Assembly: GCF_900112815.1 (NCBI RefSeq)
Contig: NZ_FOND01000006.1
Location: 66,216-130,215 of the forward strand
Source: Blastococcus tunisiensis
GTDB taxonomy: Bacteria > Actinomycetota > Actinomycetes > Mycobacteriales > Geodermatophilaceae
Reading direction: 5' to 3'
DNA length: 64,000 bases
This document shows positions 1 through 64,000 of this stretch, in pieces. The stretch's first letter is position 1, and each line of letters starts with the position of its first letter. A program made the translations under genes and the position numbers. Below the pieces are notes generated by a model. It saw only the letters and a program-made list of their open reading frames with translations. It was not told where the DNA came from and ran no database searches.

Positions 1-1268
1 ACCTGCTGGATCAGCGGCACGGCCACCGACGACAGGATGCTGCCCAGGGCACCCCAGATCTTCTCGTCGACCTCACCCGCCGGCGCCGTCCCGGCCCCGC
101 CGCTCTTCTGCTGCCCGTCGCCGATCAGCTCCCGGATGGTCGGGGTGATCATCGGGATGAGCCCCTCGAGCACGCTGCCGAGAGCGCTCACGAACTTCTC
201 GTCGGCCTGGTCGCCGGCGCCGGGCGTGGCCGTGGCGGGTGCGGTGGCGGTCGGTGCGGTCATGGTCTTGTCCTTTCCCATGGTGGCCATTGCTCGCCGG
301 ATGGCATCGGCGATCACGGAGGAGAGATCCCCGCCGCCGGTCGTGCCGGCCGCCGGGGTGGAGGAGGCGCCGCCCTCGCCGAGGAAGATCGACCGCGCGG
401 ACATGCCGGGCGCGCTGGGCGGATCGAACAGCAGCGGTCGCTGCTGGAATCCCATCTGCTCCAGGCGCTTGCCCGCCTGCTCGTGCAGCTGCGCGGGGGT
501 ACCACCGGAGCCCAGGAGGGAGGTGGCCTCCCGGAGGGCGAAGCTGAAGGCCGAGAGCCCGTCGGTGTCGCTGCGCTTGGCGGAGGCGGTCTCGTTCTCC
601 CGGCAGGCGCTCATCAGCAGGCCGTTGAGCTGAAGCTGACCCTGCTCGTCGCCCGCCGCCTTGGTCTTCCCGGCGGCGTCGGAGGTGTCGACGAAGCCCT
701 TCTCCTCGGCCGCGGCCACGGAGTCGGTGATGGCTGCGGAACCGAACGGCTCCATCCGGGCCAGGGCGCCCTCGAGGAGGGCCTTGTTCACCGCTGCCGC
801 CTGGCTGTCGTCGGGCGCCCACACCTTGCCCCGGACCACCTCGGCGCCCTGGCCGGTGATGAAGAACTTCTGCATGCCACCGGAGAAGCAGGAGTCGAGG
901 ACGACGGTGAGGATGCCGGGCGGGACCGACCGCGCCCGGTCGCTGAGCTCGTCGTCCTTGAAGAAGCCGTCCCGGAGGACCAGCACCTCGGTGAGCGAAC
1001 CGTTCTCGGGCATCTGGAACCCGTGGCCGCTGTACATGAAGACGAGCCGGTCGTCGCTCGTCGCGCCCTGGAACAGCCGGTCGAGCTCGGTGCGGACGTT
1101 CTGGATCGTCGCCTCGGCGTCCTGCAGGGTCCGGATGCCGTCCGCCGGGAAGCCGTAGCGCTGCTCCAGGCGGCTCTTCAGGTCAGCCACGTCGGCGAGG
1201 CAGCTGTTCAGGTTGTTGCGGGGGTCTGCGTAGTCGTCGATCCCGACGAGGAGTGCTCGGAGAGCCAT
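1..1268 (-). CDS. Metacaspase/caspase-like cysteine protease (C-terminus cut by window edge)
   Basis: Reading frame open from an ATG at 1268 to the window edge with no stop (422 codons seen). Residues 1-135 form a peptidase C14 (caspase/metacaspase) p20-like domain: it starts MALRALLVGIDDYAD, the catalytic His is H82 in MYSGHG, and the catalytic Cys is C127 in LDSCFSGG. The rest is less conserved, with a Gly/Ala/Pro/Thr-rich stretch and a hydrophobic end (LGSILSSVAVPLIQQ). A GAAGAGG ribosome site lies about 8 bases before the ATG. No signal peptide, so the enzyme is probably cytoplasmic. It is the last visible gene of a protease cassette on this strand. Metacaspases cleave after Arg/Lys and often act in cell-death or stress responses; the substrate here is unknown. 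Confidence 0.9.
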   Translation of the reverse strand, partial: MALRALLVGIDDYADPRNNLNSCLADVADLKSRLEQRYGFPADGIRTLQDAEATIQNVRTELDRLFQGATSDDRLVFMYSGHGFQMPENGSLTEVLVLRDGFFKDDELSDRARSVPPGILTVVLDSCFSGGMQKFFITGQGAEVVRGKVWAPDDSQAAAVNKALLEGALARMEPFGSAAITDSVAAAEEKGFVDTSDAAGKTKAAGDEQGQLQLNGLLMSACRENETASAKRSDTDGLSAFSFALREATSLLGSGGTPAQLHEQAGKRLEQMGFQQRPLLFDPPSAPGMSARSIFLGEGGASSTPAAGTTGGGDLSSVIADAIRRAMATMGKDKTMTAPTATAPATATPGAGDQADEKFVSALGSVLEGLIPMITPTIRELIGDGQQKSGGAGTAPAGEVDEKIWGALGSILSSVAVPLIQQ

Positions 1269-1384
1269 CAGCGGTACCTCTTCTCTAACTGTTCTCTTCC
1301 TGTCGGGCTGCACCGGCCGCCGGACCGACGCACTGCCTGGGGCGACCCTGCGCCCTGGGGCATCACGCTCGCGTCACGGGACCG

Positions 1385-2770
1385 TCACGGGGCCGGTGAG
1401 GAGTGCTGCGTCGCGAGCACGCGCAGCAGCGTCGCGACGACCCCACCCAGCTGCCGGCCCAGGGCGCGCAGGGCCTCGGCATCGACCGGCTCCTGCGCGG
1501 CGGCGGAGAGCAGCGGGAGGACGGGGGCGAGGACGGCGGTGAGCGCCCGGACGAACCCGTCGGGGAGCTCCCCGCTCGACGGCGCCTTGGGCAGACCGAG
1601 CAGCTGCGCCATCGCGGCCCGCGTGTCCGGCCCGACCACGCCGTCGGCGGTCAGACCGGAGGCCCGCTGGAACTGCCGGGTGGCGCGTTGCGTGGCCTGG
1701 CCGAAGATCCCGTCGACGGCGACGTCCGGGTCCTGGACCCGGTTGAGCAGTGACTGCCAGGCGGTGACCTCCGGCCCGCGGCTGCCCCGCGTCAGCAACG
1801 GCTGTGCCCCGCCGAGACCGCTCAGGAGAGCCGCGAAGACGGGCGCACGGGTCACGTCCTCCCCGCGGCAGCCCGAGGTCGGGCACACCAGCGACACCCG
1901 GCACCCCCCGGTGTCGACGAAGTCGGTCTCGCCGCGGACGAGCAGTCCCTCGACCTCGTGCGACGTCGCGTTGTAGACCGGCGACCCGGAGTTCCCCCCG
2001 TAGGTGTCGAGGTCGGCCACGAAGAAGTCCGCGGGGCCGTTGTCGCGCACGGTGGCACCCGGCGCGAACTTCGCCGGCAGGCCCGAGGGGTGGCCGATGA
2101 CGTGCACCGCCTGGTGGTCGGCGATCCGGCCGGCACGCCGCACGGGCGCGACCGCGTGGTCGGTCACGGCCCGGTCGAGCCGGACCAGCGCCCAGTCGGC
2201 GCCGTCGCCGGTGAGCGCACGGCCCAGGAGGGCGGCGCCGCGGTAGACGTCCCGGCTCGGCACGGTCCCGGGCGCCGACGTGGCGGTCGCCATCCGGAAG
2301 CCGAAGACGAACCGCGTGCTCCCGACGGTCGTGTCGTCGAGGCAGTGCCCTGCGGTAGCGACGACGTCCGGGGCGACGAGCACGCCGGAGCAGAACGCCG
2401 CCACCGGCTGGTCGCCGAAGCGCTCGCCGGCGCACAGGCCCTCGGCATCGGCGAACCGCTGCGCGACGATCGTGCAGGTGCCGTCACCGTTCTCCCGGAC
2501 GTGCGACTCGCGGAGCAGCGCCACCACGGCGTCGGCGTCCCGCTGCACGGCCGGATCGGTGACCTCGAAGAGGTCCCGGCGGTCGTCGACCCCGTAGACC
2601 ACCTTCTGCTCGTCGAGCACGGCGGCGACGAGTTCGCCGGTCGGGATCGCGGCGAGCGGTCCGTCCGCACCGTCGGGGAGTGCCTTCAGTTCCCGCCGTC
2701 GGATCTCCGCCAGCATGGCGTCCACCCCGAGCCCCTCCGTGGGCCTGCGGCGCGTTCCCGTCTCGGTCAT
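1385..2770 (-). CDS. Trypsin-like serine protease with C-terminal peptidoglycan-binding domain
   Basis: 461-residue protein; the ATG at 2770 has an AGGGGAG ribosome site, so longer upstream readings are not needed. An N-terminal region of about 95 residues precedes a chymotrypsin-fold S1 protease: catalytic H142 (TAGHC), D192 (DWALVRLD) and S261 (GGNSGSP). Residues about 325-391 form a PG_binding_1 repeat (LLTRGSRGPEVTAWQSLL ... DGIFGQATQRATRQFQ), and an Ala/Leu-rich tail follows. No signal peptide or membrane anchor is visible, which is odd for a protein with a cell-wall-type domain. It lies 17 bases after a gene with the same kind of domain, so the two products may work together. Cys residues around the active site could make a disulphide only if exported. 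Confidence 0.9.
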   Translation of the reverse strand: MTETGTRRRPTEGLGVDAMLAEIRRRELKALPDGADGPLAAIPTGELVAAVLDEQKVVYGVDDRRDLFEVTDPAVQRDADAVVALLRESHVRENGDGTCTIVAQRFADAEGLCAGERFGDQPVAAFCSGVLVAPDVVATAGHCLDDTTVGSTRFVFGFRMATATSAPGTVPSRDVYRGAALLGRALTGDGADWALVRLDRAVTDHAVAPVRRAGRIADHQAVHVIGHPSGLPAKFAPGATVRDNGPADFFVADLDTYGGNSGSPVYNATSHEVEGLLVRGETDFVDTGGCRVSLVCPTSGCRGEDVTRAPVFAALLSGLGGAQPLLTRGSRGPEVTAWQSLLNRVQDPDVAVDGIFGQATQRATRQFQRASGLTADGVVGPDTRAAMAQLLGLPKAPSSGELPDGFVRALTAVLAPVLPLLSAAAQEPVDAEALRALGRQLGGVVATLLRVLATQHSSPAP

Positions 2771-2787
2771 GGCAGCTCCCCTGTCCC

Positions 2788-3339
2788 TCACTCGTCGAAG
2801 ACGATCGGCTGGGCGGCGGGCATGATCACGACCCGGCGCTGCTCGCCCGGGCGCTCGAGCACGAGCAGCGCCGCCGGGCCCTTGGGGCGGAACTCGAACT
2901 CCGCAGGATCGCCCTCGCGCAGGCTGCTGGTGCCGCCGCTGAGCCTGTGCACCCGGTCGGTGAACTCCTCGAGCCAGGCCGGCGCGGGGTTGAGGCCCGG
3001 GAAGGCCGCGAGGAAGGCCCGTGCCACCTGCTCGCCGGACAGGCCGGCGAATGTCGGCACCCGGCCCTCGGCCAGCGCCGCGGCCGCGTGCTCGTAGACC
3101 TCGTCGTGGCTCCCGCCGGCGACTCCCGCGGTGAGCACCTCCCAGACCCGGTCGTCGACGACACCGCTGGCCGGGAGCCCGTGCTGCAGCTGGAAGGAGA
3201 CGACGGCGGCGAGGGTGGCCACGTCGAACCGGCCCGTCGGACCCGGCGACGCCCCCTGTTCCGCGGCCACACCCAGCAGGCGCTGAGCCAGCTCGACATC
3301 GGGGCCCGAGGCGCCCAGCCCCACGCGCGTCCGGCTCAT
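2788..3339 (-). CDS. Peptidoglycan-binding-domain protein of unknown function
   Basis: 183 residues. The ATG at 3339 is preceded by GGGGAGG at good spacing, which fixes the start. Residues about 1-75 resemble a PG_binding_1 domain (VGLGASGPDVELAQRLLG ... FDVATLAAVVSFQLQHGL ... SGVVDDRVW). The C-terminal hundred residues (helical, then a beta-like segment ending RRVVIMPAAQPIVFDE) match nothing I recognise. No signal peptide. Sandwiched between two trypsin-like protease genes on the same strand, so it could be an adaptor, substrate or inhibitor of those proteases; that is inference. Confidence 0.85.
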   Translation of the reverse strand: MSRTRVGLGASGPDVELAQRLLGVAAEQGASPGPTGRFDVATLAAVVSFQLQHGLPASGVVDDRVWEVLTAGVAGGSHDEVYEHAAAALAEGRVPTFAGLSGEQVARAFLAAFPGLNPAPAWLEEFTDRVHRLSGGTSSLREGDPAEFEFRPKGPAALLVLERPGEQRRVVIMPAAQPIVFDE

Positions 3340-3449
3340 CGTCGATCCGCCTCCCCGGGCCCCCGGTCGGCCCACGTCGAGGATCGGGTGCCACCGTCAC
3401 CGCGGCGTCGCCGCGCCGTCACCGCGGCGCACGAGCCCCGGTGGCTCGC

Positions 3450-4613
3450 TCAGGGGACCGGCACGGAGAGTGTGCGCAACTGGTCGGCGCACGCCGACAC
3501 GGCGTGCGCGCAGTTCCGCAGCACGGACGCCCCCGCGAAGTGCAGCCCGAACGAGCCCTCGCCCCAGGCCAGCGTCGGGGAGCCGGAGTTGCCCCCGAGC
3601 GTCGTCGCGTCGTGGCCGAAGACCCACTCCCGCGGGTCCTCGGGCAGGGTGCCGAGCGGCTGGTGCGTGTTGCCCGGCGCGAGCCGCTTCACGCCGTACC
3701 GGTGCCCGAAGAGGGTGGCGTTGACCCACCCCCAGTCCACGCCCTCGGCGAAGCCCGACGTCACCCGGGGAGGCCCGGGAAAGCCGACCACGCAGAAGGA
3801 CTCCAGGTTGCCCCGCGGGCCGTCGGGGTCGGCCAGCACCGGGATGGCCGCCGGGACGACGCCGTCGTCGGTGGCCAGCGGTTCGATCCTCAGGACGGCG
3901 ACGTCGAGGCGGGCGAAGCCGGGCCCGTCGATCCCCGAGGGGGTCGCCTCGACGATGCGGAAGCGGTGCGAGCGGCTGCTGCCCGTCTCGCCGACGAAGT
4001 CGATGTAGGCGCCGTCGAACACCCGCAGTCCCGTCGCGGTGCGGGCGATGAGGTGCGGAAGCCGTCGCCACAGGGCGTGCACGACGTGCAGGTTCGTCAC
4101 CACGAGGCCCCGCCCGGCGTCCACGACCCAGCCCGTCCCGAAGAAGTTCCGGGACGTCGCGCCGGCCGGCTCGATCCGGCCCACCGCCCGGATCGCCGGG
4201 GTGAGCTCTCCGGCGCGTTCGGTGAGGGTGTGCTGCCACTGGCCCGCCAGCGGGTGGCCGGGGTCGACGGTGTCCTCCCGCACCGGCAGCGAGGGGCGCG
4301 TGCCGTCGGTGCGGACGATGGCCTCGAGGGCCTGGGAGTCGTCGGGGTCCAGGGGGGCGACGGGGTCCGCGTCCAGCTTGCGGGCGGTGCGGTCGACGTT
4401 GCGGAGCAGGACGTCGAGGGCCCGCCGGAACTCGCCGACGTCGACGATCTCGTCGTCCGGCATCGCCTGGAGGATCGCCTCGACCTTCCCGACGGCGTCC
4501 GCGGCGCCCGGGCCCCCGGCCGCCTCGAGGCTCGTGCTCGCCTCGTCCCTCGGGTCCAGGTCGTCCCGGACGCCGGAGACGGCCAGCCACTGCAGGTGCT
4601 CGTCCGCGTGCAT
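3450..4613 (-). CDS. Trypsin-like serine protease with N-terminal helical extension
   Basis: 387 residues. A 140-residue acidic, probably helical N-terminal region precedes a trypsin/HtrA-like fold: H176 (TNLHVVH), D237 (ARLDVAVL) and S343 (GGNSGSP) form the triad, with FGTGWVV as the usual first strand. No signal peptide and no PDZ domain. The ATG overlaps the TGA of the subtilase upstream (TGATG), so the two are probably translationally coupled. The N-terminal extension is where an effector-associated or adaptor domain would sit in caspase/protease conflict cassettes, but I cannot assign it to a family from sequence alone. Confidence 0.9.
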   Translation of the reverse strand: MHADEHLQWLAVSGVRDDLDPRDEASTSLEAAGGPGAADAVGKVEAILQAMPDDEIVDVGEFRRALDVLLRNVDRTARKLDADPVAPLDPDDSQALEAIVRTDGTRPSLPVREDTVDPGHPLAGQWQHTLTERAGELTPAIRAVGRIEPAGATSRNFFGTGWVVDAGRGLVVTNLHVVHALWRRLPHLIARTATGLRVFDGAYIDFVGETGSSRSHRFRIVEATPSGIDGPGFARLDVAVLRIEPLATDDGVVPAAIPVLADPDGPRGNLESFCVVGFPGPPRVTSGFAEGVDWGWVNATLFGHRYGVKRLAPGNTHQPLGTLPEDPREWVFGHDATTLGGNSGSPTLAWGEGSFGLHFAGASVLRNCAHAVSACADQLRTLSVPVP

Positions 4614-6271
4614 CAGGACCGGACCTCCTCGCGGACCAGAGCGGTGCCGAGCCCGAGCCCCTCGCGGAGGACCGGGTTGCCCGCGACGGCCCCGAGCTCG
4701 GCCGACGCCGGGAGGGTGTGCCTCCCGGCCTCCTCGTGCTCGGAACCCGGGGGCGGCGTCACGAGCTCCCGGTGCAGCAGCAGCCAGGAGATCTCGGGGC
4801 CGTGGCGGTACCAGTCCACGGCCTCGTCCTGGGTGGCCGCGTGGCCGAGGACGTCGGTGACCAGGGACTCGACGGTCACGGCGGCGGCCTCGCGCGGGTC
4901 CGCGGGCGGCTCGACCGTCTCGCGGTCACGGCCGAGGTCGAGGTCGGCGGCCTCCAGCAGGGCGTGCGCGTCGACGATGCCCGCGCCCATGTCGAATGCG
5001 TCCCAGCCCGCCGGTCGCCGGGCCGTGGCCCCCGCCAGCCGGCGGAACATGCCCTGGAGCGTCTCGCCCCGGACCCGGGCGGCGGCGACGAGGTTGGCGC
5101 GGCCGTGGTGGGACAGCCACTGCGCCGCGACGCCGGCGGCGAGGGCCACGGCGAAGCTCGTCCCCTGGCCCTGCCCGGAGCCGTCCGGGACGGTGGCGCG
5201 GTACACGTTCTCCCCGGGGGCGGAGAGGTCGACCGCCGCGCCCCGGCAGGTGCCCCGCCACGGGCGGTCGTCGACGTCCACCCCGGCGACGGCGATGCAC
5301 TCGTCGTACCGCGCCGGCCAGACGACCTGGCCCACGCAGTTGCCCGCGGCGGCCAGCACGATGACGTCGGCCCCGACCGCCCGCCGGAGCGCCCGGTGCA
5401 GGGCGAAGGAGAAGATGCCGCCGAGGCTCATGGTGATCACGTGCGCGCCGTGCTCGACGGCCCAGTCGATCGCCCTGGCCACGGACACCTGCCGGATGCG
5501 GACGACGCTGTTGATCGCCCGGATGGGCATCAGCGTGGCGCGGGGTGCAGCGCCGAGCACCACGTCCGACGCGGGTGAGAGGAGGACGCTGGCGGTGCCG
5601 GTGCCGTGCCCGGGGTTGCTGCCGTCCAAGGGGTCAGTGGCGTCCGGGTCGCCGTCGAGCACGTCGAAGCCCGCGACCAGGTCGACGCCCGCGAGCTCCG
5701 GGTGGCCGGTGATGCCCGTGTCGGGCTGGGCGACGACGGTGCCCGCCCCGCGGTCCGGCCGCTGCCGGGCCTCGGAGAGCGCCCACGCCGACGGTGCCCG
5801 GATGGCGTCCAGCGCCCACCGGGGGTTCCGGTCCAGGCCGGGGTCCCTGGGCGCCCAGCACCAGGGCGGGAAGCTGCCGAGGTCCTCCTCGGTCATCCCG
5901 CTGTCCACGAACCGCGCGGTGGGCTCCGGGTGCGTGGGTGTGGGCAGGTCCGGTTCGGCGACCTCGAGACCGAAGGCGGCCTCCAGCGCGTGGGCGGCGG
6001 AGAACGCGGCCGCCGAGTCGTCGGTGAACGTGCGGTCGGCGAGCTCCACGACGAGGACGTGGGGGTCGAGCGAGGACAACGGCTCGATGGAGGCGGGCAG
6101 CCCGGTGAGACCGGCGGTGACCCGTGCCCGGGCCGCCACGGGGTCCTCCCCGGGGCCCAGCACGAGGGCGAAGCGGGCGCGCTCGGCCTCCGTGCCCTCG
6201 TGCCGATGCGTGGTGGCAGCGCTGATCGAGTCCGTGACATCGCGGACCTCGGTGGGCTCCGGCTCAGCCAT
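4613..6271 (-). CDS. Subtilisin-family (S8) serine protease
   Basis: 552 residues. The catalytic domain runs from about residue 150 to 445: D184 (AQPDTGITGHPEL), H222 (GHGTGTAS), oxyanion N311 (AAAGNCVG) and S372 (GTSFAVALAAGVAA). Residues 1-150 may be a prodomain or a regulatory region; there is no signal peptide. The C-terminal hundred residues are not recognisable as a known domain. First protease gene after the SARP regulator and coupled to the trypsin-like gene downstream. Intracellular location is inferred from the lack of export signals. Confidence 0.92.
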   Translation of the reverse strand: MAEPEPTEVRDVTDSISAATTHRHEGTEAERARFALVLGPGEDPVAARARVTAGLTGLPASIEPLSSLDPHVLVVELADRTFTDDSAAAFSAAHALEAAFGLEVAEPDLPTPTHPEPTARFVDSGMTEEDLGSFPPWCWAPRDPGLDRNPRWALDAIRAPSAWALSEARQRPDRGAGTVVAQPDTGITGHPELAGVDLVAGFDVLDGDPDATDPLDGSNPGHGTGTASVLLSPASDVVLGAAPRATLMPIRAINSVVRIRQVSVARAIDWAVEHGAHVITMSLGGIFSFALHRALRRAVGADVIVLAAAGNCVGQVVWPARYDECIAVAGVDVDDRPWRGTCRGAAVDLSAPGENVYRATVPDGSGQGQGTSFAVALAAGVAAQWLSHHGRANLVAAARVRGETLQGMFRRLAGATARRPAGWDAFDMGAGIVDAHALLEAADLDLGRDRETVEPPADPREAAAVTVESLVTDVLGHAATQDEAVDWYRHGPEISWLLLHRELVTPPPGSEHEEAGRHTLPASAELGAVAGNPVLREGLGLGTALVREEVRS

Positions 6272-6336
6272 GACGGTCCTCCCCGGGTGACGACGACTGC
6301 TGCCCGCAGCTCTACCGGCCCGACGTCACCGGGGCG

Positions 6337-7098
6337 TCACTGCCTCGTGACGGTGCCGATCGCGTGCCCGTTGTGCGCCGGCCGCGGGATCCGGTGGAGC
6401 AGTCGGGTCATGTGCTCGCTGGGCAGGACGCCGAGCTCGTCCGCCAGCATCGCGCGCAGTGCCTCGTACGCGCGCAGTGCCTGGGACGTGTTGCCCTCGG
6501 CGAGGTGGACGCGCACGACGGTGCGGTGCGCGCTCTCGCGCAGTGGCTCCGCCCGTACCGCTGCGTAAGCCGCTTCCAGGGCATCCCCGTAGCGGCCGGC
6601 CGTCGCCAGCCGGTCGGCCAGGCACTCGAGCGCGTGCAGACGCACCTGGCAGAGGCGTTCGCGCTCCAGGAGCACCCAGTCGTCGTACCAGCCCGGCAGG
6701 AGCTCTCCGCAGAGCCCGGCGCCGGAGATCTCCACCTCCTCCAGGCCCACGGCCGGATCGCGCACCCGCCGTGCCCAGGCGTGGAGTTCGCGCACATCCA
6801 CCCGGACGCCCTGGGCCAGGCAGAGCGAGCCGCCGCACACCTCGATCAGCCCGGGCGCGACCTTCTGCAGCCGCCACAGCGCCGACCGGAGGCTGCCGTT
6901 CGCGTGGTCCTCCGGTACGTCGGGCCACAGCCGCCCGGCGATCGCCGCACGCGGCGGCCGACCGGACAGGCAGAGGTGGGCCACGAGCCGCTGGACCCCC
7001 CGCGGCAGCTCGCTCCCGCCGGGTCCCGGACCGTCCTGCGCACCGGACAGGGCGAACCCGTCGATCAGCGTGATGCGGGTACGCGGCTCGACGGTCAC
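6337..7098 (-). CDS. SARP/AfsR-type regulator with BTAD domain
   Basis: 253 residues from the GTG at 7098, chosen because GAGGGGG sits 8 bases upstream; a GTG at 7125 would add nine residues and has no clear ribosome site. Residues about 5-95 are a winged-helix OmpR-like DNA-binding region (GVQRLVAHLCLSGRPPRAAIAGRLWP, SLRSALWRL), and about 105-245 form the bacterial transcriptional activation (BTAD) helical repeat (RYGDALEAAYAAVRAEPLRE, EALRAMLADELGV). SARPs activate neighbouring operons by binding direct repeats near the -35 region. Being the first gene of the protease cassette on this strand, it probably controls it. Confidence 0.88.
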   Translation of the reverse strand: MTVEPRTRITLIDGFALSGAQDGPGPGGSELPRGVQRLVAHLCLSGRPPRAAIAGRLWPDVPEDHANGSLRSALWRLQKVAPGLIEVCGGSLCLAQGVRVDVRELHAWARRVRDPAVGLEEVEISGAGLCGELLPGWYDDWVLLERERLCQVRLHALECLADRLATAGRYGDALEAAYAAVRAEPLRESAHRTVVRVHLAEGNTSQALRAYEALRAMLADELGVLPSEHMTRLLHRIPRPAHNGHAIGTVTRQ

Positions 7099-7184
7099 GT
7101 AGGGCACCCCCTCGGGCACCTGCACTGCAGGAAGCGGGGTTCAGGACGTCGGAGCCGCGATGCTTCGAGCATCACGGCGCGCTG

Positions 7185-7394
7185 TCAACCGGTGTTGGTT
7201 CCGTGACGCACGAATTCATCGAGCCACTGACGCAGCGCATCGACAGCGTCACCTGGTGACGATGCCACCGCGACGGTGAGGTCCTCCCCCGCTCCGTCGG
7301 CGTCGACCGCGGTGAGCCGGGCGCGGAACCGGTCGTCGTCCTCGAGCCAGACGCGGATGACCAGCGCAGCGCTCCGGTCGTCGCTCACGGCCAC
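7185..7394 (-). CDS. Small acidic protein, unknown function
   Basis: A 69-residue reading frame starting at GTG 7394 (or GTG 7388) with AGGGGTGG just upstream. It reads like a real folded peptide: SAALVIRVWLEDDDRFRARL, a second strand, then a helix ending VDALRQWLDEFVRHG. The longer reading back to 7748 runs antisense into the neighbouring gene and is composition noise. It lies upstream of the SARP/protease cassette on the same strand and could belong to it. Function unknown. Confidence 0.55.
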   Translation of the reverse strand: MAVSDDRSAALVIRVWLEDDDRFRARLTAVDADGAGEDLTVAVASSPGDAVDALRQWLDEFVRHGTNTG

Positions 7395-7635
7395 CTGCCA
7401 CCCCTGTCGGCCCCCTGCCGGCCCTGCCCCGTCCGGGGGCCATGATCGTCCCGATCCAGCGAGCGGCGCACTCCCCCGGACGGATGAGCTCCGGACAGGA
7501 TGGACGCCGTCGTCGAGGACTGCGGACCTCCGGCCGCGGCGACCGCGGACGTGGTCCTGCGGTGCCCCGCGTGACCACGGGCCGCCGGAGGACTGGAGCA
7601 TCGCGCGTGGAGCGTTCGAGGATCGAGGAGCTGCC

Positions 7636-8478
7636 GTGAGCCGCATCCTGGTGACGGGGGTCCGGGGGAAGACCGGCGTCGCGCTGGCGGACCTGCTGGC
7701 CGTCCGGGCGGGGGTCGAGGTGCTCGGCGGCAGCAGCGATCCGGGCACGGTCGCCGTCGCGGGTGTGCGGCCGGTCGACCTCTCGTGGGACCGCCCGGCC
7801 GGCTGGGCGGCGGCGACCGAGGGCGTCGAAGCCGTCTACCTCGTCCGGCCCGACCGCGCCGACGCGCCCGAGCTGATCGGCGCGTTCCTGGACGCCACCC
7901 CAGCGGGCCCCCACGTCGTCCTGCTCTCCGAGCGCGACGCCGACCAGGTCGGGACCGGCGGCTGGGCGATGCGGGCCGAGCGGGCGGTCCGTGACAGCGG
8001 CCAGAGCTGGACGATCCTGCGGCCGAGCTGGTTCATGCAGGTCTTCACCGACCCGCGCTTCTACCGCGACCAGCTCACCGGCACCGGGGAGCTGCCGTTC
8101 GCCGACGGCGGCGCGCGGGTGGCCTGGATCGACGCCCGGGACATCGCCGCGGTGGCCGAGCGGGCGCTGCTCGACGAGGGCCACGCCGGCCGGGTGCTCG
8201 AGCTGTCCGGGCCGGAGTCCCTCTCGCTGCCACGGACGGCGGAGCTGCTCTCCCGCGCCGTCGGGCGCCCGGTCGTCCACCGGCAGGTGACGGTCGAGGA
8301 GGCAGCGGCCGGCACCGAGGGGTTCGAGCGCGAGCTCACCGCACTGACCGTCGAGCGGGTCCGGGCCGGCGTCTTCGCCGGGGTGACCGGCACCGTCGAG
8401 GAGCTGACCGGGCGGCCGGCCCGGACGCTGGGCACCTTCCTCGCCGACTCCCGGGCGGCGTTCCAGCGCCCCGTCTGA
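7636..8478 (+). CDS. NmrA-like NAD(P)-binding atypical SDR
   Basis: 280 residues from GTG 7636, with GAGGAG seven bases upstream. The nucleotide-binding motif is ILVTGVRGKTG at the N-terminus. Middle segments such as SWTILRPSWFMQVF and VAWIDARDIAAVAERALLD are typical of the NmrA/HSCARG and ergot-alkaloid-reductase-like family, which sense NAD(P)H state or reduce quinones and alcohols. It lacks a classical YxxxK active site, as expected for atypical members. Stand-alone gene; substrate unknown. Confidence 0.85.
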   Translation: MSRILVTGVRGKTGVALADLLAVRAGVEVLGGSSDPGTVAVAGVRPVDLSWDRPAGWAAATEGVEAVYLVRPDRADAPELIGAFLDATPAGPHVVLLSERDADQVGTGGWAMRAERAVRDSGQSWTILRPSWFMQVFTDPRFYRDQLTGTGELPFADGGARVAWIDARDIAAVAERALLDEGHAGRVLELSGPESLSLPRTAELLSRAVGRPVVHRQVTVEEAAAGTEGFERELTALTVERVRAGVFAGVTGTVEELTGRPARTLGTFLADSRAAFQRPV

Positions 8479-8664
8479 CCCGTCCTGCCCCGGTGACCGT
8501 GCGAGCGCGGCGAGGACCTCGGTGGACGTGCGGCCACGTCGGCCACCGTGGACGGCCAGGTCAGGCCACCGGCACCACGGACGTGTCTCCCGACTGTCAT
8601 GAATGGCACCCGACGGTGCGGGTAGCGGTCCCCGGATCGACGGGGCGAGACGAAAGGCAGGGAG

Positions 8665-9009
8665 ATGTACCTGGGCGCCGCGGTGATGCTGCTGCTCGGC
8701 GTGGGCGGCGCGGTGGCCGCCGTGCTGCTGCACCGGGCCACCAGCGTGGCCGCCGCGCCGGTGGCCACGCTGCCGTTCCTCTCCGGTTGGCGCCCGGAGG
8801 AGCACGCGCTGTCGCGGTTCCACGCCCGCTACTACCCGGTCACCCTGCTCTTCCTCGCCTTCGACGTGGAGATGCTCTACATGTACCCGTGGGCCGTCGT
8901 GGTGGCCGAGGTGGGCATCTCCGCCGTGGTGGAGATGTTCGTCTTCCTCGGCGTCCTCATGGTCGGGGTGCTCTGGGCCTGGCGCGAGGGTGCGCTGCGA
9001 TGGGTCTGA
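8665..9009 (+). CDS. nuoA: NADH-quinone oxidoreductase-like subunit A
   Basis: 114 residues with three membrane helices, the normal size for NuoA. The signature loop F66-D67-V68-E69 followed by MLYMYPWAV is intact, as is FHARYYPVTLLFLAF. NuoA helps form the quinone-chamber entrance at the junction of membrane and peripheral arms. The preceding 186 bases are non-coding and should hold the operon promoter; no consensus -35/-10 pair stands out. The ATG has an AGGGAG ribosome site. First gene of an eight-gene operon that has no peripheral-arm electron-input genes. Confidence 0.92.
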   Translation: MYLGAAVMLLLGVGGAVAAVLLHRATSVAAAPVATLPFLSGWRPEEHALSRFHARYYPVTLLFLAFDVEMLYMYPWAVVVAEVGISAVVEMFVFLGVLMVGVLWAWREGALRWV

Positions 9010-10313
9010 GGCGACGCCTGACCGCGGCCGCCGTCCGGCGCGCGACCGTCCTCGTGGTGGAGGTGCCCGGCTGGGGACGGACCCGCTGCGCCGTCGAGCG
9101 GGAGATCCGGGACCGCGGCTGGCGTCCGGCGGCGTCCCCGGCGGACGCCGACGTGCTGCTGGTGTGCGGCCGGCCCGGCGCCCGGCTCGCGGCCGCCGTC
9201 GACCTCGCCTGGGAGCAGCTCCCCGGCCCGCGGGCCCGGGCGGAGGTGCTGACCCCGTCGGGCGCGTCCGCGGCCCTCGACCGGGCCCTGGACGGGCTCG
9301 CCGATGACGACGGCCAGCGGGCGGACGCCGCCGCCCGCCCCGGCGACCCGGCCATGGGGATCGGCGCCGACGAGGACCCGGACGGGGACGACGCCGGCTC
9401 GGGACACGAGACGTCCGACGAGGACTCGGACGACGGGGACTCGGACGACGGGGACTCGGACGACGGGGACTCGGACGACGGGGACTCGGACGACGGGGAC
9501 TCGGACGACGGGGACTCGGGCGACGGGGACTCGGGCGACGGGGACTCGGGCGACTCGGGCGACGGATCCGACGATGACGGGGCCGAGGACGACGAGTCCG
9601 GTGAGGACGAGTCCGGTGAGGACGACGCCGACGACTCCGACGACTCCGACGAGATGGACATGGACATGCCGATGCCCGCGGGGATCCCGCTGGCCGGCGG
9701 CGGCGAGGCCCGGGACGGGCTGGAGATGGACCTGCTGCACGTGCCGCTGGGCCCGGTGCTGCCCGCCTGGCCCCCCGGGCTCGTCCTGCACTGCACCGTG
9801 CAGGGCGACGTCGTGCAGGAGGCGCGCGCCGAGGTCCTGCCGCCCGGTCCGGACGCCGAGCCCGACGGGGACCTGGTCCAGGGCTCGCCGGCCGACCGCT
9901 GCGACCGCGCCGCCCGCATCCTCACGGTCGCCGGCTGGGCGGATGCGGCGGCGGCCGCCGCCCGGCTGCGGGACGAGCTGCTGGACGCGGACGGGCCCGG
10001 GAGCAGCCGGCCCGCGCTCGACCGGCTGGACCGCCGGGTGCGCCGGTCGTGGACGCTGCGCCGGTCGTTGCGCGGGGTGCCCGCCGCGGCGGGGAACCCG
10101 CCGGCCGGGGACGTGCACGACCAGCTCCTGCGCCACCTGGACCAGGCCCGGCACCCGCGCGAGGGCGGGGTGCCCACCCCGGTGGCCACCGTGCCGCTCG
10201 ACCGGCTGCCCGACCTCGTCGCCGGGCAGGAGCTGGCCGCGGTGCGGCTGCTCGTGGCGGCCGCCGACCTCTCTCCCGCGACGCTGGTCCGCAGCGGGGC
10301 GGGGCTGTCGTGA
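9000..10313 (+). CDS. Degenerate NuoB-/NuoD-like fusion with Asp-rich repeat linker
   Basis: 437 residues; ATG overlaps the end of nuoA by 10 bases. Residues 15-90 resemble the NuoB (20 kDa) fold: TVLVVEVPGWGRTRCAVE corresponds to the ACC-AxE region, and DADVLLVCGRPGARLAAAVD to the DVLIVAGTVT region, but the N2-cluster cysteines are missing (only C30 and C56 remain). Residues 142-215 are an extremely acidic Asp/Ser/Gly repeat. Residues about 225-437 resemble the start and helical body of NuoD (LGPVLPAWPPGLVLHCTVQG) without the quinone-site HPxTHG. It occupies the B/C/D position of the operon. No electron transfer by N2 seems possible. The homology is my reading of weak similarity, not a search result. 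Confidence 0.7.
   Translation: MGLRRRLTAAAVRRATVLVVEVPGWGRTRCAVEREIRDRGWRPAASPADADVLLVCGRPGARLAAAVDLAWEQLPGPRARAEVLTPSGASAALDRALDGLADDDGQRADAAARPGDPAMGIGADEDPDGDDAGSGHETSDEDSDDGDSDDGDSDDGDSDDGDSDDGDSDDGDSGDGDSGDGDSGDSGDGSDDDGAEDDESGEDESGEDDADDSDDSDEMDMDMPMPAGIPLAGGGEARDGLEMDLLHVPLGPVLPAWPPGLVLHCTVQGDVVQEARAEVLPPGPDAEPDGDLVQGSPADRCDRAARILTVAGWADAAAAAARLRDELLDADGPGSSRPALDRLDRRVRRSWTLRRSLRGVPAAAGNPPAGDVHDQLLRHLDQARHPREGGVPTPVATVPLDRLPDLVAGQELAAVRLLVAAADLSPATLVRSGAGLS
9423..9542 (+). repeat. 15-base in-frame tandem repeat encoding DSDDG
   Basis: Six consecutive copies of GACTCGGACGACGGG (DSDDG), then two copies with GGC replacing GAC (DSGDG), within the NuoB/D-like gene; a decayed partial unit and further Asp/Glu/Ser-rich codons follow to about 9665. 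The near-identity at DNA level suggests recent slippage expansion. The product would be a disordered, strongly negative linker that could bind Ca2+ or other cations, or act only as a spacer. Confidence 0.95.
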
Positions 10314-11251
10314 CCGGCGCCCTCACCCAGGTTCCGGCCGGCTGGGTGCCGCTGGCCGCCGTCCTGCTGCTCGCCCTCGCGGCCCTGGGGGCCACCGTCG
10401 ACGGGGCGCTCGCCGCGCGGGCCCAGGGGCGGCACTGGGGCAGCGGGCTCGGTCTGCCGATGGCCGAGACCGCCCGGCTGCTGCGCCAGCGACGGCGCCG
10501 GACGGTCGCGGCCGACCGGCCGCTGTGGCTCATCGGTACCGGCGGACTCCTCGTCGTGGCGCTGCTCATGGTCGTGGTGGTGCCGCTGGGCCGGTGGACG
10601 CTGAGCGACCTGCCGGTGGGCGTCGTCTGGTTCAACGCCATGGACGTCGTGGTGTGGGCGCTGGTCTGGCTGGCCGGCTGGGGGCCCAACAGCGCGCATT
10701 CCCTGGTCGGCGGCTACCGGTTCCTCGCGCAGGCGCTGGCCTACGAGCTGCCGCTGATGTTCGCGATCACGGCGCCGGCCGTGGCCGCCGGGAGCCTCGC
10801 TGTGGGCGACGTGGTCGCCGCGCAGGAGGGGCTGTGGTTCGCCGTCTGGATGCCGGTCGCCTTCCTGGTGTTCTGCGGCGCGGTGCTGGCCTTCTCCGTC
10901 CGCGCCCCGTTCTCGGCCCCGGCCGGTGCCGATCTCGCGGGCGGCGTGCTCGCCGACTCCTCCGGGATCGACCGCTGGCTGCTGCTCGCCGGCCGCTGGG
11001 CGCTGATGGCCGCGGGGTCGGCCTTCGCCGTGGCCGTCTTCCTGGGTGGCGGCCACGGTCCGCTGCTGCCCGCGTGGCTGTGGTCGCTGGTCAAGACCGG
11101 AGCGCTGCTCGCGGTCCTGGTGTGGGTCCGGCGGCGGCTGCCGACCGTGCGGCCCGACCGGCTGCTGCCGTTCGGCTGGGTGGTGGTCCTCCCGCTGGTG
11201 CTGCTGCAGTTGCTGGTCGTCGCCGTCGTCGTCGTCGTGGGAGGGAGCTGA
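10310..11251 (+). CDS. nuoH: NADH-quinone oxidoreductase-like subunit H (divergent)
   Basis: 313 residues from a GTG overlapping the previous stop (GTGA). About eight membrane helices; GWGPNSAHSLVGGYRFLAQALAYELPL (residues 123-149) matches the NuoH signature GWxPNxKxxLLGALRxxAQxxSYE. The loop that is normally ERTPFDLPEAESEL reads RAPFSAPAGADLAGG (198-212), so several acidic residues of the quinone/E-channel are missing. This divergence parallels the loss of NuoB/D active-site residues next door. A role as membrane adaptor of a modified complex I is inference. Confidence 0.8.
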   Translation: MTGALTQVPAGWVPLAAVLLLALAALGATVDGALAARAQGRHWGSGLGLPMAETARLLRQRRRRTVAADRPLWLIGTGGLLVVALLMVVVVPLGRWTLSDLPVGVVWFNAMDVVVWALVWLAGWGPNSAHSLVGGYRFLAQALAYELPLMFAITAPAVAAGSLAVGDVVAAQEGLWFAVWMPVAFLVFCGAVLAFSVRAPFSAPAGADLAGGVLADSSGIDRWLLLAGRWALMAAGSAFAVAVFLGGGHGPLLPAWLWSLVKTGALLAVLVWVRRRLPTVRPDRLLPFGWVVVLPLVLLQLLVVAVVVVVGGS

Positions 11252-11252
11252 G

Positions 11253-11801
11253 GTGGTCGACGACATCGTGTTCTGGGGCCTAGCGGTCGTCTCCGTCGCC
11301 TCCGGCGTCGCCGTGTTCCGGGTGGACTCGATGGCGCGGGCGACGTACGCCCTCGCCGTCTCGTTCGTCACCGTCGGGCTGGTCCTGCTGCTGTTCGGGC
11401 TGGACTACCTGGGGATCGTGGTCGTCCTGATGATGGTGATGGAGATGGCCATCATGGCCATCTACATGATCATGTTCATGGGGATGAACCCCGCGCTCAT
11501 GCCGATGAGCATGGTCCACGGCAAGCGGACGGCGGTCACCGTCGCGGGGCTGACCTTCGCGGTGCTGGCCGCCGGCATCCTCCTCGTCGACTGGCCGGAA
11601 CGTCGCGGTGCGCCCGCCGCCGACCTCACCCTCTCCCTCGGGCACGCCGTCATGGGCTCGAAGATGCTGGTGATGATCACCGTGAGCGCGGTCCTCTTCG
11701 CCACGATCGTCTCGGCGCTCGTGCTGGCGCTGCCCCGCGGTCGTTACGACACCGACGGTGCCGACGACGGCGACCGAGCCTCCGGCGAGGCGCCATCATG
11801 A
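11253..11801 (+). CDS. nuoJ: NADH-quinone oxidoreductase-like subunit J
   Basis: 182 residues from GTG 11253, two bases after the nuoH stop, with GGAGGGAG upstream. Five membrane helices. It is recognised by RVDSMARATYALAVSFVTVGLVLLLFGLDYLGIVVVLMMV-type helices, with the Met-rich helix (MVMEMAIMAIYMIMFMGMNP) standing where NuoJ normally has its conserved Tyr and pi-bulge segment. In complex I this subunit couples quinone chemistry to the antiporter subunits. Ends in an acidic tail and overlaps nuoK by four bases. Confidence 0.85.
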   Translation: MVDDIVFWGLAVVSVASGVAVFRVDSMARATYALAVSFVTVGLVLLLFGLDYLGIVVVLMMVMEMAIMAIYMIMFMGMNPALMPMSMVHGKRTAVTVAGLTFAVLAAGILLVDWPERRGAPAADLTLSLGHAVMGSKMLVMITVSAVLFATIVSALVLALPRGRYDTDGADDGDRASGEAPS

Positions 11802-12100
11802 CCCTGCAGACCGTCCTCCTGGTGGCCGCCGCGCTCTTCTGCGTCGGCCTCTACGGGGCCATCTCCCAGCAGGTCGTCGTCATGGTGATGATGGGCCTGG
11901 AGCTGATGCTCAACGGCGTGATCCTCGCGGCCGGCGCCTTCTGGTGGTTCCTCTCCCCCGCGCCCGACGGCCAGGTCCTCCTCCTCGTCGTGATCACGGC
12001 GATGACCGTGGAGATGGCCATGGGCTTCGCCGTCGCCACCCTGCTGCACCGCTCCCGCGGCTCCGACATGACCGACATGGCCACGGACCTGTCCCGGTGA
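11798..12100 (+). CDS. nuoK: NADH-quinone oxidoreductase-like subunit K
   Basis: 100 residues, three membrane helices, normal for NuoK/MrpC-type subunits. Both intramembrane glutamates of the E-channel are kept: E35 in MMGLELMLNG and E72 in TVEMAMGFAVA. ATG overlaps the nuoJ stop (ATGA). The intact acidic pair, unlike NuoH, suggests that proton transfer toward the antiporter subunits is still under selection. Confidence 0.9.
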   Translation: MTLQTVLLVAAALFCVGLYGAISQQVVVMVMMGLELMLNGVILAAGAFWWFLSPAPDGQVLLLVVITAMTVEMAMGFAVATLLHRSRGSDMTDMATDLSR

Positions 12101-14019
12101 GCGCCGCCCTGCTGTGGTCCCTGGTCGGGCTGCCCGCCGTGGTCGGCGCACTGCTGTGCGCGGCCGGCCGGCGGGCCGACCGGGCGGCGCCGGCCGTGGC
12201 CGTCGGCACCGCCGTGCTGCTGCTGGGCGCGGCGGTCGCGGTCGCCGTGCAGCGCCCGGAGGTCTCGGTCCCCTTCCTGCCGGGTGCGGACCTCGGCCTG
12301 GCGGTGGACGCGCTCTCGGCCGTGGTGCTCCCGGCCGTCGCAGCCGTGACCCTGCTCGTGCTGGTCTTCTCCGCCGGTGAGATCGCCGACGCCCGGGGCC
12401 GCTTCTTCGGCCTGATGCTGCTGTTCGCCGCCGCGGTGGCCCTCACGGTGACGGCCACGACGCTGCCCGCCCTGCTGTTCGCGTGGGAGATCATGGGCGC
12501 CACCTCCTATGCGCTGATCGCGTTCTCCTGGCGGGATCCCGACCGGGTCGGTGCGGGGACGACGGCGTTCCTCACCACGCGGGCCGCCGACGTCGGCCTG
12601 TACGTGGCCGCCGGCGCGGCCCTGGCCGGCGGCGCCGGGCTGGGGCTCGCCGAGCTGCAGGACGCCGAGGGGCCGTGGCTGGACGTCGTGGCGGCGGGCG
12701 TGCTGGTCGCCGCCCTGGGCAAGGCGGCGCAGCTGCCGTTCTCGTTCTGGCTGTCGCGGGCCATGGAGGGACCCAGCCCGGTCAGCGCGCTGCTGCACTC
12801 GGCGGCCATGGTGGCCATGGGCGGCTACCTGCTGCTGCGCACGGCGCCGCTGCTCGAGGCGTCCGGGTGGGCGGCGACGACCGCGGCCTGGGTGGGTGCG
12901 CTCACCGCCGTGGCGCTGGGCGCGGTGGCGCTCGCCCAGCACGACCTCAAGCAGACCCTCGCGGCCTCCACCTCGGCCCAGCTCGGGTACGTGGTGCTCG
13001 GCGCCGGGGTGGGCGGCGTCTCGGGCGGCGCGGCGCACCTGGTGGCCCACGCCGCGACCAAGGCGCTGCTGTTCCTGGTGGCCGGGGCATGGCTCTCGGC
13101 CCTGGGCACCAAGCAGCTGACCGCCCTGCGGGGAGCGGCGCGCCGGTGGCCGCTGGTCGGCGTCCTGGCGACCGTGGGAACCCTGTCGCTGGCCGGGGTG
13201 GTGCCGCTGTCGCTGTGGGCCACCAAGGACGACGTGCTGGCCGTCGCCAAGCACTCGTCGGTGGCGCTGTACGTCGTCGGCCTGGTCGGTGCGGCGCTGT
13301 CGGCCGCCTACGCGGCCAAGGTGCTCTGGCAGATGTGGGGGCCACTCCCGGCCGACGCCGAGCGGGGCTACGACACCGAGCGGCAGGGCACCCGGCGGAT
13401 CGAGCTGGTCCAGACGGCGCCCATGGTCGTCCTGGCCGCCGGTGCCGCCGTCCTCGGGCTGCTCGTCTGGCCGCCCGTCGGCGAGGCGATCCGCCGGGCG
13501 CTGGGGGAGGTCGGCGCGCCGCGCCCGGGCGTCGTCGAGCTCGTCGTCTCGTCGGTCCTGGCGGTGGGCGTCGTCCTTGCGGTGCGCCGGTGGCCGCACC
13601 CCGAGCCGGCCTGGGCCATCCACTGGCTGGGGCTGGGTGCGGCCACGCAGGCGCTGGTGGTGCGACCGGTGCTGCGGCTCGCCGAGGCCCTGGCGAGGTT
13701 CGACGACCGGGTGCTCGACCGGTCCGTGACGGGGGCGGCCGTCGCCGTGCGCGGCATGGCGAGCGGCTTCGCCCGGTTCGACGACCGCGTGCTCGACCGC
13801 GGTGTCGAATCGACCGCGGCCGGCAGCGTCCGCGTGGCGCGTGGCGCCGCGATCGCCGATTCGGCCGGGTTCGACGGGGCCGCGGAGGGGGTGGCCGGTG
13901 CCGCGCGTCGGCTCGGCGACCTGCTCCGGCGGACCCAGACCGGCCAGCTGCACCAGTACTACGTCCAGGCCGCCGTGGTGCTCGCCGCCGCGCTGGCGCT
14001 CCTGCTCCTGACGAGGTGA
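12097..14019 (+). CDS. nuoL: NADH-quinone oxidoreductase-like antiporter subunit L
   Basis: 640 residues from a GTG overlapping the nuoK stop. About 15-16 membrane helices. The proton-translocation residues are present: E131 (FAWEIMGATSYAL), K209 (ALGKAAQLPFSFWLSRAMEG) and the later WATKDDVL lysine. The C-terminal part after residue 530 carries a duplicated segment (ARFDDRVLDR twice) before the final hydrophobic helix, in the place of the lateral piston helix of canonical NuoL. Proton pump subunit at the distal end of the membrane arm. Confidence 0.92.
   Translation: MSAALLWSLVGLPAVVGALLCAAGRRADRAAPAVAVGTAVLLLGAAVAVAVQRPEVSVPFLPGADLGLAVDALSAVVLPAVAAVTLLVLVFSAGEIADARGRFFGLMLLFAAAVALTVTATTLPALLFAWEIMGATSYALIAFSWRDPDRVGAGTTAFLTTRAADVGLYVAAGAALAGGAGLGLAELQDAEGPWLDVVAAGVLVAALGKAAQLPFSFWLSRAMEGPSPVSALLHSAAMVAMGGYLLLRTAPLLEASGWAATTAAWVGALTAVALGAVALAQHDLKQTLAASTSAQLGYVVLGAGVGGVSGGAAHLVAHAATKALLFLVAGAWLSALGTKQLTALRGAARRWPLVGVLATVGTLSLAGVVPLSLWATKDDVLAVAKHSSVALYVVGLVGAALSAAYAAKVLWQMWGPLPADAERGYDTERQGTRRIELVQTAPMVVLAAGAAVLGLLVWPPVGEAIRRALGEVGAPRPGVVELVVSSVLAVGVVLAVRRWPHPEPAWAIHWLGLGAATQALVVRPVLRLAEALARFDDRVLDRSVTGAAVAVRGMASGFARFDDRVLDRGVESTAAGSVRVARGAAIADSAGFDGAAEGVAGAARRLGDLLRRTQTGQLHQYYVQAAVVLAAALALLLLTR
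13693..13800 (+). repeat. Duplicated 30-base segment inside nuoL
   Basis: Two imperfect 30-base direct repeats at 13693-13722 and 13771-13800, 78 bases apart, each encode ARFDDRVLDR. The codons differ slightly between copies (gcgagg versus gcccgg), so the duplication is not recent. It lies in the amphipathic region just before the last membrane helix. Confidence 0.85.
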
Positions 14020-14021
14020 CC

Positions 14022-15509
14022 GTGCTCAGCCTGATCGTCTTCCTGCCCCTGGCCGCCGCCGTCGCGCTGGCGGCCGCGCGCGGCCTGCCCGACGCGGTGG
14101 CCCGCTGGGCGTGGCTCGGGGTGACCGGGGCCGAGCTGGTGCTGGTCGGCGTGCTCGTCGCCGGCTACGACACCCCCGCCGACGGGGGGCTCGCGTGGGA
14201 GGAGCGGCTGCGCTGGATCCCGTCGGTGAACAGCAGCTACCACGTCGGGGTCGACGGGCTGTCGCTGCCGCTGGTCGCGCTGACGGCCGTCGTGTTCTGC
14301 GCCTGCGCCGGCTACTCGCTGAAGGAGGGCCGCCGCCCGCGTGCCCTGGCCGCGCTGTTCCTGTTCCTGCAGTCGACCTGCATGGGGCTGTTCGCCGCGC
14401 AGGACCTGATCCTGTTCTTCCTGTTCTTCGACCTGTCGATCGTCGGCATGTACTTCGCCATCGCGGGGTGGGGCCACGGCGGTGCCGCCCGCTCGGCGCT
14501 CAAGTTCTTCCTCTACACCTTCCTGGGCAGCCTGGCGCTGCTCGTCGGCTTCATCGGCCTGTACCTCGCCGCCGACCCGCACACCTTCGACATCCCCCAG
14601 CTGGTCGCGGCGGCCCCGCTCGCCGACGACGCGGTCGCCGGCGCGTGGGTGCTGGGCGCCGTCCTCCTGGGGCTGGCGGTGAAGACGCCGACCGTCCCCT
14701 TCCACACCTGGCTGCCGCCGGCCCACACCGACGCCTCGGCGATCGGGTCGGCGGTGCTGGCCGGGATCCTGCTGAAGATGGGCACCTACGGGTTCGTCCG
14801 GATCGCGATGCCGGCCATGCCCGAGGCCTGGCAGGCCTGGGCGTGGGTGATCCTCACCGTCGGCGTCGTCTCCGTGCTGTACGGCGCCCTGGTCGCGCTC
14901 GCCCAGAGCGACGTCAAGCGGATGATCGCCTACACCTCGGTCAACCACATGGGCTACGTGCTGGTCGCGGTCGGGGCCGCCGGCCTGGTCGCCGAGGGCG
15001 CCGAGGCGCGCGAGCTGGCGGTGACCGGCGCGGTGACCCAGATGGTCAGCCACGGGCTGATCACCGCGGCGCTGTTCCTGCTGGCCGGGGTGCTGCACGA
15101 CCGCACCGGCAGCTACGCCATGGCCGACTACGGCGGCCTCGCCGCGCCCGCCCCCCGGTACGCGGGGTTCTTCGCGGTCGCCGCGTTCGCCTCGCTTGGC
15201 CTGCCCGGCTTCAGCGGTTTCGTCGCCGAGTTCCAGATCTTCGCCGGCAGCATCGGCGCCACCTGGTTCGCCGTCCTCGCCGTGCCGGGGATCCTGGTCA
15301 CCGCGGCGCTGTTCCTGCGGGCGTACCAGCGGCTGTTCACCGGGCCGACGACCGGGCGCGCGGAGGGCTTTCCCGACCTCCGCCCCCGCGAGCTGGTGCC
15401 CGTCGGCGTGCTGCTGCTGCTGTCGCTCCTGATCGGCGTGCTGCCCTGGCCGCTGCTGGACCTCATCGCCCCGGCGGCGGAGACCGTCGTCGGCCTGGTC
15501 AGCCGGTAG
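14022..15509 (+). CDS. nuoM: NADH-quinone oxidoreductase-like antiporter subunit M
   Basis: 495 residues from GTG 14022, which has GAGG five bases upstream; a GTG at 14016 overlapping the nuoL stop is an alternative. About 14 helices. K221 (LAVKTPTVPFHTWLPPAHTDA) and the LLKMGTYGFVR helix match NuoM. The conserved TM5 glutamate is replaced by Asp (D137 in LFFLFFDLSIVGMYF). Pump subunit between NuoL and NuoN. Confidence 0.92.
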   Translation: MLSLIVFLPLAAAVALAAARGLPDAVARWAWLGVTGAELVLVGVLVAGYDTPADGGLAWEERLRWIPSVNSSYHVGVDGLSLPLVALTAVVFCACAGYSLKEGRRPRALAALFLFLQSTCMGLFAAQDLILFFLFFDLSIVGMYFAIAGWGHGGAARSALKFFLYTFLGSLALLVGFIGLYLAADPHTFDIPQLVAAAPLADDAVAGAWVLGAVLLGLAVKTPTVPFHTWLPPAHTDASAIGSAVLAGILLKMGTYGFVRIAMPAMPEAWQAWAWVILTVGVVSVLYGALVALAQSDVKRMIAYTSVNHMGYVLVAVGAAGLVAEGAEARELAVTGAVTQMVSHGLITAALFLLAGVLHDRTGSYAMADYGGLAAPAPRYAGFFAVAAFASLGLPGFSGFVAEFQIFAGSIGATWFAVLAVPGILVTAALFLRAYQRLFTGPTTGRAEGFPDLRPRELVPVGVLLLLSLLIGVLPWPLLDLIAPAAETVVGLVSR

Positions 15510-15515
15510 CCGCCC

Positions 15516-16922
15516 GTGCACAAGGAACCGCTGGCCCTGCTCCCGGAGATCTGCCTGCTCGCCGGGGCCGTCGCGACCCTGCTCGCGGGGTCGTTCCTCC
15601 CCCGCGAGCGGCAGTGGGTCGCGCGCCTGGTCGCCACCGCCGCCCTGGTCGCGGCCGGGGTGACGGCCGCGCTGGCCCTGGCCGACCCCGTGCGCACCGT
15701 CTACGGGGGGACGTTCGCCGTCGACACGGCCACCGGCGCGGTCCGGCTGGTCGTGGCCGCATCCACCCTGCTGGTCATCGGGCTCGGCGTGGACGAGCTG
15801 GCCGGTACCCGCCGGGAGAGCGAGACCTACGCGCTGCTGCTGCTGGGCGCGTTGGGGGCCTCGGTCATGGGCAGCACCACCGACCTGCTGGTGCTGGCGA
15901 TCGCCTTCCTGCTCGGCAGCATCCCGCTGTACGGGCTGGTCGGCATGCTGCGCTCCCCCGGGGCCGCCGAGGCGGCCCTGAAGACCTACCTGCTCGGTGC
16001 GTTCTTCGGCATCGTGCTCCTGCTGGGCGCCACCGTCCTCTACGGGCTCGGCGGGGCCACCGCCTACACCGCCCTGGCGGGCGGGCTGGGCGGCGTACCG
16101 GTTTCCGCGCTCGCCGTCGGGCTGCTGGGCGTCCTGGGTGGGCTGATGTTCAAGGCCGGGGGCGTTCCGGGGCACTTCTGGGTGCCCGACGCCACCCAGG
16201 CAGCGGGCACGCCGGCGGCGGCCTTCCTCACGACCGTGCCCAAGATCGGCGCCCTGGTCGCGGCCTACCGCCTGCTCACCGTGCTGCCGCCGACGGCGGA
16301 CTGGACGCTGCTCGTCGCCGTCCTCGCGGCGGCGACCATGACGCTGGGGAACCTGGCGGCCTTCGCCCAGTCCGACGTCCGGCGGCTGCTGGGCTGGTCG
16401 ACGGTCAGCCAGGTCGGCTACCTGCTCATGCCCGTCGCCGTCGCCGGTCGCGGCGACGAGGCGCTCCCGGCGCTGCTCTTCTACCTGGCCGGCTACGCGG
16501 TCAGCAACCTCGCCGCGTTCGCCGTGGTGGCGGCCGTCCCCGGGCGGAGGAGCCTCGAGGACCAGCGCGGTCTCGCTGCGGGGTCGCCGTGGCTGGCCGG
16601 CGCACTGGTGATCAGCCTGCTCAGCCTCGTCGGCACCCCGCCCACCGCGGTCTTCGTGGGCAAGCTGTCGGTGTTCACCGCGGCCTGGGACGGCGGGCTG
16701 GCCTGGCTGGTCGTGGTGGCCGCCGCGAACACCGTCGCCAGCCTCTTCTACTACCTGCGCTGGATCGCCCCGGCCTTCGGCCGCCCCGAGGAGGGCACCG
16801 GGCAGGGCCGACCCCGCCGCTACGCCGCCGTGGCCGCGGTGCTGGCCGCGGCCTGCGTCCTCGGCCTCGGACTGGCCGCCGGTACCGTCCTGCCGCTGCT
16901 CGACGGTCCGCTCGCCGGCTGA
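15516..16922 (+). CDS. nuoN: NADH-quinone oxidoreductase-like antiporter subunit N
   Basis: 468 residues from GTG 15516, last gene of the operon. About 14 helices. K213 (GGLMFKAGGVPGHFWVPDATQ) and the later TVPKIGALVAAYRLL lysine are kept, but the usual TM5 glutamate (FxxxExxSLPLY) reads AFLLGSIPLYGLVG, with L132 at the Glu position. The gene converges on the ccm operon; only 49 bases separate their ends and I see no clear hairpin terminator there. Confidence 0.9.
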   Translation: MHKEPLALLPEICLLAGAVATLLAGSFLPRERQWVARLVATAALVAAGVTAALALADPVRTVYGGTFAVDTATGAVRLVVAASTLLVIGLGVDELAGTRRESETYALLLLGALGASVMGSTTDLLVLAIAFLLGSIPLYGLVGMLRSPGAAEAALKTYLLGAFFGIVLLLGATVLYGLGGATAYTALAGGLGGVPVSALAVGLLGVLGGLMFKAGGVPGHFWVPDATQAAGTPAAAFLTTVPKIGALVAAYRLLTVLPPTADWTLLVAVLAAATMTLGNLAAFAQSDVRRLLGWSTVSQVGYLLMPVAVAGRGDEALPALLFYLAGYAVSNLAAFAVVAAVPGRRSLEDQRGLAAGSPWLAGALVISLLSLVGTPPTAVFVGKLSVFTAAWDGGLAWLVVVAAANTVASLFYYLRWIAPAFGRPEEGTGQGRPRRYAAVAAVLAAACVLGLGLAAGTVLPLLDGPLAG

Positions 16923-16971
16923 CCCGCGCCGCACCGCTCGCCGGAGGAACCTCGACGCGCCGGTGGCTCAC

Positions 16972-17358
16972 TCAGTCCCGGGCCACGTCCAGCGTGGTGT
17001 GCATGCCGGCGGCGCTGTGCCCGCCCACGGTGCACTCCAGCTGCACCTGTTCGCCGGCCGTCACCTCGACCTCGACGGTCTGCTGCTCCCCGGGCCCGAG
17101 CAGATCGCTGGCCCACAGCGTCGATCCGCCCTGCACGAGCACGACGTCGTGGGCGCTGCTGCCGGCGTTGGTGACGGTCACCTCCACGGGACCGGGCAGC
17201 AGCGTGCCCGCCGAGAGCTGGTAGCGGTACTCCTGCATGCCGATCCGCAGCTCGCTGACCGGCGGCCCCTCCGGCACCGGGGCCGCCGGGCCGGAGGCTC
17301 CACAGGCGGTGAGCAGGGCCGGCGCCATCAGCAGCAGGACCGCGGTGGCGCGTCTCAT
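16972..17358 (-). CDS. Cupredoxin-like lipoprotein
   Basis: 128 residues. Signal peptide with lipobox LLTAC (C19), so the mature protein is probably anchored outside the membrane. The body reads as one beta-sandwich domain (YQLSAGTLLPGPVEVTVTNAGSSAHDVV) with candidate copper ligands H70, C109, H114 and M119 (LECTVGGHSAAGMH), the layout of a type 1 blue-copper or sulfocyanin-like site. ATG overlaps the ccmHI stop (ATGA). It may be an electron carrier to the caa3 oxidase or a copper donor for CuA; its place in the ccm operon supports a respiratory role. Confidence 0.82.
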   Translation of the reverse strand: MRRATAVLLLMAPALLTACGASGPAAPVPEGPPVSELRIGMQEYRYQLSAGTLLPGPVEVTVTNAGSSAHDVVLVQGGSTLWASDLLGPGEQQTVEVEVTAGEQVQLECTVGGHSAAGMHTTLDVARD

Positions 17359-18572
17359 CCGCCCTCCAGCAGGCGCCGGACGCCGGGGGCCGCCGGCGAG
17401 TCGGGGTCGAGCTCGAGGAACCTCCGCAGCGTCGTCGCGCCCTGCGCATCGCCGGTCCGGTCCTGCGCCAGCCCCAGCAGGAGCAGGACGTCGGGCTCGT
17501 CGGGGTACCGGCCGGCCAGCTCGGCGAGGACGGGGAGCGCCTCGGCCGGGCTGCCGGCCCGGACCAGCAACCCGGCGCGCAGCAGGACGACGTCGTCGGC
17601 CGGGCGCAGGGCGAGCGCCCGGTCGTAGGCGGCGAGGGCGTCGGCGTACTCCCCGGCGTGGTCGTAGGCCCGGCCGAGCGCCACCCAGGCGGCCGGGTCG
17701 TCCGGACGCTGCTGCGTCGCGACCAGCAGCTCCTCCGGACCGGTCGCGGAGGAACCCTCGACCTCAGGCTGAGCTTGGGGCCCGGCCGCGGCGGGTGTCC
17801 CGTCCCCCGCGGTCAGCACCACGGCGACCACCGCCGCTCCCGCGACGAGCACGAGGGAGCCGACCGTGAGCACGCGGCGCGGCAGCGCCGCACCGTCCGT
17901 CACCGCCTGTCGACCGGTGGCCCCGGCAGCGCTCGGCAGCCGGGCCGCGTAGCGGCGGTGCGCGGCGGCCAGGCGGAGCTCGGCCCGGCGCACCCCGTCC
18001 TCGTCGACCAGCTCGTCGGTCCCGGCGAGCTGCCGGGCCCGCAGGGCGCCGAGCAGCGCATCACCGGCCGGGCTGTCGTCCGGGACCAGCCGTCCCTCGC
18101 GGTAGTCGGCGAGCGCGGCCCGCGCGTCGCCGGCCGCAGCCGGGGCGGGCAGCGGTGCACCGGCGGCGGGCCGCCGGGAACGACGCAGCCTCGCCCACAC
18201 CAGCACCCCCACCAGCGGCACCCCCAGCGCCGGCGCCAGCCAGACGACCAGCCCAGGGCCGGCGGGGTCGGGGCTGAGCAGCACCTGCTCGCCGTAGCGG
18301 TCCACGAAGTACTGCCGGACCTGGTCCGGCGTCCGCCCCTCGGCGAGCTGCCGCTCGATGATCGCGCGGGCTCCCCCGGCCAGCACGGACGAGCTGTCCT
18401 CCACCGACAGGCCCTGGCAGGTCGGGCAGCGGATCGTCCCGGCCACCGCGGCCACCCGTTCCTCCAGGGACGGCCGGCCACCGTCGCCGGCGGCCCGCAC
18501 CAGGCCGAGGACGGCGACCGCCAGGACGGCCAGGACCGCGAGCCCGCCGGCCACCCTGCGGAGGGAGCTCAC
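17355..18572 (-). CDS. ccmH: CcmH/CcmI fusion, cytochrome c maturation
   Basis: 405 residues from a GTG overlapping the ccmG stop. Signal anchor, then the CcmH thiol motif IRCPTCQGLSVEDS (C49, C52) and the typical CcmH three-helix text (IIERQLAEGRTPDQVRQYFV, YGEQVLLSP). A second membrane helix follows. Residues about 150-205 and 215-245 form the CcmI N-terminal part and a third helix, and the C-terminal 130 residues are TPR repeats (EELLVATQQRPDDPAAWVALGRAYDHAGEY). CcmH keeps the apocytochrome CxxCH cysteines reduced; the TPR part binds the apocytochrome tail. Confidence 0.92.
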   Translation of the reverse strand: MSSLRRVAGGLAVLAVLAVAVLGLVRAAGDGGRPSLEERVAAVAGTIRCPTCQGLSVEDSSSVLAGGARAIIERQLAEGRTPDQVRQYFVDRYGEQVLLSPDPAGPGLVVWLAPALGVPLVGVLVWARLRRSRRPAAGAPLPAPAAAGDARAALADYREGRLVPDDSPAGDALLGALRARQLAGTDELVDEDGVRRAELRLAAAHRRYAARLPSAAGATGRQAVTDGAALPRRVLTVGSLVLVAGAAVVAVVLTAGDGTPAAAGPQAQPEVEGSSATGPEELLVATQQRPDDPAAWVALGRAYDHAGEYADALAAYDRALALRPADDVVLLRAGLLVRAGSPAEALPVLAELAGRYPDEPDVLLLLGLAQDRTGDAQGATTLRRFLELDPDSPAAPGVRRLLEGG

Positions 18573-19165
18573 GGTGCGCCCTCCCCGGCCAGCAACGGGA
18601 CCACGTGCTCGTCGATCCACGCCGCGTCCAGCTCGCCGCTCGCCTTGGCCACGACCGATCCGTCCCGGCCGACGAGGTAGGTCTCGGGCAGGGCGAACGT
18701 GCCCCACTCGACGGCTCGCACGCCGTCGGGGTCGACGACGTTGGGCCAGGGCGCCCCGCCGTGCTCGGCCAGGAAGGCGCGCGCGTCGTCGGCGTCGTCC
18801 CGGACGTCGATCCCCACGATCCGCAGGCCCTGGGGGCCGAGCGCCGAGTGCGCCTCGAGGAGCAGCGGCTGCTCGCGGCGGCAGGGGGCGCACCAGGAGG
18901 CCCACACGTTGACCAGCACCACCTCGCCGTCCCAGTCGGCCAGCTCGAAGGTCCCGCCGTCGAGGGTCGGTCCGGTCAGCCCCGGGGCCGGTCCGTCGAG
19001 CAGGGCCGAGTCCTGCGGCCCGGTGCTCCCCAGCCGGCCGGCGAGCACGATCCCGGTGAGGGCCACCAGGACGACGAGCACCACGGCGGCCGGCCGGCGG
19101 AGCGGGCGGCGCGGAGACTCCTCGGGAGGTGCCGTTCCCTGGGCCACGGCGTCCGGCGCGCTCAC
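18569..19165 (-). CDS. ccmG: Thiol:disulfide oxidoreductase CcmG/DsbE
   Basis: 198 residues from a GTG overlapping the ccmF stop (GTGA). A membrane anchor (about 24-44) is followed by a thioredoxin domain with active site W91-C92-A-P-C95 in VNVWASWCAPC and the cis-Pro region GTFALPETYLV. It reduces the disulphide of CcmH or apocytochrome on the outside of the membrane. Part of the ccm operon. Confidence 0.92.
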   Translation of the reverse strand: MSAPDAVAQGTAPPEESPRRPLRRPAAVVLVVLVALTGIVLAGRLGSTGPQDSALLDGPAPGLTGPTLDGGTFELADWDGEVVLVNVWASWCAPCRREQPLLLEAHSALGPQGLRIVGIDVRDDADDARAFLAEHGGAPWPNVVDPDGVRAVEWGTFALPETYLVGRDGSVVAKASGELDAAWIDEHVVPLLAGEGAP

Positions 19166-21162
19166 GCCGCCACCTCGGCGGCCGGGGACCGGCTCCCCGC
19201 ACGAACGGCCGGCGGCGGCGCCCGCCGGTGTCGCGGCCACCCCGCCACCAGCGCCCCGGTCGCCATGACGCCGACCGAGAGCCACAGCCAGACGACCATC
19301 GGGTTCACCGCCAGCCGCACCGTCGCCGTCCCGGCGTCGGCGTCGATCTCGGTGAGCACCAGGTAGGCGTCCTCGGTGGCGGTGGTGCGCACCGACGGCG
19401 TCCCCACCGCCTGGGTCAGGGTCGGATAGCTGCTGAGCATCGGCGAGTGGACCCCGGCGTCCTCGCCGTCCTCGCGCAACCGCAGGTCGGCGACCGCGGA
19501 GATCCGCCGCTCGTCCCGGACCATGCGCAGGTCCTCCAGCGTCGCCGTCCAGCCGGCCACCCGCAGCGTGTCACCGACGGTCAGCTGCTGGGTCGCCGAC
19601 GTGCCGTAGGTGGACGACGCCGCGACCGCGACGGCGGCCAGCACGAAACCCAGGTGCACCACGAGCCCGCCGTACGCGCGCCGCTGCGCGAGGAGCGTGC
19701 GACCCAGCGCCGGAGCCCACGGGCCGGGACGCAGCGCGCGGTCGCGGGCGACGTCGAGGGCGACGCGGGTGCCGGTCGCGACGGTCACGAACACCGCGAG
19801 CCCGAAGGTGAGCAGCGCCCAGATCCCGGGCAGACCGGCCAGGCCGAGCAGCCCGACGGTCGCCGCACCCGCCAGCGCGGCCGGCAGCAGGACCCGCCGC
19901 AGCCGCCCGGCGTGGGCGCGCCCCCACGGCAGCAGCGGGCCCACGCCCATGAGCAGCACCACCAGCAGGGCCAGCGGCACGGTCATCCGGTTGAAGTAGG
20001 GCGGTCCGACGCTGGTCCGGTCGCCGGTCACCGCCTCGAGCAGGATCGGGAACGTCGTACCCAGCAGGATGGTGAAGGCCAGCCCGGCCAGCAGCAGGTT
20101 GTTGGCCAGGAACGACGTCTCGCGCGACAGGGTGGCCATCAGCGGCTCGTCGTCGCGGAGCCGGTCGGAGCGCCACAGGAACAGCAGCCCGGCGCCCAGC
20201 ACCAGGGCCAGCAGGAATGCCAGCAGCACCGGACCGATGGCCGACTGCGTGAAGGCGTGCACGCTCTCGATCACCCCGCTGCGGGTGAGGAACGTCCCGA
20301 ACACCACGAGCACGAAGGTGGCGATCGCCAGGGTGAGGTTCCACAGCCGGAGCGTCGGCCGGCGCCGCTGCACCATGATCGAGTGGAGCAGCGCGGTAGC
20401 GGTGAACCACGGCAGGACGGAGACGTTCTCGACCGGGTCCCAGCCCCAGTACCCGCCCCAGCCGAGGACCTCGTAGGCCCACCAGCCGCCCAGCACGACG
20501 CCGACGGTCAGGAACGTCCAGGCCGACAGGGTCCAGCCGCGGACGACGGCGACCCACGCCGGTCCCGTCCGGCCGGTGATCAGCGCGGCGACGGCGTAGG
20601 CGAAGGGCACCGCCATGCCCACGAAGCCCAGGTAGAGCAGCGGTGGGTGGATGCCCATGAGCGGGTGGTCCTGCAGCAGCGGGTTGGGCCCGGGCCCGTC
20701 GACCGGGACGGGGCTCACCCGGTCGAAGGCGTTGCCGGCGAACAGGGCCAGCCCGGAGAAGAAGGCGCCCAGGCCCGAGAGCACCGCCAGTGCCCACGGG
20801 TGCAGCGCTCCGGCCCGCAGGTGCACCCGCACCATGGCCAGGACCGTGCACCCGGTGAGCACGAGCAGCCACAGCAGCAGCGAGCCCTCCAGCGCGGCCC
20901 ACAGGCTGATCACCGTGTAGTAGGTGGGCACCGCGCGCCCGCCGTTCTCGGCGACGTAGCGGATGGAGAAGTCGTGCTGCACCAGCGCCGTCACCATGGC
21001 GGCCACGGCCAGCGCGGCCCCGAACAGCGCCGCCTGCGTGGCGGGCCGGGCGATCCGCGCCGCGCGCTCGTCGCCGCGTCCGGCCGCCGCCCACGCGACG
21101 GCCGCCGCCGACGAGCACACCAGGGCCAGCGCCAGCCCGCCCGGTCCGAGGAGGTACCTCAT
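19162..21162 (-). CDS. ccmF: Cytochrome c haem lyase CcmF
   Basis: 666 residues, about 15 membrane helices, normal for CcmF. The haem-handling WWD motif is complete (GGWWAYEVLGWGGYWGWDP, near residue 240), and HPPLLYLGFVGM and LLHSIMVQ carry the expected His ligands. CcmF with CcmH attaches haem to CxxCH cysteines. ATG overlaps ccmE. A C-terminal extracytoplasmic domain of roughly 110 residues lies between the last two helices. Confidence 0.95.
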   Translation of the reverse strand: MRYLLGPGGLALALVCSSAAAVAWAAAGRGDERAARIARPATQAALFGAALAVAAMVTALVQHDFSIRYVAENGGRAVPTYYTVISLWAALEGSLLLWLLVLTGCTVLAMVRVHLRAGALHPWALAVLSGLGAFFSGLALFAGNAFDRVSPVPVDGPGPNPLLQDHPLMGIHPPLLYLGFVGMAVPFAYAVAALITGRTGPAWVAVVRGWTLSAWTFLTVGVVLGGWWAYEVLGWGGYWGWDPVENVSVLPWFTATALLHSIMVQRRRPTLRLWNLTLAIATFVLVVFGTFLTRSGVIESVHAFTQSAIGPVLLAFLLALVLGAGLLFLWRSDRLRDDEPLMATLSRETSFLANNLLLAGLAFTILLGTTFPILLEAVTGDRTSVGPPYFNRMTVPLALLVVLLMGVGPLLPWGRAHAGRLRRVLLPAALAGAATVGLLGLAGLPGIWALLTFGLAVFVTVATGTRVALDVARDRALRPGPWAPALGRTLLAQRRAYGGLVVHLGFVLAAVAVAASSTYGTSATQQLTVGDTLRVAGWTATLEDLRMVRDERRISAVADLRLREDGEDAGVHSPMLSSYPTLTQAVGTPSVRTTATEDAYLVLTEIDADAGTATVRLAVNPMVVWLWLSVGVMATGALVAGWPRHRRAPPPAVRAGSRSPAAEVAA

Positions 21163-21620
21163 CCGCTGTCCTCCGCCGGCCGGCCGGTGCCGTCCGCGGG
21201 AGCCCGGTACTCGTTGTCGTGCTTGACCAGGAGGACGTCGGAGCGGAACACGCCGTCGTCACCCAGCCGGCCCTCGACCACCGCGCCCTGTCCCTCCTGG
21301 AAGACGCCGCGCGGCTGGCCCGAGTTGACGACGGCGACGTCGGTCACCCCGTCGGTGAGCGCGAACCGCACTCCTTCGCCGGTGCGCTGGACCGAGCCCT
21401 CCACGACCAGCCCGCCGAGCCGGACCCGGTCCCCCAGCAGCGAGGTGTCGGTGACCAGCTCGGTCGGGGTCCGGTAGTACACGAGGCTGCCCGACAGGCC
21501 GGCGGCGGCCAGGATGCCGACGCCGACCAGCACGACACCGGCGACCGCGAGCAGCCGCAGCGGCAGGCGGCGTCGCTCCCGCACCCGGTCCGGCGCACCG
21601 GGCCCCGTCGTCGGCGTCAC
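21159..21620 (-). CDS. ccmE: Haem chaperone CcmE
   Basis: 153 residues from the GTG at 21620, which overlaps the ccmD stop (GTGA); an upstream GTG at 21665 would overlap ccmD by 49 bases. One membrane anchor, then the OB-fold with LVYYRTPTELV and the haem-binding motif VKHDNEY (H134, Y138). The canonical His form is present, not the Cys variant of some CcmE proteins. It carries haem from CcmC to CcmF. Confidence 0.93.
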   Translation of the reverse strand: MTPTTGPGAPDRVRERRRLPLRLLAVAGVVLVGVGILAAAGLSGSLVYYRTPTELVTDTSLLGDRVRLGGLVVEGSVQRTGEGVRFALTDGVTDVAVVNSGQPRGVFQEGQGAVVEGRLGDDGVFRSDVLLVKHDNEYRAPADGTGRPAEDSG

Positions 21621-21715
21621 CGTCGTCCCCGTCCGGGCCTGGTCCAGGCCCAGTACCCGGCCCACGTGCCCCCGGTCAGCAGGTACCCGGCCAGGACCCA
21701 GCCCCAGCCGTTCAC
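21617..21715 (-). CDS. ccmD: CcmD-like small membrane protein
   Basis: 32-residue protein (VNGWGWVLAGYLLTGGTW ...). GTG overlaps the ccmC stop and its TGA overlaps the ccmE start, so it is spliced seamlessly into the operon by two GTGA junctions. A single helix followed by a basic tail (ending RPGRGRR) is exactly the CcmD pattern, and its position between ccmC and ccmE is diagnostic. CcmD helps release holo-CcmE from the CcmABC complex. Confidence 0.85.
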   Translation of the reverse strand: MNGWGWVLAGYLLTGGTWAGYWAWTRPGRGRR

Positions 21716-22443
21716 GGCCGGCTCCGCGGGAGGACTACCAGGGGCTCGGCGGCGACGGGAGGGGCGGGGAACGGGTGGTGGTCGGCGTCGAGCGCGGCAA
21801 GCACCCGGAGCCGGCGGCGGACGACGAGCGCCCCCGCCAGCGTGAAGGCCAGGACGGCGACGCCCAGGGCGGCCGCCATCCGGGGGTCCATCGGGGCGGG
21901 ATCCGGCGACAGGACGCTGGCCGGCTGGTGCAGCGTGCGCCACCAGACGACGGAGAAGTGCACGATCGGCACGTTGACGAAGCCGATGATCCCGACCGCC
22001 GCCGCGCGGCGGGCCCCGGCGGCGCGGTCGTCGCCGAGTCCGCGCACGCTGAGGTGACCGAGGTAGACCAGGAGCAGCACGGCGGTGGTGACCAGCCGGG
22101 GGTCCCAGACCCACCAGACGCCCCACACCGGCCGCCCCCACACGCTGCCCAGCGCGATCGCGAGCGCGGTCATGCCCACTCCGAGCTCGGCCGCTGCCTG
22201 CGCGACGCGGTCCCACCGCAGGTCGCGACGGAGGAGGTACGCGATGCTGGCGAGGAGGACGACGGCGAAGCAGAGGTACGCCAGCCAGGCCGCGGGGACG
22301 TGCACGTACATCAGCCGCTGCGGCTGGCCCTGGACGGCGTCGGTGGGGGCGACGAGGAGGGCCAGCACCGCGGCGGCCAGCCCGGTGCCGGCCGCGGCGA
22401 CCACGAGCAGGCGGTCGGCCGTTCTCGACGGGTGCGTCCTCAT
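21712..22443 (-). CDS. ccmC: Haem exporter/transfer protein CcmC
   Basis: 243 residues, six membrane helices. The tryptophan-rich WWD motif (RPVWGVWWVWDPRLV) and the two flanking histidine segments (YVHVPAAW and VPIVHFSVVWWRTLHQ) are all present. CcmC binds haem and loads it on CcmE. Long disordered C-terminal tail. Four bases separate its start from the ccmB stop. Confidence 0.95.
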   Translation of the reverse strand: MRTHPSRTADRLLVVAAAGTGLAAAVLALLVAPTDAVQGQPQRLMYVHVPAAWLAYLCFAVVLLASIAYLLRRDLRWDRVAQAAAELGVGMTALAIALGSVWGRPVWGVWWVWDPRLVTTAVLLLVYLGHLSVRGLGDDRAAGARRAAAVGIIGFVNVPIVHFSVVWWRTLHQPASVLSPDPAPMDPRMAAALGVAVLAFTLAGALVVRRRLRVLAALDADHHPFPAPPVAAEPLVVLPRSRP

Positions 22444-22447
22444 GTCC

Positions 22448-23107
22448 TCACTCCTCCAGCAGTACGGGGAAGACCGCCCAGGCGGCGACCAGCACGGCCG
22501 TGGCGTACACCGTCACCAGCAGCGCCCAGGGCAGGACCGCTACCCCCGGGGTCGACAGCTGGGTGCCCGCCAGCAGCGCAGGCAGTCCCGCGGGGAGCAG
22601 GAGTGCGGCCATCAGTCCGCGCCGCCGGCTCCCGGTCGCCACGAGCACCCCGAAGCCGGTGGTGAGCGCCGCCAGCGCGAGGGTCCCCAGGACGCCACCG
22701 TAGATCGCCTGCGGGAGGACGGGCACGTCGAAGAGCACGGCGACCAGCCCGCCGGCCAGCGCGGCGGTGAGCAGCAGGGCGCCCCAGGTGGCCAGCAGCT
22801 TGCCGGCGAACAGCGCGCCCGGCGCGACCAGGCCGCGCAGGAGGTCCCAGCTGTCCTCGGCCCTCTCGGTGCCGGCCACGGTCCGGGCGAGCGGGACCGT
22901 GGCGACCAGCACGGCCAGCCACGTGGTGCCCCCGGCGGCCACGGCCAGCTGCTGCGGGGCGGGACCGAAGGCCAGGCCCGCCAGGACGACGAAAGCGGCC
23001 ACGAACGGCGCCGTGGTCACGAGCGCCTCCCGGCCCGCGCGCTCGACGGCGATCTCGCGGCGGAGCACGGCCGCCGCCTGCGCGAGGAGCGGGACCGGCG
23101 CGCTCAT
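22448..23107 (-). CDS. ccmB: ABC transporter permease CcmB
   Basis: 219 residues from the ATG at 23107 that overlaps the ccmA stop (ATGA). Six membrane helices. Text such as LLRGLVAPGALFAGKLLATWGALLL and the polar loop GTERAEDSWDLLRG correspond to CcmB. It forms the membrane half of CcmAB, which uses ATP to free holo-CcmE. Confidence 0.92.
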   Translation of the reverse strand: MSAPVPLLAQAAAVLRREIAVERAGREALVTTAPFVAAFVVLAGLAFGPAPQQLAVAAGGTTWLAVLVATVPLARTVAGTERAEDSWDLLRGLVAPGALFAGKLLATWGALLLTAALAGGLVAVLFDVPVLPQAIYGGVLGTLALAALTTGFGVLVATGSRRRGLMAALLLPAGLPALLAGTQLSTPGVAVLPWALLVTVYATAVLVAAWAVFPVLLEE

Positions 23108-23817
23108 CGGCGGACCACCCGCCCGGCCTCGACGCGGAGCTGTGCGTCGGCGCGCGGCAGCAGCACTGCCGGCTGGTGGGTGGCCACGAGCAGCGCCACG
23201 CCGTCGGCCCGCGCGGCGTCGAGCACGGTGACGAGGTCGGCGAGCGCCCCCTCGTCGAGAGCGGCGGTCGGCTCGTCGAGGCACAGGACGGCGGGGCGGC
23301 AGGCCAGCGCCGCGGCGAGGGTGGCCCGGACCCGTTCACCGGCGGACAGCGTGCCCACCGTCCGGTCGGCCAGCGCGTCCAGCCCCAGGGCGGCCAGCGC
23401 ACCGCCGGCCGCCTCCCCCCGGCCCACGAGTGCGGCGGTCCCGGTGACGGCGGCGCGCACGGTCTGCGCCGTCCGCAGCCCCGCGCCCCCGCGCAGGTAG
23501 AGCGCCGTCCCGGCGCAGGACCGGGTTCCCGAACTGGGGGCGAGCAGTCCGGCGGCCAGCCGCAGCAGGGTGGTCTTGCCCGAGCCGTTCGGGCCGGTCA
23601 CGACGGTCAGCGTGCCGCCCGCGAGGGCCAGGTCCACGGGAACCCAGACCGGCCGGCCGGCGTGCCTGCGCGTGACGCCGGACAGCCGCAGCACCGGAGC
23701 GGCCCCGCCGCCGGCCGCGGCGTCCGTGGCGGGCGGGCGGAGCGGGGTCGCGCGGCGCACCGCCACCTCGTCCGTCGGCCGGGTGCCGCGCGCCCGCTGA
23801 TCGCCGGGCGCGGTCAC
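23104..23817 (-). CDS. ccmA: ABC transporter ATP-binding protein CcmA
   Basis: 237 residues from a GTG overlapping the upstream thioredoxin stop. Walker A TGPNGSGKTT (75-83), signature region LSAGERVR in place of LSGGQ, Walker B AVLCLDEPTAALD and the H-loop ATHQ are visible. About 40 non-conserved residues precede the domain, so a later start is possible. Energises holo-CcmE release with CcmB. Confidence 0.93.
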   Translation of the reverse strand: MTAPGDQRARGTRPTDEVAVRRATPLRPPATDAAAGGGAAPVLRLSGVTRRHAGRPVWVPVDLALAGGTLTVVTGPNGSGKTTLLRLAAGLLAPSSGTRSCAGTALYLRGGAGLRTAQTVRAAVTGTAALVGRGEAAGGALAALGLDALADRTVGTLSAGERVRATLAAALACRPAVLCLDEPTAALDEGALADLVTVLDAARADGVALLVATHQPAVLLPRADAQLRVEAGRVVRR

Positions 23818-24422
23818 CGGGCACCGGCCGGGAGCAGCGGCTCGGCGTGCGCGCGGATCCACTCCTCGGTCACCACGCCGACGTGGCCGGCCGCCACCCG
23901 GCCGTCGGCGTCCACGAGGACGGTGGCCGGCAGACCGGGGACGCCCCACGCCGCGCTCAGGAGCCCGTCGGGATCGGCCACGGAGGAGGCCGGGTCCCCG
24001 CCGACCTCGGCCAGCAGCTCCCGCGCCTGGCGCACGCCGTCCCGGCTGTTGATGCCGACCAGGCGCAGTCCCCGGTCGTGCCACCGGCGCTGGGCGGCGA
24101 CGAGCGCCGGCATCTCCTCCCGGCAGGGCGCGCACCAGGCGGCCCAGACGTTGACCAGGACGACGTGTCCCCGGAGGTCGGCCAGGTCCAGCTCGCCGCC
24201 GTCCAGAGTGGGCCCCCGCAGCGCCGGGGCGGCGGACCCGACGGGCACCGGCGATCCCGCGGGCGCTCCCTCGCCGGAGCGGCCCGGGAGGACGGCGGCT
24301 CCGGCCACCGCGAGCAGCACCGCGGCCGGCAGGACGCCCAGGAGCACGCGACGGCGGCGCCCGGAGGTGCGGCGCGATCTCGCCCGGCGCAGGGTTCCCA
24401 CCTGGGGCAGGATCCCACGCAC
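23814..24422 (-). CDS. Membrane-anchored thioredoxin (ResA/TlpA-like)
   Basis: 202 residues from GTG 24422 (no clear ribosome site; GTG 24401 is an alternative). One membrane anchor after an Arg-rich leader, then a thioredoxin domain with NVWAAWCAPC (C97, C100) and the cis-Pro segment WGVPGLPATVLVD. It is paralogous to ccmG at the other end of the operon. It could reduce apocytochrome c or the CuA site of the oxidase encoded divergently. First gene of the ccm operon. Confidence 0.9.
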   Translation of the reverse strand: MRGILPQVGTLRRARSRRTSGRRRRVLLGVLPAAVLLAVAGAAVLPGRSGEGAPAGSPVPVGSAAPALRGPTLDGGELDLADLRGHVVLVNVWAAWCAPCREEMPALVAAQRRWHDRGLRLVGINSRDGVRQARELLAEVGGDPASSVADPDGLLSAAWGVPGLPATVLVDADGRVAAGHVGVVTEEWIRAHAEPLLPAGAR

Positions 24423-24473
24423 CGTGGGGCCCGGCCGCGCGGAACGGGTGTTCGGTGCAGAAAATTTACCTGT

Positions 24474-24486
24474 GCCAACAGTTGGC
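24474..24486. promoter_or_regulatory. 13-base perfect palindrome between ccm and cox operons
   Basis: GCCAACAGTTGGC, six-base arms around one base, in the 110-base divergent intergenic region, inside the least GC-rich patch of the area (aaaattta just to its left). Its position between two divergent respiratory operons suits a shared operator. No regulator can be named from sequence. Confidence 0.35.
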
Positions 24487-24532
24487 TCGGGTCAAGTTGT
24501 CCCGCGCCGGGTGGGCCTCTAGCGTCCCGGAC

Positions 24533-25546
24533 GTGCCCGCCGCGCCCTCCACCCGGCCCGCCCGCGCCCTGCGAGGCGGTCGTCCGGGCGCGCTCCTGCT
24601 GCTCGGCGTCGCCGTCCTGACCAGCTGCAGCAGCCCGCAGTCGGCCCTGGATCCCGCCGGCCCCAGCGCCCGGCGACTGGAGGCGCTGTGGTGGGGCCTG
24701 TTCGCCGTGTCGGCCGTCGTCTGGCTCGTGGTGCTGCTCTGCATCGTCTACGCGCTCGTCCGGCGCCGCGGCCAGGAGGTGAAGCCGCGCGGTGGCGGCA
24801 CCCGCGCCGTGGTCGTGGCCGGGCTGATCATCCCGACCCTCGTGCTCGTGGGGACCTTCGTCGCCACCCTGTCGGTGATGCGCGCCGAGGCCGAGCCGCC
24901 CGACGAGCCGGCCCTCACCATCGAGGTGATCGGGCACCTGTGGTGGTGGGAGGTGCGCTACCCGGACTTCGTCACCGCCAACGAGATCCACATCCCCGTG
25001 GACCGGTCGGTCCGGGTGGAGCTGCGGACGGCCGACGTGATCCACAGCTTCTGGGTGCCGCCGCTGACCAGCAAGACCGACCTGATCCCGAACATGGACA
25101 ACGAGCTCTGGCTGCTCGCGGACGAGGTCGGGGTCTACCGCGGGCAGTGCGCCGAGTTCTGCGGCGCACAGCACGCCGGTATGGCGTTCCTGGTGATCGC
25201 CCAGCCGGCCGACGAGTTCGACGAGTGGATGGCCGACCAGGCTCGACCAGCCGAGACGCCGACCGATCCGCTCGCGCTGCGCGGCCGGGAAGTGATCGAG
25301 AGCCAGTCCTGCGCCGCCTGCCACACGGTCCGCGGCACCGAGGCCGACGGCGACATCGGCCCCGACCTGACCCACTTCGGCAGCCGGCGCACCCTCGGCG
25401 CCGGCGTGGCGCCCAACGACCCCGGCTGGCTCGGCGGCTGGATCTCCAACTCGCAGACCATCAAGCCCGGCAACCTCATGCCGCCCCAGCCGCTGGCCCC
25501 CGAGGACCTCAACGCCCTCATCGCCTACCTCGAGACGCTGGAGTGA
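24533..25546 (+). CDS. ctaC: caa3-type cytochrome c oxidase subunit II fused to cytochrome c
   Basis: 337 residues from GTG 24533; an upstream TTG-like reading to 24455 would add residues before the signal peptide. Lipobox VLTSC (C32) suggests a lipid-anchored N-terminus. Two membrane helices (50-78, 91-113). CuA ligands H171, C206, C210, H214 and M217 (GQCAEFCGAQHAGM) and the Trp-rich electron entry HLWWWEVRYP. A fused cytochrome c domain at the C-terminus: haem site C260-AA-C263-H264, axial Met in GNLMPP. Accepts electrons for the CuA centre. First gene of an operon with overlaps throughout. Confidence 0.95.
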   Translation: MPAAPSTRPARALRGGRPGALLLLGVAVLTSCSSPQSALDPAGPSARRLEALWWGLFAVSAVVWLVVLLCIVYALVRRRGQEVKPRGGGTRAVVVAGLIIPTLVLVGTFVATLSVMRAEAEPPDEPALTIEVIGHLWWWEVRYPDFVTANEIHIPVDRSVRVELRTADVIHSFWVPPLTSKTDLIPNMDNELWLLADEVGVYRGQCAEFCGAQHAGMAFLVIAQPADEFDEWMADQARPAETPTDPLALRGREVIESQSCAACHTVRGTEADGDIGPDLTHFGSRRTLGAGVAPNDPGWLGGWISNSQTIKPGNLMPPQPLAPEDLNALIAYLETLE

Positions 25547-25550
25547 GGCG

Positions 25551-27485
25551 ATGACGACCGTCGAGGAACAGCAGGCGGCCGACGCCGCGGTGGCCGAGCG
25601 GCTGGAGCCGGTGTGGGAGGAGAGCGGCGGGCTGCGCGGCTGGTTCACCACCGTCGACCACAAGAAGATCGGGCGCCGGTACCTGGTCACCGCCGCGCTG
25701 TTCTTCGTCGCCGCGGGGCTCGAGGCGATGGTGATGCGCAGCCAGCTGGCCGGCGCGCGCCTGGACGTGGTCTCCCCGGAGCTCTACAACCAGCTGTTCA
25801 CGCTGCACGGCACCACGATGATCTTCTTCTTCTCGACGCCGATGCTCTTCGGTTTCGGGAACTACCTGCTGCCGCTGATGATCGGCTCGCGGGACATGGC
25901 GTTCCCGCGGCTCAACGCCTTCACCTACTACGTGTTCGCGTCGTCCGGGCTGCTGCTCACCGGCAGCCTGCTCTTCGGCGCGGCGCCCAGCGGCGGGTGG
26001 TTCGCCTACGTGCCGCTGACCGAGGAGCAGTACCTGCCGGGCATCGGCATGGACGTCTACTGCCTGAGCCTGCTCCTGCTGGGCGTCTCCACGACCGCGG
26101 GCGCGATCAACTTCATCGTCACCGCGCTGACCATGCGGGCGCCGGGCATGTCGCTCAACCGCGTGCCGCTGTTCGTCTGGTCGCTCGTGGTGACGGCGTT
26201 CATGGTGGTGTTCGCGCTGGCCCCGCTCAACGTGGACAACCTGCTGCTGTTCCTCGACCGGCGCTTCGGCTTCCACGTCTTCGATCCCGACGACGGCGGT
26301 GACCCGGTCCTCTGGCAGCACCTGTTCTGGCTGTTCGGACACCCCGACGTGTACATCATCGTGCTGCCGGCCCTCGGCATCGTCTCCTCGATCGTGCCGA
26401 CGTTCTCCCGGCGGCCGATCGTGGCCTACCCCTTGCTGGTGCTGTCGGCGGTCGCGACCGGGATCATCAGCTTCGGCGTCTGGGTGCACCACATGTTCGT
26501 CACGGGGTTGCCGCAGCTGTCGTTGTCTTTCTTCAGCGCCGCCAGCCTGATCGTGACGATCCCGTCGGGCATCCAGATCTTCGCCTGGCTGTTCACGATC
26601 ATGCTGGGCCGGCTGGTCGTCCGGACGCCGATGCTCTGGATCCTCGGCTTCCTGGTGGTCTTCGTCGCCGGCGGTGTCACCGGGGTGATGTTCGCGGTCG
26701 TGCCGTTCGACCAGCAGACGCACGACTCCTACTTCGTCGTCGCGCACTTCCACTACGTGCTCTTCGGCGGCGCGGTGTTCCCGATCATCGCCGGCATCTA
26801 CTACTGGTTCGGCAAGTTCACCGGTCGCATGCTCAGCGAGCGGCTCGGCCGGTGGAGCTTCTGGCTGGTGTTCGCCGGCTTCAACGTGACCTTCTTCCCC
26901 ATGCACGTCCTCGGGCTGCTCGGCATGCCGCGCCGGGTCTACACCTACGAGCCGGACCTGGGCTGGGAGGGGTGGAACCTGCTGGAGACGGTCGGGGCCT
27001 ACGTCCTGCTCGTCGGCCTGGCGCTGACCCTGTTCAACGTCGTGCGGGCCCTGCGCCGCGGGCCCGCCGCGCCCGACAACCCGTGGGGCGGGGACAGCCT
27101 GGAGTGGGCGACCAGCTCACCGCCGAAGGAGTACAACTTCCCGGTCGTCCCGACGGTGCACAGCCTGCACCCGATGTGGGACGAACGGACGCTGGCCACG
27201 ATGGTGGAGGACCGCCAGGATCCCGGCCGCACGCTGACCGACGGCAAGCAGGCCATGCGCACCAGCGACCTCGACGGCGTCCCCGAGCACCCCCTGGACC
27301 TCCCGGAGGAGTCCGTCCTGCCGGTCGTCGTCGCCACGGGGTTGTTCGTGCTCACCGTCGGCGCGCTGTTCGGTCTGGCCGTCGTCGCCTGGGCCGGCGT
27401 CGCGGTCTCGGTCGCCGGGCTCGTCGTGTGGCACTGGCCGCGCGCCGCCCGCCAGGAGGGTCCCCGTCAGGAGCAGCAGGCATGA
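25551..27485 (+). CDS. ctaD: Cytochrome c oxidase subunit I
   Basis: 644 residues, about 14 helices; the first 12 match haem-copper oxidase subunit I. Ligands: H86 (TLHGTTM), CuB H264 and cross-linked Y268 (GHPDVY), HH in GVWVHHMFVTG, and HDSYFVVAHFHYV. D-channel entry D115 (SRDMAFPR) and N122 are kept. The gating Glu of A1-type enzymes (GHPEVY) is Asp (D266). An extra C-terminal pair of helices (after residue 590) may stand in for subunit IV. Terminal oxidase core, pumping protons while reducing O2. Confidence 0.96.
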   Translation: MTTVEEQQAADAAVAERLEPVWEESGGLRGWFTTVDHKKIGRRYLVTAALFFVAAGLEAMVMRSQLAGARLDVVSPELYNQLFTLHGTTMIFFFSTPMLFGFGNYLLPLMIGSRDMAFPRLNAFTYYVFASSGLLLTGSLLFGAAPSGGWFAYVPLTEEQYLPGIGMDVYCLSLLLLGVSTTAGAINFIVTALTMRAPGMSLNRVPLFVWSLVVTAFMVVFALAPLNVDNLLLFLDRRFGFHVFDPDDGGDPVLWQHLFWLFGHPDVYIIVLPALGIVSSIVPTFSRRPIVAYPLLVLSAVATGIISFGVWVHHMFVTGLPQLSLSFFSAASLIVTIPSGIQIFAWLFTIMLGRLVVRTPMLWILGFLVVFVAGGVTGVMFAVVPFDQQTHDSYFVVAHFHYVLFGGAVFPIIAGIYYWFGKFTGRMLSERLGRWSFWLVFAGFNVTFFPMHVLGLLGMPRRVYTYEPDLGWEGWNLLETVGAYVLLVGLALTLFNVVRALRRGPAAPDNPWGGDSLEWATSSPPKEYNFPVVPTVHSLHPMWDERTLATMVEDRQDPGRTLTDGKQAMRTSDLDGVPEHPLDLPEESVLPVVVATGLFVLTVGALFGLAVVAWAGVAVSVAGLVVWHWPRAARQEGPRQEQQA

Positions 27486-28105
27486 GCGGCACCGTCTCCG
27501 CGGCGACGCGCCCGGACGCCGTCGCCCGCGAGGTCCCGGCCGGTCGCCGTCCCGGGTGGTGGGGCATGGTCCTGACCCTGGCCACCGACGTGGCCGCGTT
27601 CGCCGCCCTCCTCGCGGCCTACTTCTACATCCGCTTCGTGACGGCCGGGGACAACTGGCCACCCGGCGAGATCCCGGAGCCGAAGCTGCTCAAGGCCTGG
27701 ATCATGACCGGCCTGCTGCTCACCAGCAGCCTGCCGCTGGTCGTGGCCGACCTGGGCATCAAGAAGGGCCGGCGCGGTCGGCTGCTGGCCGGCGTCGGCC
27801 TCACCTTCCTGCTCGGCGCCGCGTTCCTGGCAGTGCAGGGCCTGGAGTACCACGAGAAGCTCACCAAGGAGTTCACCCCCCAGACGAACGCCTACGGCTC
27901 GCTGTTCTTCGCCATCACGGGGTTCCACGGGCTGCACGTCATCCTCGGCCTGCTCGCCCTGCTGCTCATCCTCGTGGCCGGGCTGAGCGGGCGGATCACC
28001 CGGCACCACCACGCCGTCGTGCGCATCACGGGGCTCTACTGGCACACCGTCGGCGCGGTCTGGATCGTCATCTTCGCGTCGCTGTACCTGGCGGCGCAGC
28101 TGTGA
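27482..28105 (+). CDS. ctaE: Cytochrome c oxidase subunit III
   Basis: 207 residues from an ATG overlapping the ctaD stop (ATGA). Five-helix short form of subunit III. Recognised by GMVLTLATDVAAFAALLAAYFYIR, the QGLEYHEKL motif, GFHGLHVILGL and GLYWHTVGAVWIVIF. It stabilises the D-channel side of subunit I. Confidence 0.95.
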   Translation: MSGTVSAATRPDAVAREVPAGRRPGWWGMVLTLATDVAAFAALLAAYFYIRFVTAGDNWPPGEIPEPKLLKAWIMTGLLLTSSLPLVVADLGIKKGRRGRLLAGVGLTFLLGAAFLAVQGLEYHEKLTKEFTPQTNAYGSLFFAITGFHGLHVILGLLALLLILVAGLSGRITRHHHAVVRITGLYWHTVGAVWIVIFASLYLAAQL

Positions 28106-28521
28106 GCGCCGGATCCCGGACGGGCGCCGGTGAGCGCATGGGCCTGCGGGCGGCGCCGTGGCTGCTGTGGTTCGGCGTCCTGGGCGGCGGGGTGGCCTGG
28201 TCGCTGCACACCGTCGTGGACTGGGGGCTCGAGGAGACGGTGTGCCGGTCCGGCCACGACGAGGTCCTCGGCCTGCCGCTGCGCCCGGTGCTCTTCGTCC
28301 TCGCCGTGCTCTTCCTGGCCGTCTCGCTCCTCTCCACCCTGGCGTCCCACGTGGTGTGGCGCCGGCTGCGCGGTGCACCGGCCGACGGCGACCGGGCGGC
28401 CCTGCGCCGGCAACGGGCGTCCTTCATGGCCCTGGTCGGCCTCGTCGGGAACGTCCTGTTCACGATCATGCTGGTCATGAGCACGGTCGCCGTGCTGGTC
28501 ATCCCGGTGTGCGCGCTGTGA
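28102..28521 (+). CDS. Conserved membrane protein of the oxidase operon, unknown
   Basis: 139 residues from a GTG overlapping the ctaE stop. Four hydrophobic helices (WLLWFGVLGGGVAWSLHTVV; VLFVLAVLFLAVSLLSTLASHVVW; FMALVGLVGNVLFTIMLVMSTVAVLV) and one conserved-looking CRSGH in the first loop. Position between subunit III and ctaG suggests an accessory subunit or assembly factor for the oxidase. No family assigned. Confidence 0.8.
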   Translation: MSAGSRTGAGERMGLRAAPWLLWFGVLGGGVAWSLHTVVDWGLEETVCRSGHDEVLGLPLRPVLFVLAVLFLAVSLLSTLASHVVWRRLRGAPADGDRAALRRQRASFMALVGLVGNVLFTIMLVMSTVAVLVIPVCAL

Positions 28522-29429
28522 GCGGCCCCGCCATCGACCTGGTGGCCCACGGCGCGGAGGCCGGCGGCACGCTGGCCGGCACGGCCCTGCTCGTCGGTCC
28601 GGCAGCCGCCGTGGCGGCGGCCTACGAGGCCGGCGTCCGGCGGTTGCTCCCCACCGGTCCGCCGTCGTGGCGGTGGCGCCGCTGGTCCTTCCACCTCGGT
28701 CTCGTCGTCCTGGTGACCGTCCTGCTGCCGGTCGTCGAGCCCGTCGTCGAGGAGAGCTTCCCCGCGCACATGGCCCAGCACATCGCGCTGCTGCTCGTCG
28801 CCGGCCCCCTGCTCGCCGCCGGACAGCCGGGTCTTCCCCTGCTGCTGGCCCTCCCGCACCCCTGGCGCCGGCGGGTGGCGGCCGTCCGGTCGTCCCGCAG
28901 CGCCCGACGCGTCCGGGCGGCGGTCACGGTGCCTGCGGTGGTGGTCGCCGTGCACGCCGCCGTCGTCGCGGCCTGGCACCTCCCGTCCGTCTACGCCGCG
29001 GCACTCTCCTCGACCGCCGTGCACGTCACCGAGCACGCCTGCTTCCTGGCCGTCGGGTGGTGGCTCTGGGCCGCCGTGAGCACGTCGTCGCGGCAGCAGC
29101 TCGACGGGCGGACCGTGCTCTACGTGGTCGCCAGCGGCCTGCCGATGAACCTGCTGGGCGCTGTCCTGGTGTTCGCTCCCGAACCGCTGTACCCGGAGCA
29201 GACCGGCACCGGCACCGGCGCCCTCGCCGAGCAGCAGCTGGCCGGCCTGCTCATGTGGGTCCCCGCCGGGATGGCCTACCTGCTCCTGTGCACGGTCCTG
29301 GTGCTCGTCTGGCTGCGCCGGATGGAGCGCGACGCACCCGGCGGGGTGCCGCTGCCACCGCCGACGCTGGACGCCCTGCCGGTCCCGGCGCGGTCCGGGA
29401 GGCCGATCGACGCGGAGGTGCGGCGGTGA
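28518..29429 (+). CDS. ctaG: caa3 oxidase assembly factor CtaG-like membrane protein
   Basis: 303 residues from a GTG overlapping the previous stop. Seven membrane helices with histidines at the outer face (HMAQHIALLLVAGPLL, AAWHLPSVY, HVTEHACFLAVGWWLW), the pattern of the Bacillus CtaG/PF09678 family that inserts copper into caa3 oxidases. It is not the Cox11 family of the same name. Operon context agrees. Confidence 0.9.
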   Translation: MSGPAIDLVAHGAEAGGTLAGTALLVGPAAAVAAAYEAGVRRLLPTGPPSWRWRRWSFHLGLVVLVTVLLPVVEPVVEESFPAHMAQHIALLLVAGPLLAAGQPGLPLLLALPHPWRRRVAAVRSSRSARRVRAAVTVPAVVVAVHAAVVAAWHLPSVYAAALSSTAVHVTEHACFLAVGWWLWAAVSTSSRQQLDGRTVLYVVASGLPMNLLGAVLVFAPEPLYPEQTGTGTGALAEQQLAGLLMWVPAGMAYLLLCTVLVLVWLRRMERDAPGGVPLPPPTLDALPVPARSGRPIDAEVRR

Positions 29430-29818
29430 ACCGGTTCCCGTCCGGAGCAGCGGCGTGGCTGGCGGGTCTGGCCACCGCCGTCGCCGTGGCCGCCTGCTCG
29501 GTCCCCGGTGCGGACCTCCCCCCGGCGGAGTCCGACCTGGGCGATCCCGACCGCGGTGCGGTGCTGATCGACGACTACGGCTGCAGCTCCTGCCACGTCG
29601 TCCCGGGGGTGGAGCAGGCCGACGGCCTCGTCGGACCTCCCCTGACCAGCTTCGGCCGGCGGATGTACATCGCCGGCAACCTGCCGAACAACGCCGAGAA
29701 CCTGCAGTACTGGATCCGGGAGCCCCAGGAGGTGGAGCCGGGCACGGCCATGCCCGACCTCGGGGTCACCCGGGTCGACGCCCGCGACATCGCCGCCTAC
29801 CTCCTGACGCTCGAATGA
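29426..29818 (+). CDS. Cytochrome c lipoprotein, monohaem
   Basis: 130 residues from a GTG overlapping ctaG. Lipobox VAAC (C24) after a short signal. One haem site YGCSSCHVVPG (C53, C56, H57); GTAMPDLGV supplies the likely axial Met. The ending (ARDIAAYLLTLE) mirrors the end of the ctaC cytochrome domain (LNALIAYLETLE), suggesting a paralogue. Probably shuttles electrons between the bc complex and oxidase, or is a supercomplex subunit. Confidence 0.92.
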   Translation: MNRFPSGAAAWLAGLATAVAVAACSVPGADLPPAESDLGDPDRGAVLIDDYGCSSCHVVPGVEQADGLVGPPLTSFGRRMYIAGNLPNNAENLQYWIREPQEVEPGTAMPDLGVTRVDARDIAAYLLTLE

Positions 29819-30606
29819 CCGCCACCCGCTCCCGCGCCCGGCCCTGGCCGACCGTCCTGCTGCTCCTGGCCCTCCTCCTCGCCGGGGTCGCCCTGAGCGG
29901 GCCGGTCGCCGCCGGCCCGGCCGACGTCCCGGCCTCGCCCCCGCCCCCGCGCCCGGACCCGGGCGCGGAGGGCACGGTCGCGCGTGCCCAGGAGCTCTAC
30001 CGGGCCAGCTGCGCGTCCTGCCACGGCCAGGACGGCGAAGGCAGCCAGCGGGGCCCGTCGCTGATCGGCGTGGGCGAGGCGTCGGTGGATTTCCAGCTGG
30101 AGACCGGCCGGATGCCGCTCCGCGAGGAGGACGCCGACCCCGAGCGCGGGGAGCCGGCCTTCGTCGAGGAGGACATCGAAGCCCTCGTCGACTACGTCGG
30201 GTCCTTCGGGCCGGGCGGGCCCGGCATTCCCGACGTGGGGCCGGGAGACCTCGGCGAGGGACTCCACCTGTACCTGCAGAACTGCGCCGCCTGCCACTCC
30301 GCGAGCGGCACCGGGTACACCCAGGTCGGCGGGCGGCAGGCGCCGTCGCTGATGGAGACCGACCCGGAGCAGGTGGCGGAGGCGGTCCGCGTGGGACCGG
30401 GCCTCATGCCCGTCTGGCCGGAGGAGGCGCTGGACCGGGAGCAGCTGGACTCCGTGGTCGCATACGTGCAGGAGCTGCAGCGCCTCGACGGCCGCGGTGG
30501 CGCCGACATCGGCCGGATCGGGCCGGTGGCCGAGACGGTCGTCGGGTTCGCCGGCCTGGCGCTGCTCGTCGTCGTGGTCCGGCTGCTCGGGAAGCGGGCA
30601 CCGTGA
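29815..30606 (+). CDS. qcrC: Dihaem cytochrome c subunit of the bc complex
   Basis: 263 residues, ATG overlapping the previous stop. N-terminal signal anchor, two cytochrome c domains (haem sites C66-AS-C69-H70 and C157-AA-C160-H161), C-terminal membrane helix (VVGFAGLALLVVVVRLLG). This is the QcrC architecture of actinobacterial cytochrome bcc complexes, where the dihaem subunit replaces both c1 and a soluble cytochrome c. Confidence 0.94.
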   Translation: MTATRSRARPWPTVLLLLALLLAGVALSGPVAAGPADVPASPPPPRPDPGAEGTVARAQELYRASCASCHGQDGEGSQRGPSLIGVGEASVDFQLETGRMPLREEDADPERGEPAFVEEDIEALVDYVGSFGPGGPGIPDVGPGDLGEGLHLYLQNCAACHSASGTGYTQVGGRQAPSLMETDPEQVAEAVRVGPGLMPVWPEEALDREQLDSVVAYVQELQRLDGRGGADIGRIGPVAETVVGFAGLALLVVVVRLLGKRAP

Positions 30607-31451
30607 GGCGCGGACCGGCGGAGGCCTGGATCGCGGGGGCCTTCCTCGGCGCGGCCGCATGCGCGCTCGGGTTCATCGCGGCCTACGTCGTCGGCTCCTC
30701 CCCGCAGTGGATGGGGAGCCTGCTCGCCGGCGCCTTCGGGCTCCTCGCCCTCGGCCTGGTCGTCTGGTCGCGGACCCTGCTCCCGCAGGGCACCTACGTC
30801 GAGGAGCGGCCGCCGATGGCTTCGGCACCGGCGGCGCAGGACTCGTTCGTGGACACCCTGGAGCGAGGTGGGAGCGGTACGCCCGGTGTGGTCCGCCGGA
30901 CGCTGCTCCTGGCCGGGCTCGGGATCGGGGCGGCCCTGGTCGTCCCGCTGCGGAGCCTGCTCCTGCCCCGGAGCGAGCCGCCGGGATACGCGCTGCGGCA
31001 CAGCCCGTGGGAGCGTGGCGCCCGCGTGATGACGCGGGCCGGTGACCTGATCCGTCCCGACGAGCTCGCCAGCGGCACGGAGCTGACCGTGTTCCCCGAG
31101 GGTGAGCTGCGCGCCGACGACGCCTCCACCGTGCTGCTGCGGCTCCCACCCGAGGACATCCCCCTGCTGTCCGAGGAGACGGCCCGGTTCGCCGTGGACG
31201 GGATCGTGGCCTTCTCCAAGCTGTGCACCCACGCCGGGTGTCCCGTCGGGCTCTACGAGCAGGCCACCCGGCAGCTGTTCTGCCCCTGCCACCAGTCGGT
31301 CTTCGACGTCCTCCGGGGCGCGGAGCCCACGGCCGGCCCCGCGGTGCGCCCGCTGCCGCAGCTGCCGCTGGGCGTGGACGACGCGGGCTACCTGGTGGCG
31401 CGCGGCGAGTTCCGCGGTCAGGTGGGCCCGACCTTCTGGCGGCCGGCGTGA
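30603..31451 (+). CDS. qcrA: Rieske iron-sulfur subunit of the bc complex
   Basis: 282 residues from a GTG overlapping qcrC. Three hydrophobic helices in the N-terminal half, as in actinobacterial QcrA, then a Rieske domain with CTHAGC and CPCHQS binding the 2Fe-2S cluster. Accepts the first electron of quinol oxidation and passes it to QcrC. Confidence 0.95.
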   Translation: MRRGPAEAWIAGAFLGAAACALGFIAAYVVGSSPQWMGSLLAGAFGLLALGLVVWSRTLLPQGTYVEERPPMASAPAAQDSFVDTLERGGSGTPGVVRRTLLLAGLGIGAALVVPLRSLLLPRSEPPGYALRHSPWERGARVMTRAGDLIRPDELASGTELTVFPEGELRADDASTVLLRLPPEDIPLLSEETARFAVDGIVAFSKLCTHAGCPVGLYEQATRQLFCPCHQSVFDVLRGAEPTAGPAVRPLPQLPLGVDDAGYLVARGEFRGQVGPTFWRPA

Positions 31452-32947
31452 TCACCCGCTGGGCGGTGAAGCGGGCCGACGAGAGGCTGGGCTTCTCCTC
31501 GACCGCACGGACCGGCCTGAACAAGGTCTTCCCCGACCACTGGTCGTTCATGATCGGCGAGATCGCGCTGTACAGCTTCGTGTACCTCGTGCTCTCGGGC
31601 GTGTTCCTCACCCTGTTCTTCGACGCCTCGACCGCGCGGACCGTGTACGAGGGCAGCTACGACGCCATGCGGGGGTCGGAGACGTCGGCGGCCTACGCGT
31701 CGGCGCTGCAGCTGAGCCACGACGTCCGGATGGGGCTGGTGATCCGGCAGTCCCACCACTGGGCGGCGCTGCTGTTCACCGGCGCGATCGTCGTGCACCT
31801 CTGCCGGATCTTCTTCACCGGTGCGTTCCGCCGCCCGCGCGGGATCAACTGGGTCGTCGGGCTCACGCTGCTGCTGCTCGCCATCGTCAACGGGTTCGCC
31901 GGCTACTCCCTGCCCGACGACCTGCTGTCCGGTACCGGGCTGCGGGTGGCCAACGCCGTGCTGCTGTCCATCCCGGTCGTGGGCGACTGGCTGGCGTTCC
32001 TCGCCTGGGGCGGGGAGTTCCCCGGCGAGGCGATGATCGCGCGGCTGTACGTGCTGCACATCCTCGTCGTCCCGGCGCTCATCGTGGCGCTGATCACCGC
32101 GCACATGGTGATCCTGATCCGGCAGAAGCACAGCCAGTTCCCCGGTCCGGGCCGCACCGACACCAACGTCGTCGGTTCCCGGCTGTGGCCGGCCTACGCC
32201 GTGCGCAGCGTGGGGCTGCTGTTCTTCGTCGTCGCGCTCTCCCTGGCCCTCGGTGGGCTCGTCCAGATCAACCCGATCTGGTACTGGGGACCGTTCGAGC
32301 CGGGTGCGGCCACCGCCCCGGCGCAGCCGGACTGGTACGTCGGCTGGGTGGACGGCGCCCTCCGGCTGATGCCGCCCTGGGAACCGACCGTGTTCGGCCA
32401 CCGGCTGCCCAGCGTCTTCCTGCCGGCCGTGGTGCTCCCCGGCCTCACCTTCCTGGTGCTCTACCTGTGGCCGTGGCTGGAGCGGCTGGTGACCCGGGAC
32501 CGCCGCGAGCACCAGGTGCTCCAGCGGCCACGGGACTGCCCGGGACGGACCGCCGTGGGCGTCGCCGCGCTCACCTTCTACGCCCTGCTGCTGGTCGCCT
32601 TCAGCCTCGACCTCGTCAGCCAGTACACCGGCATCGCCGTGTTCACCCTCGTGTACGTCTTCCGGGTGGCGGTCCTGCTCGCTCCCCTGGTCACCGGGGC
32701 GGTCGCCTTCGCACTCGCCCGCGCGCTGCGCGACAGCGACGCCGACGGGCTGCTGGCGCTGACCTGGCCGGACCTGCGGGGATCGCTGCGCCGGCACCGG
32801 CGCGTCGCCGCCGAGCCCGCGGAGCCGTCGGAGGACGCCGGGCAGCCCCCGGCGACGACGCCGGAGGAGAGCCCCCGCGGCCCGGGAGGCCGGGACGAGG
32901 AGGAGGAGTCGGAGCCGGTGCGGGTGGATGCGGGGCCGGTGCCGTGA
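31448..32947 (+). CDS. qcrB: Cytochrome b subunit of the bc complex
   Basis: 499 residues from a GTG overlapping qcrA. Haem b ligand pairs in QSHHWAALLFTGAIVVHLCR and RLYVLHILVVPALIVALITAH. The PEWY loop of canonical cytochrome b is replaced by a PDWYVGWVDG version, as is usual in actinobacteria. The last 80 residues are an acidic, disordered cytoplasmic tail (GRDEEEESEPVRVD). Quinol oxidation and reduction sites of the complex. Confidence 0.94.
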   Translation: MITRWAVKRADERLGFSSTARTGLNKVFPDHWSFMIGEIALYSFVYLVLSGVFLTLFFDASTARTVYEGSYDAMRGSETSAAYASALQLSHDVRMGLVIRQSHHWAALLFTGAIVVHLCRIFFTGAFRRPRGINWVVGLTLLLLAIVNGFAGYSLPDDLLSGTGLRVANAVLLSIPVVGDWLAFLAWGGEFPGEAMIARLYVLHILVVPALIVALITAHMVILIRQKHSQFPGPGRTDTNVVGSRLWPAYAVRSVGLLFFVVALSLALGGLVQINPIWYWGPFEPGAATAPAQPDWYVGWVDGALRLMPPWEPTVFGHRLPSVFLPAVVLPGLTFLVLYLWPWLERLVTRDRREHQVLQRPRDCPGRTAVGVAALTFYALLLVAFSLDLVSQYTGIAVFTLVYVFRVAVLLAPLVTGAVAFALARALRDSDADGLLALTWPDLRGSLRRHRRVAAEPAEPSEDAGQPPATTPEESPRGPGGRDEEEESEPVRVDAGPVP

Positions 32948-33312
32948 GCGAGCACGTGGAGGTGTGGCGGCAGCCCGACGGCGGCTGGCGCTGGCGCTTC
33001 GTCGCCGACGAGGGCGGCGAGCTCCTGGAGCTGCTCAGCAACTCCGCCGAGGCCACCTGCGAGGAGGCGGTCGAGGCCGCGCGGACCGCCTACCCCGACC
33101 TGACCGTGGTCGTCGACCGTCCCTCGGACGAGACCGCCGACGGCACGGCCGGGCGCAGCCACCTCGTGCGGTGGGCCGGCACGGCGCTGGTGCTGCTCCT
33201 CGTCGCCGTCCGCCGGCGCGGCCTGCCGGTGCTGGTCCTGCTCGCCGTCGCCGCAGTGGCCGTCGCGGCACGGGCGCGCCGGCGGGCGGACGCGCGCGGG
33301 AGCGGCTCGTGA
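32944..33312 (+). CDS. Small protein with DUF1508-like N-terminus and membrane helices
   Basis: 122 residues from a GTG overlapping qcrB. The N-terminal half (VEVWRQPDGGWRWRFVADEG ... EEAVEAARTAYPDL) looks like a small YegP/DUF1508-type fold; two adjoining hydrophobic stretches at the C-terminus (VRWAGTALVLLLVAVR, LPVLVLLAVAAVAVAAR) may be one or two membrane helices. Possible accessory protein of the bc complex; function unknown. Confidence 0.7.
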   Translation: MSEHVEVWRQPDGGWRWRFVADEGGELLELLSNSAEATCEEAVEAARTAYPDLTVVVDRPSDETADGTAGRSHLVRWAGTALVLLLVAVRRRGLPVLVLLAVAAVAVAARARRRADARGSGS

Positions 33313-33677
33313 CTCCCCCGGCCCGTCCAGCCACAGGGCTCGGCCGCACCCTGCGGACCGCGCTGGTGGTGCTCGCCCTGGTCGCGGTCGTCGCGGTCAT
33401 GGTCCGGCTGTCGGCGTGGCAGTGGGGCCGCGCCCGTGCCGGCGGATCCCTGGTCAACTACAGCTATGCGCTGGAGTGGCTGGCCTTCGCCGTCCTCACC
33501 GTGGTCGGCGTGGTGCGGCTGTGGCGCGAGGGCCGCCGGGTTCCCGACGAGGACACGCCTCCGGAGCGGCCGGGTCCCGGTGCGCCGATCATCGGGCCTC
33601 CCCTGCGGCCCGGGCAGGAGCTGGAGGAGGTCACCTGGGTCCGGCTGCGCCGCCGGCTGGGGCTCTCCCCCGACTGA
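33309..33677 (+). CDS. Conserved actinobacterial membrane protein, unknown function
   Basis: 122 residues from a GTG overlapping the previous stop, last gene of the oxidase/bc operon. Two membrane helices with a conserved-looking WQWGRARAGGSLVNYSYALEW link, then a proline-rich cytoplasmic tail. Similar text occurs in uncharacterised actinobacterial membrane proteins, as I recall. Not SURF1, which is longer and has different helix ends. Confidence 0.75.
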   Translation: MTPPARPATGLGRTLRTALVVLALVAVVAVMVRLSAWQWGRARAGGSLVNYSYALEWLAFAVLTVVGVVRLWREGRRVPDEDTPPERPGPGAPIIGPPLRPGQELEEVTWVRLRRRLGLSPD

Positions 33678-33686
33678 ACCACGTGC

Positions 33687-34133
33687 TCACCCGGGCGGAT
33701 CGAGGGCCGGACCGGCGTCCCCGGCACCGACCAGCACGGCGAGGGCCGCGACGACGCCCTCGCGCTCGACGTCGGGCACCCGGTGCAGGCACTCGTGCAC
33801 CTGCTCCAGCCGGAGCCGGTCGTACCTCTCCAGCGTCGTCCTCCCCACCTGGGTGAGGAACAGGCTGATCTCGCGACGGGTCTGCGGCGAGGGGCGGCGT
33901 TCCACCAGGCCGCCGGCGACGAGCCGGTCGACCAGCCTGCTGCTGGTCGACATGGTGATCCCGAGCCCCTCGGCCAGCCGGCCCAGGTTGGCACCGGGCC
34001 CTCCTCGGAGGACGGCGAGGGCCCGTAGCTGCACCGCAGAGACGTCCCCGACCGCGTCCGCCGCACGCACCGACACCGCCATGGCCAGCCGGACGGCGCC
34101 GAGCAGCGTCCTGTCGACATCGGCGTCATCCAC
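33687..34133 (-). CDS. MarR-family transcriptional regulator
   Basis: 148 residues from GTG 34133, which has GGAGGG seven bases upstream; an ATG at 34148 would add five residues. The winged helix reads VSAVQLRALAVLRGGPGANLGRLAEGLGITMSTSSRLVDRLVAGGLVERRPSPQTRREISLFLT (in pieces), including the wing arginines RREI. C-terminal dimer helix follows. Ends 10 bases from the convergent oxidase operon. Target and ligand unknown. Confidence 0.9.
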   Translation of the reverse strand: MDDADVDRTLLGAVRLAMAVSVRAADAVGDVSAVQLRALAVLRGGPGANLGRLAEGLGITMSTSSRLVDRLVAGGLVERRPSPQTRREISLFLTQVGRTTLERYDRLRLEQVHECLHRVPDVEREGVVAALAVLVGAGDAGPALDPPG

Positions 34134-34366
34134 GGCGGCGCCCTCCATGATCGCGGCCGGTGGGGATGCCGGCCGTCCCGCCCATCATCCCGGACGGCCC
34201 CCGGTGGCACCGGCCGGACACCCGTTCGGGGCCTGCGGCGCGGGGGCGGTGTCGGTCCGGTGACATCGCGCGGACCACGCTCGCCACATCGGGCCGCAGG
34301 TGCCATCCTCGGGGTGAGTGTCCAACCACCGGCACGTTTCCCGCCTCGTCCCGCGAGAGGGTTGCC

Positions 34367-34720
34367 ATGGGAACGGTGCACCTGTCCCCGGTCGTGCGCT
34401 CGACGGACGTCGCAGCGCCGCCGCCGGAGTCGGAGGAGCAGGCCGTCCTCGTCACGCTCTGTCCCTCGACCCTCCGCGGGCAGCCGGAGGTCACGGTGCT
34501 GAGCGACTCGGTGGAGGACGCCATCCTGGCGGCCGGGGCCGGCGAGCTCGACGGGCACCAGACCCACGGTTCGGTGGTCACGCTGTTCGCCTACGGACCG
34601 GACGCGGAGCAGTTGTGGCGCTCGATGGAGGCCGTGGTGCGGGGTTTCCCGCACCAGCGGGGCCACGTGACGATCCGCTACGGGCTGTTCGGCGCACCCT
34701 GCCGGGAGCTGGCCGTCTGA
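34367..34720 (+). CDS. Hypothetical protein
   Basis: 117 residues from ATG 34367 with GAGAGGG upstream. No signal or membrane segment. Alternating strands and helices (EAVLVTLCPSTLRG ... HGSVVTLFAYGPDAEQLWRSMEAVV ... HVTIRYG) suggest a small alpha-beta fold that handles pairwise domains, but no family is recognised. The 233 bases before it are non-coding, including a possible GGCCGG/CCGGCC hairpin near 34156. Confidence 0.75.
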   Translation: MGTVHLSPVVRSTDVAAPPPESEEQAVLVTLCPSTLRGQPEVTVLSDSVEDAILAAGAGELDGHQTHGSVVTLFAYGPDAEQLWRSMEAVVRGFPHQRGHVTIRYGLFGAPCRELAV

Positions 34721-34735
34721 CCGGGGCCGGCGGGC

Positions 34736-35845
34736 TCACGCGACGCGGTGGCGCGCCAGGTCGGCCGTCCGGAGCTCGAGGCCCGAGCCCGGCCGGGAGC
34801 GATCGGGCCGGAGCACGCCTGGTGGCTCCGGGGAGAGCACCCCGTCGAAGGCCATCCCCTCGAGGCGCACGTGGTCGTGGAAGTACTCGAGGTGGCGCCG
34901 GTGCCACACCGCCGTCCCGACCTGGGCGGAGAGCTGGGGCGCGCAGTGCAGCGACAGGTCGAGGCTGCGTGCGTCGCAGAGCGCGGCGACCCGGAGCAGC
35001 GCACTGATCCCGCCGCAGCGCGTCACGTCCGCCTGCAGGCAGTCGACGGCCTCCTCCTGCAGCATGCGGTGGAAGTAGGGCAGGTCGTAGCCGTACTCCC
35101 CCGCCGCGATGTCCATCCCGGCGGGGCCGCGGTCGCGCAGCAGCCGCAGCCCCGCCAGGTCGTCGCTGCTGACCGGCTCCTCGAGCCAGCGCACGCCGGC
35201 CGCGGCGAAGCGGTCGGCCCAGGCCAGGGCCTGCTTGCGGGAGTACGCGCCGTTGGCGTCCACGAACAGCTCGACGCCGTCCCCGATCGCCGCGCGGGCC
35301 ACCTCGATGCGGTGCGCGTCGCGATCGGGCTCCCGTCCGACCTTGATCTTGACCCGCGGGATGCCGTCGGCCGTCCAGCCGGCCAGCTGGTCGGCCAGCG
35401 TGCGGTCGTCGTAGGAGGTGAACCCGCCACTGCCGTAGATGGGCACGGCGTCGTGCACGGCACCGACGGCGACGCTCAGCGGCAGGCCGGCGAGACGGGC
35501 GGCCAGATCCCACAGCGCCACGTCGACGGCGGAGATCGCCTCGGCGACGAGCCCCGGGCGGCCCAGGTTGCGGACGGCGGCGTGCATGGCCGCCCAGGAC
35601 GCCACCGGCGTGGTCGCGTCGCTGCCCCGCACCACGTCCGCCAGGTGACCGCCGACCACCCCGACCGCGGACGGACCGGCGTAGGTCCAGCCGAGACCGG
35701 TGCTGCCGGCGGCGCGTGCGGTGACGACGACCAGCGTGGTCGACCCCCACTGCAGCGTGCCGTCGGACTCGGGCGCGTCGGTGGGGACCGTGTAGGCGGC
35801 GGCCTCCACGGCCTCGACCACCGGCGGGCTGCTCGTCCCGGTCAT
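34736..35845 (-). CDS. Enolase-superfamily dehydratase/racemase (mandelate racemase type)
   Basis: 369 residues from ATG 35845; a TTG at 35869 is an alternative. All catalytic features of the mandelate-racemase subgroup are present: K166-x-K168 (VKIKVGRE), metal ligands D196 (FVDANGAY), E222 (WLEEPV) and E250 (AAGEYGYD), D273 and the general base H300 (LSLHCAPQLS). The substrate is probably a sugar acid or alpha-hydroxy acid; not decidable here. Divergent from the thiamine-diphosphate gene across a short region holding a palindrome. Confidence 0.92.
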   Translation of the reverse strand: MTGTSSPPVVEAVEAAAYTVPTDAPESDGTLQWGSTTLVVVTARAAGSTGLGWTYAGPSAVGVVGGHLADVVRGSDATTPVASWAAMHAAVRNLGRPGLVAEAISAVDVALWDLAARLAGLPLSVAVGAVHDAVPIYGSGGFTSYDDRTLADQLAGWTADGIPRVKIKVGREPDRDAHRIEVARAAIGDGVELFVDANGAYSRKQALAWADRFAAAGVRWLEEPVSSDDLAGLRLLRDRGPAGMDIAAGEYGYDLPYFHRMLQEEAVDCLQADVTRCGGISALLRVAALCDARSLDLSLHCAPQLSAQVGTAVWHRRHLEYFHDHVRLEGMAFDGVLSPEPPGVLRPDRSRPGSGLELRTADLARHRVA

Positions 35846-35855
35846 CCCCCCATTG

Positions 35856-35869
35856 TTGCCATACGGCAA
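35856..35869. promoter_or_regulatory. Inverted repeat TTGCC-N4-GGCAA, candidate operator
   Basis: Sits in the 92-base divergent region between the dehydratase and the thiamine-diphosphate enzyme, at the 5' end of the former. The half-site spacing and sequence resemble GntR-type operators, but no regulator gene lies next to it. Confidence 0.35.
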
Positions 35870-35937
35870 ATGTGTGTCGAGCGCAGGCAGGGGTACGGCG
35901 CGGGAACGTCCGCACCCACCGTTCTCGGGAGGTACCG

Positions 35938-37752
35938 ATGCCGAAGGTCGCCGACTACGTCCTGTCCCGCCTGTCCGACTGGGGCATCCACCGCATCTAC
36001 GGCTATCCCGGTGACGGGATCAACGGCTTCCTGGGGGCGCTGGACCGCGCCGACGGGGACCCCGAGATCATCCAGCCCCGGCACGAGGAGATGGGCGCCT
36101 TCATGGCCACCGCCCACGCCAAGTTCACCGGCGAGGTCGGCTGCTGCATGGCCACCTCCGGCGGCGGGGCCATCCACCTGCTCAACGGTCTCTACGACGC
36201 CAAGCTCGACCACCAACCGGTCCTGGCCATCGTCGGCCAGCAGAAGCGCTTCTCGCTGGGTGCGGCCTACCAGCAGGAGATCAAGCCGGAGCTGCTCTTC
36301 GCCGACGTCTCCGAGTTCGTGGAGACGGTCATGCACCCCGCCCAGGCGCGGTCGGTCATCGACCGGGCGCTCAAGGTGGCGATCTCCCAGCGCACCGTGG
36401 CAACGGTGATCTTCCCGGTCGACGTGCAGGAGGCCGACGCGCAGCCGTCCCCGCCCCGCGAGCACGGCGCCGTCTTCACCAGTGTCGGTCTCACCCAGCC
36501 GCGGGTTCTCCCGCCGGAGACCGAGCTGCACAAGGCCGCGGAGATCCTCAACTCCGGCCGCAAGGTCGCCATGCTGGTCGGCCAGGGCGCCGCCGGCGCC
36601 GCCGACGAGCTGGTGCAGGCCGCGGAGCTGCTGGGCGCCGGGGTGGCCAAGGCGCTCCTCGGCAAGGACGTCCTGCCGGACGACCTCCCGTGGGTCACCG
36701 GGTCCATCGGGCTGCTCGGCACCCGGCCCAGCTACGAGCTGATGATGGGCTGCGACACCCTGTTCATGGTCGGCACGAGCTTCCCGTACTCGGAGTGGCT
36801 GCCCGAGGAGGGGCAGGCGCGGGGCGTGGAGATCGATCTCGACCCGCGGCTCATCGGCGTCCGCTACCCGATGGAGGCCAACCTCGTCGGGGACGCGAAG
36901 GAGACCCTGAAGGCCCTGATCCCCCTGCTGCACCGCAAGGAGGACCGTTCCTGGCGCGAGGAGATCGAGAGCGAGGTCGAGACGTGGTGGCGGGTCCTGG
37001 ACGACCGCGCGCACGACCCGGCCGACCCGGTCAACCCGCTCCTGGTGGCGCACGAACTGTCCCCGCGGCTGCCCGACGACGTCATCCTCACCGCGGACTC
37101 CGGATCCGGCACCAACTGGTGGGCCCGCCACCTGAAGCTGCGCAAGGGCATGCGCGCCTCGCTGCCCGGCACCCTGGCCACGATGGGCGGTGGCACCCCG
37201 TACGCCATCGGGGCGAAGTTCGCCTACCCCGACCGGCCGGTGATCGCCTTCGTCGGTGACGGCGCCTTCCAGATGAACGGGATGCTGGAGCTGATCACGA
37301 TCAAGCGCTACTGGGAGCGGCTGACGAGCGGGAACCCGACGCTGATCTTCTGCATCTTCAACAACCAGGACCTCAACCAGGTGACCTGGGAGCAGCGCGC
37401 GGAGTCGGCGGACCCGAAGAACATGTCCACCCAGTACATCCCCGACGTCCGCTACTCCGAGTGGGCCCGGATGCTGGGATTGGAGGGCATCTTCGTCGAC
37501 GACCCCGCCGACCTGGGCGCCGCCTGGGAGCGCGCGCTCGCCGCGGACCGGCCCTGCGTGCTGGAGGTCAAGACCGACCCGGAGATCCCGCCGATGCCTC
37601 CGCACATCAAGAGCGAGCTGGGCAAGAAGTCGGCCAAGGCCATGCTCAAGGGCGACCCCGAGGAGGTCGGGGTGATCACCAAGGGCGCCCGCGGCAAGAT
37701 GCACGAGTTCACCGAGTCGGTGAAGGACGCCCTGCCGGGGAACCGGGACTGA
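35938..37752 (+). CDS. Thiamine-diphosphate-dependent enzyme (pyruvate oxidase/acetolactate synthase family)
   Basis: 604 residues from ATG 35938 with GGGAGG upstream. Three-domain ThDP fold: N-terminal Pyr domain with activating Glu around residue 50 (RHEEMGAF) and GYPGDGINGF; central domain; C-terminal PP domain with GDGAFQMNGMLEL near residue 440 and the Asn-containing CIFNNQDLNQVTWE. Related enzymes decarboxylate pyruvate or another 2-oxo acid, with FAD in the quinone-linked PoxB group. One-base overlap (TGATG) with the FAD/Fe-S gene suggests a joint pathway. Confidence 0.9.
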   Translation: MPKVADYVLSRLSDWGIHRIYGYPGDGINGFLGALDRADGDPEIIQPRHEEMGAFMATAHAKFTGEVGCCMATSGGGAIHLLNGLYDAKLDHQPVLAIVGQQKRFSLGAAYQQEIKPELLFADVSEFVETVMHPAQARSVIDRALKVAISQRTVATVIFPVDVQEADAQPSPPREHGAVFTSVGLTQPRVLPPETELHKAAEILNSGRKVAMLVGQGAAGAADELVQAAELLGAGVAKALLGKDVLPDDLPWVTGSIGLLGTRPSYELMMGCDTLFMVGTSFPYSEWLPEEGQARGVEIDLDPRLIGVRYPMEANLVGDAKETLKALIPLLHRKEDRSWREEIESEVETWWRVLDDRAHDPADPVNPLLVAHELSPRLPDDVILTADSGSGTNWWARHLKLRKGMRASLPGTLATMGGGTPYAIGAKFAYPDRPVIAFVGDGAFQMNGMLELITIKRYWERLTSGNPTLIFCIFNNQDLNQVTWEQRAESADPKNMSTQYIPDVRYSEWARMLGLEGIFVDDPADLGAAWERALAADRPCVLEVKTDPEIPPMPPHIKSELGKKSAKAMLKGDPEEVGVITKGARGKMHEFTESVKDALPGNRD

Positions 37753-40700
37753 TGACCGCGGGGACCGAGACCGTCGTCCCCGCCCACGGCGACCCCCGGT
37801 TCGCCACGGGGATGACGGCCACCGAGCGGATCAACGTCCGTGGCCTGGAGCAGCACCTGCGCCGGCACGTCACCGGTGAGGTGCGCTTCGACGCGGGATC
37901 GCTGGCGATGTACGCGAACGACTCGTCGAACTACCGGCAGGTGCCGATCGGCGTCGTCCTCCCACGGACGCTGGGCGACGTCGTGCAGACGATGAAGGCC
38001 TGCTCGGCCTACCGCGCCCCGGTGACCTGCCGCGGCGGCGGGACGAGCCTCTCGGGCGAGACGGTCAACCGGGCCGTGGTCGTCGACTTCTCCAAGTACC
38101 TGACCGGCATCGGTGCGATCGATCCCGTGGCGCGCCGGGTCACCTGCCAGACCGGGGTGATCAACGAGCAGCTCAACGAGGCGACCGGCCGGCACGGGCT
38201 GGTGTTCGGCCCGGACCCGTCGTCGCACTCCCGGTGCACGATCGGCGGGAACATCGGCAACAACTCCTGCGGCATCCACTCGGTCCAGTCCCGGCACTAC
38301 GGTCCGGGTCCGCGGACCTCGGACAACACCCATGCCCTCGAGGTGCTCACCTACGACGGCGAGCGGTTCTGGGTCGGCGTCGGCGAGGAGGACCGGCTCG
38401 ACGAGATCGTCGCGGCGGGGGGCCGCAAGGGCGAGATCTACGCGAAGCTCCGGGACCTGCGCGACCGGTACGCCGACGACATCCGGGCCGGCTTTCCCTC
38501 GGTGGAGGACCTCCCCCGGCGGGTGTCGGGGTTCAACCTCGACGAGCTGCTGCCGGAAAAGGGCTTCAACGTCGCCCGGGCCCTGGTCGGCACCGAGAGC
38601 ACGTGCGCGGTCGCGCTGCAGGCCACCCTGCTGCTCACCCCGGCCATGTTCGAGCGCACCACGGTGCTCGTGCACTACCCGGACGTCGTCGAGGCCGCGC
38701 GGCACATCGAGGACATCCAGGCATGGAAGCCGATCGGCCTGGAGACCGTCGACCACCAGCTGGTGCACGACCAGCAGCTGAAGTCGCTGAACGTGCAGGG
38801 CCTGCAGCAACTGCCCCGGTTCGGGCAGGGCGGGGCGTGGCTCATGGTCCAGTTCGGCGCCGACACCGCGGAGGAGTCCGAGGCCCGCTGCCAGGACTTC
38901 GTCCACTGGCTGCGCGAGGACCAGGGCTACGCCGAGGACCGGGTCACCGTCGCCCGCAGCGCCCAGGAGGGTGGCGGCAGCGAGCAGCTGTGGGCCATCC
39001 GCGAGAGCGGCCTCGGGTCCACCGCCTTCCCGCCGGACGACAGGGACCACTGGCCGGGCTGGGAGGACTCGGCCGTCCCCCCGGGCAGGGCGGCCGACTA
39101 CATCGGCGACCTGCTGGCTCTCTACGACCGGTACGGCACCCGCGGGCAGATCTACGGGCACCTCGGCGAGGGGTGCATCCACTCCCGCATCGGGTTCGAC
39201 CTGCGCACCGCCGACGGCCTGCGGACCTACCGGGCTTTCCTGGAGGAGGCCGCCGACCTGGTCGTCTCCTACGGCGGCACGCTGTCCGGCGAGCACGGCG
39301 ACGGGCAGCAGCGGGCCGAGCTCCTGGAGAAGATGTACGGCCCCCGGCTGATGCAGGCCATGCGCGAGTTCAAGCTGATCTGGGACCCGGACTGGAAGAT
39401 GAACCCGGGCAAGGTGGTGGAGCCCTACCGCCTCGACGAGAACCTGAAGCTGGGCACCGACTACAACCCGTGGCGGCCGGAGGTGCGGTTCGCCTACGCC
39501 CGGGACGGCGGCGACTTCGCGCACGCCACGCTGCGCTGCGTCGGCGTCGGCAAGTGCCGCGACCCCGAGCCGGCGCAGACCATGTGCCCGAGCTACCAGG
39601 TCACCCGCGAGGAGAAGCACACCACCCGCGGGCGGGCCCGGTTGCTGTTCGAGATGCTCCGTGGCGAGGTCATCACCGACGGCTGGCAGTCGCGGGAGGT
39701 CGCCGAAGCGCTCGACCTGTGCCTGGCCTGCAAGGGCTGTACGAACGACTGCCCGGTCGACGTCGACATGCCGACCTACAAGGCCGAGTTCCGTCACCAC
39801 CACTACAAGTCCTTGCGGCGGTGGCGGGGGCGGCACGCCTACGCCCTCGGCCTCATCGACCAGGCGTCCCGGCTGGCGAGCCGTGTCCCCGAGCTGGCCG
39901 ACCTGGTGACGCAGACGCCGGGGCTGCGCCGGCTCGCGCAGGTGGCGGCCGGGCTGGACCGCCGCCGACCGCTGCCACGGTTCGCCCCGCTGACCCTCCA
40001 GCGGTGGTTCGCCGAGCGCGGCGGCACCGCCAACCCGCACGGCCCCCGCGTGGTGCTGTGGCCCGACACCTTCACCAACCGGCTGCGCACCGACGTCGGG
40101 GTCGCCTGCGTGGAGGCCCTCGAGAGCGCCGGCTGGCAGGTGGTCATGCCCCAGGGGCACGTCTGCTGCGGCCGTCCGCTGTACGACTACGGCTTCCTCG
40201 ACCTGGCCGAGCGCTACCTGCACCGGACGCTGGACGTGCTCCGCGAGGAGGTCCGCGCGGGCACACCGGTCGTGGGCATGGAGCCCAGCTGCCTGGCCGT
40301 CTTCACCGACGAGCTGGTCAACCTCCTCCCCCACGACGACGACGCGCGGCGGCTGGCCGGCAACGCCCACCACTTCGCCGACTTCCTCGACGGCCACGAC
40401 GTGGACCTGCCGCGGCTGGAGGGCACCGCGCTGATGTGGGGCCACTGCCACCACCGGGCCACCGGGGGCATGGATCCCGAGCAGCGGGTCCTGGAGCGGA
40501 TGGGCCTCACCGTCGAGCCGGTGAGCGGCGGCTGCTGCGGGCTGGCCGGGTCGTGGGGCTTCGAGAAGGGGAAGTACGACATCTCGCTGGACTGCGGCGA
40601 GCAGGCGCTGCTCCCCGCCGTGCGCGCGGCCGACGGGCGCACCGCCGTGGTGGCCGACGGGTTCTCCTGCACCACCCAGATCTCCGACGCCGGAACCGGG

Positions 40701-40907
40701 CGGGCCGCGCTGCACGTGGCGCAGCTCATCCGGCTCGCCCAGGTCCACGGTCGCACGGCGCTGGCAGATGCCCGCCCGGAGGACCGCGTCGTCGACCAGC
40801 GGCCCCGCCCGGGAGGCGCCGTCCGGTCGGTCCGGACCGGGCTCCCGCTCATGGGGCTGGCCGGCCTGGCCGGCGCTGTCGCCGCCGGCGTGCGACGGCG
40901 CCACTGA
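37752..40907 (+). CDS. FAD-binding and Fe-S-binding dehydrogenase (GlcD/GlpC-type fusion)
   Basis: 1051 residues. The first half is a PCMH-type FAD domain plus FAD-oxidase C domain (VTCRGGGTSLSGE, CTIGGNIGNNSCG, SGEHGDGQQRAELLEKMYG). Around residues 600-670 two 4Fe-4S motifs appear (GKCRDPEPAQTMCPSYQ; CLACKGCTNDCPVD). The last 300 residues carry two CCG-type cysteine motifs (VCCGRPLYDYG near 803, CCGLAGSWGFEKG near 926) as in GlpC and heterodisulphide reductase B. Such fusions oxidise D-lactate, D-2-hydroxyglutarate or glycolate and pass electrons to the quinone pool. A weak C-terminal hydrophobic stretch could associate with the membrane. Confidence 0.92.
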   Translation: MTAGTETVVPAHGDPRFATGMTATERINVRGLEQHLRRHVTGEVRFDAGSLAMYANDSSNYRQVPIGVVLPRTLGDVVQTMKACSAYRAPVTCRGGGTSLSGETVNRAVVVDFSKYLTGIGAIDPVARRVTCQTGVINEQLNEATGRHGLVFGPDPSSHSRCTIGGNIGNNSCGIHSVQSRHYGPGPRTSDNTHALEVLTYDGERFWVGVGEEDRLDEIVAAGGRKGEIYAKLRDLRDRYADDIRAGFPSVEDLPRRVSGFNLDELLPEKGFNVARALVGTESTCAVALQATLLLTPAMFERTTVLVHYPDVVEAARHIEDIQAWKPIGLETVDHQLVHDQQLKSLNVQGLQQLPRFGQGGAWLMVQFGADTAEESEARCQDFVHWLREDQGYAEDRVTVARSAQEGGGSEQLWAIRESGLGSTAFPPDDRDHWPGWEDSAVPPGRAADYIGDLLALYDRYGTRGQIYGHLGEGCIHSRIGFDLRTADGLRTYRAFLEEAADLVVSYGGTLSGEHGDGQQRAELLEKMYGPRLMQAMREFKLIWDPDWKMNPGKVVEPYRLDENLKLGTDYNPWRPEVRFAYARDGGDFAHATLRCVGVGKCRDPEPAQTMCPSYQVTREEKHTTRGRARLLFEMLRGEVITDGWQSREVAEALDLCLACKGCTNDCPVDVDMPTYKAEFRHHHYKSLRRWRGRHAYALGLIDQASRLASRVPELADLVTQTPGLRRLAQVAAGLDRRRPLPRFAPLTLQRWFAERGGTANPHGPRVVLWPDTFTNRLRTDVGVACVEALESAGWQVVMPQGHVCCGRPLYDYGFLDLAERYLHRTLDVLREEVRAGTPVVGMEPSCLAVFTDELVNLLPHDDDARRLAGNAHHFADFLDGHDVDLPRLEGTALMWGHCHHRATGGMDPEQRVLERMGLTVEPVSGGCCGLAGSWGFEKGKYDISLDCGEQALLPAVRAADGRTAVVADGFSCTTQISDAGTGRAALHVAQLIRLAQVHGRTALADARPEDRVVDQRPRPGGAVRSVRTGLPLMGLAGLAGAVAAGVRRRH

Positions 40908-40918
40908 GGCACACACAT

Positions 40919-40946
40919 CGACCGGCCGGCCGAACAGGGCCGGTCG
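40919..40946 (+). other. Strong stem-loop between FAD/Fe-S gene and SDR gene
   Basis: CGACCGGCC pairs perfectly with GGCCGGTCG across a ten-base loop, nine G/C-rich pairs, in the 53-base intergenic gap. No T-run follows, so it is not a classical terminator; it may stabilise mRNA, attenuate, or stop transcription without a U-tract. Confidence 0.6.
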
Positions 40947-40960
40947 AGGGAGGGATGACC

Positions 40961-41977
40961 ATGACACAGCAGGAGCACAGCCGGCGGGTCGTCGTCGTGA
41001 CCGGGGCCAGCGGCGGGATCGGCCGGGCCACGGCCGTCGCCTTCGCCCGGCGCGGGGACGCCGTCGCCCTGCTGGCCCGGGGCGAGACCGGGCTTGCGGC
41101 CGCGGCCGACGACGTCCGGGCCGCCGGCGGCACCCCGCTCGTCGTGCCGACCGACGTGTCCGACGCCGAGGCGGTCGAGGCCGCCGCCGACCGGGTGGAG
41201 CGCGAGCTCGGCCCGATCGACGTGTGGTGCAACATCGCGTTCAGCACCGTCTTCGCCCCGTTCACCGACATCACCCCGCAGGAGTACGCCCGGGCCACGC
41301 AGGTGACCTATCTGGGGTTCGTGCACGGCACGATGGCCGCCCTGCGCCGGATGCGACCGCGCAACCGCGGGGCCATCCTGCAGGCCGGCTCCGCGCTGGG
41401 CCGGCGGGGCATCCCGCTGCAGAGCGCCTACTGCGGCGCCAAGCACGCCATCAAGGGCTTCACCGAGTCGGTGCTCACCGAGCTGCGCCACGAGGGCAGC
41501 GACGTGCACATCAGCCAGCTCTACTTCCCTGGGGTGAACACCCCCCAGTTCGAGTGGGTGCTCAACAAGCTGCCCAAGATCCCCCAGCCGGTCGCGCCGG
41601 TCTACCAGCCGGAGCTGATGGGCCGGGCGATGGTCCACGCCAGCGAGCACCCGCGGCGGCGCGCCTGGTGGATCGGCATCCCGACCGTCTACACGATCCT
41701 GGGCGCCGAGCTCTGGCCGCAGTTCATGGACCGCTACCTGGCGGGGTCGGGGTACCAGGGCCAGATGTCCGGCACGGACCGCCCGGCCGATGCGCCGGTC
41801 AACCTCTGGGAGCCTGCGGACGGTGCCGGCGGACGGGACTTCGGCGCCGAGGGCCGGTACAGCGACCGGGCCTGGACCCGGGACCCGCAGATCTGGGCCA
41901 GCCGGCACCACGGTGCGCTCGCCGCCACCGGCCTGGTCGGACTCGCCGGTCTGGCCTCGCTGTGGGCCAGGCGGTGA
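40961..41977 (+). CDS. Short-chain dehydrogenase/reductase with C-terminal extension
   Basis: 338 residues from ATG 40961 (GGAGGG seven bases upstream; ATG 40955 lies too near). TGASGGIGRA nucleotide site, catalytic S144, Y157 and K161 (SAYCGAKHAIKG). The last 100 residues go beyond a classical SDR and end in a hydrophobic helix (LAATGLVGLAGLASLWARR), similar to the end of the preceding FAD/Fe-S protein (PLMGLAGLAGAVAAGVRRRH). That shared tail suggests that both dock at the membrane. Confidence 0.9.
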   Translation: MTQQEHSRRVVVVTGASGGIGRATAVAFARRGDAVALLARGETGLAAAADDVRAAGGTPLVVPTDVSDAEAVEAAADRVERELGPIDVWCNIAFSTVFAPFTDITPQEYARATQVTYLGFVHGTMAALRRMRPRNRGAILQAGSALGRRGIPLQSAYCGAKHAIKGFTESVLTELRHEGSDVHISQLYFPGVNTPQFEWVLNKLPKIPQPVAPVYQPELMGRAMVHASEHPRRRAWWIGIPTVYTILGAELWPQFMDRYLAGSGYQGQMSGTDRPADAPVNLWEPADGAGGRDFGAEGRYSDRAWTRDPQIWASRHHGALAATGLVGLAGLASLWARR

Positions 41978-42023
41978 GGACGACCCGGGAGCCGGCAGCG
42001 CCGCTGGCCCGGAAGGGGCGTCG

Positions 42024-43775
42024 ATGACCCGCGTCGCAGCCGAGGCGCCGATCACCGTCTCGCCGCACGTCCTGCGCGAGTACGCGCTCATCGCCGACGG
42101 CGAGCGAGGCGCGCTGGTCGGTCCGCGTGGGGACATCAGCTGGCTGTGCCTGCCCCGGTGGCACGACGACCCCGTGTTCAGCGACCTCCTCGGCGGGCCC
42201 GGGGCCTACACCGTCACGCCCACGGCCCGGTTCGTCTGGGGCGGCTACTACGAGCAGGGATCGCTGATCTGGCGCAGCCGGTGGGTCGTCGAGGACGGCG
42301 CGGTGATCGAGTGCCGGGAGGCGCTGGCCCGGCCCGCCGGACCGCGCACCGCCGTGGTGCTGCGCCGGGTCCAGGCCGTCTCCGGGACCGCGCGCGTCAC
42401 GGTGGCCCTCGACGTCCGCGCCGGGGCAGGGCGTCAGACCGTGCGCGACCTGCACCGCGCCGAGCGCTGGTGGACGGGGCGGTCCGGGCCGCTGCGCTGG
42501 CGCTGGAGCGGTGCACCGCAGGCCCGCCCGGACGGGGACGGCGTGCTGCGGACCGACCTGGAGGTGGCCCAGGGCGACGCGGTGGACCTGGTGCTGGAGA
42601 TCGGTCCCGATGAGCCCGGCCGGGCCCCGGACCCCGACCGGCTGTGGTCGGAGACGACCACCTCCTGGTCCGAGAGCGTGCCGGAGCTGTCCACGGGCTC
42701 GGCGAACCGTGACGCGGAGCACGCCTACGCCGTGCTCCGCGGGCTCACCAGCGGCAGCGGGGGGATGGTGGCCGCCGCGACCACGGGGCTCCCCGAGCGC
42801 GCCGAGCGGCACAACAGCTACGACTACCGCTACGTCTGGATCCGGGACCAGGCCTACGCCGGCCTGGCCGCCGCGGCGCACGGCCTCCTCCCGGCCGTGG
42901 ACGACGCCGTCCGCTTCGCCACGGCACGGCTGCTCGAGGACGGCGACCGCATCTGCCCTGCGTACCGGGTCGACGGCGGCCCCGTGCCCGGGGTGCGGGA
43001 CCTCGACCTCCCCGGGTATCCCGGCGGGACGGCCGTCGCGGGCAACCGGATCAACGACCAGTTCCAGCTGGACTCCGTCGGCGAGCTGCTGCAGCTCTTC
43101 GCCGCCGCAGCCGCACTGGACCGCCTCGACGCCGACGGATGGAGCGCCGCACGGCTGGCCGTCGACGTGGTGGCGAAACGCTGGGACGAGCCGGAGGCCG
43201 GCATCTGGGAGCTCCACGACGACTGGTGGACCCAGTCCCGCCTCGCCGTCGTGGCCGGGCTGCGCCGGATCGCCGAGGTGTCACCGGGCCCGGGGGACGC
43301 CGGCCGCGCGGAGACGCTGGCCGACGGCATCCTCGCCGAGGCCGGCCGGCGGTGCCTGCACCCGCAGGGCTGGTGGCAGCGCAGCCCCACGGCGGGCGAC
43401 GTGGACGCCTCCCTGCTGCTACCTCCGGTGCGCGGTGCGCTGCCGGCCGGTGATCCGCGCACGCGCGCGACGCTCGCCGCCGTCCGCGACCAGCTGACCG
43501 AGGACGGCTACGTGTACCGGTTCCGTCCCGACCCGGCGCCGCTGGGTGAGCAGGAGGGCGCCTTCCTGCTCTGCGGGTTCGCGCTCGCCCTCGCCGAGCA
43601 CGCCGCCGGTGACGCGGTGGCCGCCGCCCGGGCCTTCGAGCGCACCCGCGCCGCGTGCGGCCCGCCCGGCCTGCTGTCCGAGGAGTTCGACGTGCGGCAG
43701 CGCCAGCTGCGCGGCAACCTCCCGCAGGCCTTCGTGCACGCGCTCCTGCTGGAGTGCGCGGCGGTCCTGCCGTAG
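42024..43775 (+). CDS. Glycoside hydrolase family 15 (glucoamylase/trehalase-like)
   Basis: 583 residues from ATG 42024. N-terminal beta-sandwich (LREYALIADGERGALVGPRGDISWLCLPR) and (alpha/alpha)6 barrel with SYDYRYVWIRDQAYAGLAAAAH and the late catalytic glutamate region LLSEEFDVRQRQLRGNLPQAFVHALL (E553/E554). No signal peptide, so it acts on intracellular glucans or trehalose. Followed at 48 bases by an aldose epimerase, which fits glucose release. Confidence 0.92.
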   Translation: MTRVAAEAPITVSPHVLREYALIADGERGALVGPRGDISWLCLPRWHDDPVFSDLLGGPGAYTVTPTARFVWGGYYEQGSLIWRSRWVVEDGAVIECREALARPAGPRTAVVLRRVQAVSGTARVTVALDVRAGAGRQTVRDLHRAERWWTGRSGPLRWRWSGAPQARPDGDGVLRTDLEVAQGDAVDLVLEIGPDEPGRAPDPDRLWSETTTSWSESVPELSTGSANRDAEHAYAVLRGLTSGSGGMVAAATTGLPERAERHNSYDYRYVWIRDQAYAGLAAAAHGLLPAVDDAVRFATARLLEDGDRICPAYRVDGGPVPGVRDLDLPGYPGGTAVAGNRINDQFQLDSVGELLQLFAAAAALDRLDADGWSAARLAVDVVAKRWDEPEAGIWELHDDWWTQSRLAVVAGLRRIAEVSPGPGDAGRAETLADGILAEAGRRCLHPQGWWQRSPTAGDVDASLLLPPVRGALPAGDPRTRATLAAVRDQLTEDGYVYRFRPDPAPLGEQEGAFLLCGFALALAEHAAGDAVAAARAFERTRAACGPPGLLSEEFDVRQRQLRGNLPQAFVHALLLECAAVLP

Positions 43776-43823
43776 CGATCGCACCGACCGACCGGCAGCG
43801 CGCCGTCCCGACCAGGAGGAGCC

Positions 43824-44747
43824 ATGGACGCCACCGCCCCCTCGGGCAAGCAGCACGCCCTCACCCTCGGCGACCAGGACCTGGTCGTCACCGAGGCCGG
43901 GGGCACGCTGCGGCGCTACGCCGTCGGCGACGTCGACGTCCTCGACGGCTTCGCGGCCGACGGGATGTGCACCGGGGCACGCGGGCAGACCTTCGTGCCC
44001 TGGCCCAACCGGATCGGCTGCGGCAGCTACTCGTTCGCCGGCGGGGAGCACCAGCTGCCGCTCAGCGAGCCGGGGGCCGGCAACGCGATCCACGGGCTGA
44101 CGCGGTGGGCGAGCTGGCAGCTCGCGGACGACGACCACGTCAGCCTCCGGCTGACCCACCGGCTGCACGCGCAGCCGGGCTATCCGTTCCCGCTGCGCTG
44201 CCGGCTCACCTACCGTCTCCTCCCGCAGGGGCTGCGGGTGGAGACCAGCACGACCAACGAGGGGGCCGGCCCGTGCCCCTACGCCACCGGCGCGCACCCC
44301 TACGTCTCCCTCGGCGTGCAGCGCGTCGACGACCTCACGGTGACCCTGCCGGCCGCGACGTGGTACCCGACCGACGACCGCGGCATCCCGACCGGACGGC
44401 GGTCCGTCGAGGGCACCGGGCACGACCTGCGGGAGCCGCGGCGGATCGGGGACCTGCAGCTCGACACCGCGTTCACCGACCTCGACCGGGACTCCGACGG
44501 GGGCAGCACGGTACGGATCTGCGCACCGGACGGCCGCGCGGCGGAGCTGTGGCTGGACGGGTCCTACCGCTACGTCGAGCTGTTCACCGGCGATTCGCTG
44601 CCCGACCCCGCGGAGCGCCGGCGATCCCTCGGCGTGGAGCCGATGACCGCGGCCCCGGACGCCTTCCGCAGCGGCGACGGTCTCCGGACGCTCGAGCCCG
44701 GCGAGACCGCGACGTCGGTGTGGGAACTCCGGCCGCGCCTCCCGTGA
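43824..44747 (+). CDS. Aldose 1-epimerase-family protein
   Basis: 307 residues; ATG with AGGAGGAG upstream. Beta-rich galactose-mutarotase fold: WPNRIGCGSYSFAGGEHQLPL, H90 (NAIHGLTRW), H158 (TGAHPYVSLG) and a Glu in SYRYVELFTGD make the usual catalytic set. It interconverts alpha and beta anomers of hexoses, possibly those set free by the GH15 enzyme upstream. Ends six bases from the convergent formate dehydrogenase operon. Confidence 0.9.
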   Translation: MDATAPSGKQHALTLGDQDLVVTEAGGTLRRYAVGDVDVLDGFAADGMCTGARGQTFVPWPNRIGCGSYSFAGGEHQLPLSEPGAGNAIHGLTRWASWQLADDDHVSLRLTHRLHAQPGYPFPLRCRLTYRLLPQGLRVETSTTNEGAGPCPYATGAHPYVSLGVQRVDDLTVTLPAATWYPTDDRGIPTGRRSVEGTGHDLREPRRIGDLQLDTAFTDLDRDSDGGSTVRICAPDGRAAELWLDGSYRYVELFTGDSLPDPAERRRSLGVEPMTAAPDAFRSGDGLRTLEPGETATSVWELRPRLP

Positions 44748-44753
44748 TCCGGC

Positions 44754-45794
44754 TCAGGCCGGCGATCGCGGGCTCTCCGCCGGCGCGTGCGCCGGGCTCT
44801 GCGCCGCCAGCCGTGCCCGTTGCGGCTCCACGGTGTACCGCGGGTCGGCCGCCGAGGCCATCCCGGCCTCGAACACCCCCCAGCGGGTCAGCGCCGATGC
44901 GGTGAGGAGGAGCGCACCGCCGGCCCGTCCCAGCCAGGGCCTGCGGGCCCCGGCGAGGGCGGCGGCGCTGCCGGCGATCAGCAGCTTCTCCCCCAGCTTC
45001 ACCAGCCGGCCGGAGCGGCCGTGCGAGTAGGGCTCGCCGACCATCCCCAGCCGCTTCTCCAGGAGACGGGTCGCCGCGACCTCCGTCGCAGCGCCCGCGA
45101 CCGCAAGCCTGCGCGGGAGCCCCGCCTCGGCCGCCGGCCCGGCGAGCAGCCCCAGCCCCCCGGCCGACGCCGCGCTCGACCCCGCGAAGACGAACGGCAT
45201 CTCCCGGTAGGCGTCGTGCCAGGCCGGCACCGCCGTGTCCGACACCAGGGCCGCCGTGTAGGTGGCCACCCCGCCGCCCAGGAGCGCCGACCCGGCCGTG
45301 GCGAGCAGCCCCAGCCGCGGCAGCCGACCCGTCACCGCGCTGCCGGCCGCTGCTGCGGCCAGCGGCCCGTACCCGGCGAGCAACCACGAACCGACGCTCA
45401 TCGGCGAGGTCACCTTGATGACCCGCAGCATGTTGAGGAAGCGGCCCGGCCGGCCGAGGTCGTGGACCAGGCCGGCCAGGGAGAGGCCGAGGCCGGCCAC
45501 GGCGCCGGCCTTGGTGACCCGGGACAGACCCGGGCGGCGGGTGACGTCCGCCGCCAGCGCCAGCATCGACGAGGCGCCGGCCAGCCCCCCGGCGAAGAAG
45601 TACCCGGGGATGTCCGGCGTCTCCCACACCGGGGAGTTGAGGATCGGCTTGCCGTAGTAGGACGTGAACGCTGCGTCGGGGACCACGGGCTGCTCCCCGC
45701 CACGGCGCCGCCGGCCACCCCTGGCCCCGGTCAGCGCGCCGCGGCCGGGGATCTTCGGCTGCACGCCCTCCCGGGTCACCTCCGACTCGCTCAT
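44754..45794 (-). CDS. nrfD: NrfD/PsrC-type membrane subunit of formate dehydrogenase
   Basis: 346 residues; ATG overlaps the FdhB stop (ATGA). N-terminal disordered arm, then about eight membrane helices with IPGYFFAGGLAGASSMLALA, LVHDLGRPGRFLNMLRV and SPMSVGSWLL, the hallmarks of NrfD. It binds quinone and replaces the cytochrome b subunit of FDH-N. Last gene of the operon. It would pass electrons from the ferredoxin subunit to menaquinone. Confidence 0.93.
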   Translation of the reverse strand: MSESEVTREGVQPKIPGRGALTGARGGRRRRGGEQPVVPDAAFTSYYGKPILNSPVWETPDIPGYFFAGGLAGASSMLALAADVTRRPGLSRVTKAGAVAGLGLSLAGLVHDLGRPGRFLNMLRVIKVTSPMSVGSWLLAGYGPLAAAAAGSAVTGRLPRLGLLATAGSALLGGGVATYTAALVSDTAVPAWHDAYREMPFVFAGSSAASAGGLGLLAGPAAEAGLPRRLAVAGAATEVAATRLLEKRLGMVGEPYSHGRSGRLVKLGEKLLIAGSAAALAGARRPWLGRAGGALLLTASALTRWGVFEAGMASAADPRYTVEPQRARLAAQSPAHAPAESPRSPA

Positions 45795-46789
45795 CCTCGC
45801 CTCCCGACCAGCGCACCGACGACCATGCCGGCCAGGGAGAGCGCCGCCAGGCCGACGTGCCGCCACATGTCCGGCAGGTCGCGGGTGGTCACCACCGGGT
45901 CCGGTGGCAGGCCGTAGACCTCCGGCGCGTCCAGCAGCAGGAAGAACGCGCCGTCCCCACCGACGCCGTCGTCGGGATCGTGGCCGTAGAGGCGGGCATC
46001 GGCGACGCCCTGGCCGTGCAGCCGCTCCACCCGCTCCGCGGCGCGGTCCCGCAGCTCGTCGAGGACGCCGTACTGGATGGAGTCGGTCGGGCAGGCCTTG
46101 GCGCAGGCGGGCTCCTGCCCCACGGACGTCCGGTCGTAGCAGAGGGTGCACTTCCACGCCCGGCCGTCGTCCTTGCGCTGGTCGATGACGCCGTAGGGAC
46201 AGGCCGGGATGCAGTACCCGCACCCGTTGCAGATGTCCTCCTGGACGATCACCGTGCCGAACTCGGTGCGCACCAGCGAACCGGTCGGGCAGACGTCCAG
46301 GCAGGCGGCGTGCGTGCAGTGCTTGCACACGTCGCTGGCCATCAGCCACCGCAGGTCCCCCGTCCCCGCCGGCGCACCGTCCGGGCCGGCCGTGGTGGGT
46401 GTCATCGCGGCCGCCTGCGGTGCCGTTCCCGACCCCGCCGCCGCCATGTCCAGGACGTTCACCGACGAGTGGTCGACACCGGGTTCCTGGCCGGCCAGCG
46501 GCTTGCGCTGCTCGATGAAGGCGACGTGCCGCCAGGTGTCGGCGCCGAGGCCGGCGGTGTTGTCGTAGGACATCCCGGTGAGGGCGATGCCGTCCTCCGG
46601 GATGGCGTTCCACTCCTTGCACGCGACCTCGCACGCCTTGCAGCCGATGCACACCGACGTGTCGGTGAAGAAGCCCATCCGCGGCGGGTGGTCGGCGTGC
46701 CCGGAGAGCGTCGCCGGGTCCGCGTCGCCGCGCAACGCCCGGTCCAGGCCCGTGCGCAGCACGGGGGCGTCGAGGAAGACCCTGGTCAC
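45791..46789 (-). CDS. Formate dehydrogenase Fe-S subunit (four 4Fe-4S clusters)
   Basis: 332 residues from GTG 46789; MGFFTDTSVCIGC at residue 38 is the region where many homologues begin. Cysteine sets: CIGCKACEVACK (from C47), CKHCTHAACLDVCP, CNGCGYCIPACP, CTLCYDR ... CAKACP. A C-terminal membrane helix (WRHVGLAALSLAGMVVGALV) anchors it, as in FdnH/HybA. Electron conduit between catalytic subunit and NrfD. Confidence 0.94.
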   Translation of the reverse strand: MTRVFLDAPVLRTGLDRALRGDADPATLSGHADHPPRMGFFTDTSVCIGCKACEVACKEWNAIPEDGIALTGMSYDNTAGLGADTWRHVAFIEQRKPLAGQEPGVDHSSVNVLDMAAAGSGTAPQAAAMTPTTAGPDGAPAGTGDLRWLMASDVCKHCTHAACLDVCPTGSLVRTEFGTVIVQEDICNGCGYCIPACPYGVIDQRKDDGRAWKCTLCYDRTSVGQEPACAKACPTDSIQYGVLDELRDRAAERVERLHGQGVADARLYGHDPDDGVGGDGAFFLLLDAPEVYGLPPDPVVTTRDLPDMWRHVGLAALSLAGMVVGALVGRRG

Positions 46790-46804
46790 GAGGTCACCGC
46801 CATG

Positions 46805-49800
46805 TCAGATCTCCGTCCCGGTCTGCTCGGTGATGCCCGCCCGTTCCTGGTACTCGCGGACCAGTGCGCCGCGTGCCGGCCCCCGGGGCCGACGGCCCGG
46901 GCGGATGTCGCAGGTGAGCGCCTTCACCTCCTGGATGTGCACGTTGGGGTCGAGCGACTGGTGGCTGAGCTCGTTGGCGGCGTCGCCCGTGGTCAGCCCG
47001 TTGCCGCCCCAGTGGTAGGGCAGGCCGACCTGGTGCAGGGTGCGGCCCTGGACGGTGAGCGGCGTCATCCGCTCGGTGACCAGGACCCGGGCCTCGATCG
47101 CCGCCCGGGCGGTCACCACCGTGGCCCAGCCCAAGTGCTCCAGACCGCGCAACCGCGCCAGCTCCGGGGAGACCTCGCAGAACATCTCCGGCTGGAGCTC
47201 CGCCAGGTACGGCAGCCCACGGCTCATCCCGCCCGCCGTGTGGTGCTCGGTCAGCCGGTAGGTCGTCACCGCGAACGGGAAGACGTCCGAGCCGGGCGCA
47301 CTACCGGTCGGGTGGTACCTGTTGTGGTCCCCGGGCGGCAGCACCTGGCGGGCCGGGTTGCGCTGCTGCCCGTACAGCAGGTTGTCGAACGGCGATTCCT
47401 GCGGCTCGTAGTGGGTGGGCAGCGGCCCGTCGGCGAGCCCGGCCACCGCGAACAGCCAGCCCTTGCCGTCGGACTGCATGATGAACGGGTCGACGCCCGA
47501 CAGGGCCTCACCGCCGGTCGCGTCCTCGGGTGGCCGGTGCCACGGGGACATGTGCGCGTCGAAGTCGGGGATGTCGTGCCCCGTCCACGTCGCGCTGTCC
47601 TCGTCCCACCAGACCAGGGCCTTGCGCTCGCTCCACGGCTTGCCGTCGGGATCGGCCGAGGCGCGGTTGTAGAGGACGCGCCGGTTGGCCGGCCAGGCCC
47701 AGCCCCACTGGTTGGCCACCCAGTCCTGCTCCTTGGCCGGCTTGCGCCGGTCGGCCTGGTTGATCCCGTCCGCGTAGACCCCGCAATAGATCCAGCAGCC
47801 GCAGGCGGTGGAGCCGTCCTCCTCCAGCTGCTCGTAGCTGGCCAGCGGCCGGCCCTCGCCGTCGTAGCCGTTGATCTCGGCGAGGACGGCCTCGGCCTCG
47901 GGCTCCGCGATCCTCCCCTTGGTCGGGTAGTCCCAGGTCAGGTCGAGGATCGGCCGGTCCCGGGGATCGGTGGACCCGGCCAGCTTCTCCCGGACGATCC
48001 GGCCCAGGTGGAACATGAACCACAGCTCGCTGCGCGCATCGCCCGGCGGCTCGACGGCCTGGTGGTGGTACTGCAGCATCCGCTGGGTGTTGGTGAAGCT
48101 GCCGTCCTTCTCGGTGTGCGCGGCCGCCGGGAGGAAGAAGACCTCCGTCCCGATGTCCTCGGTCCGCAGCTCCCCGCTCTCGATCTCCGGTCCGTCCTTC
48201 CACCACGTCGCGCTCTCGATGAGGGAGAAGTCCCGGACGACCAGCCAGTCCAGGTTGGCCATCCCCAGCCGCTGCATCGCCGCGTTGGCCGACCCGACCG
48301 CGGGGTTCTCGCCCAGCAGGAAGTAGCCGGTGCAGGTGCCCTCCCGCTGGGCGTGCACGGTCTCGTACGTGCTGTGGCTCCCGGTCAGCCGGGGCAGGTG
48401 CCCGAAGCAGAAGTCGTTCTCCGGGGTGGCCGCGGCCCCGTACCAGGCCTTGAGCAGGCTGACCGTGTAGGCCCGCATCTCGGTCCAGAAGCCCTTGTCC
48501 GCCCGCTCGCCCTCGATGAAGGAGTCGAGGTCCTCGTCGGCGTGCGCGTGGGGCATCGGGATGTAGCCCGGCAGGATGTTGAAGAGGGTGGGGATGTCGG
48601 TGCTGCCCTGGATCGAGGCGTGCCCGCGCAGCGCCATGATCCCGCCACCGGGCCGGCCCATGTTGCCGAGCAGCAGCTGCAGCACCGCGGCCGCCCGGAT
48701 GTACTGCACCCCCACGGTGTGCTGGGTCCAGCCGACCGCGTAGACGAACTCGCTGGTCCGGTCGCGGCCGGAGTTGTCCACCAGTGCCCGGCAGACCTTC
48801 AGGAACAGCTCCTGCGGGATGCCGCAGATCTGTTCCACCATCTCCGGCGTGTAGCGCGCGTAGTGCTTCTTCAGCACCTGGAAGACGCAGCGTGGGTGCT
48901 GGAGGGTCTCGTCGCGCTGCGGCCTGCCCTCCGCCCCGCTGGGACCGCCCGAGCCGGCCGACTCACCGCGCGAGTGCTTCTCCTGCAGCTTCTCGTACTG
49001 CTGGTCGCGCTTGCCCGAGGCCGCCTGCACCTGCGCGCCCTCGTACTGCCAGGAACCGGTGCTGTACGTGCGCCCCTCGCGATCGAAGCCCGAGAAGACG
49101 CCGTCGAGGTCCTCGGTGTCCTGGAACCCCTCCCGCAGGATGTTCGGCGCGTTGGTGTAGTTGACGACGTACTCGCGGAAGTACTTCTCGTTCTGCAGGA
49201 CGTGGTTGATGATCCCGCCGAGGAACGCGATGTCGGTCCCCACGCGCAGCGGCACGTGGATGTCCGCGAGCGCCGACGTACGGGTGTACCGGGGGTCGAC
49301 GTGGATGACCGTGGCCCCCCGCGCCTTGGCCTCCATCACCCACTGGAAGCCCACCGGGTGGCACTCGGCCATGTTCGAACCCTCGATGACGATGCAGTCG
49401 GAGTTCTGCAGGTCCTGCTGGTAGGTCGTGGCCCCGCCGCGACCGAACGAGGTGCCCAGACCGGGCACCGTGGAGGAGTGCTATATGCGTGCCTGGTTCT
49501 CGATCTGCACCGCGCCCATCGAGGTGAACAGCTTCTTGATGAGGTAGTTCTCCTCGTTGTCGAGGGTCGCTCCCCCGAGCGAGGCGAAGCCGAGCGTCCG
49601 GTTGACCTTCTTGCCCTCGTCCTCGTCCTGCCAGCCCTGACGGCGGCTCCTCAGCACCCGCTCGGCGATCATCTCCATCGCGGTGTCCAGGTCCAACGGC
49701 TCCCAGTCCGTCCCGTGCGGCCGCCGGTAGAGGACCCGGTGCTCCCGTCCGGAGCTGGTCACCAGCTGCTTGGTGGCCGCCCCCTTGGGGCACAGCCGCC

Positions 49801-50047
49801 CCCGGCTGACCGGCGAGTCGGGGTCGCCCTCGATCTGGGTGACCCGGCCGTCCTGCACGTAGACGTTCTGGCCGCAGCCCACCGCGCAGTACGGGCACAC
49901 CGACTTGACCACCCTGTCGGCCGTGGCGGTCCGGGGAACCAGGTTCCTCGTGGTCGCGCTGTAGGCGGCGCTCCCCCGCCCGAGCGGGTCGTCCCCGGTC
50001 AGCTGCCGGTACACCGGCCAGGACTCGATGAATGTCTTCAGGCCCAT
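46805..50047 (-). CDS. Formate dehydrogenase catalytic subunit, selenoprotein with UAG-encoded selenocysteine
   Basis: 1080 residues if the in-frame UAG at 49483-49481 is read as Sec189. Start is ATG 50047 with GAGGAA upstream. N-terminal 4Fe-4S motif C51-PY-C54-AVG-C58 ... C86 (CPYCAVGC, GRLCPKG) and molybdo/tungsto-bis-MGD domains. The frame before UAG ends ENQARI and the frame after it resumes HSSTVPGLGTSFGRGGATT; known formate dehydrogenases read ARI-U-H-SS here, so the stop stands exactly on the metal-binding Sec/Cys. The 891 codons behind it are intact and well conserved. No twin-arginine signal, so it probably faces the cytoplasm. Oxidises formate to CO2. A pseudogene reading is unlikely given the SECIS hairpin behind UAG. 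Confidence 0.93.
49451..49469 (-). promoter_or_regulatory. Bacterial SECIS hairpin
   Basis: On the mRNA strand, GGTGCCC-GGTCT-GGGCACC: seven perfect pairs around a GGUCU loop. It begins 11 bases after the UAG, the same distance and the same loop letters (GGUCU) as the SelB-binding hairpin of Escherichia coli fdhF behind its UGA. SelB recognises this element to deliver Sec-tRNA. Confidence 0.88.
49481..49483 (-). other. UAG codon recoded to selenocysteine (Sec189)
   Basis: The codon preceding CAC TCC TCC is TAG, not the usual TGA. Its place matches the catalytic Sec of formate dehydrogenases. UAG-Sec decoding by a tRNA-Sec with CUA anticodon is established for Geodermatophilus and Blastococcus; neither that tRNA nor selA, selB or selD lies in this window. 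Confidence 0.88.
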
Positions 50048-50054
50048 CGGTTCC

Positions 50055-50993
50055 TCACTGCTCCGTCTCGGGGTCGGGGTGGCCGGCACGGTCCGCGGGC
50101 CGCCCGGTGGCGTCCCGGGCCTCGTCCAGTGGGACGGCCGACGTCGCTGCCGCCGCCACGACCGGCCCGGGCCGGCGCGGGGCGTGCGGGTGCGGCCGGG
50201 TGGGTGCGTGCACCTGCGCGTCGAGGACGCGCCGGCCCAGCTCCGCCCGCTCGTCGTCGGAGAGCGCGTCGCGCAGGCGGAGGAAGACCTGGTCCTCGTG
50301 GGCCACGTGCTTGTGCAGCTGGGACGTCACCTCCTCCACGAGGTCGTCGAACTCCTCGCTCTGCGGATCCGCGCGGGACAGCGCCAGGAAGGTCTCGGTG
50401 GCCTGCTGCTCCTGGGCGATCCCCCGCTCGGCCCAGTCGTCGCCGTCGGGCAGGACGCGGCGCACCGCCGGCCAGAGGTGCTCCTCCTCGGCGGTCTCGT
50501 GGGAGGCCAGCGCCATGCTGATCATGTCGACGATCGACTCCCGCTCCGAGGCCTGCGCCGGGGTGCCGCCCGTGCTCGCGCCCGGGATTGCCGACAGCTG
50601 CTTGACCAGCGAGACGACCGCGTCGTGCTGCCGGGTCAGGACCGTGACGACGTCGGCGGTGGCACCGGGGTCGTTCACGGGGCCGGGTGTGGCCGTCCGG
50701 GCGCGGGCGGCGGCGACCATCTGCGGGTCCGCCCCGGCCCGCCGGCGCAGCCACGGGTGCACCACGGAGCTCGCATCGGGCTCGTGCAGCCGCGGGTTGG
50801 CCAGGTGCTGGCTGCTGCCGGGGAGGACCCCGGGACGCCGGTTCTCCGCCTCGGTGACGACGTCGCTGCCGTCCGCGGGGAAGCCCGTCGCGATGAGGTA
50901 GGCCAGCCCCGGGTGGATGCCCAGCCGTCGGGCGGCGGCCGGGTAGTCGGTGCCGCCGTCCAGAGCGGCGAGGACCTGGTCCCTGGTCGGCAT
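50055..50993 (-). CDS. Hemerythrin HHE-domain protein
   Basis: 312 residues from ATG 50993 with GGTGGAGG directly upstream. The middle section (about 115-240) is a four-helix hemerythrin-like domain with H123, H165-ETAEEE-H172 and H229-VA-H232-E233 as di-iron ligands. The N-terminus (MPTRDQVLAALDGG ... AARRLGIHPGLAYLIATG) looks like a helix-turn-helix or carrier segment. Directly upstream of the formate dehydrogenase gene in the same operon: possible O2, NO or iron guard for the oxygen-sensitive selenoenzyme (inference). Confidence 0.88.
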   Translation of the reverse strand: MPTRDQVLAALDGGTDYPAAARRLGIHPGLAYLIATGFPADGSDVVTEAENRRPGVLPGSSQHLANPRLHEPDASSVVHPWLRRRAGADPQMVAAARARTATPGPVNDPGATADVVTVLTRQHDAVVSLVKQLSAIPGASTGGTPAQASERESIVDMISMALASHETAEEEHLWPAVRRVLPDGDDWAERGIAQEQQATETFLALSRADPQSEEFDDLVEEVTSQLHKHVAHEDQVFLRLRDALSDDERAELGRRVLDAQVHAPTRPHPHAPRRPGPVVAAAATSAVPLDEARDATGRPADRAGHPDPETEQ

Positions 50994-51007
50994 CCTCCAC
51001 CCCCACT

Positions 51008-51023
51008 GTTGCTGTCCAGCAAC
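51008..51023. promoter_or_regulatory. 16-base palindrome upstream of the formate dehydrogenase operon
   Basis: GTTGCTG-TC-CAGCAAC, seven-base perfect arms, 14 bases before the hemerythrin ATG and in the 134-base divergent region to the FAD oxidoreductase. Good candidate operator for either operon; regulator unknown. Confidence 0.45.
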
Positions 51024-51127
51024 CGTCGGGGTCGACTCAACCAGGAGGGCGGCCGGACCGCATCCGGAACCCGACCGCACCGGCTGCCCGTCCGCCCGGC
51101 TGGCCGCCGTCCTCCCTCTCGCGCACC

Positions 51128-52609
51128 ATGATCGGCGTGAACGGGACCCCGGATGCCGTGGTCGTGGGCGCCGGCCCGAACGGGCTGGCCGCCGCGCTGC
51201 GGCTGTCCGCCGCCGGACTGCGGGTCCGGGTCGTCGAGCGCAACGGGCAGATCGGCGGCGGGCTGCGGTCCCAGGCGCTCACCCGGCCGGGGTTCGTGCA
51301 CGACGTCTGCGCCACGGCGCACCCGATGGCCGCCGCGTCCCCGTTCTTCCGGGAATGGGACCTCGCCGCGCGGGGCATCCGGCTCCGGCATCCGGAGTTC
51401 CCCTACGCCCATCCGCTCGAGGGCCGGCCCGCCGCGGTCGCCCGACCGTCGCTCGACGAGACGGCGGCCGCCTTCGGCGCCGACGCCGGCGCCTACCGGC
51501 GGCTGCTCGGCCCGCTCCTCGAGCACGGGGAGGACGTCGTCGACTTCTTCCTCGGCAGCTCCTTCCGGCGGCCGCCGACCCGCAGCCCGCTCGCGGTGGC
51601 CCGGTTCGGGGTGCTCGGCCTGCCGAGCATCCGCCGGCTCACCCGGAGCTGGTTCGACGACGAGGCTCCCCGGGCCCTGCTGGCCGGCGCCGCGGCGCAC
51701 GGCATGATGCCGCTCACCCGCGCCGTCACCGGCGGCCTGGGGCTCCTGCAGGGCATGCTGGCCCACCACGTCGGCTGGCCGGTGGTCGAGGGCGGGTCCC
51801 AGCGGCTGGCCGACGGGATGGCGGCGGCCCTGGCGGAGCAGGGCGGCGAGGTGGTGACCGGCCACGAGGTCACCGACCTGCGGGAGTTCGCCGGCGTCCG
51901 CGCGGTCCTCCTGGACACCACCCCCCAGGCGTTCGTGGAGATGGCCGGCGACCGGGTGCACGAGGGCTACCGCCGGTGGGTCTCCCGGTACCGGTACGGC
52001 CCGGGCGTGTTCAAGGTCGACTGGGCGCTGTCGGACCCGGTGCCCTGGGTCGACCCCGAGGTGCGCCGGGCCGGCACGGTGCACGTGGGGGGCACGCTTG
52101 AGGAGATGGTCGCCGCCGAGTCCGCGCCCGCGGCCGGACGGGTCGCCGAGCGGCCGTTCGTGCTCGCCGTCCAGCCCACGGTGGCGGACCCGACCCGGGC
52201 CCCGTCCGGCGGGCACGTGCTCTGGGCCTACGTGCACGTCCCGCACGGGTCGGACGTGGACATGACCGGGCGGATCGAGGCGCAGATCGAACGGTTCGCG
52301 CCGGGATTCCGGGACACCGTGCTGGACCGGCACACCTTCACGGCGCCGCAGATGGCGGAGGGGAACCCCAACGAGGTCGGAGGTGAGATCTCCAACGGCC
52401 GGCCGTCGCTGTGGCAGATGATCGCCCGGCCGGTGCCGCGGTGGAACACCTACCGGACGCCGGTGCCGGGTGTCTTCCTGGCCTCGGCGGCCACCCCGCC
52501 GGGGCCGGCCGTCCACGGGATGGCCGGGGACAACGCGGCCCGGGTGGCGTTGCGCGAGGTGTTCGGCATCCGGGAGAAGCCGCGGCTGCTCCCGCCTTCC
52601 CGGCGTTGA
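51128..52609 (+). CDS. FAD-dependent oxidoreductase, phytoene-dehydrogenase-like
   Basis: 493 residues. N-terminal dinucleotide motif VVVGAGPNGLAAALRLSAAGLRVRVVER and the C-terminal FAD segment GVFLASAATPPGPAVHGMAGDNAA place it in the CrtI/carotenoid-retinol oxidoreductase family. No carotenoid genes are nearby, so the substrate is open. The ATG at 51128 has no clear ribosome site; GTG 51137 is also possible. Confidence 0.88.
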   Translation: MIGVNGTPDAVVVGAGPNGLAAALRLSAAGLRVRVVERNGQIGGGLRSQALTRPGFVHDVCATAHPMAAASPFFREWDLAARGIRLRHPEFPYAHPLEGRPAAVARPSLDETAAAFGADAGAYRRLLGPLLEHGEDVVDFFLGSSFRRPPTRSPLAVARFGVLGLPSIRRLTRSWFDDEAPRALLAGAAAHGMMPLTRAVTGGLGLLQGMLAHHVGWPVVEGGSQRLADGMAAALAEQGGEVVTGHEVTDLREFAGVRAVLLDTTPQAFVEMAGDRVHEGYRRWVSRYRYGPGVFKVDWALSDPVPWVDPEVRRAGTVHVGGTLEEMVAAESAPAAGRVAERPFVLAVQPTVADPTRAPSGGHVLWAYVHVPHGSDVDMTGRIEAQIERFAPGFRDTVLDRHTFTAPQMAEGNPNEVGGEISNGRPSLWQMIARPVPRWNTYRTPVPGVFLASAATPPGPAVHGMAGDNAARVALREVFGIREKPRLLPPSRR

Positions 52610-52667
52610 CCGGAGGCCGGACGGGTAGGCCCCGAGAGCACCGTCCGCGCGTCGGAGAGGAAACACC

Positions 52668-53075
52668 ATGGCCTCGCCCAACCCCGGTCAGTCCACCGCC
52701 GACCTCCTGCAGTCGGTCAGCGCCGACGTCGCCGCGCTGGTCCGCCAGGAGCTGCAGAGCGCGCAGCAGGAGCTCGCCGCCAAGGCCCGTCAGGCCGGGA
52801 AGGCCGGCGCGCTGCTGGGGGCCGCCGCGCTGCTCGGGACCCTGGCCGCCGGGACGTCGGCCGCGCTGCTGCTGCGGCTCCTGGAGCAGCGCTTCTCCCG
52901 GCCCACCGCGGCGTTGCTGGCCACCGGCGTCTACGCCGGTGCGGCCGGCGCCCTCGCCGCCGCGGGGCTGGAGCAGCTGCGCACCGCCTGGCCGCTCGTG
53001 CCGGAGGCCGCGGTCGCCGGCGTGCGCGAGGACGTCCGCGCCGCGACGTCGACACCTCCGCCCGCGACCGGCTGA
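52668..53075 (+). CDS. Holin-superfamily (PF07332-like) membrane protein
   Basis: 135 residues with GAGAGG before the ATG. Amphipathic N-terminal helix ([33 protein letters not shown]) and two membrane helices ([45 protein letters not shown]). This is the common actinobacterial putative holin-X/phage-holin-3-6 pattern; such proteins are chromosomal and not evidence of a prophage. Function unknown. Confidence 0.8.
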
Positions 53076-53098
53076 CGGCAGCGCCTCCGGACCCCGGT

Positions 53099-53458
53099 TC
53101 AGCCGTCCCGGTCGCTCCGGTCCTCCAGTCCCGACCCCTCGACGGCAGCCTGGAGGTCGTCGCGCACGAGCGCGTCGCCGATCCGGGCGCGGTGTGCCGC
53201 CCGGCCGACCAGCTGGGCGAGCACGGGTGCCGTCGCGGCCTGGAACAGGACCACGAGCAACACCTTCAGGGCGTCCGCAGCCGTGCCGAGCAGTGCGGCG
53301 CCACCGCCCAGCAGGACCAGCCCCAGCACCTGGAGCTTCGTGGCGGCCTGCAGCCGGGACGCCACGTCGGGCAGCCGCAGCAGGCCCACCGCCGCCAGCA
53401 CGGCCAGCAGGCTCCCGGAGAGCAGCAGGACCGAGGCCGCGATCTCGACCGCGCTCAC
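53099..53458 (-). CDS. mnhG: Na+/H+ antiporter subunit G
   Basis: 119 residues from a GTG overlapping the mnhF stop. Three helices; AVGLLRLPDVASRLQAATKLQVLGLVLLGGG is the MrpG signature. Last gene of a complete seven-gene mrp operon. Confidence 0.92.
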   Translation of the reverse strand: MSAVEIAASVLLLSGSLLAVLAAVGLLRLPDVASRLQAATKLQVLGLVLLGGGAALLGTAADALKVLLVVLFQAATAPVLAQLVGRAAHRARIGDALVRDDLQAAVEGSGLEDRSDRDG

Positions 53459-53715
53459 CGGGGCTCCTCGACTCCGAACCGGAGCACCGACACCGTGCTG
53501 AGGAAACCCAGCAGGGCCAGGACCACCAGCAGGATCAGGTGGGCGCCGGCGTCCCGGGCCACCGCCTCCACGATGATCCCCCCGAGCAGCACCACGACGA
53601 GCAGGTCCAGCGCGACCAGGCGGTCGTGGGTGGTCGGTCCGCGCAGCAGCCGGATCAGGGTGAGCGCCGCGGCCACGAACAGCAGCGCGGCCGTGATCGT
53701 CAGCACGGCGGTCAT
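53455..53715 (-). CDS. mnhF: Na+/H+ antiporter subunit F
   Basis: 86 residues from an ATG overlapping the mnhE stop. Three helices with RLLRGPTTHDRLVALDLL, the conserved MrpF loop carrying the Asp important for antiport. Normal length for the family. Confidence 0.92.
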   Translation of the reverse strand: MTAVLTITAALLFVAAALTLIRLLRGPTTHDRLVALDLLVVVLLGGIIVEAVARDAGAHLILLVVLALLGFLSTVSVLRFGVEEPR

Positions 53716-54236
53716 CGCGGAACCTCCCGGCCGCCGGTGGCCGGATGGCCGGCTGCGGCGAGCACGTCGGCCACCGCCCTCTCGGCGTCGCGGCGAGCCG
53801 CCTGGACGTCCTCGTCGGACCGGACGTCGAGCACGTAGACGTAGAAGGTGTCGCGGTCGCGGTCGATGTCGACGACCAGCGTGCCGGGCACCAGGGACAG
53901 CCGGTTCGCGGCCAGGGCGACGGCCAGGTCCGACGCGGGGCCCGGGGCGGGCAGGCGCACCGCCACGACCGCCGACCGGGTCGCCCGGCCGCGGCGGAGC
54001 ACGGTCCAGGCCACCCCCGCGGTGGACCGCACGACGTCGACGACGAACCCGGCGAGGGCCCGCAGCATCGTCACCGGGCGCAACCGGGAGGTCAGCCGCA
54101 CGGCCGGCAGCCGGCTGGCGGCCAGGCACAGCGGGGCGACCACCACGCCCGACAGGAGGACCGCCGGCGTCAGGCTGCCCCACAGCAGCACCCAGACGAC
54201 GAACAGCCAGCCGGTCAGCAGCAGCCGGTCAATCAC
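53712..54236 (-). CDS. mnhE: Na+/H+ antiporter subunit E
   Basis: 174 residues from a GTG overlapping the mnhD stop. Two to three N-terminal helices and a soluble C-terminal domain with SLVPGTLVVDIDRDRDTFYVYVLDV, typical of MrpE. Structural subunit of the Mrp complex. Confidence 0.92.
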   Translation of the reverse strand: MIDRLLLTGWLFVVWVLLWGSLTPAVLLSGVVVAPLCLAASRLPAVRLTSRLRPVTMLRALAGFVVDVVRSTAGVAWTVLRRGRATRSAVVAVRLPAPGPASDLAVALAANRLSLVPGTLVVDIDRDRDTFYVYVLDVRSDEDVQAARRDAERAVADVLAAAGHPATGGREVPR

Positions 54237-55813
54237 GGGTTGCTCCCCTCGTCCAGCACCGCGGTGCGGTAACCCGCGCGGTCGGCCAGATCGGTGGCCG
54301 CCCGCTCGGCGAAGGCCGACAGCGGCCCGGCGCCCGCGGCGACGGCCAGTCCGCTGGACACCGCGAGGGCGGCCGCGACGGTCCGGAGCCGGCCGGCCCG
54401 CCGGACGGTCGTCGTCCGACGGTGCGGCTCCGCCTCGTCACCCTCGTGCGCGCCGTCCTCCTCCTGGCCGGCCGGTGCCCGCTGCGCGGGGGGCGGGCCC
54501 CAGAACACCGCCGCCCAGACCCGCCCCATGGCCGCGAGCGTGAGCAGGCTGGTCAGCAGCGCGATCCCGGCCACCGCGAGCACCTGCGCCGTCCCGTCGG
54601 CGACCGCGGCCTGCAGCAGCGCGAGCTTGCCCAGGAAGCCGGCCAGCGGCGGCATGCCGCTGATGCTCAGCGCCGGCACGAGGAACAGCGCGCCGAGGAC
54701 GGGAGCGGCCGTGGCCAGGCCGCCCAGCCGGGACAGCTCCGTGGTCGAGCGCCGCTGCTCGACGAGGCCGGCGACCAGGAACAGGGCCGCCTGGACGGTG
54801 ATGTGGTGGACGAAGTAGAGGATCGTCCCGGTGAGCCCGAGCACGGAGGACATCGCCAGGCCGAAGAGCATGAAGCCGATGTGCGAGACGAGCGTGAAGG
54901 ACAGGACCCGGTTGAGGTCGTGCTGGGCCAGCGCGCCGAGGATGCCGACGAGCATCGTGACCGCCGCGAGCACCAGCAGCAGCGTCCAGGGCTCCTCCCG
55001 CGGGAACAGCAGCGTCTGGGTGCGCACGATCGCGTAGACGGCCACCTTGGTGAGCAGCGCGGCGAAGACGGCGGTGATCGGGGCCGGTGCGGCCGGGTAG
55101 CTGTCGGGCAGCCACCAGTGCAGCGGCACCATCGCCGCCTTGATGCCCAGCACCGCGAGGAGCAGCAGCGCCAGGAAGTCGCGCAGGCCCGGGGACAGCT
55201 GCGGGACGAGCTCGCTGAGCTGGGCCAGGTTGACCGTGCCCGTGACGGCGTAGACCAGCCCGATCGTGGTGAGCAGCAGGATCGTGGCGGTCAGGCTGGA
55301 GCTGACGTAGATCATGCCGGCCCGCACCCGCTCGACGGTGGGCCCGAGGGTGGTCAGCACGTAGCTGGCCATGAGCATGACCTCGAACCCGACGAAGAGC
55401 GTGAAGAGGTCGCCGGTCAGGAGCACCAGGGCGATGCCGGCCACCAGCACCAGATAGGTCGGGTGGAAGACCGAGGGCACGTTCTCGATCCGTCGCTCGG
55501 CACTGCCCTGCCCGATCGCGTAGAGCAGCACCGCCAGGCACACCACCACGGCGACGACCAGCGCCAGCGCGGAGAACCGGTCGGCCACGAGGGTGATCCC
55601 CAGGGGCACCGGGTGCCCGCCGGCCTGCAGCACCTGCCGGCCGGAGGAGTCGACCAGGGACAGCAGGACGGCGGCGTCCACCAGGACGGCGGCCAGGACG
55701 GCCGTCCCCAGCACCCGCTGGGCGATCGGGAACGGGCTGAGCAGCAGCGACACCCCCGCCGCCAGCAGCGGCAGCACGACGGGGACGGAGAGCAGCAGGA
55801 CCGTCTGCATCAT
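54233..55813 (-). CDS. mnhD: Na+/H+ antiporter subunit D
   Basis: 526 residues, about 14 helices, homologous to NuoM/NuoN. Keeps TM5 Glu (LFVGFEVMLMASYVL) and the lysine in LGIKAAMVPLHWWLPDSYPAAPAPI. A second ATG lies immediately after the first. It forms one of the two ion paths of the Mrp complex. Confidence 0.94.
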   Translation of the reverse strand: MMQTVLLLSVPVVLPLLAAGVSLLLSPFPIAQRVLGTAVLAAVLVDAAVLLSLVDSSGRQVLQAGGHPVPLGITLVADRFSALALVVAVVVCLAVLLYAIGQGSAERRIENVPSVFHPTYLVLVAGIALVLLTGDLFTLFVGFEVMLMASYVLTTLGPTVERVRAGMIYVSSSLTATILLLTTIGLVYAVTGTVNLAQLSELVPQLSPGLRDFLALLLLAVLGIKAAMVPLHWWLPDSYPAAPAPITAVFAALLTKVAVYAIVRTQTLLFPREEPWTLLLVLAAVTMLVGILGALAQHDLNRVLSFTLVSHIGFMLFGLAMSSVLGLTGTILYFVHHITVQAALFLVAGLVEQRRSTTELSRLGGLATAAPVLGALFLVPALSISGMPPLAGFLGKLALLQAAVADGTAQVLAVAGIALLTSLLTLAAMGRVWAAVFWGPPPAQRAPAGQEEDGAHEGDEAEPHRRTTTVRRAGRLRTVAAALAVSSGLAVAAGAGPLSAFAERAATDLADRAGYRTAVLDEGSNP

Positions 55814-56193
55814 CTGCTCTCCTCCACCTGTCCGGTGTCCTCCCGGTCGGCGAGCGCGTCCTCGACCGCATCCGGCACGTCGTCGTCCCCCCGGAGGGTC
55901 ACGCTGCGGTCGGCGAGGGCCAGCAGCAGCGCGGTCACCGCCAGGGTGATGACCACGGCCGTGATCGCCATGGCCTGGGGCAGCGGATCGGCCGCCTCCG
56001 GGACGCCGGTCTCCCCCGCGACCGGGGCCGGGCCCGCCGGGCCGCCGGCGACGAGCAGCACGAGGTTGGCGGCGTGCCCGAGCAGCACGAACCCCAGCAC
56101 GATGCGCAGCAGGCTGCGCTGCAGCAGCAGGTAGCTCCCACCGGCGAACAACGCGCCGACGACGAGCGCCAGCGTCACGTTGGAGGCGTTCAC
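55810..56193 (-). CDS. mnhC: Na+/H+ antiporter subunit C
   Basis: 127 residues, homologous to NuoK; three helices (LALVVGALFAGGSYLLLQRSLLRIVLGFVLLGHAANLVLLVAG in pieces) with QAMAITAVVITLAVTALLLALA. Acidic C-terminal tail. GTG overlaps the mnhB stop. Confidence 0.92.
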   Translation of the reverse strand: MNASNVTLALVVGALFAGGSYLLLQRSLLRIVLGFVLLGHAANLVLLVAGGPAGPAPVAGETGVPEAADPLPQAMAITAVVITLAVTALLLALADRSVTLRGDDDVPDAVEDALADREDTGQVEESR

Positions 56194-56714
56194 ACGTCCT
56201 CCTCGGCGTCCTCGGCGGCGGGCTCGTCGGCGCCCAGGGTGCGGACGACGTCCAGGGTGAGCCCGACGATGATCAACGCGGTGCCGGTCTCGAACAGCAC
56301 GGACGACGGGATCTCCACGTGCCCGAGGACGCCGGCGTCGAACGCCCAGACCGCCCCGGCCAGCAGCTCGCCGGCGACCACGACCCCGGTGGCGGCGTAG
56401 CCGGCGACCAGGGTGAGGCCGGCGCCGAGCAGGACGCCCGGTGGCGCCGGCGAGGCCGCCCGCAGCTCGTGCGGGCCCCCGGCCAGCCGGCGCAGCACCA
56501 GGCCGAGTCCGGCCACCAGCCCGGCGGCGAATCCACCACCCGGGTGGTGCAGGCCCACGACGAGCAGGTACACCGCCACCACGAGGATGCTGGGGTGGGC
56601 CAGCCGGGTCAGCGCCTCCAGCAGGAGGGACCGGTCGTCGGGGTCCTGCCGCTCCGCGGCGGGCAGCAACCGGGACCGGGGCACGGCCTCTGGCCGCTGC
56701 GGTCGGGCGGTCAT
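56190..56714 (-). CDS. mnhB: Na+/H+ antiporter subunit B
   Basis: 174 residues; four helices with HHPGGGFAAGLVAGLGLVLRRLAGG and a late SSVLFETGTALIIVGLTLD, the MrpB/DUF4040-related signature. A soluble N-terminal arm of about 35 residues is longer than usual. ATG overlaps the mnhA stop. Confidence 0.92.
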   Translation of the reverse strand: MTARPQRPEAVPRSRLLPAAERQDPDDRSLLLEALTRLAHPSILVVAVYLLVVGLHHPGGGFAAGLVAGLGLVLRRLAGGPHELRAASPAPPGVLLGAGLTLVAGYAATGVVVAGELLAGAVWAFDAGVLGHVEIPSSVLFETGTALIIVGLTLDVVRTLGADEPAAEDAEEDV

Positions 56715-59062
56715 GTCCTCCCCGCTTCCCGGACGGCCTCCCGGTCGTCCGCTCCGCCGGTGCGGCCGTCCCGTGCGTCGCCCCGCGGGGTCCCGCGCAG
56801 CCGGCTGTTCACCAGGACCAGGCTCGCCACGCCCGTCGCGGCGACGGTCAGCACCGTCAGCTCGCCGAGCGTGTCCAGCGCCCGGAACTCGCTGATGATC
56901 ACGGCGACCACGTTCGGCCCGCCCTCCTCCGGCGCCGTCTCCAGGTAGCCGGCGGCGGACCGGGACGGCACGTGCCGTGCGCCGGCCACCAGCGTGGCCA
57001 GCGTGGCGAAGGCGCCGATCAGCGACGCGGCGACCAGCCGGGCGATCCGCAGCGGCTGCGGGGGCCGGCGGACCTCGGCCGGCATGCGGCGGATCACCAG
57101 GACGAAGACGAGCAGGGTGAGCGTCTCGACCAGGACCTGGGTCAGCGCCAGGTCGGGCGCGCCGTGGATCAGGAACAGCAGGCCGACGAGGTAGCCGACC
57201 GCCGAGAGCATGAGCACGGCGGTGATGCGGCGGTGGATGAGGACCACGCCCGCGACGGCGAGCAGCACGGCAGCACCCACCAGCGCCTGGGCCGGGGTGT
57301 CCCAGGCCCGGAGCCCGTCCGGCACCCCCACCCCGGCGAGCAGCACCCCACCGGGTGCGAGGGAGACCGTCAGCAGCACGGCCATGAGGTAGCCCGGGAG
57401 GGAGCCGACCTGGGTCCAGCGGGTGAGCGCGCCCGCCCCGGTGAGCACGCCGTGCGCCAGCCGGTCCTGGGCGCCGAGCGCCGTGGGCGTCGGGGGCAGC
57501 GCCGCGCGGGCGGCGTCCACCAAGTCACGCCAGACGTGCAGCGCCGCACCCAGCACGAGGGTGAGCAGGGACAGGAGGAGCGGCGGGCCGACGCCGTGCC
57601 AGAGCGCGAGGTGGAACCCGTGCTCGTCCGGGTAGGCCTCGGCGTACCCGCCGGCCAGCGCGTCGATGGCGGCGGGGACGAGGCCGGCGACCAGGCAGCC
57701 GAGGCCCAGCACGGCGGCCGGCGCCAGGAAGCCGGGTGCCGGCCGGTGCTCGAGGGGCTGCCCGACCCCCGGCCGGTCGGCGAAGGCACCCCACAGGAAC
57801 CGCAGCGTGTAGGCCGCGGTCAGGACCGAGCCCGCGACGATGCCGGCCAGCACCCAGCCGTGCCCGGGCCCCGGCTCGAGGAAGGCCTCGAAGGCCGTCT
57901 CCTTGCCGAGGTAGCCGATCGTCGGTGGCAGGCCGGCCATCGAGAGGCAGGCCAGCCCGGCGACCACGGCCAGACCCGGGGCCCGCCGGAGCAGCCCGCT
58001 GAGCTCGCGCAGGTCCCGGGTGCCCGCCTCGTGGTCGATGATGCCGACGACCAGGAACAGCGTGGACTTGAACAGCGCGTGCGCCAGCAGCATCGTGCCG
58101 CCGGCGAGGGCCGCGGTGCGGGTCCCGGCGCCGAGCAGGACGACGAGGAAGCCGAGCTGGGCGATCGTGCCGTAGGCCAGCAGCCGCTTCAGGTCGGTCT
58201 GCGCCAGGGCGCGCCACCCGCCGAGCAGCATCGTCGCCACCCCGACGGCGAGCACCAGCGGCCGCCACGGCAGCACCTCCGCCAGGGCCGGGGCGAGCCG
58301 CGCGATCAGGTAGATCCCGGCCTTCACCATCGCCGCGGCGTGCAGGTAGGCACTGACCGGGGTCGGCGCGATCATGGCTGCCGGCAGCCAGGGGTGGAAC
58401 GGGACCTGCGCGGACTTGGCCAGCGCCCCCACCAGGACCAGGACGGCGGCGACGCCGGCCTGCGTGCCGGTCGGTGGGTCGGCGAGGATCGCGGAGAGGC
58501 GGTAGCTGCCGACGGCGTCCCCGAGCAGCAGCAGCCCGAGCAGGAGCGCGAAGCCGGCACCGGTGGTCACCAGCAGGGCCCGCAGCGCGGCCGACCGGTG
58601 CTCCCCGTCGCGGCCCCCGTCGCCGATGAGCAGGAACGAGCAGACCGTGGTCAGCTCCCACGCGACGTAGAGGGCGAGCACGTCGTCGGCCAGGACGAGC
58701 AGCAGCATCGCCCCGGCGAAGAACACCAGGACACCCACCGTGCGGGCCAGCCCCTGCTCCCGGTCGGCGAAGTAGTGGATGCCGTACAGCAGGACGAGCG
58801 TGCCCACGCCGGTGACCACCAGGGCCAGCACCAGCGCCAGGGCGTCCAGGCGCAGCGGCAGCTCGAGACCCAGGGCCGGCGCCCACGCGACGCCGGCCTC
58901 CCGTGGTGTTCCCGCCAGCACGTCGGGCACCGCGACCAGCAGCCAGCCGAACGAGGCGGCGGGCGCGAGGGCGCCGACGGCCAGCGCGCGCGAACCCCAG
59001 CGCGGGACCAGCGCGGCCGCCAGCACGGCGGCGACCAGGTGGCCGAGGAGGAGCAGGTACAC
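56711..59062 (-). CDS. mnhA: Na+/H+ antiporter subunit A
   Basis: 783 residues from a GTG, about 20 helices. The NuoL-like part has TM5 Glu (LYVAWELTTVCSFLLIG), KSAQVPFHPWLPAAMIAPTPVSAYLHAA and LGKETAFEAFLEPG; the C-terminal part adds the MbhD/MbhE-like segments specific to MrpA (FLIHGAPDLALTQVLVETLTLLVFVLVIRR). First gene of the operon. The 218 bases upstream are non-coding; a short tandem of TCGGTCGGCT there is the only structure seen. Confidence 0.94.
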   Translation of the reverse strand: MYLLLLGHLVAAVLAAALVPRWGSRALAVGALAPAASFGWLLVAVPDVLAGTPREAGVAWAPALGLELPLRLDALALVLALVVTGVGTLVLLYGIHYFADREQGLARTVGVLVFFAGAMLLLVLADDVLALYVAWELTTVCSFLLIGDGGRDGEHRSAALRALLVTTGAGFALLLGLLLLGDAVGSYRLSAILADPPTGTQAGVAAVLVLVGALAKSAQVPFHPWLPAAMIAPTPVSAYLHAAAMVKAGIYLIARLAPALAEVLPWRPLVLAVGVATMLLGGWRALAQTDLKRLLAYGTIAQLGFLVVLLGAGTRTAALAGGTMLLAHALFKSTLFLVVGIIDHEAGTRDLRELSGLLRRAPGLAVVAGLACLSMAGLPPTIGYLGKETAFEAFLEPGPGHGWVLAGIVAGSVLTAAYTLRFLWGAFADRPGVGQPLEHRPAPGFLAPAAVLGLGCLVAGLVPAAIDALAGGYAEAYPDEHGFHLALWHGVGPPLLLSLLTLVLGAALHVWRDLVDAARAALPPTPTALGAQDRLAHGVLTGAGALTRWTQVGSLPGYLMAVLLTVSLAPGGVLLAGVGVPDGLRAWDTPAQALVGAAVLLAVAGVVLIHRRITAVLMLSAVGYLVGLLFLIHGAPDLALTQVLVETLTLLVFVLVIRRMPAEVRRPPQPLRIARLVAASLIGAFATLATLVAGARHVPSRSAAGYLETAPEEGGPNVVAVIISEFRALDTLGELTVLTVAATGVASLVLVNSRLRGTPRGDARDGRTGGADDREAVREAGRT

Positions 59063-59280
59063 CGGTCAGGAGACGGGGTCGGCGACTCGGTCGGCTCGGT
59101 CGGCTCGCTCCACGCCGGTCCCCTCTCGTCGCTGTGCGGTCCCGGGGCGGATGCCCGGTGCGCGACCCGCCCACACACGCGGGGAACGGCTCGACCCGAG
59201 GTCCACGCTGCAGGGGCGCCGAGGCACTGGGCGGAGCCACGACCGGGAGACACCATCGGACCGGCCCGGCCCTGCTGACC

Positions 59281-60105
59281 TCAGCCCAGGAGCGGGCGGA
59301 GGTTCTCCACCCACACGTCCCAGCCGACCCGGGCGATCAGCGCGGTGACGACGACGAGGAACACCACCCGGATGAAGCGGCTGCCCCGGGCGGTCGCCGC
59401 CCGGGAGCCCAGGTAGCCGCCCAGCATGTTCGCCGCGCCGAGCATCAGCCCCAGCCCCCAGAGGACGGCGCCGTAGGGGGCGAAGAAGAGCAGCGCGCCC
59501 ACGTTGGTCGCGACGTTGACGATCTTGGCCTTGGCGCTGGCGTTGAGGAAGTCGTAGCCGAGCAACGACACCATCGCGAATACGAGGAACGAGCCGGTGC
59601 CCGGGCCGAGGATGCCGTCGTAGAAGCCGATGGCGGCAGCCAGGGCGGCGGCGACGCCGTGGTGGCGGCGTCCGGCGTGGCGCAGGGCGGTCACCTCGCC
59701 GAGCGAGGGCCGCAGCACGGTGAACACCGCGATCGCGATCAGCGCGACGACGATGACCGGTTTGAACACGCTGGCCGGCAGGGCTGCCGCGACCGAGGCG
59801 CCCGCGAAGCTGCTGCCCAGCGCCACGGCCGCCATGGGCAACGCGGTCCGCAGGTCGGGGTGGACGCGGCGGTAGTAGGTGACGGCGCTGGTCGTGGTGC
59901 CGAAGATCGAGGCCAGCTTGTTCGTCGCCAGGGCCTGGACCGGGCTCATCCCCGGGACGAGCAGCAACGCCGGCAGCTGCAGCAGACCGCCGCCTCCGAC
60001 CACGGCGTCGATCCAGCCGGCCGCGAGGGCAGCGACCAGCACGAGCAGCAGCACGCCGGGGGTCAGCCCCTCGGGGAGCAGGTCGGCCGGGAAGGCATCG
60101 GTCAT
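59281..60105 (-). CDS. TSUP/TauE-SafE family permease
   Basis: 274 residues from ATG 60105 with GGAG upstream; longer readings to 60225 are not supported. Eight membrane helices with the family motif AGWIDAVVGGGGLLQLPALLL and FYDGILGPGTGSFLVFAMV, an internal repeat of the first half. Members export sulphite or organosulphonates or import related anions. Substrate not decidable. Confidence 0.92.
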   Translation of the reverse strand: MTDAFPADLLPEGLTPGVLLLVLVAALAAGWIDAVVGGGGLLQLPALLLVPGMSPVQALATNKLASIFGTTTSAVTYYRRVHPDLRTALPMAAVALGSSFAGASVAAALPASVFKPVIVVALIAIAVFTVLRPSLGEVTALRHAGRRHHGVAAALAAAIGFYDGILGPGTGSFLVFAMVSLLGYDFLNASAKAKIVNVATNVGALLFFAPYGAVLWGLGLMLGAANMLGGYLGSRAATARGSRFIRVVFLVVVTALIARVGWDVWVENLRPLLG

Positions 60106-60244
60106 CCCGGCTCCGACCTCCTGTTCCCGGACCGCGCCCCGGGCCCTCGGCGGACCGGCGTCTCCCCGGAGAGTCTCCGTCACGGGAACGGTCGCCGGCC
60201 GGTGCCGCGGGTGAGAGATCGGCAACTCCCGGCGCCCGCGCCGG

Positions 60245-61288
60245 CTACGACGCGCCGCCGGCCGCCTCCCGCTGCCGGGTGGTGCTGATCCAGTCGTCGA
60301 CCGTCTCCCACCAGTGGTAGAGCCAGTCGACCTGCGCGGCCTCCTCGCGCGGGACCTGGTCGGCCGGGACGAACCACCAGCGCAGGTGCAGGGTCTTGTC
60401 CATCGGCAGCTCCCGCCACAGGTCCCGGACCGTGCTCAGGTGCTCCAGGCCGGTGTGCGCGACGAAGACGACGTCGGCGTGCGGGGCGGCCCGCAGGGCC
60501 GCGGCGACGCCGGCCGGACGGGGCGGCAGGACGTGCCGCATGGCCTCGGCCCGCCGGGCCGCCGACGCCAGCGACCGGTCGCGCAGCCGCTGGATGGCCC
60601 GGAACCGGCGGTGCGGCGTGAAGTTCGCGCCCTCGGGGAAGACGAGCAGCGCGTCCTCCTCGCCGAGGTCCCGGGCCAGGTCGGCGATCGCCGCGGTCGA
60701 GCCGGCCCCCGCCGGAGGACCGGCCGGCACGAAGTGGTTGGGCAGCCGGTTGAGGTAGACGTCGATCAGCGGGTCCAGCTGCAGCACGTCCTTGAGCACG
60801 ATCCGCGGCCGGCGCAGGTGGTCGCGGTCCATGAGGGTGTGCACGAGCAGGAACGAGTCCCCGGGACCGGCGTGGCGGGAGAGCACGAGCATGGCGTTGG
60901 TCGAACCGGGCACCCCGTCGTCGAGCGGGGACCACGACGTCCCGTCGGTGACCAGGTCGAGGGCGAACACCCGCCGGGCGGCGCGCATCGCCGCGGCCAG
61001 GAGGAGGCGCAGCACGGTGTAGTGCGCGGTCCGCGACCACGGGGCGTCCAGCCGCCGGCCGAACCCGGCGAGCACCCACAGCGCCGCCGCGGCCAGCAGG
61101 CCGGCGACCTCGAGCGCGAGGTACACGAGCGCGAAGCCCAGCAGCCGCAGCGCCCGCCAGCGGCCCGGCAGGACCACCGACACGATCGCCGCCAGCGGCA
61201 CGAGCACGGGCAGCAGCAGGACCGCCGTCAGCAGCGCTGCGACGAGCAGCGGGCCGGCGACCCGGCGGACCCGGCGCGGGGGCAGCAC
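60245..61288 (-). CDS. PlsC-type acyltransferase
   Basis: 347 residues from GTG 61288, one base after the patatin stop. Two N-terminal membrane helices, then the glycerolipid acyltransferase motif H139-AGPG-D144 (LSRHAGPGDSF) and the second block LLVFPEGANFTPHR. It may transfer an acyl chain to lysophospholipid. The context, with patatin and phospholipase D in one operon, suggests phospholipid remodelling. Confidence 0.87.
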   Translation of the reverse strand: MLPPRRVRRVAGPLLVAALLTAVLLLPVLVPLAAIVSVVLPGRWRALRLLGFALVYLALEVAGLLAAAALWVLAGFGRRLDAPWSRTAHYTVLRLLLAAAMRAARRVFALDLVTDGTSWSPLDDGVPGSTNAMLVLSRHAGPGDSFLLVHTLMDRDHLRRPRIVLKDVLQLDPLIDVYLNRLPNHFVPAGPPAGAGSTAAIADLARDLGEEDALLVFPEGANFTPHRRFRAIQRLRDRSLASAARRAEAMRHVLPPRPAGVAAALRAAPHADVVFVAHTGLEHLSTVRDLWRELPMDKTLHLRWWFVPADQVPREEAAQVDWLYHWWETVDDWISTTRQREAAGGAS

Positions 61289-61289
61289 C

Positions 61290-62144
61290 TCAGGACCCGT
61301 GGTTCCCCGGCGTGCCGAGCCGGTCCAGTCGGGCGCCGGCCGCGGCGTGCGCCCGGTCGATGCGGTCGGCGACGCGGGAGAAGTCGCGGTACCGCAGGTT
61401 GGCCGTGCCGGGCGGCGTGTCGTCCCCCGCGGGCAGGACGTGCACGGTCACCCCCGGTGGGAGCGCGGCCAGGTCGGCGGCGAAGCGGTGGCGGCGGGCG
61501 ATCTCGAAGGTGACCGTGGCGACCTCCCAGGGCCGGGTCGGCGGCTGAAGCGGACGGTCGACCCGGCCGACGTGCAGCACGTAGACGGTGTCGGCGCCCA
61601 GCGCCACCGCCCGGCCGACCGGGATGCTGTGCACCAGGCCCCCGTCGACGTAGTGCTCGCCCTCGATCTGCACCGGCGGCAGCAGCCCCGGGACGGCGGA
61701 GGAGGCCAGCACCGCGTCGACCAGCGGCCCCTCGGTGAACCAGCGCTCGGCGGAGCGCTCGATGCTGGCCGCCACGCACTGGAAGGGCACCTCCAGCTCG
61801 GCGAAGGTGGCCACCGGCAGGTGTGCCTCGAGCAGCTGCCGCAGCGGTTCCGGGTGGTGCACGTGGGTGCGCGTCCGCAGCAGGGTGCCCAGCCGGCCCA
61901 GCACGGAGCCGGCGAGGACCTGCCGGGAGGCGAGCTCCTGCCACACGGCGCGCAGCCGCTCGACGGCGGCCGGCCCGGGATCGGCGGCGACGAACGCGCC
62001 GTTGATGGCACCGACCGACGTCCCGACGATCAGGTCCGGTCGGACGCCGCGGTCGAACAGGGCCTGCAGCATGCCGACCTCGGCCGCCCCGAGCACTCCC
62101 CCGCCGCCGAGGACGAACGCCGTGCCGGCCCGCCCGGTGGTCAG
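61290..62144 (-). CDS. Patatin-like phospholipase
   Basis: About 284 residues. Oxyanion loop VLGGGGVLGA, nucleophile elbow GTSVGA (S43) and catalytic Asp in DGGLVHS (D167). The start is unusual: the best fit is CTG at 62144, overlapping the phospholipase D stop (CTGA) and giving a normal patatin N-terminus; the nearest conventional start, GTG 62204, lies inside the upstream gene and adds 20 poorly conserved residues. Cleaves acyl chains from lipids. No signal peptide. Confidence 0.88.
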   Translation of the reverse strand: MTTGRAGTAFVLGGGGVLGAAEVGMLQALFDRGVRPDLIVGTSVGAINGAFVAADPGPAAVERLRAVWQELASRQVLAGSVLGRLGTLLRTRTHVHHPEPLRQLLEAHLPVATFAELEVPFQCVAASIERSAERWFTEGPLVDAVLASSAVPGLLPPVQIEGEHYVDGGLVHSIPVGRAVALGADTVYVLHVGRVDRPLQPPTRPWEVATVTFEIARRHRFAADLAALPPGVTVHVLPAGDDTPPGTANLRYRDFSRVADRIDRAHAAAGARLDRLGTPGNHGS

Positions 62145-63712
62145 GGGCGCACCCGGCCCTTCGGCCGCCGGCGGCGGGCGAAGAACCGCTCCACCCGGCG
62201 CCACCGGTTCGGCGTCTTCTCCGGGTCCATGACCTCGGACTCGGCGAGCGCCCGGTCGGCCGGCCCCAGCTCCGGGGGCTCGAACGGCACCAGCGACCGT
62301 CCGGCCGGCCGGCGCAGCCGCTCGATGCCCCGCACCAGGGACCCGGTGTCGGCGATCGCGGCCGCGACGTCGTCCGCACTGCACCCCAGGTGCTCGGCGA
62401 GCAGCCGGTCGCGGAAGCCGACGACCGTCGCGCCGATCCGTGCGGCGTCCGGCCGCCCCTCGACGGCCTCGATCGCCAGGTCGCACTCGGTGTCCAGGCC
62501 CATCGAGCGGTTGTTCACGTTGCTCGATCCGATCCGCAGCAGACGGTCGTCGACGACCGTCACCTTGGCGTGCACGTAGATGTGCTCGCGCTGCTCCGTC
62601 ACCGGCGTGTACAGCCGGAACCGGTCGTGCACGTCGGCCTCGCGGACCAGCTCCAGGACCCGGGCGCGGGCGGTGCCCATCGCCTTCTCGGAGAGCCAGC
62701 CGTCGGCCGTCTCCGGGTTGACCACGACGACGTCGGGGCCGTCGTCCTCGCGCAGCCGCTCGGCGACCGCCTCGGCGATCCGGCGGCTGGCGAAGTACTG
62801 GCTCTCCACGTAGATCGAGCGGCGGGCCGCGGCGATCGCGGCCAGCCACAGCAGCTCGATCTCGTGCACCAGGGGCGTGCCGCCGTGCTCGGGCCGGGTG
62901 CGGGAGATCGCGACGTCGACGTCGGTGATCAGCGGCTCGACGTCCTCCGGCCAGTACTCGTGCTCGGTGCTGACGGCGTCGAGCCGCTCCCCGGTGCCGC
63001 TCTCCCACCGCTCGCGGGCGAGCTCGGCGACCGCACGGGCGGCCGGACCGGTCATCATGCTCGTCGCGTCGTGCCATGGCCCGGTCGGCCGGCCCTCGCC
63101 CCTCCTGCTCCCCGGACGGCGCCGGTGCGGGTTGGCGTCGGCGTGCTCGGAGGTGTCCCAGCGGTCGGCGGTGACGTCGATGCCGCCGGCGAACGCCAGG
63201 GAGTCGTCGATCACCACGACCTTCTGGTGGTGCGCCCCGCCGACGGGGTGGTGGGTGTCGACGGCGAAGGTGAGCCGGTCCGGGGTCTGCCGGTCGAGCC
63301 ACACGATCGGCTTGAGCCCCCGGCCGAGGGCACGGAGCATGCCGAGGTCCCACTGCAGGACGCCGACGTGCAGGTCGGGGTTGCCCTCCACCGCCCGGTC
63401 GAGCACGGCACCGAGCTGGTCGTCCTCGGGCCGGCCGCCGTCCAGCGGGTCGAGCCGGATCCGCGGGTCGAAGTCCCAGCCGATGAACAGCACCCGCCGC
63501 TCGGCCTGCAGCACGGCGCGCTTCAGGGCGGCGAAGTAGCCGGCCGCGTCCACGAAGATCGCGAAGCGGGTGGCCCGCTCGATCCGCCAGCAGGTCTCGC
63601 CGGGGATCAGCAGCGCGCCGCCCCGCTCCGGGCCGCGGCCGGCGTCCACCACCGGCAGCGGCAGGGCCGGATCGGTGTCGGGCTCGGTCGTCGTCTGGCC
63701 GCCGTCGATCAC
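62141..63712 (-). CDS. Phospholipase D-family protein (two HKD motifs)
   Basis: 523 residues from GTG 63712. Two catalytic HKD motifs: H162-x-K164-x4-D169 with VVVIDDSLAFAGGID, and VHAKVTVVDDRLLRIGSSNVNNRSMG in the second half. Both are followed by the expected GG/GS-N segments. No signal peptide. It may hydrolyse or transphosphatidylate phospholipids; cardiolipin-synthase-like chemistry is possible but it lacks the N-terminal membrane helices of those enzymes. First gene of the lipid operon. Confidence 0.92.
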   Translation of the reverse strand: MIDGGQTTTEPDTDPALPLPVVDAGRGPERGGALLIPGETCWRIERATRFAIFVDAAGYFAALKRAVLQAERRVLFIGWDFDPRIRLDPLDGGRPEDDQLGAVLDRAVEGNPDLHVGVLQWDLGMLRALGRGLKPIVWLDRQTPDRLTFAVDTHHPVGGAHHQKVVVIDDSLAFAGGIDVTADRWDTSEHADANPHRRRPGSRRGEGRPTGPWHDATSMMTGPAARAVAELARERWESGTGERLDAVSTEHEYWPEDVEPLITDVDVAISRTRPEHGGTPLVHEIELLWLAAIAAARRSIYVESQYFASRRIAEAVAERLREDDGPDVVVVNPETADGWLSEKAMGTARARVLELVREADVHDRFRLYTPVTEQREHIYVHAKVTVVDDRLLRIGSSNVNNRSMGLDTECDLAIEAVEGRPDAARIGATVVGFRDRLLAEHLGCSADDVAAAIADTGSLVRGIERLRRPAGRSLVPFEPPELGPADRALAESEVMDPEKTPNRWRRVERFFARRRRPKGRVRP

Positions 63713-63772
63713 CCCGGAAGTGTGCCCCCCGGTCCGGACGAAACCAACGATCGGCCCCCGGGCCGCGCCGGG

Positions 63773-64000
63773 TCAGCTCAGGTGGTGCACCTCCTGGAGC
63801 CGGTGGACAGGGGTCGGGATGCCCTCGTACCGGGCCTTGAGCTGCAGCGCGAGGTAGAGCGAGTAGTGCCGTGACTGGTGCAGGTTCCCGCCGTGGAACC
63901 AGAGGGCCTCCTGCCGGGTGGGCTTCCACATGTTGCGCTGCTCGCCCTCCCACGGGCCCGGGTCCTTGGTGGTGTCCGAGCCCAGGCCCCACACCTTGCC
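63773..64000 (-). CDS. Flavin-containing monooxygenase-like protein, C-terminal part only
   Basis: 76 residues visible, open to the right window edge. The conserved ending ALWFHGGNLHQSRHYSLYLA followed by LQLKARYEGIPTPV is characteristic, as I recall, of NAD(P)/FAD-dependent monooxygenases related to cyclohexanone monooxygenase. The cofactor domains lie outside the window. Confidence 0.7.
   Translation of the reverse strand, partial: GKVWGLGSDTTKDPGPWEGEQRNMWKPTRQEALWFHGGNLHQSRHYSLYLALQLKARYEGIPTPVHRLQEVHHLS

Follow-up and report, generated by a model that had tools for sequence, protein, structure and literature searches.

We find that fdhA, the gene for the alpha subunit of a formate dehydrogenase, carries an in-frame TAG which is best explained as a selenocysteine (Sec) codon, read by way of tRNA-Sec(CUA), SelA, SelD, SelB and a hairpin 3' of the codon, under a code that probably arose in one move from UGA to UAG; on the sequence evidence collected so far, we put the probability of this reading at about 0.96. 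UAG-Sec recoding is already in print, the recoding of Geodermatophilaceae having reportedly been described by Mukai et al. in 2016, and what is new here is its extent across the family, over most of which the trait has apparently been inherited. The window, that is, the whole stretch of 64,000 nucleotides that was analysed, is part of contig C19 of the genome studied here (G000:C19; assembly of 5.04 Mb, 99.74% complete) and holds the fdh operon with the following features:

46805–50047, minus strand: fdhA, formate dehydrogenase alpha subunit, 1080 residues with one TAG read through, from the start codon ATG at 50047 to the TGA end at 46805
49481–49483, minus strand: in-frame TAG at residue 189 (numbering from the ATG at 50047), the catalytic Sec/Cys position
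45791–46804, minus strand: beta-type 4Fe-4S subunit with Fer4 domains, the next operon gene after fdhA
44754–45790 (approximate bounds), minus strand: probable NrfD-type membrane subunit of the fdh operon (NrfD PF03916, 45.6 bits, cut-off 25.8)

With TAG taken as a residue, fdhA is a single open frame (window 46805–50050, minus strand; a GTG at 50089 is an alternative start) that reads ...GAVQIENQARI-U-HSSTVPGLGTS... and continues beyond the TAG for 891 codons before TGA. The initial annotation had placed a UAG at the catalytic Sec site of formate dehydrogenase, in the context ENQARI-UAG-HSSTVPGLG and ahead of an intact frame of 891 codons, and in all three respects it is borne out, by the bases CTA at 49481–49483 of the plus strand and by minus-strand translation with TAG as residue 189. 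The protein matches the NCBIfam model NF041513 (formate_DH_Act) with 2017.5 bits (cut-off 1400) and has profile matches to the domains Molybdop_Fe4S4, Molybdopterin and Molydop_binding; the top NCBIfam match of the beta-type subunit is FDH-beta (TIGR01582), at 189.1 bits and under its cut-off of 334.7. Gene callers had been expected to split fdhA, and the mechanical list of open reading frames does cut it into pieces of 887 and 202 aa. These two frames are what could be cited for a gene that is truly split, its 188-residue and 887-residue products being jointly functional without Sec. Such an arrangement is very improbable, considering that the break falls at the catalytic residue, that the sense relative in G299 (L098) is one chain with TGC at the site and a frame of 1140 aa open without a stop, and that synonymous positions of the stem 3' of the TAG vary in pairs, as described below.

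The distribution of the codon was surveyed in 112 genomes of the family, with fdhA rows taken at E ≤ 1e-40. This yielded 121 rows in 100 of the 112 genomes, and each of the 118 rows that cover the site contains exactly one TAG and no TGA; the remaining three (two of G079 and one of G034) miss the site. Direct inspection placed the TAG at the Sec codon in 30 of the 118 rows and in the second copy of the genome studied here; elsewhere its position is inferred from its being the sole stop in a match that includes the site. Nine genera (g1–g4 and g8–g12) have rows with TAG. The family, f1, to which the genome studied here belongs, is indicated to be Geodermatophilaceae by nine of its 30 compared loci, each of which has 100% identity to a named Blastococcus, Geodermatophilus or Modestobacter locus. 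In-frame stops usually point to a sequencing error or a decayed gene, and G079 holds two broken fdhA copies. Sequencing error or pseudogene formation as the source of the fdhA TAG is nevertheless refuted by the 118 of 118 rows with one TAG, and the intact 891-codon frame and the presence of the same codon in two unrelated families, UGSC and redoxin, leave it a negligible probability. The two G079 copies (L178 on C12 and L179 on C4) are both missing the region around the Sec site and lose the frame before reaching it, which may reflect either a real loss or an assembly error.

In an order-wide sample of 397 genomes, 267 have an fdhA match, and among the matches listed outside the family there are 65 fdhA rows, 57 with TGA, eight stop-free and none with TAG alone; one of the 57 (G209) has an extra TAG, 23 codons 5' of the TGA at its Sec site. 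The best 80 of 589 confirmed named loci comprise 12 with TAG, 56 with TGA and 12 with Cys, so that the earlier claim of Sec or Cys at this site in relatives holds for these 80; the 12 TAG loci belong to Geodermatophilus (1), Modestobacter (7) and Blastococcus (4), and to no other genus. Within the family, fdhA is absent at E ≤ 1e-40 from all nine genomes of the genera g5–g7, and hence no pair of UGA and UAG orthologues was seen within the family.

Five genes of the genome studied here have TAG at a Sec site, namely the fdhA gene of the window and the following four:

C42:88904: second fdhA copy, TAG seen at the Sec codon
C28:478056: UGSC-family gene, TAG in *GSC
C19:162891 (outside the window): UGSC-family gene, TAG in *GSC
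C23 (L176): redoxin, TAG in ...GDW-U-PYC...

Across the family, UGSC accounts for 93 rows in 53 of the 112 genomes, of which 72 have one TAG, 21 are stop-free and none has TGA; 70 of the 93 lie above the model cut-off, 50 of these with TAG, and the TAG was located in *GSC in all five TAG loci inspected. In genera with a UCA tRNA-Sec (G066, G072), UGSC is the sense Cys form and is thus uninformative on the Sec codon that these genera use. The redoxin was found in 30 rows from 30 of the 112 genomes, with one TAG in all 28 rows that cover the site, the other two starting after it. AhpC-TSA gives seven matches in the genome studied here, one of them with TAG, and the redoxin family was matched by no NCBIfam model; the redoxin with DW-U-PYC (L176, L267–L278) may or may not be the AhpC family reported in Blastococcus saxobsidens.

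Stop codons in the window were counted over 26 coding-like open reading frames with a full stop codon, selected by a crude composition filter: 23 end in TGA, three in TAG (two of these being short, with 95 and 100 codons, and possibly spurious) and none in TAA. The next stop in the redoxin frame is another TAG, so that UAG would serve there both as Sec and as stop, provided that this is the true end of the gene. Since UAG still ends other genes, the recoding appears to depend on context and not to be a global reassignment.

As a check, it had been proposed to search the genome for a tRNA-Sec with anticodon CUA together with selA, selB and selD, and all of them were found, clustered on contig C26; lack of this tRNA or of SelB would have refuted the Sec reading, which the outcome instead favours. 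The tRNA is located as follows:

C26:210373–210464: tRNA-Sec(CUA), anticodon loop CU-CUA-AA, RF01852 69.1 bits (cut-off 47)

SelA, SelB and SelD each score above the cut-off of their model (TIGR00474, 418.6 bits; TIGR00475, 279.4 bits; TIGR00476, 389.4 bits), and SelB retains the SelB-wing_3 domain (50.8 bits). SelD has Cys in the motif HGGGCACK, a position occupied by Sec in some SelD proteins. RF01852 has seven matches in the genome, and the two above the cut-off are the CUA tRNA-Sec and a tRNA-Ser; the codon being TAG, neither the UGA codon nor, among these two matches, the UCA anticodon of canonical UGA-Sec was found in this system. Pyrrolysine, or the residue carried by some other amber suppressor, might alternatively be inserted at position 189, and ARAGORN does call the CUA tRNA 'tRNA-Pyl', a label taken from the anticodon. 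A pyrrolysine reading is rejected since the RF01852 model identifies the CUA tRNA as tRNA-Sec, and, with CUA tRNAs sought among the RF01852 matches, an amber-decoding tRNA of any other kind is exceedingly unlikely: this tRNA adjoins selA and selB, resembles the UCA tRNA-Sec of the family save for the anticodon arm and a few bases, and would have to be reconciled with relatives that, in the best 80 of the 589 named loci, hold TAG, TGA or Cys at the site.

For the Sec reading, a route can be proposed in which SerRS would charge the C26 tRNA-Sec(CUA) with serine, SelA would convert the charged tRNA into Sec-tRNA using selenophosphate from SelD, and SelB would carry the Sec-tRNA and bind a hairpin with a GGUCU loop just 3' of the TAG. 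Sec would then be placed at the TAG in competition with RF1, presumably giving a full-length, selenium-containing formate dehydrogenase. The hairpin and the codon that precedes the TAG are located as follows:

49451–49469, minus strand: SECIS-type hairpin, 7-bp stem of nt 14–20 with 26–32 (T of TAG = 0) and apical loop GGUCU at nt 21–25
49484–49486, minus strand: ATA isoleucine codon immediately 5' of the TAG

The loop is the same in sequence and spacing as the SECIS loop of E. coli fdhF, and the hairpin after the fdhA TAG folds with −16.7 kcal/mol. Over 32 distinct TAG fdhA sequences, every stem pair is canonical in at least 31. At pair 17/29, formed by two synonymous third positions, 20 of them have C-G, eight G-U and four G-C, and pair 14/32 is canonical in 31. 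Among 57 distinct TGA sequences, pair 14/32 is canonical in 13 and the other six stem pairs are kept throughout; 12 distinct Cys sequences all retain three of the seven stem pairs, the other four being mostly broken (intact in 0 to 4 of 12). Most stem pairs lie in conserved codons, where the Cys forms differ in amino acid (they have, for example, Ala in place of Pro at +6), so that the informative pairs are just the two synonymous ones, 17/29 and 14/32. Mean free energies over 42 nt are −16.2 (TAG), −10.8 (TGA) and −12.6 kcal/mol (Cys), and because folding is stronger in the Cys control than in the TGA sequences, free energy alone is no marker of the hairpin. Hence, it is on the paired synonymous changes in fdhA that we base the assignment of a SECIS hairpin to this UAG-Sec system. 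Single-sequence folds, made with no shuffle control, also place a hairpin after the codon in each of the other four Sec-TAG genes.

ATA immediately precedes the TAG in all 32 distinct TAG fdhA sequences, a count which is not one of independent cases, the underlying loci (L046–L075 and 12 named TAG loci) being mutually related; among the other isoleucine codons of that frame in these 42 TAG loci, ATA makes up 32 of 1233 (2.6%). In relatives, the codon before the TGA is ATT or GTT in 54 of 57. UGSC has GAT before the TAG in all five loci inspected, where its Cys forms have GAC in eight of eight, and the redoxin has TGG. Comparison of ATA, GAT and TGG indicates that no simple rule of context holds across the three families.

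A tRNA-Sec was found, at E ≤ 1e-9, in 110 places in 108 of the 112 family genomes, including every one of the 96 with completeness of 90% or more and contamination of 5% or less. The anticodon was read at 49 of these places: 41 are CUA, all in the genera g1–g4 and g8–g12, and eight are UCA, seven of them in g5, g6 and g7 and one in a second copy in G058. CUA and family UCA tRNAs differ in the anticodon, in the anticodon-stem pair next to the loop (U-A changed to C-G) and in a few other bases. The UCA genomes of the three genera (G066, G068–G070 and G072–G074; L018–L023, L026) have no fdhA match. Among 25 chosen genomes outside the family, 22 gave a match, of which 21 are UCA; the remaining one (L163 in G246) was rejected as a tRNA-Sec, being a tRNA-Ser. 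A sample of 30 genomes was assembled for an rpoB tree, of which six had no match (G066, G068, G069, G200, G238, G130) and two were left out (G073, a fragment, and G161). In the resulting tree of 22 genomes, all 13 CUA rows form one clade (100/99; present in every one of 200 bootstrap trees), to which the three family UCA rows do not belong. The outgroup row G149 is placed between the family UCA and CUA groups (92/89), so that this single gene does not support the unity of the family. In the simplest view, a single switch of the Sec codon from UGA to UAG would have taken place on the branch leading to the CUA clade of Geodermatophilaceae, the tRNA anticodon changing together with Sec sites in three or more protein families.

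The Geodermatophilus genome G058 (genus g3) has tRNA-Sec(CUA) with selA, selB and selD on C11 (L077), and its fdhA and UGSC matches contain one TAG each. It also holds, on another contig (region L076:1000–5500):

C17:1173–1263: second, very different tRNA-Sec(UCA), 81.8 bits
C17 (L076:1579–2157): AhpD/CMD-type gene beside the UCA tRNA, TIGR01926 112.6 bits (cut-off 81.8)

The AhpD-like gene has TGA in NRCFY-U-MESHAEF, followed by a 7-bp hairpin; its five other matches in the family (E ≤ 1e-20) are 33–40% identical and stop-free. A tblastn search of C17 found no selA, selB or selD on the contig, and one SelA/SelB pair would thus have to serve two Sec tRNAs with different anticodons. The UCA stretch has about 61% GC, against about 68–82% for the rest of C17, and from their translations the flanking frames look like transposases. 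Searches of plasmids with the stretch gave tRNA-length matches and nothing longer, and those with the AhpD-like protein gave relatives that are all below 60% identity. It is tempting to speculate that G058 uses two Sec codons at once, UAG and UGA, and that the UAG-Sec clade is open to UGA-Sec, a proposal to which we would give slightly less than even odds; contamination or a chimeric contig is a possible source of the UCA stretch. Our searches of the open literature turned up no genome reported to use two Sec codons, which does not prove that there is no such report, and genomes with several tRNA-Sec genes are described in a passage of PMC5330540. If the proposal is true, G058 makes the running of two Sec codons in one cell directly testable.

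In Tsukamurella tyrosinosolvens, plasmid NZ_LR134459.1 (L279:4900–14452) carries a selB-selA-selD-nrfD-FeS-fdnG module, in which an unannotated stretch between selA and selD matches the UCA tRNA-Sec of G058. UGA-Sec modules do, then, travel.

The present results add one more genome to those with a natural amber-Sec code, confirmed at the level of sequence, and document the stability of this code over nine genera, which turns the family into a natural test of how the Sec codon can pass between stops; it also becomes predictable that standard gene callers will split fdhA, UGSC and redoxin genes. That UAG-Sec had been reported before, as the initial annotation stated for Geodermatophilus and Blastococcus, is correct as regards the family and Blastococcus: passages of the two sources state that tRNA-Sec(CUA) occurs in three genomes of Geodermatophilaceae and that their FDH and UGSC genes contain UAG, as reported by Mukai et al. 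(Santesmasses et al. 2017, PMC5330540), that Blastococcus saxobsidens DD2 has an AhpC with Sec-UAG and a bSECIS (PMC5330540), and that UAG specifies Sec in Blastococcus (PMC5133445). As far as those passages of PMC5330540 go, the system described here is the same, with tRNA-Sec(CUA) and Sec-UAG in FDH and UGSC; it differs in that it comes from another genome, of genus g1, with two fdhA genes, two UGSC genes and a Sec-UAG redoxin, and in that the extent of the trait is here measured over 112 genomes. With canonical UGA-Sec, as represented by fdhA of Actinomadura, Streptomyces and Pseudonocardia, it shares the FDH family, the position and loop of the hairpin, and selA-selB-selD. However, the canonical system combines TGA with UCA, ATT or GTT precedes its TGA in 54 of 57 sequences and its pair 14/32 is canonical in 13 of 57, whereas here TAG is combined with CUA and preceded by ATA, and the same pair is canonical in 31 of 32 TAG sequences.
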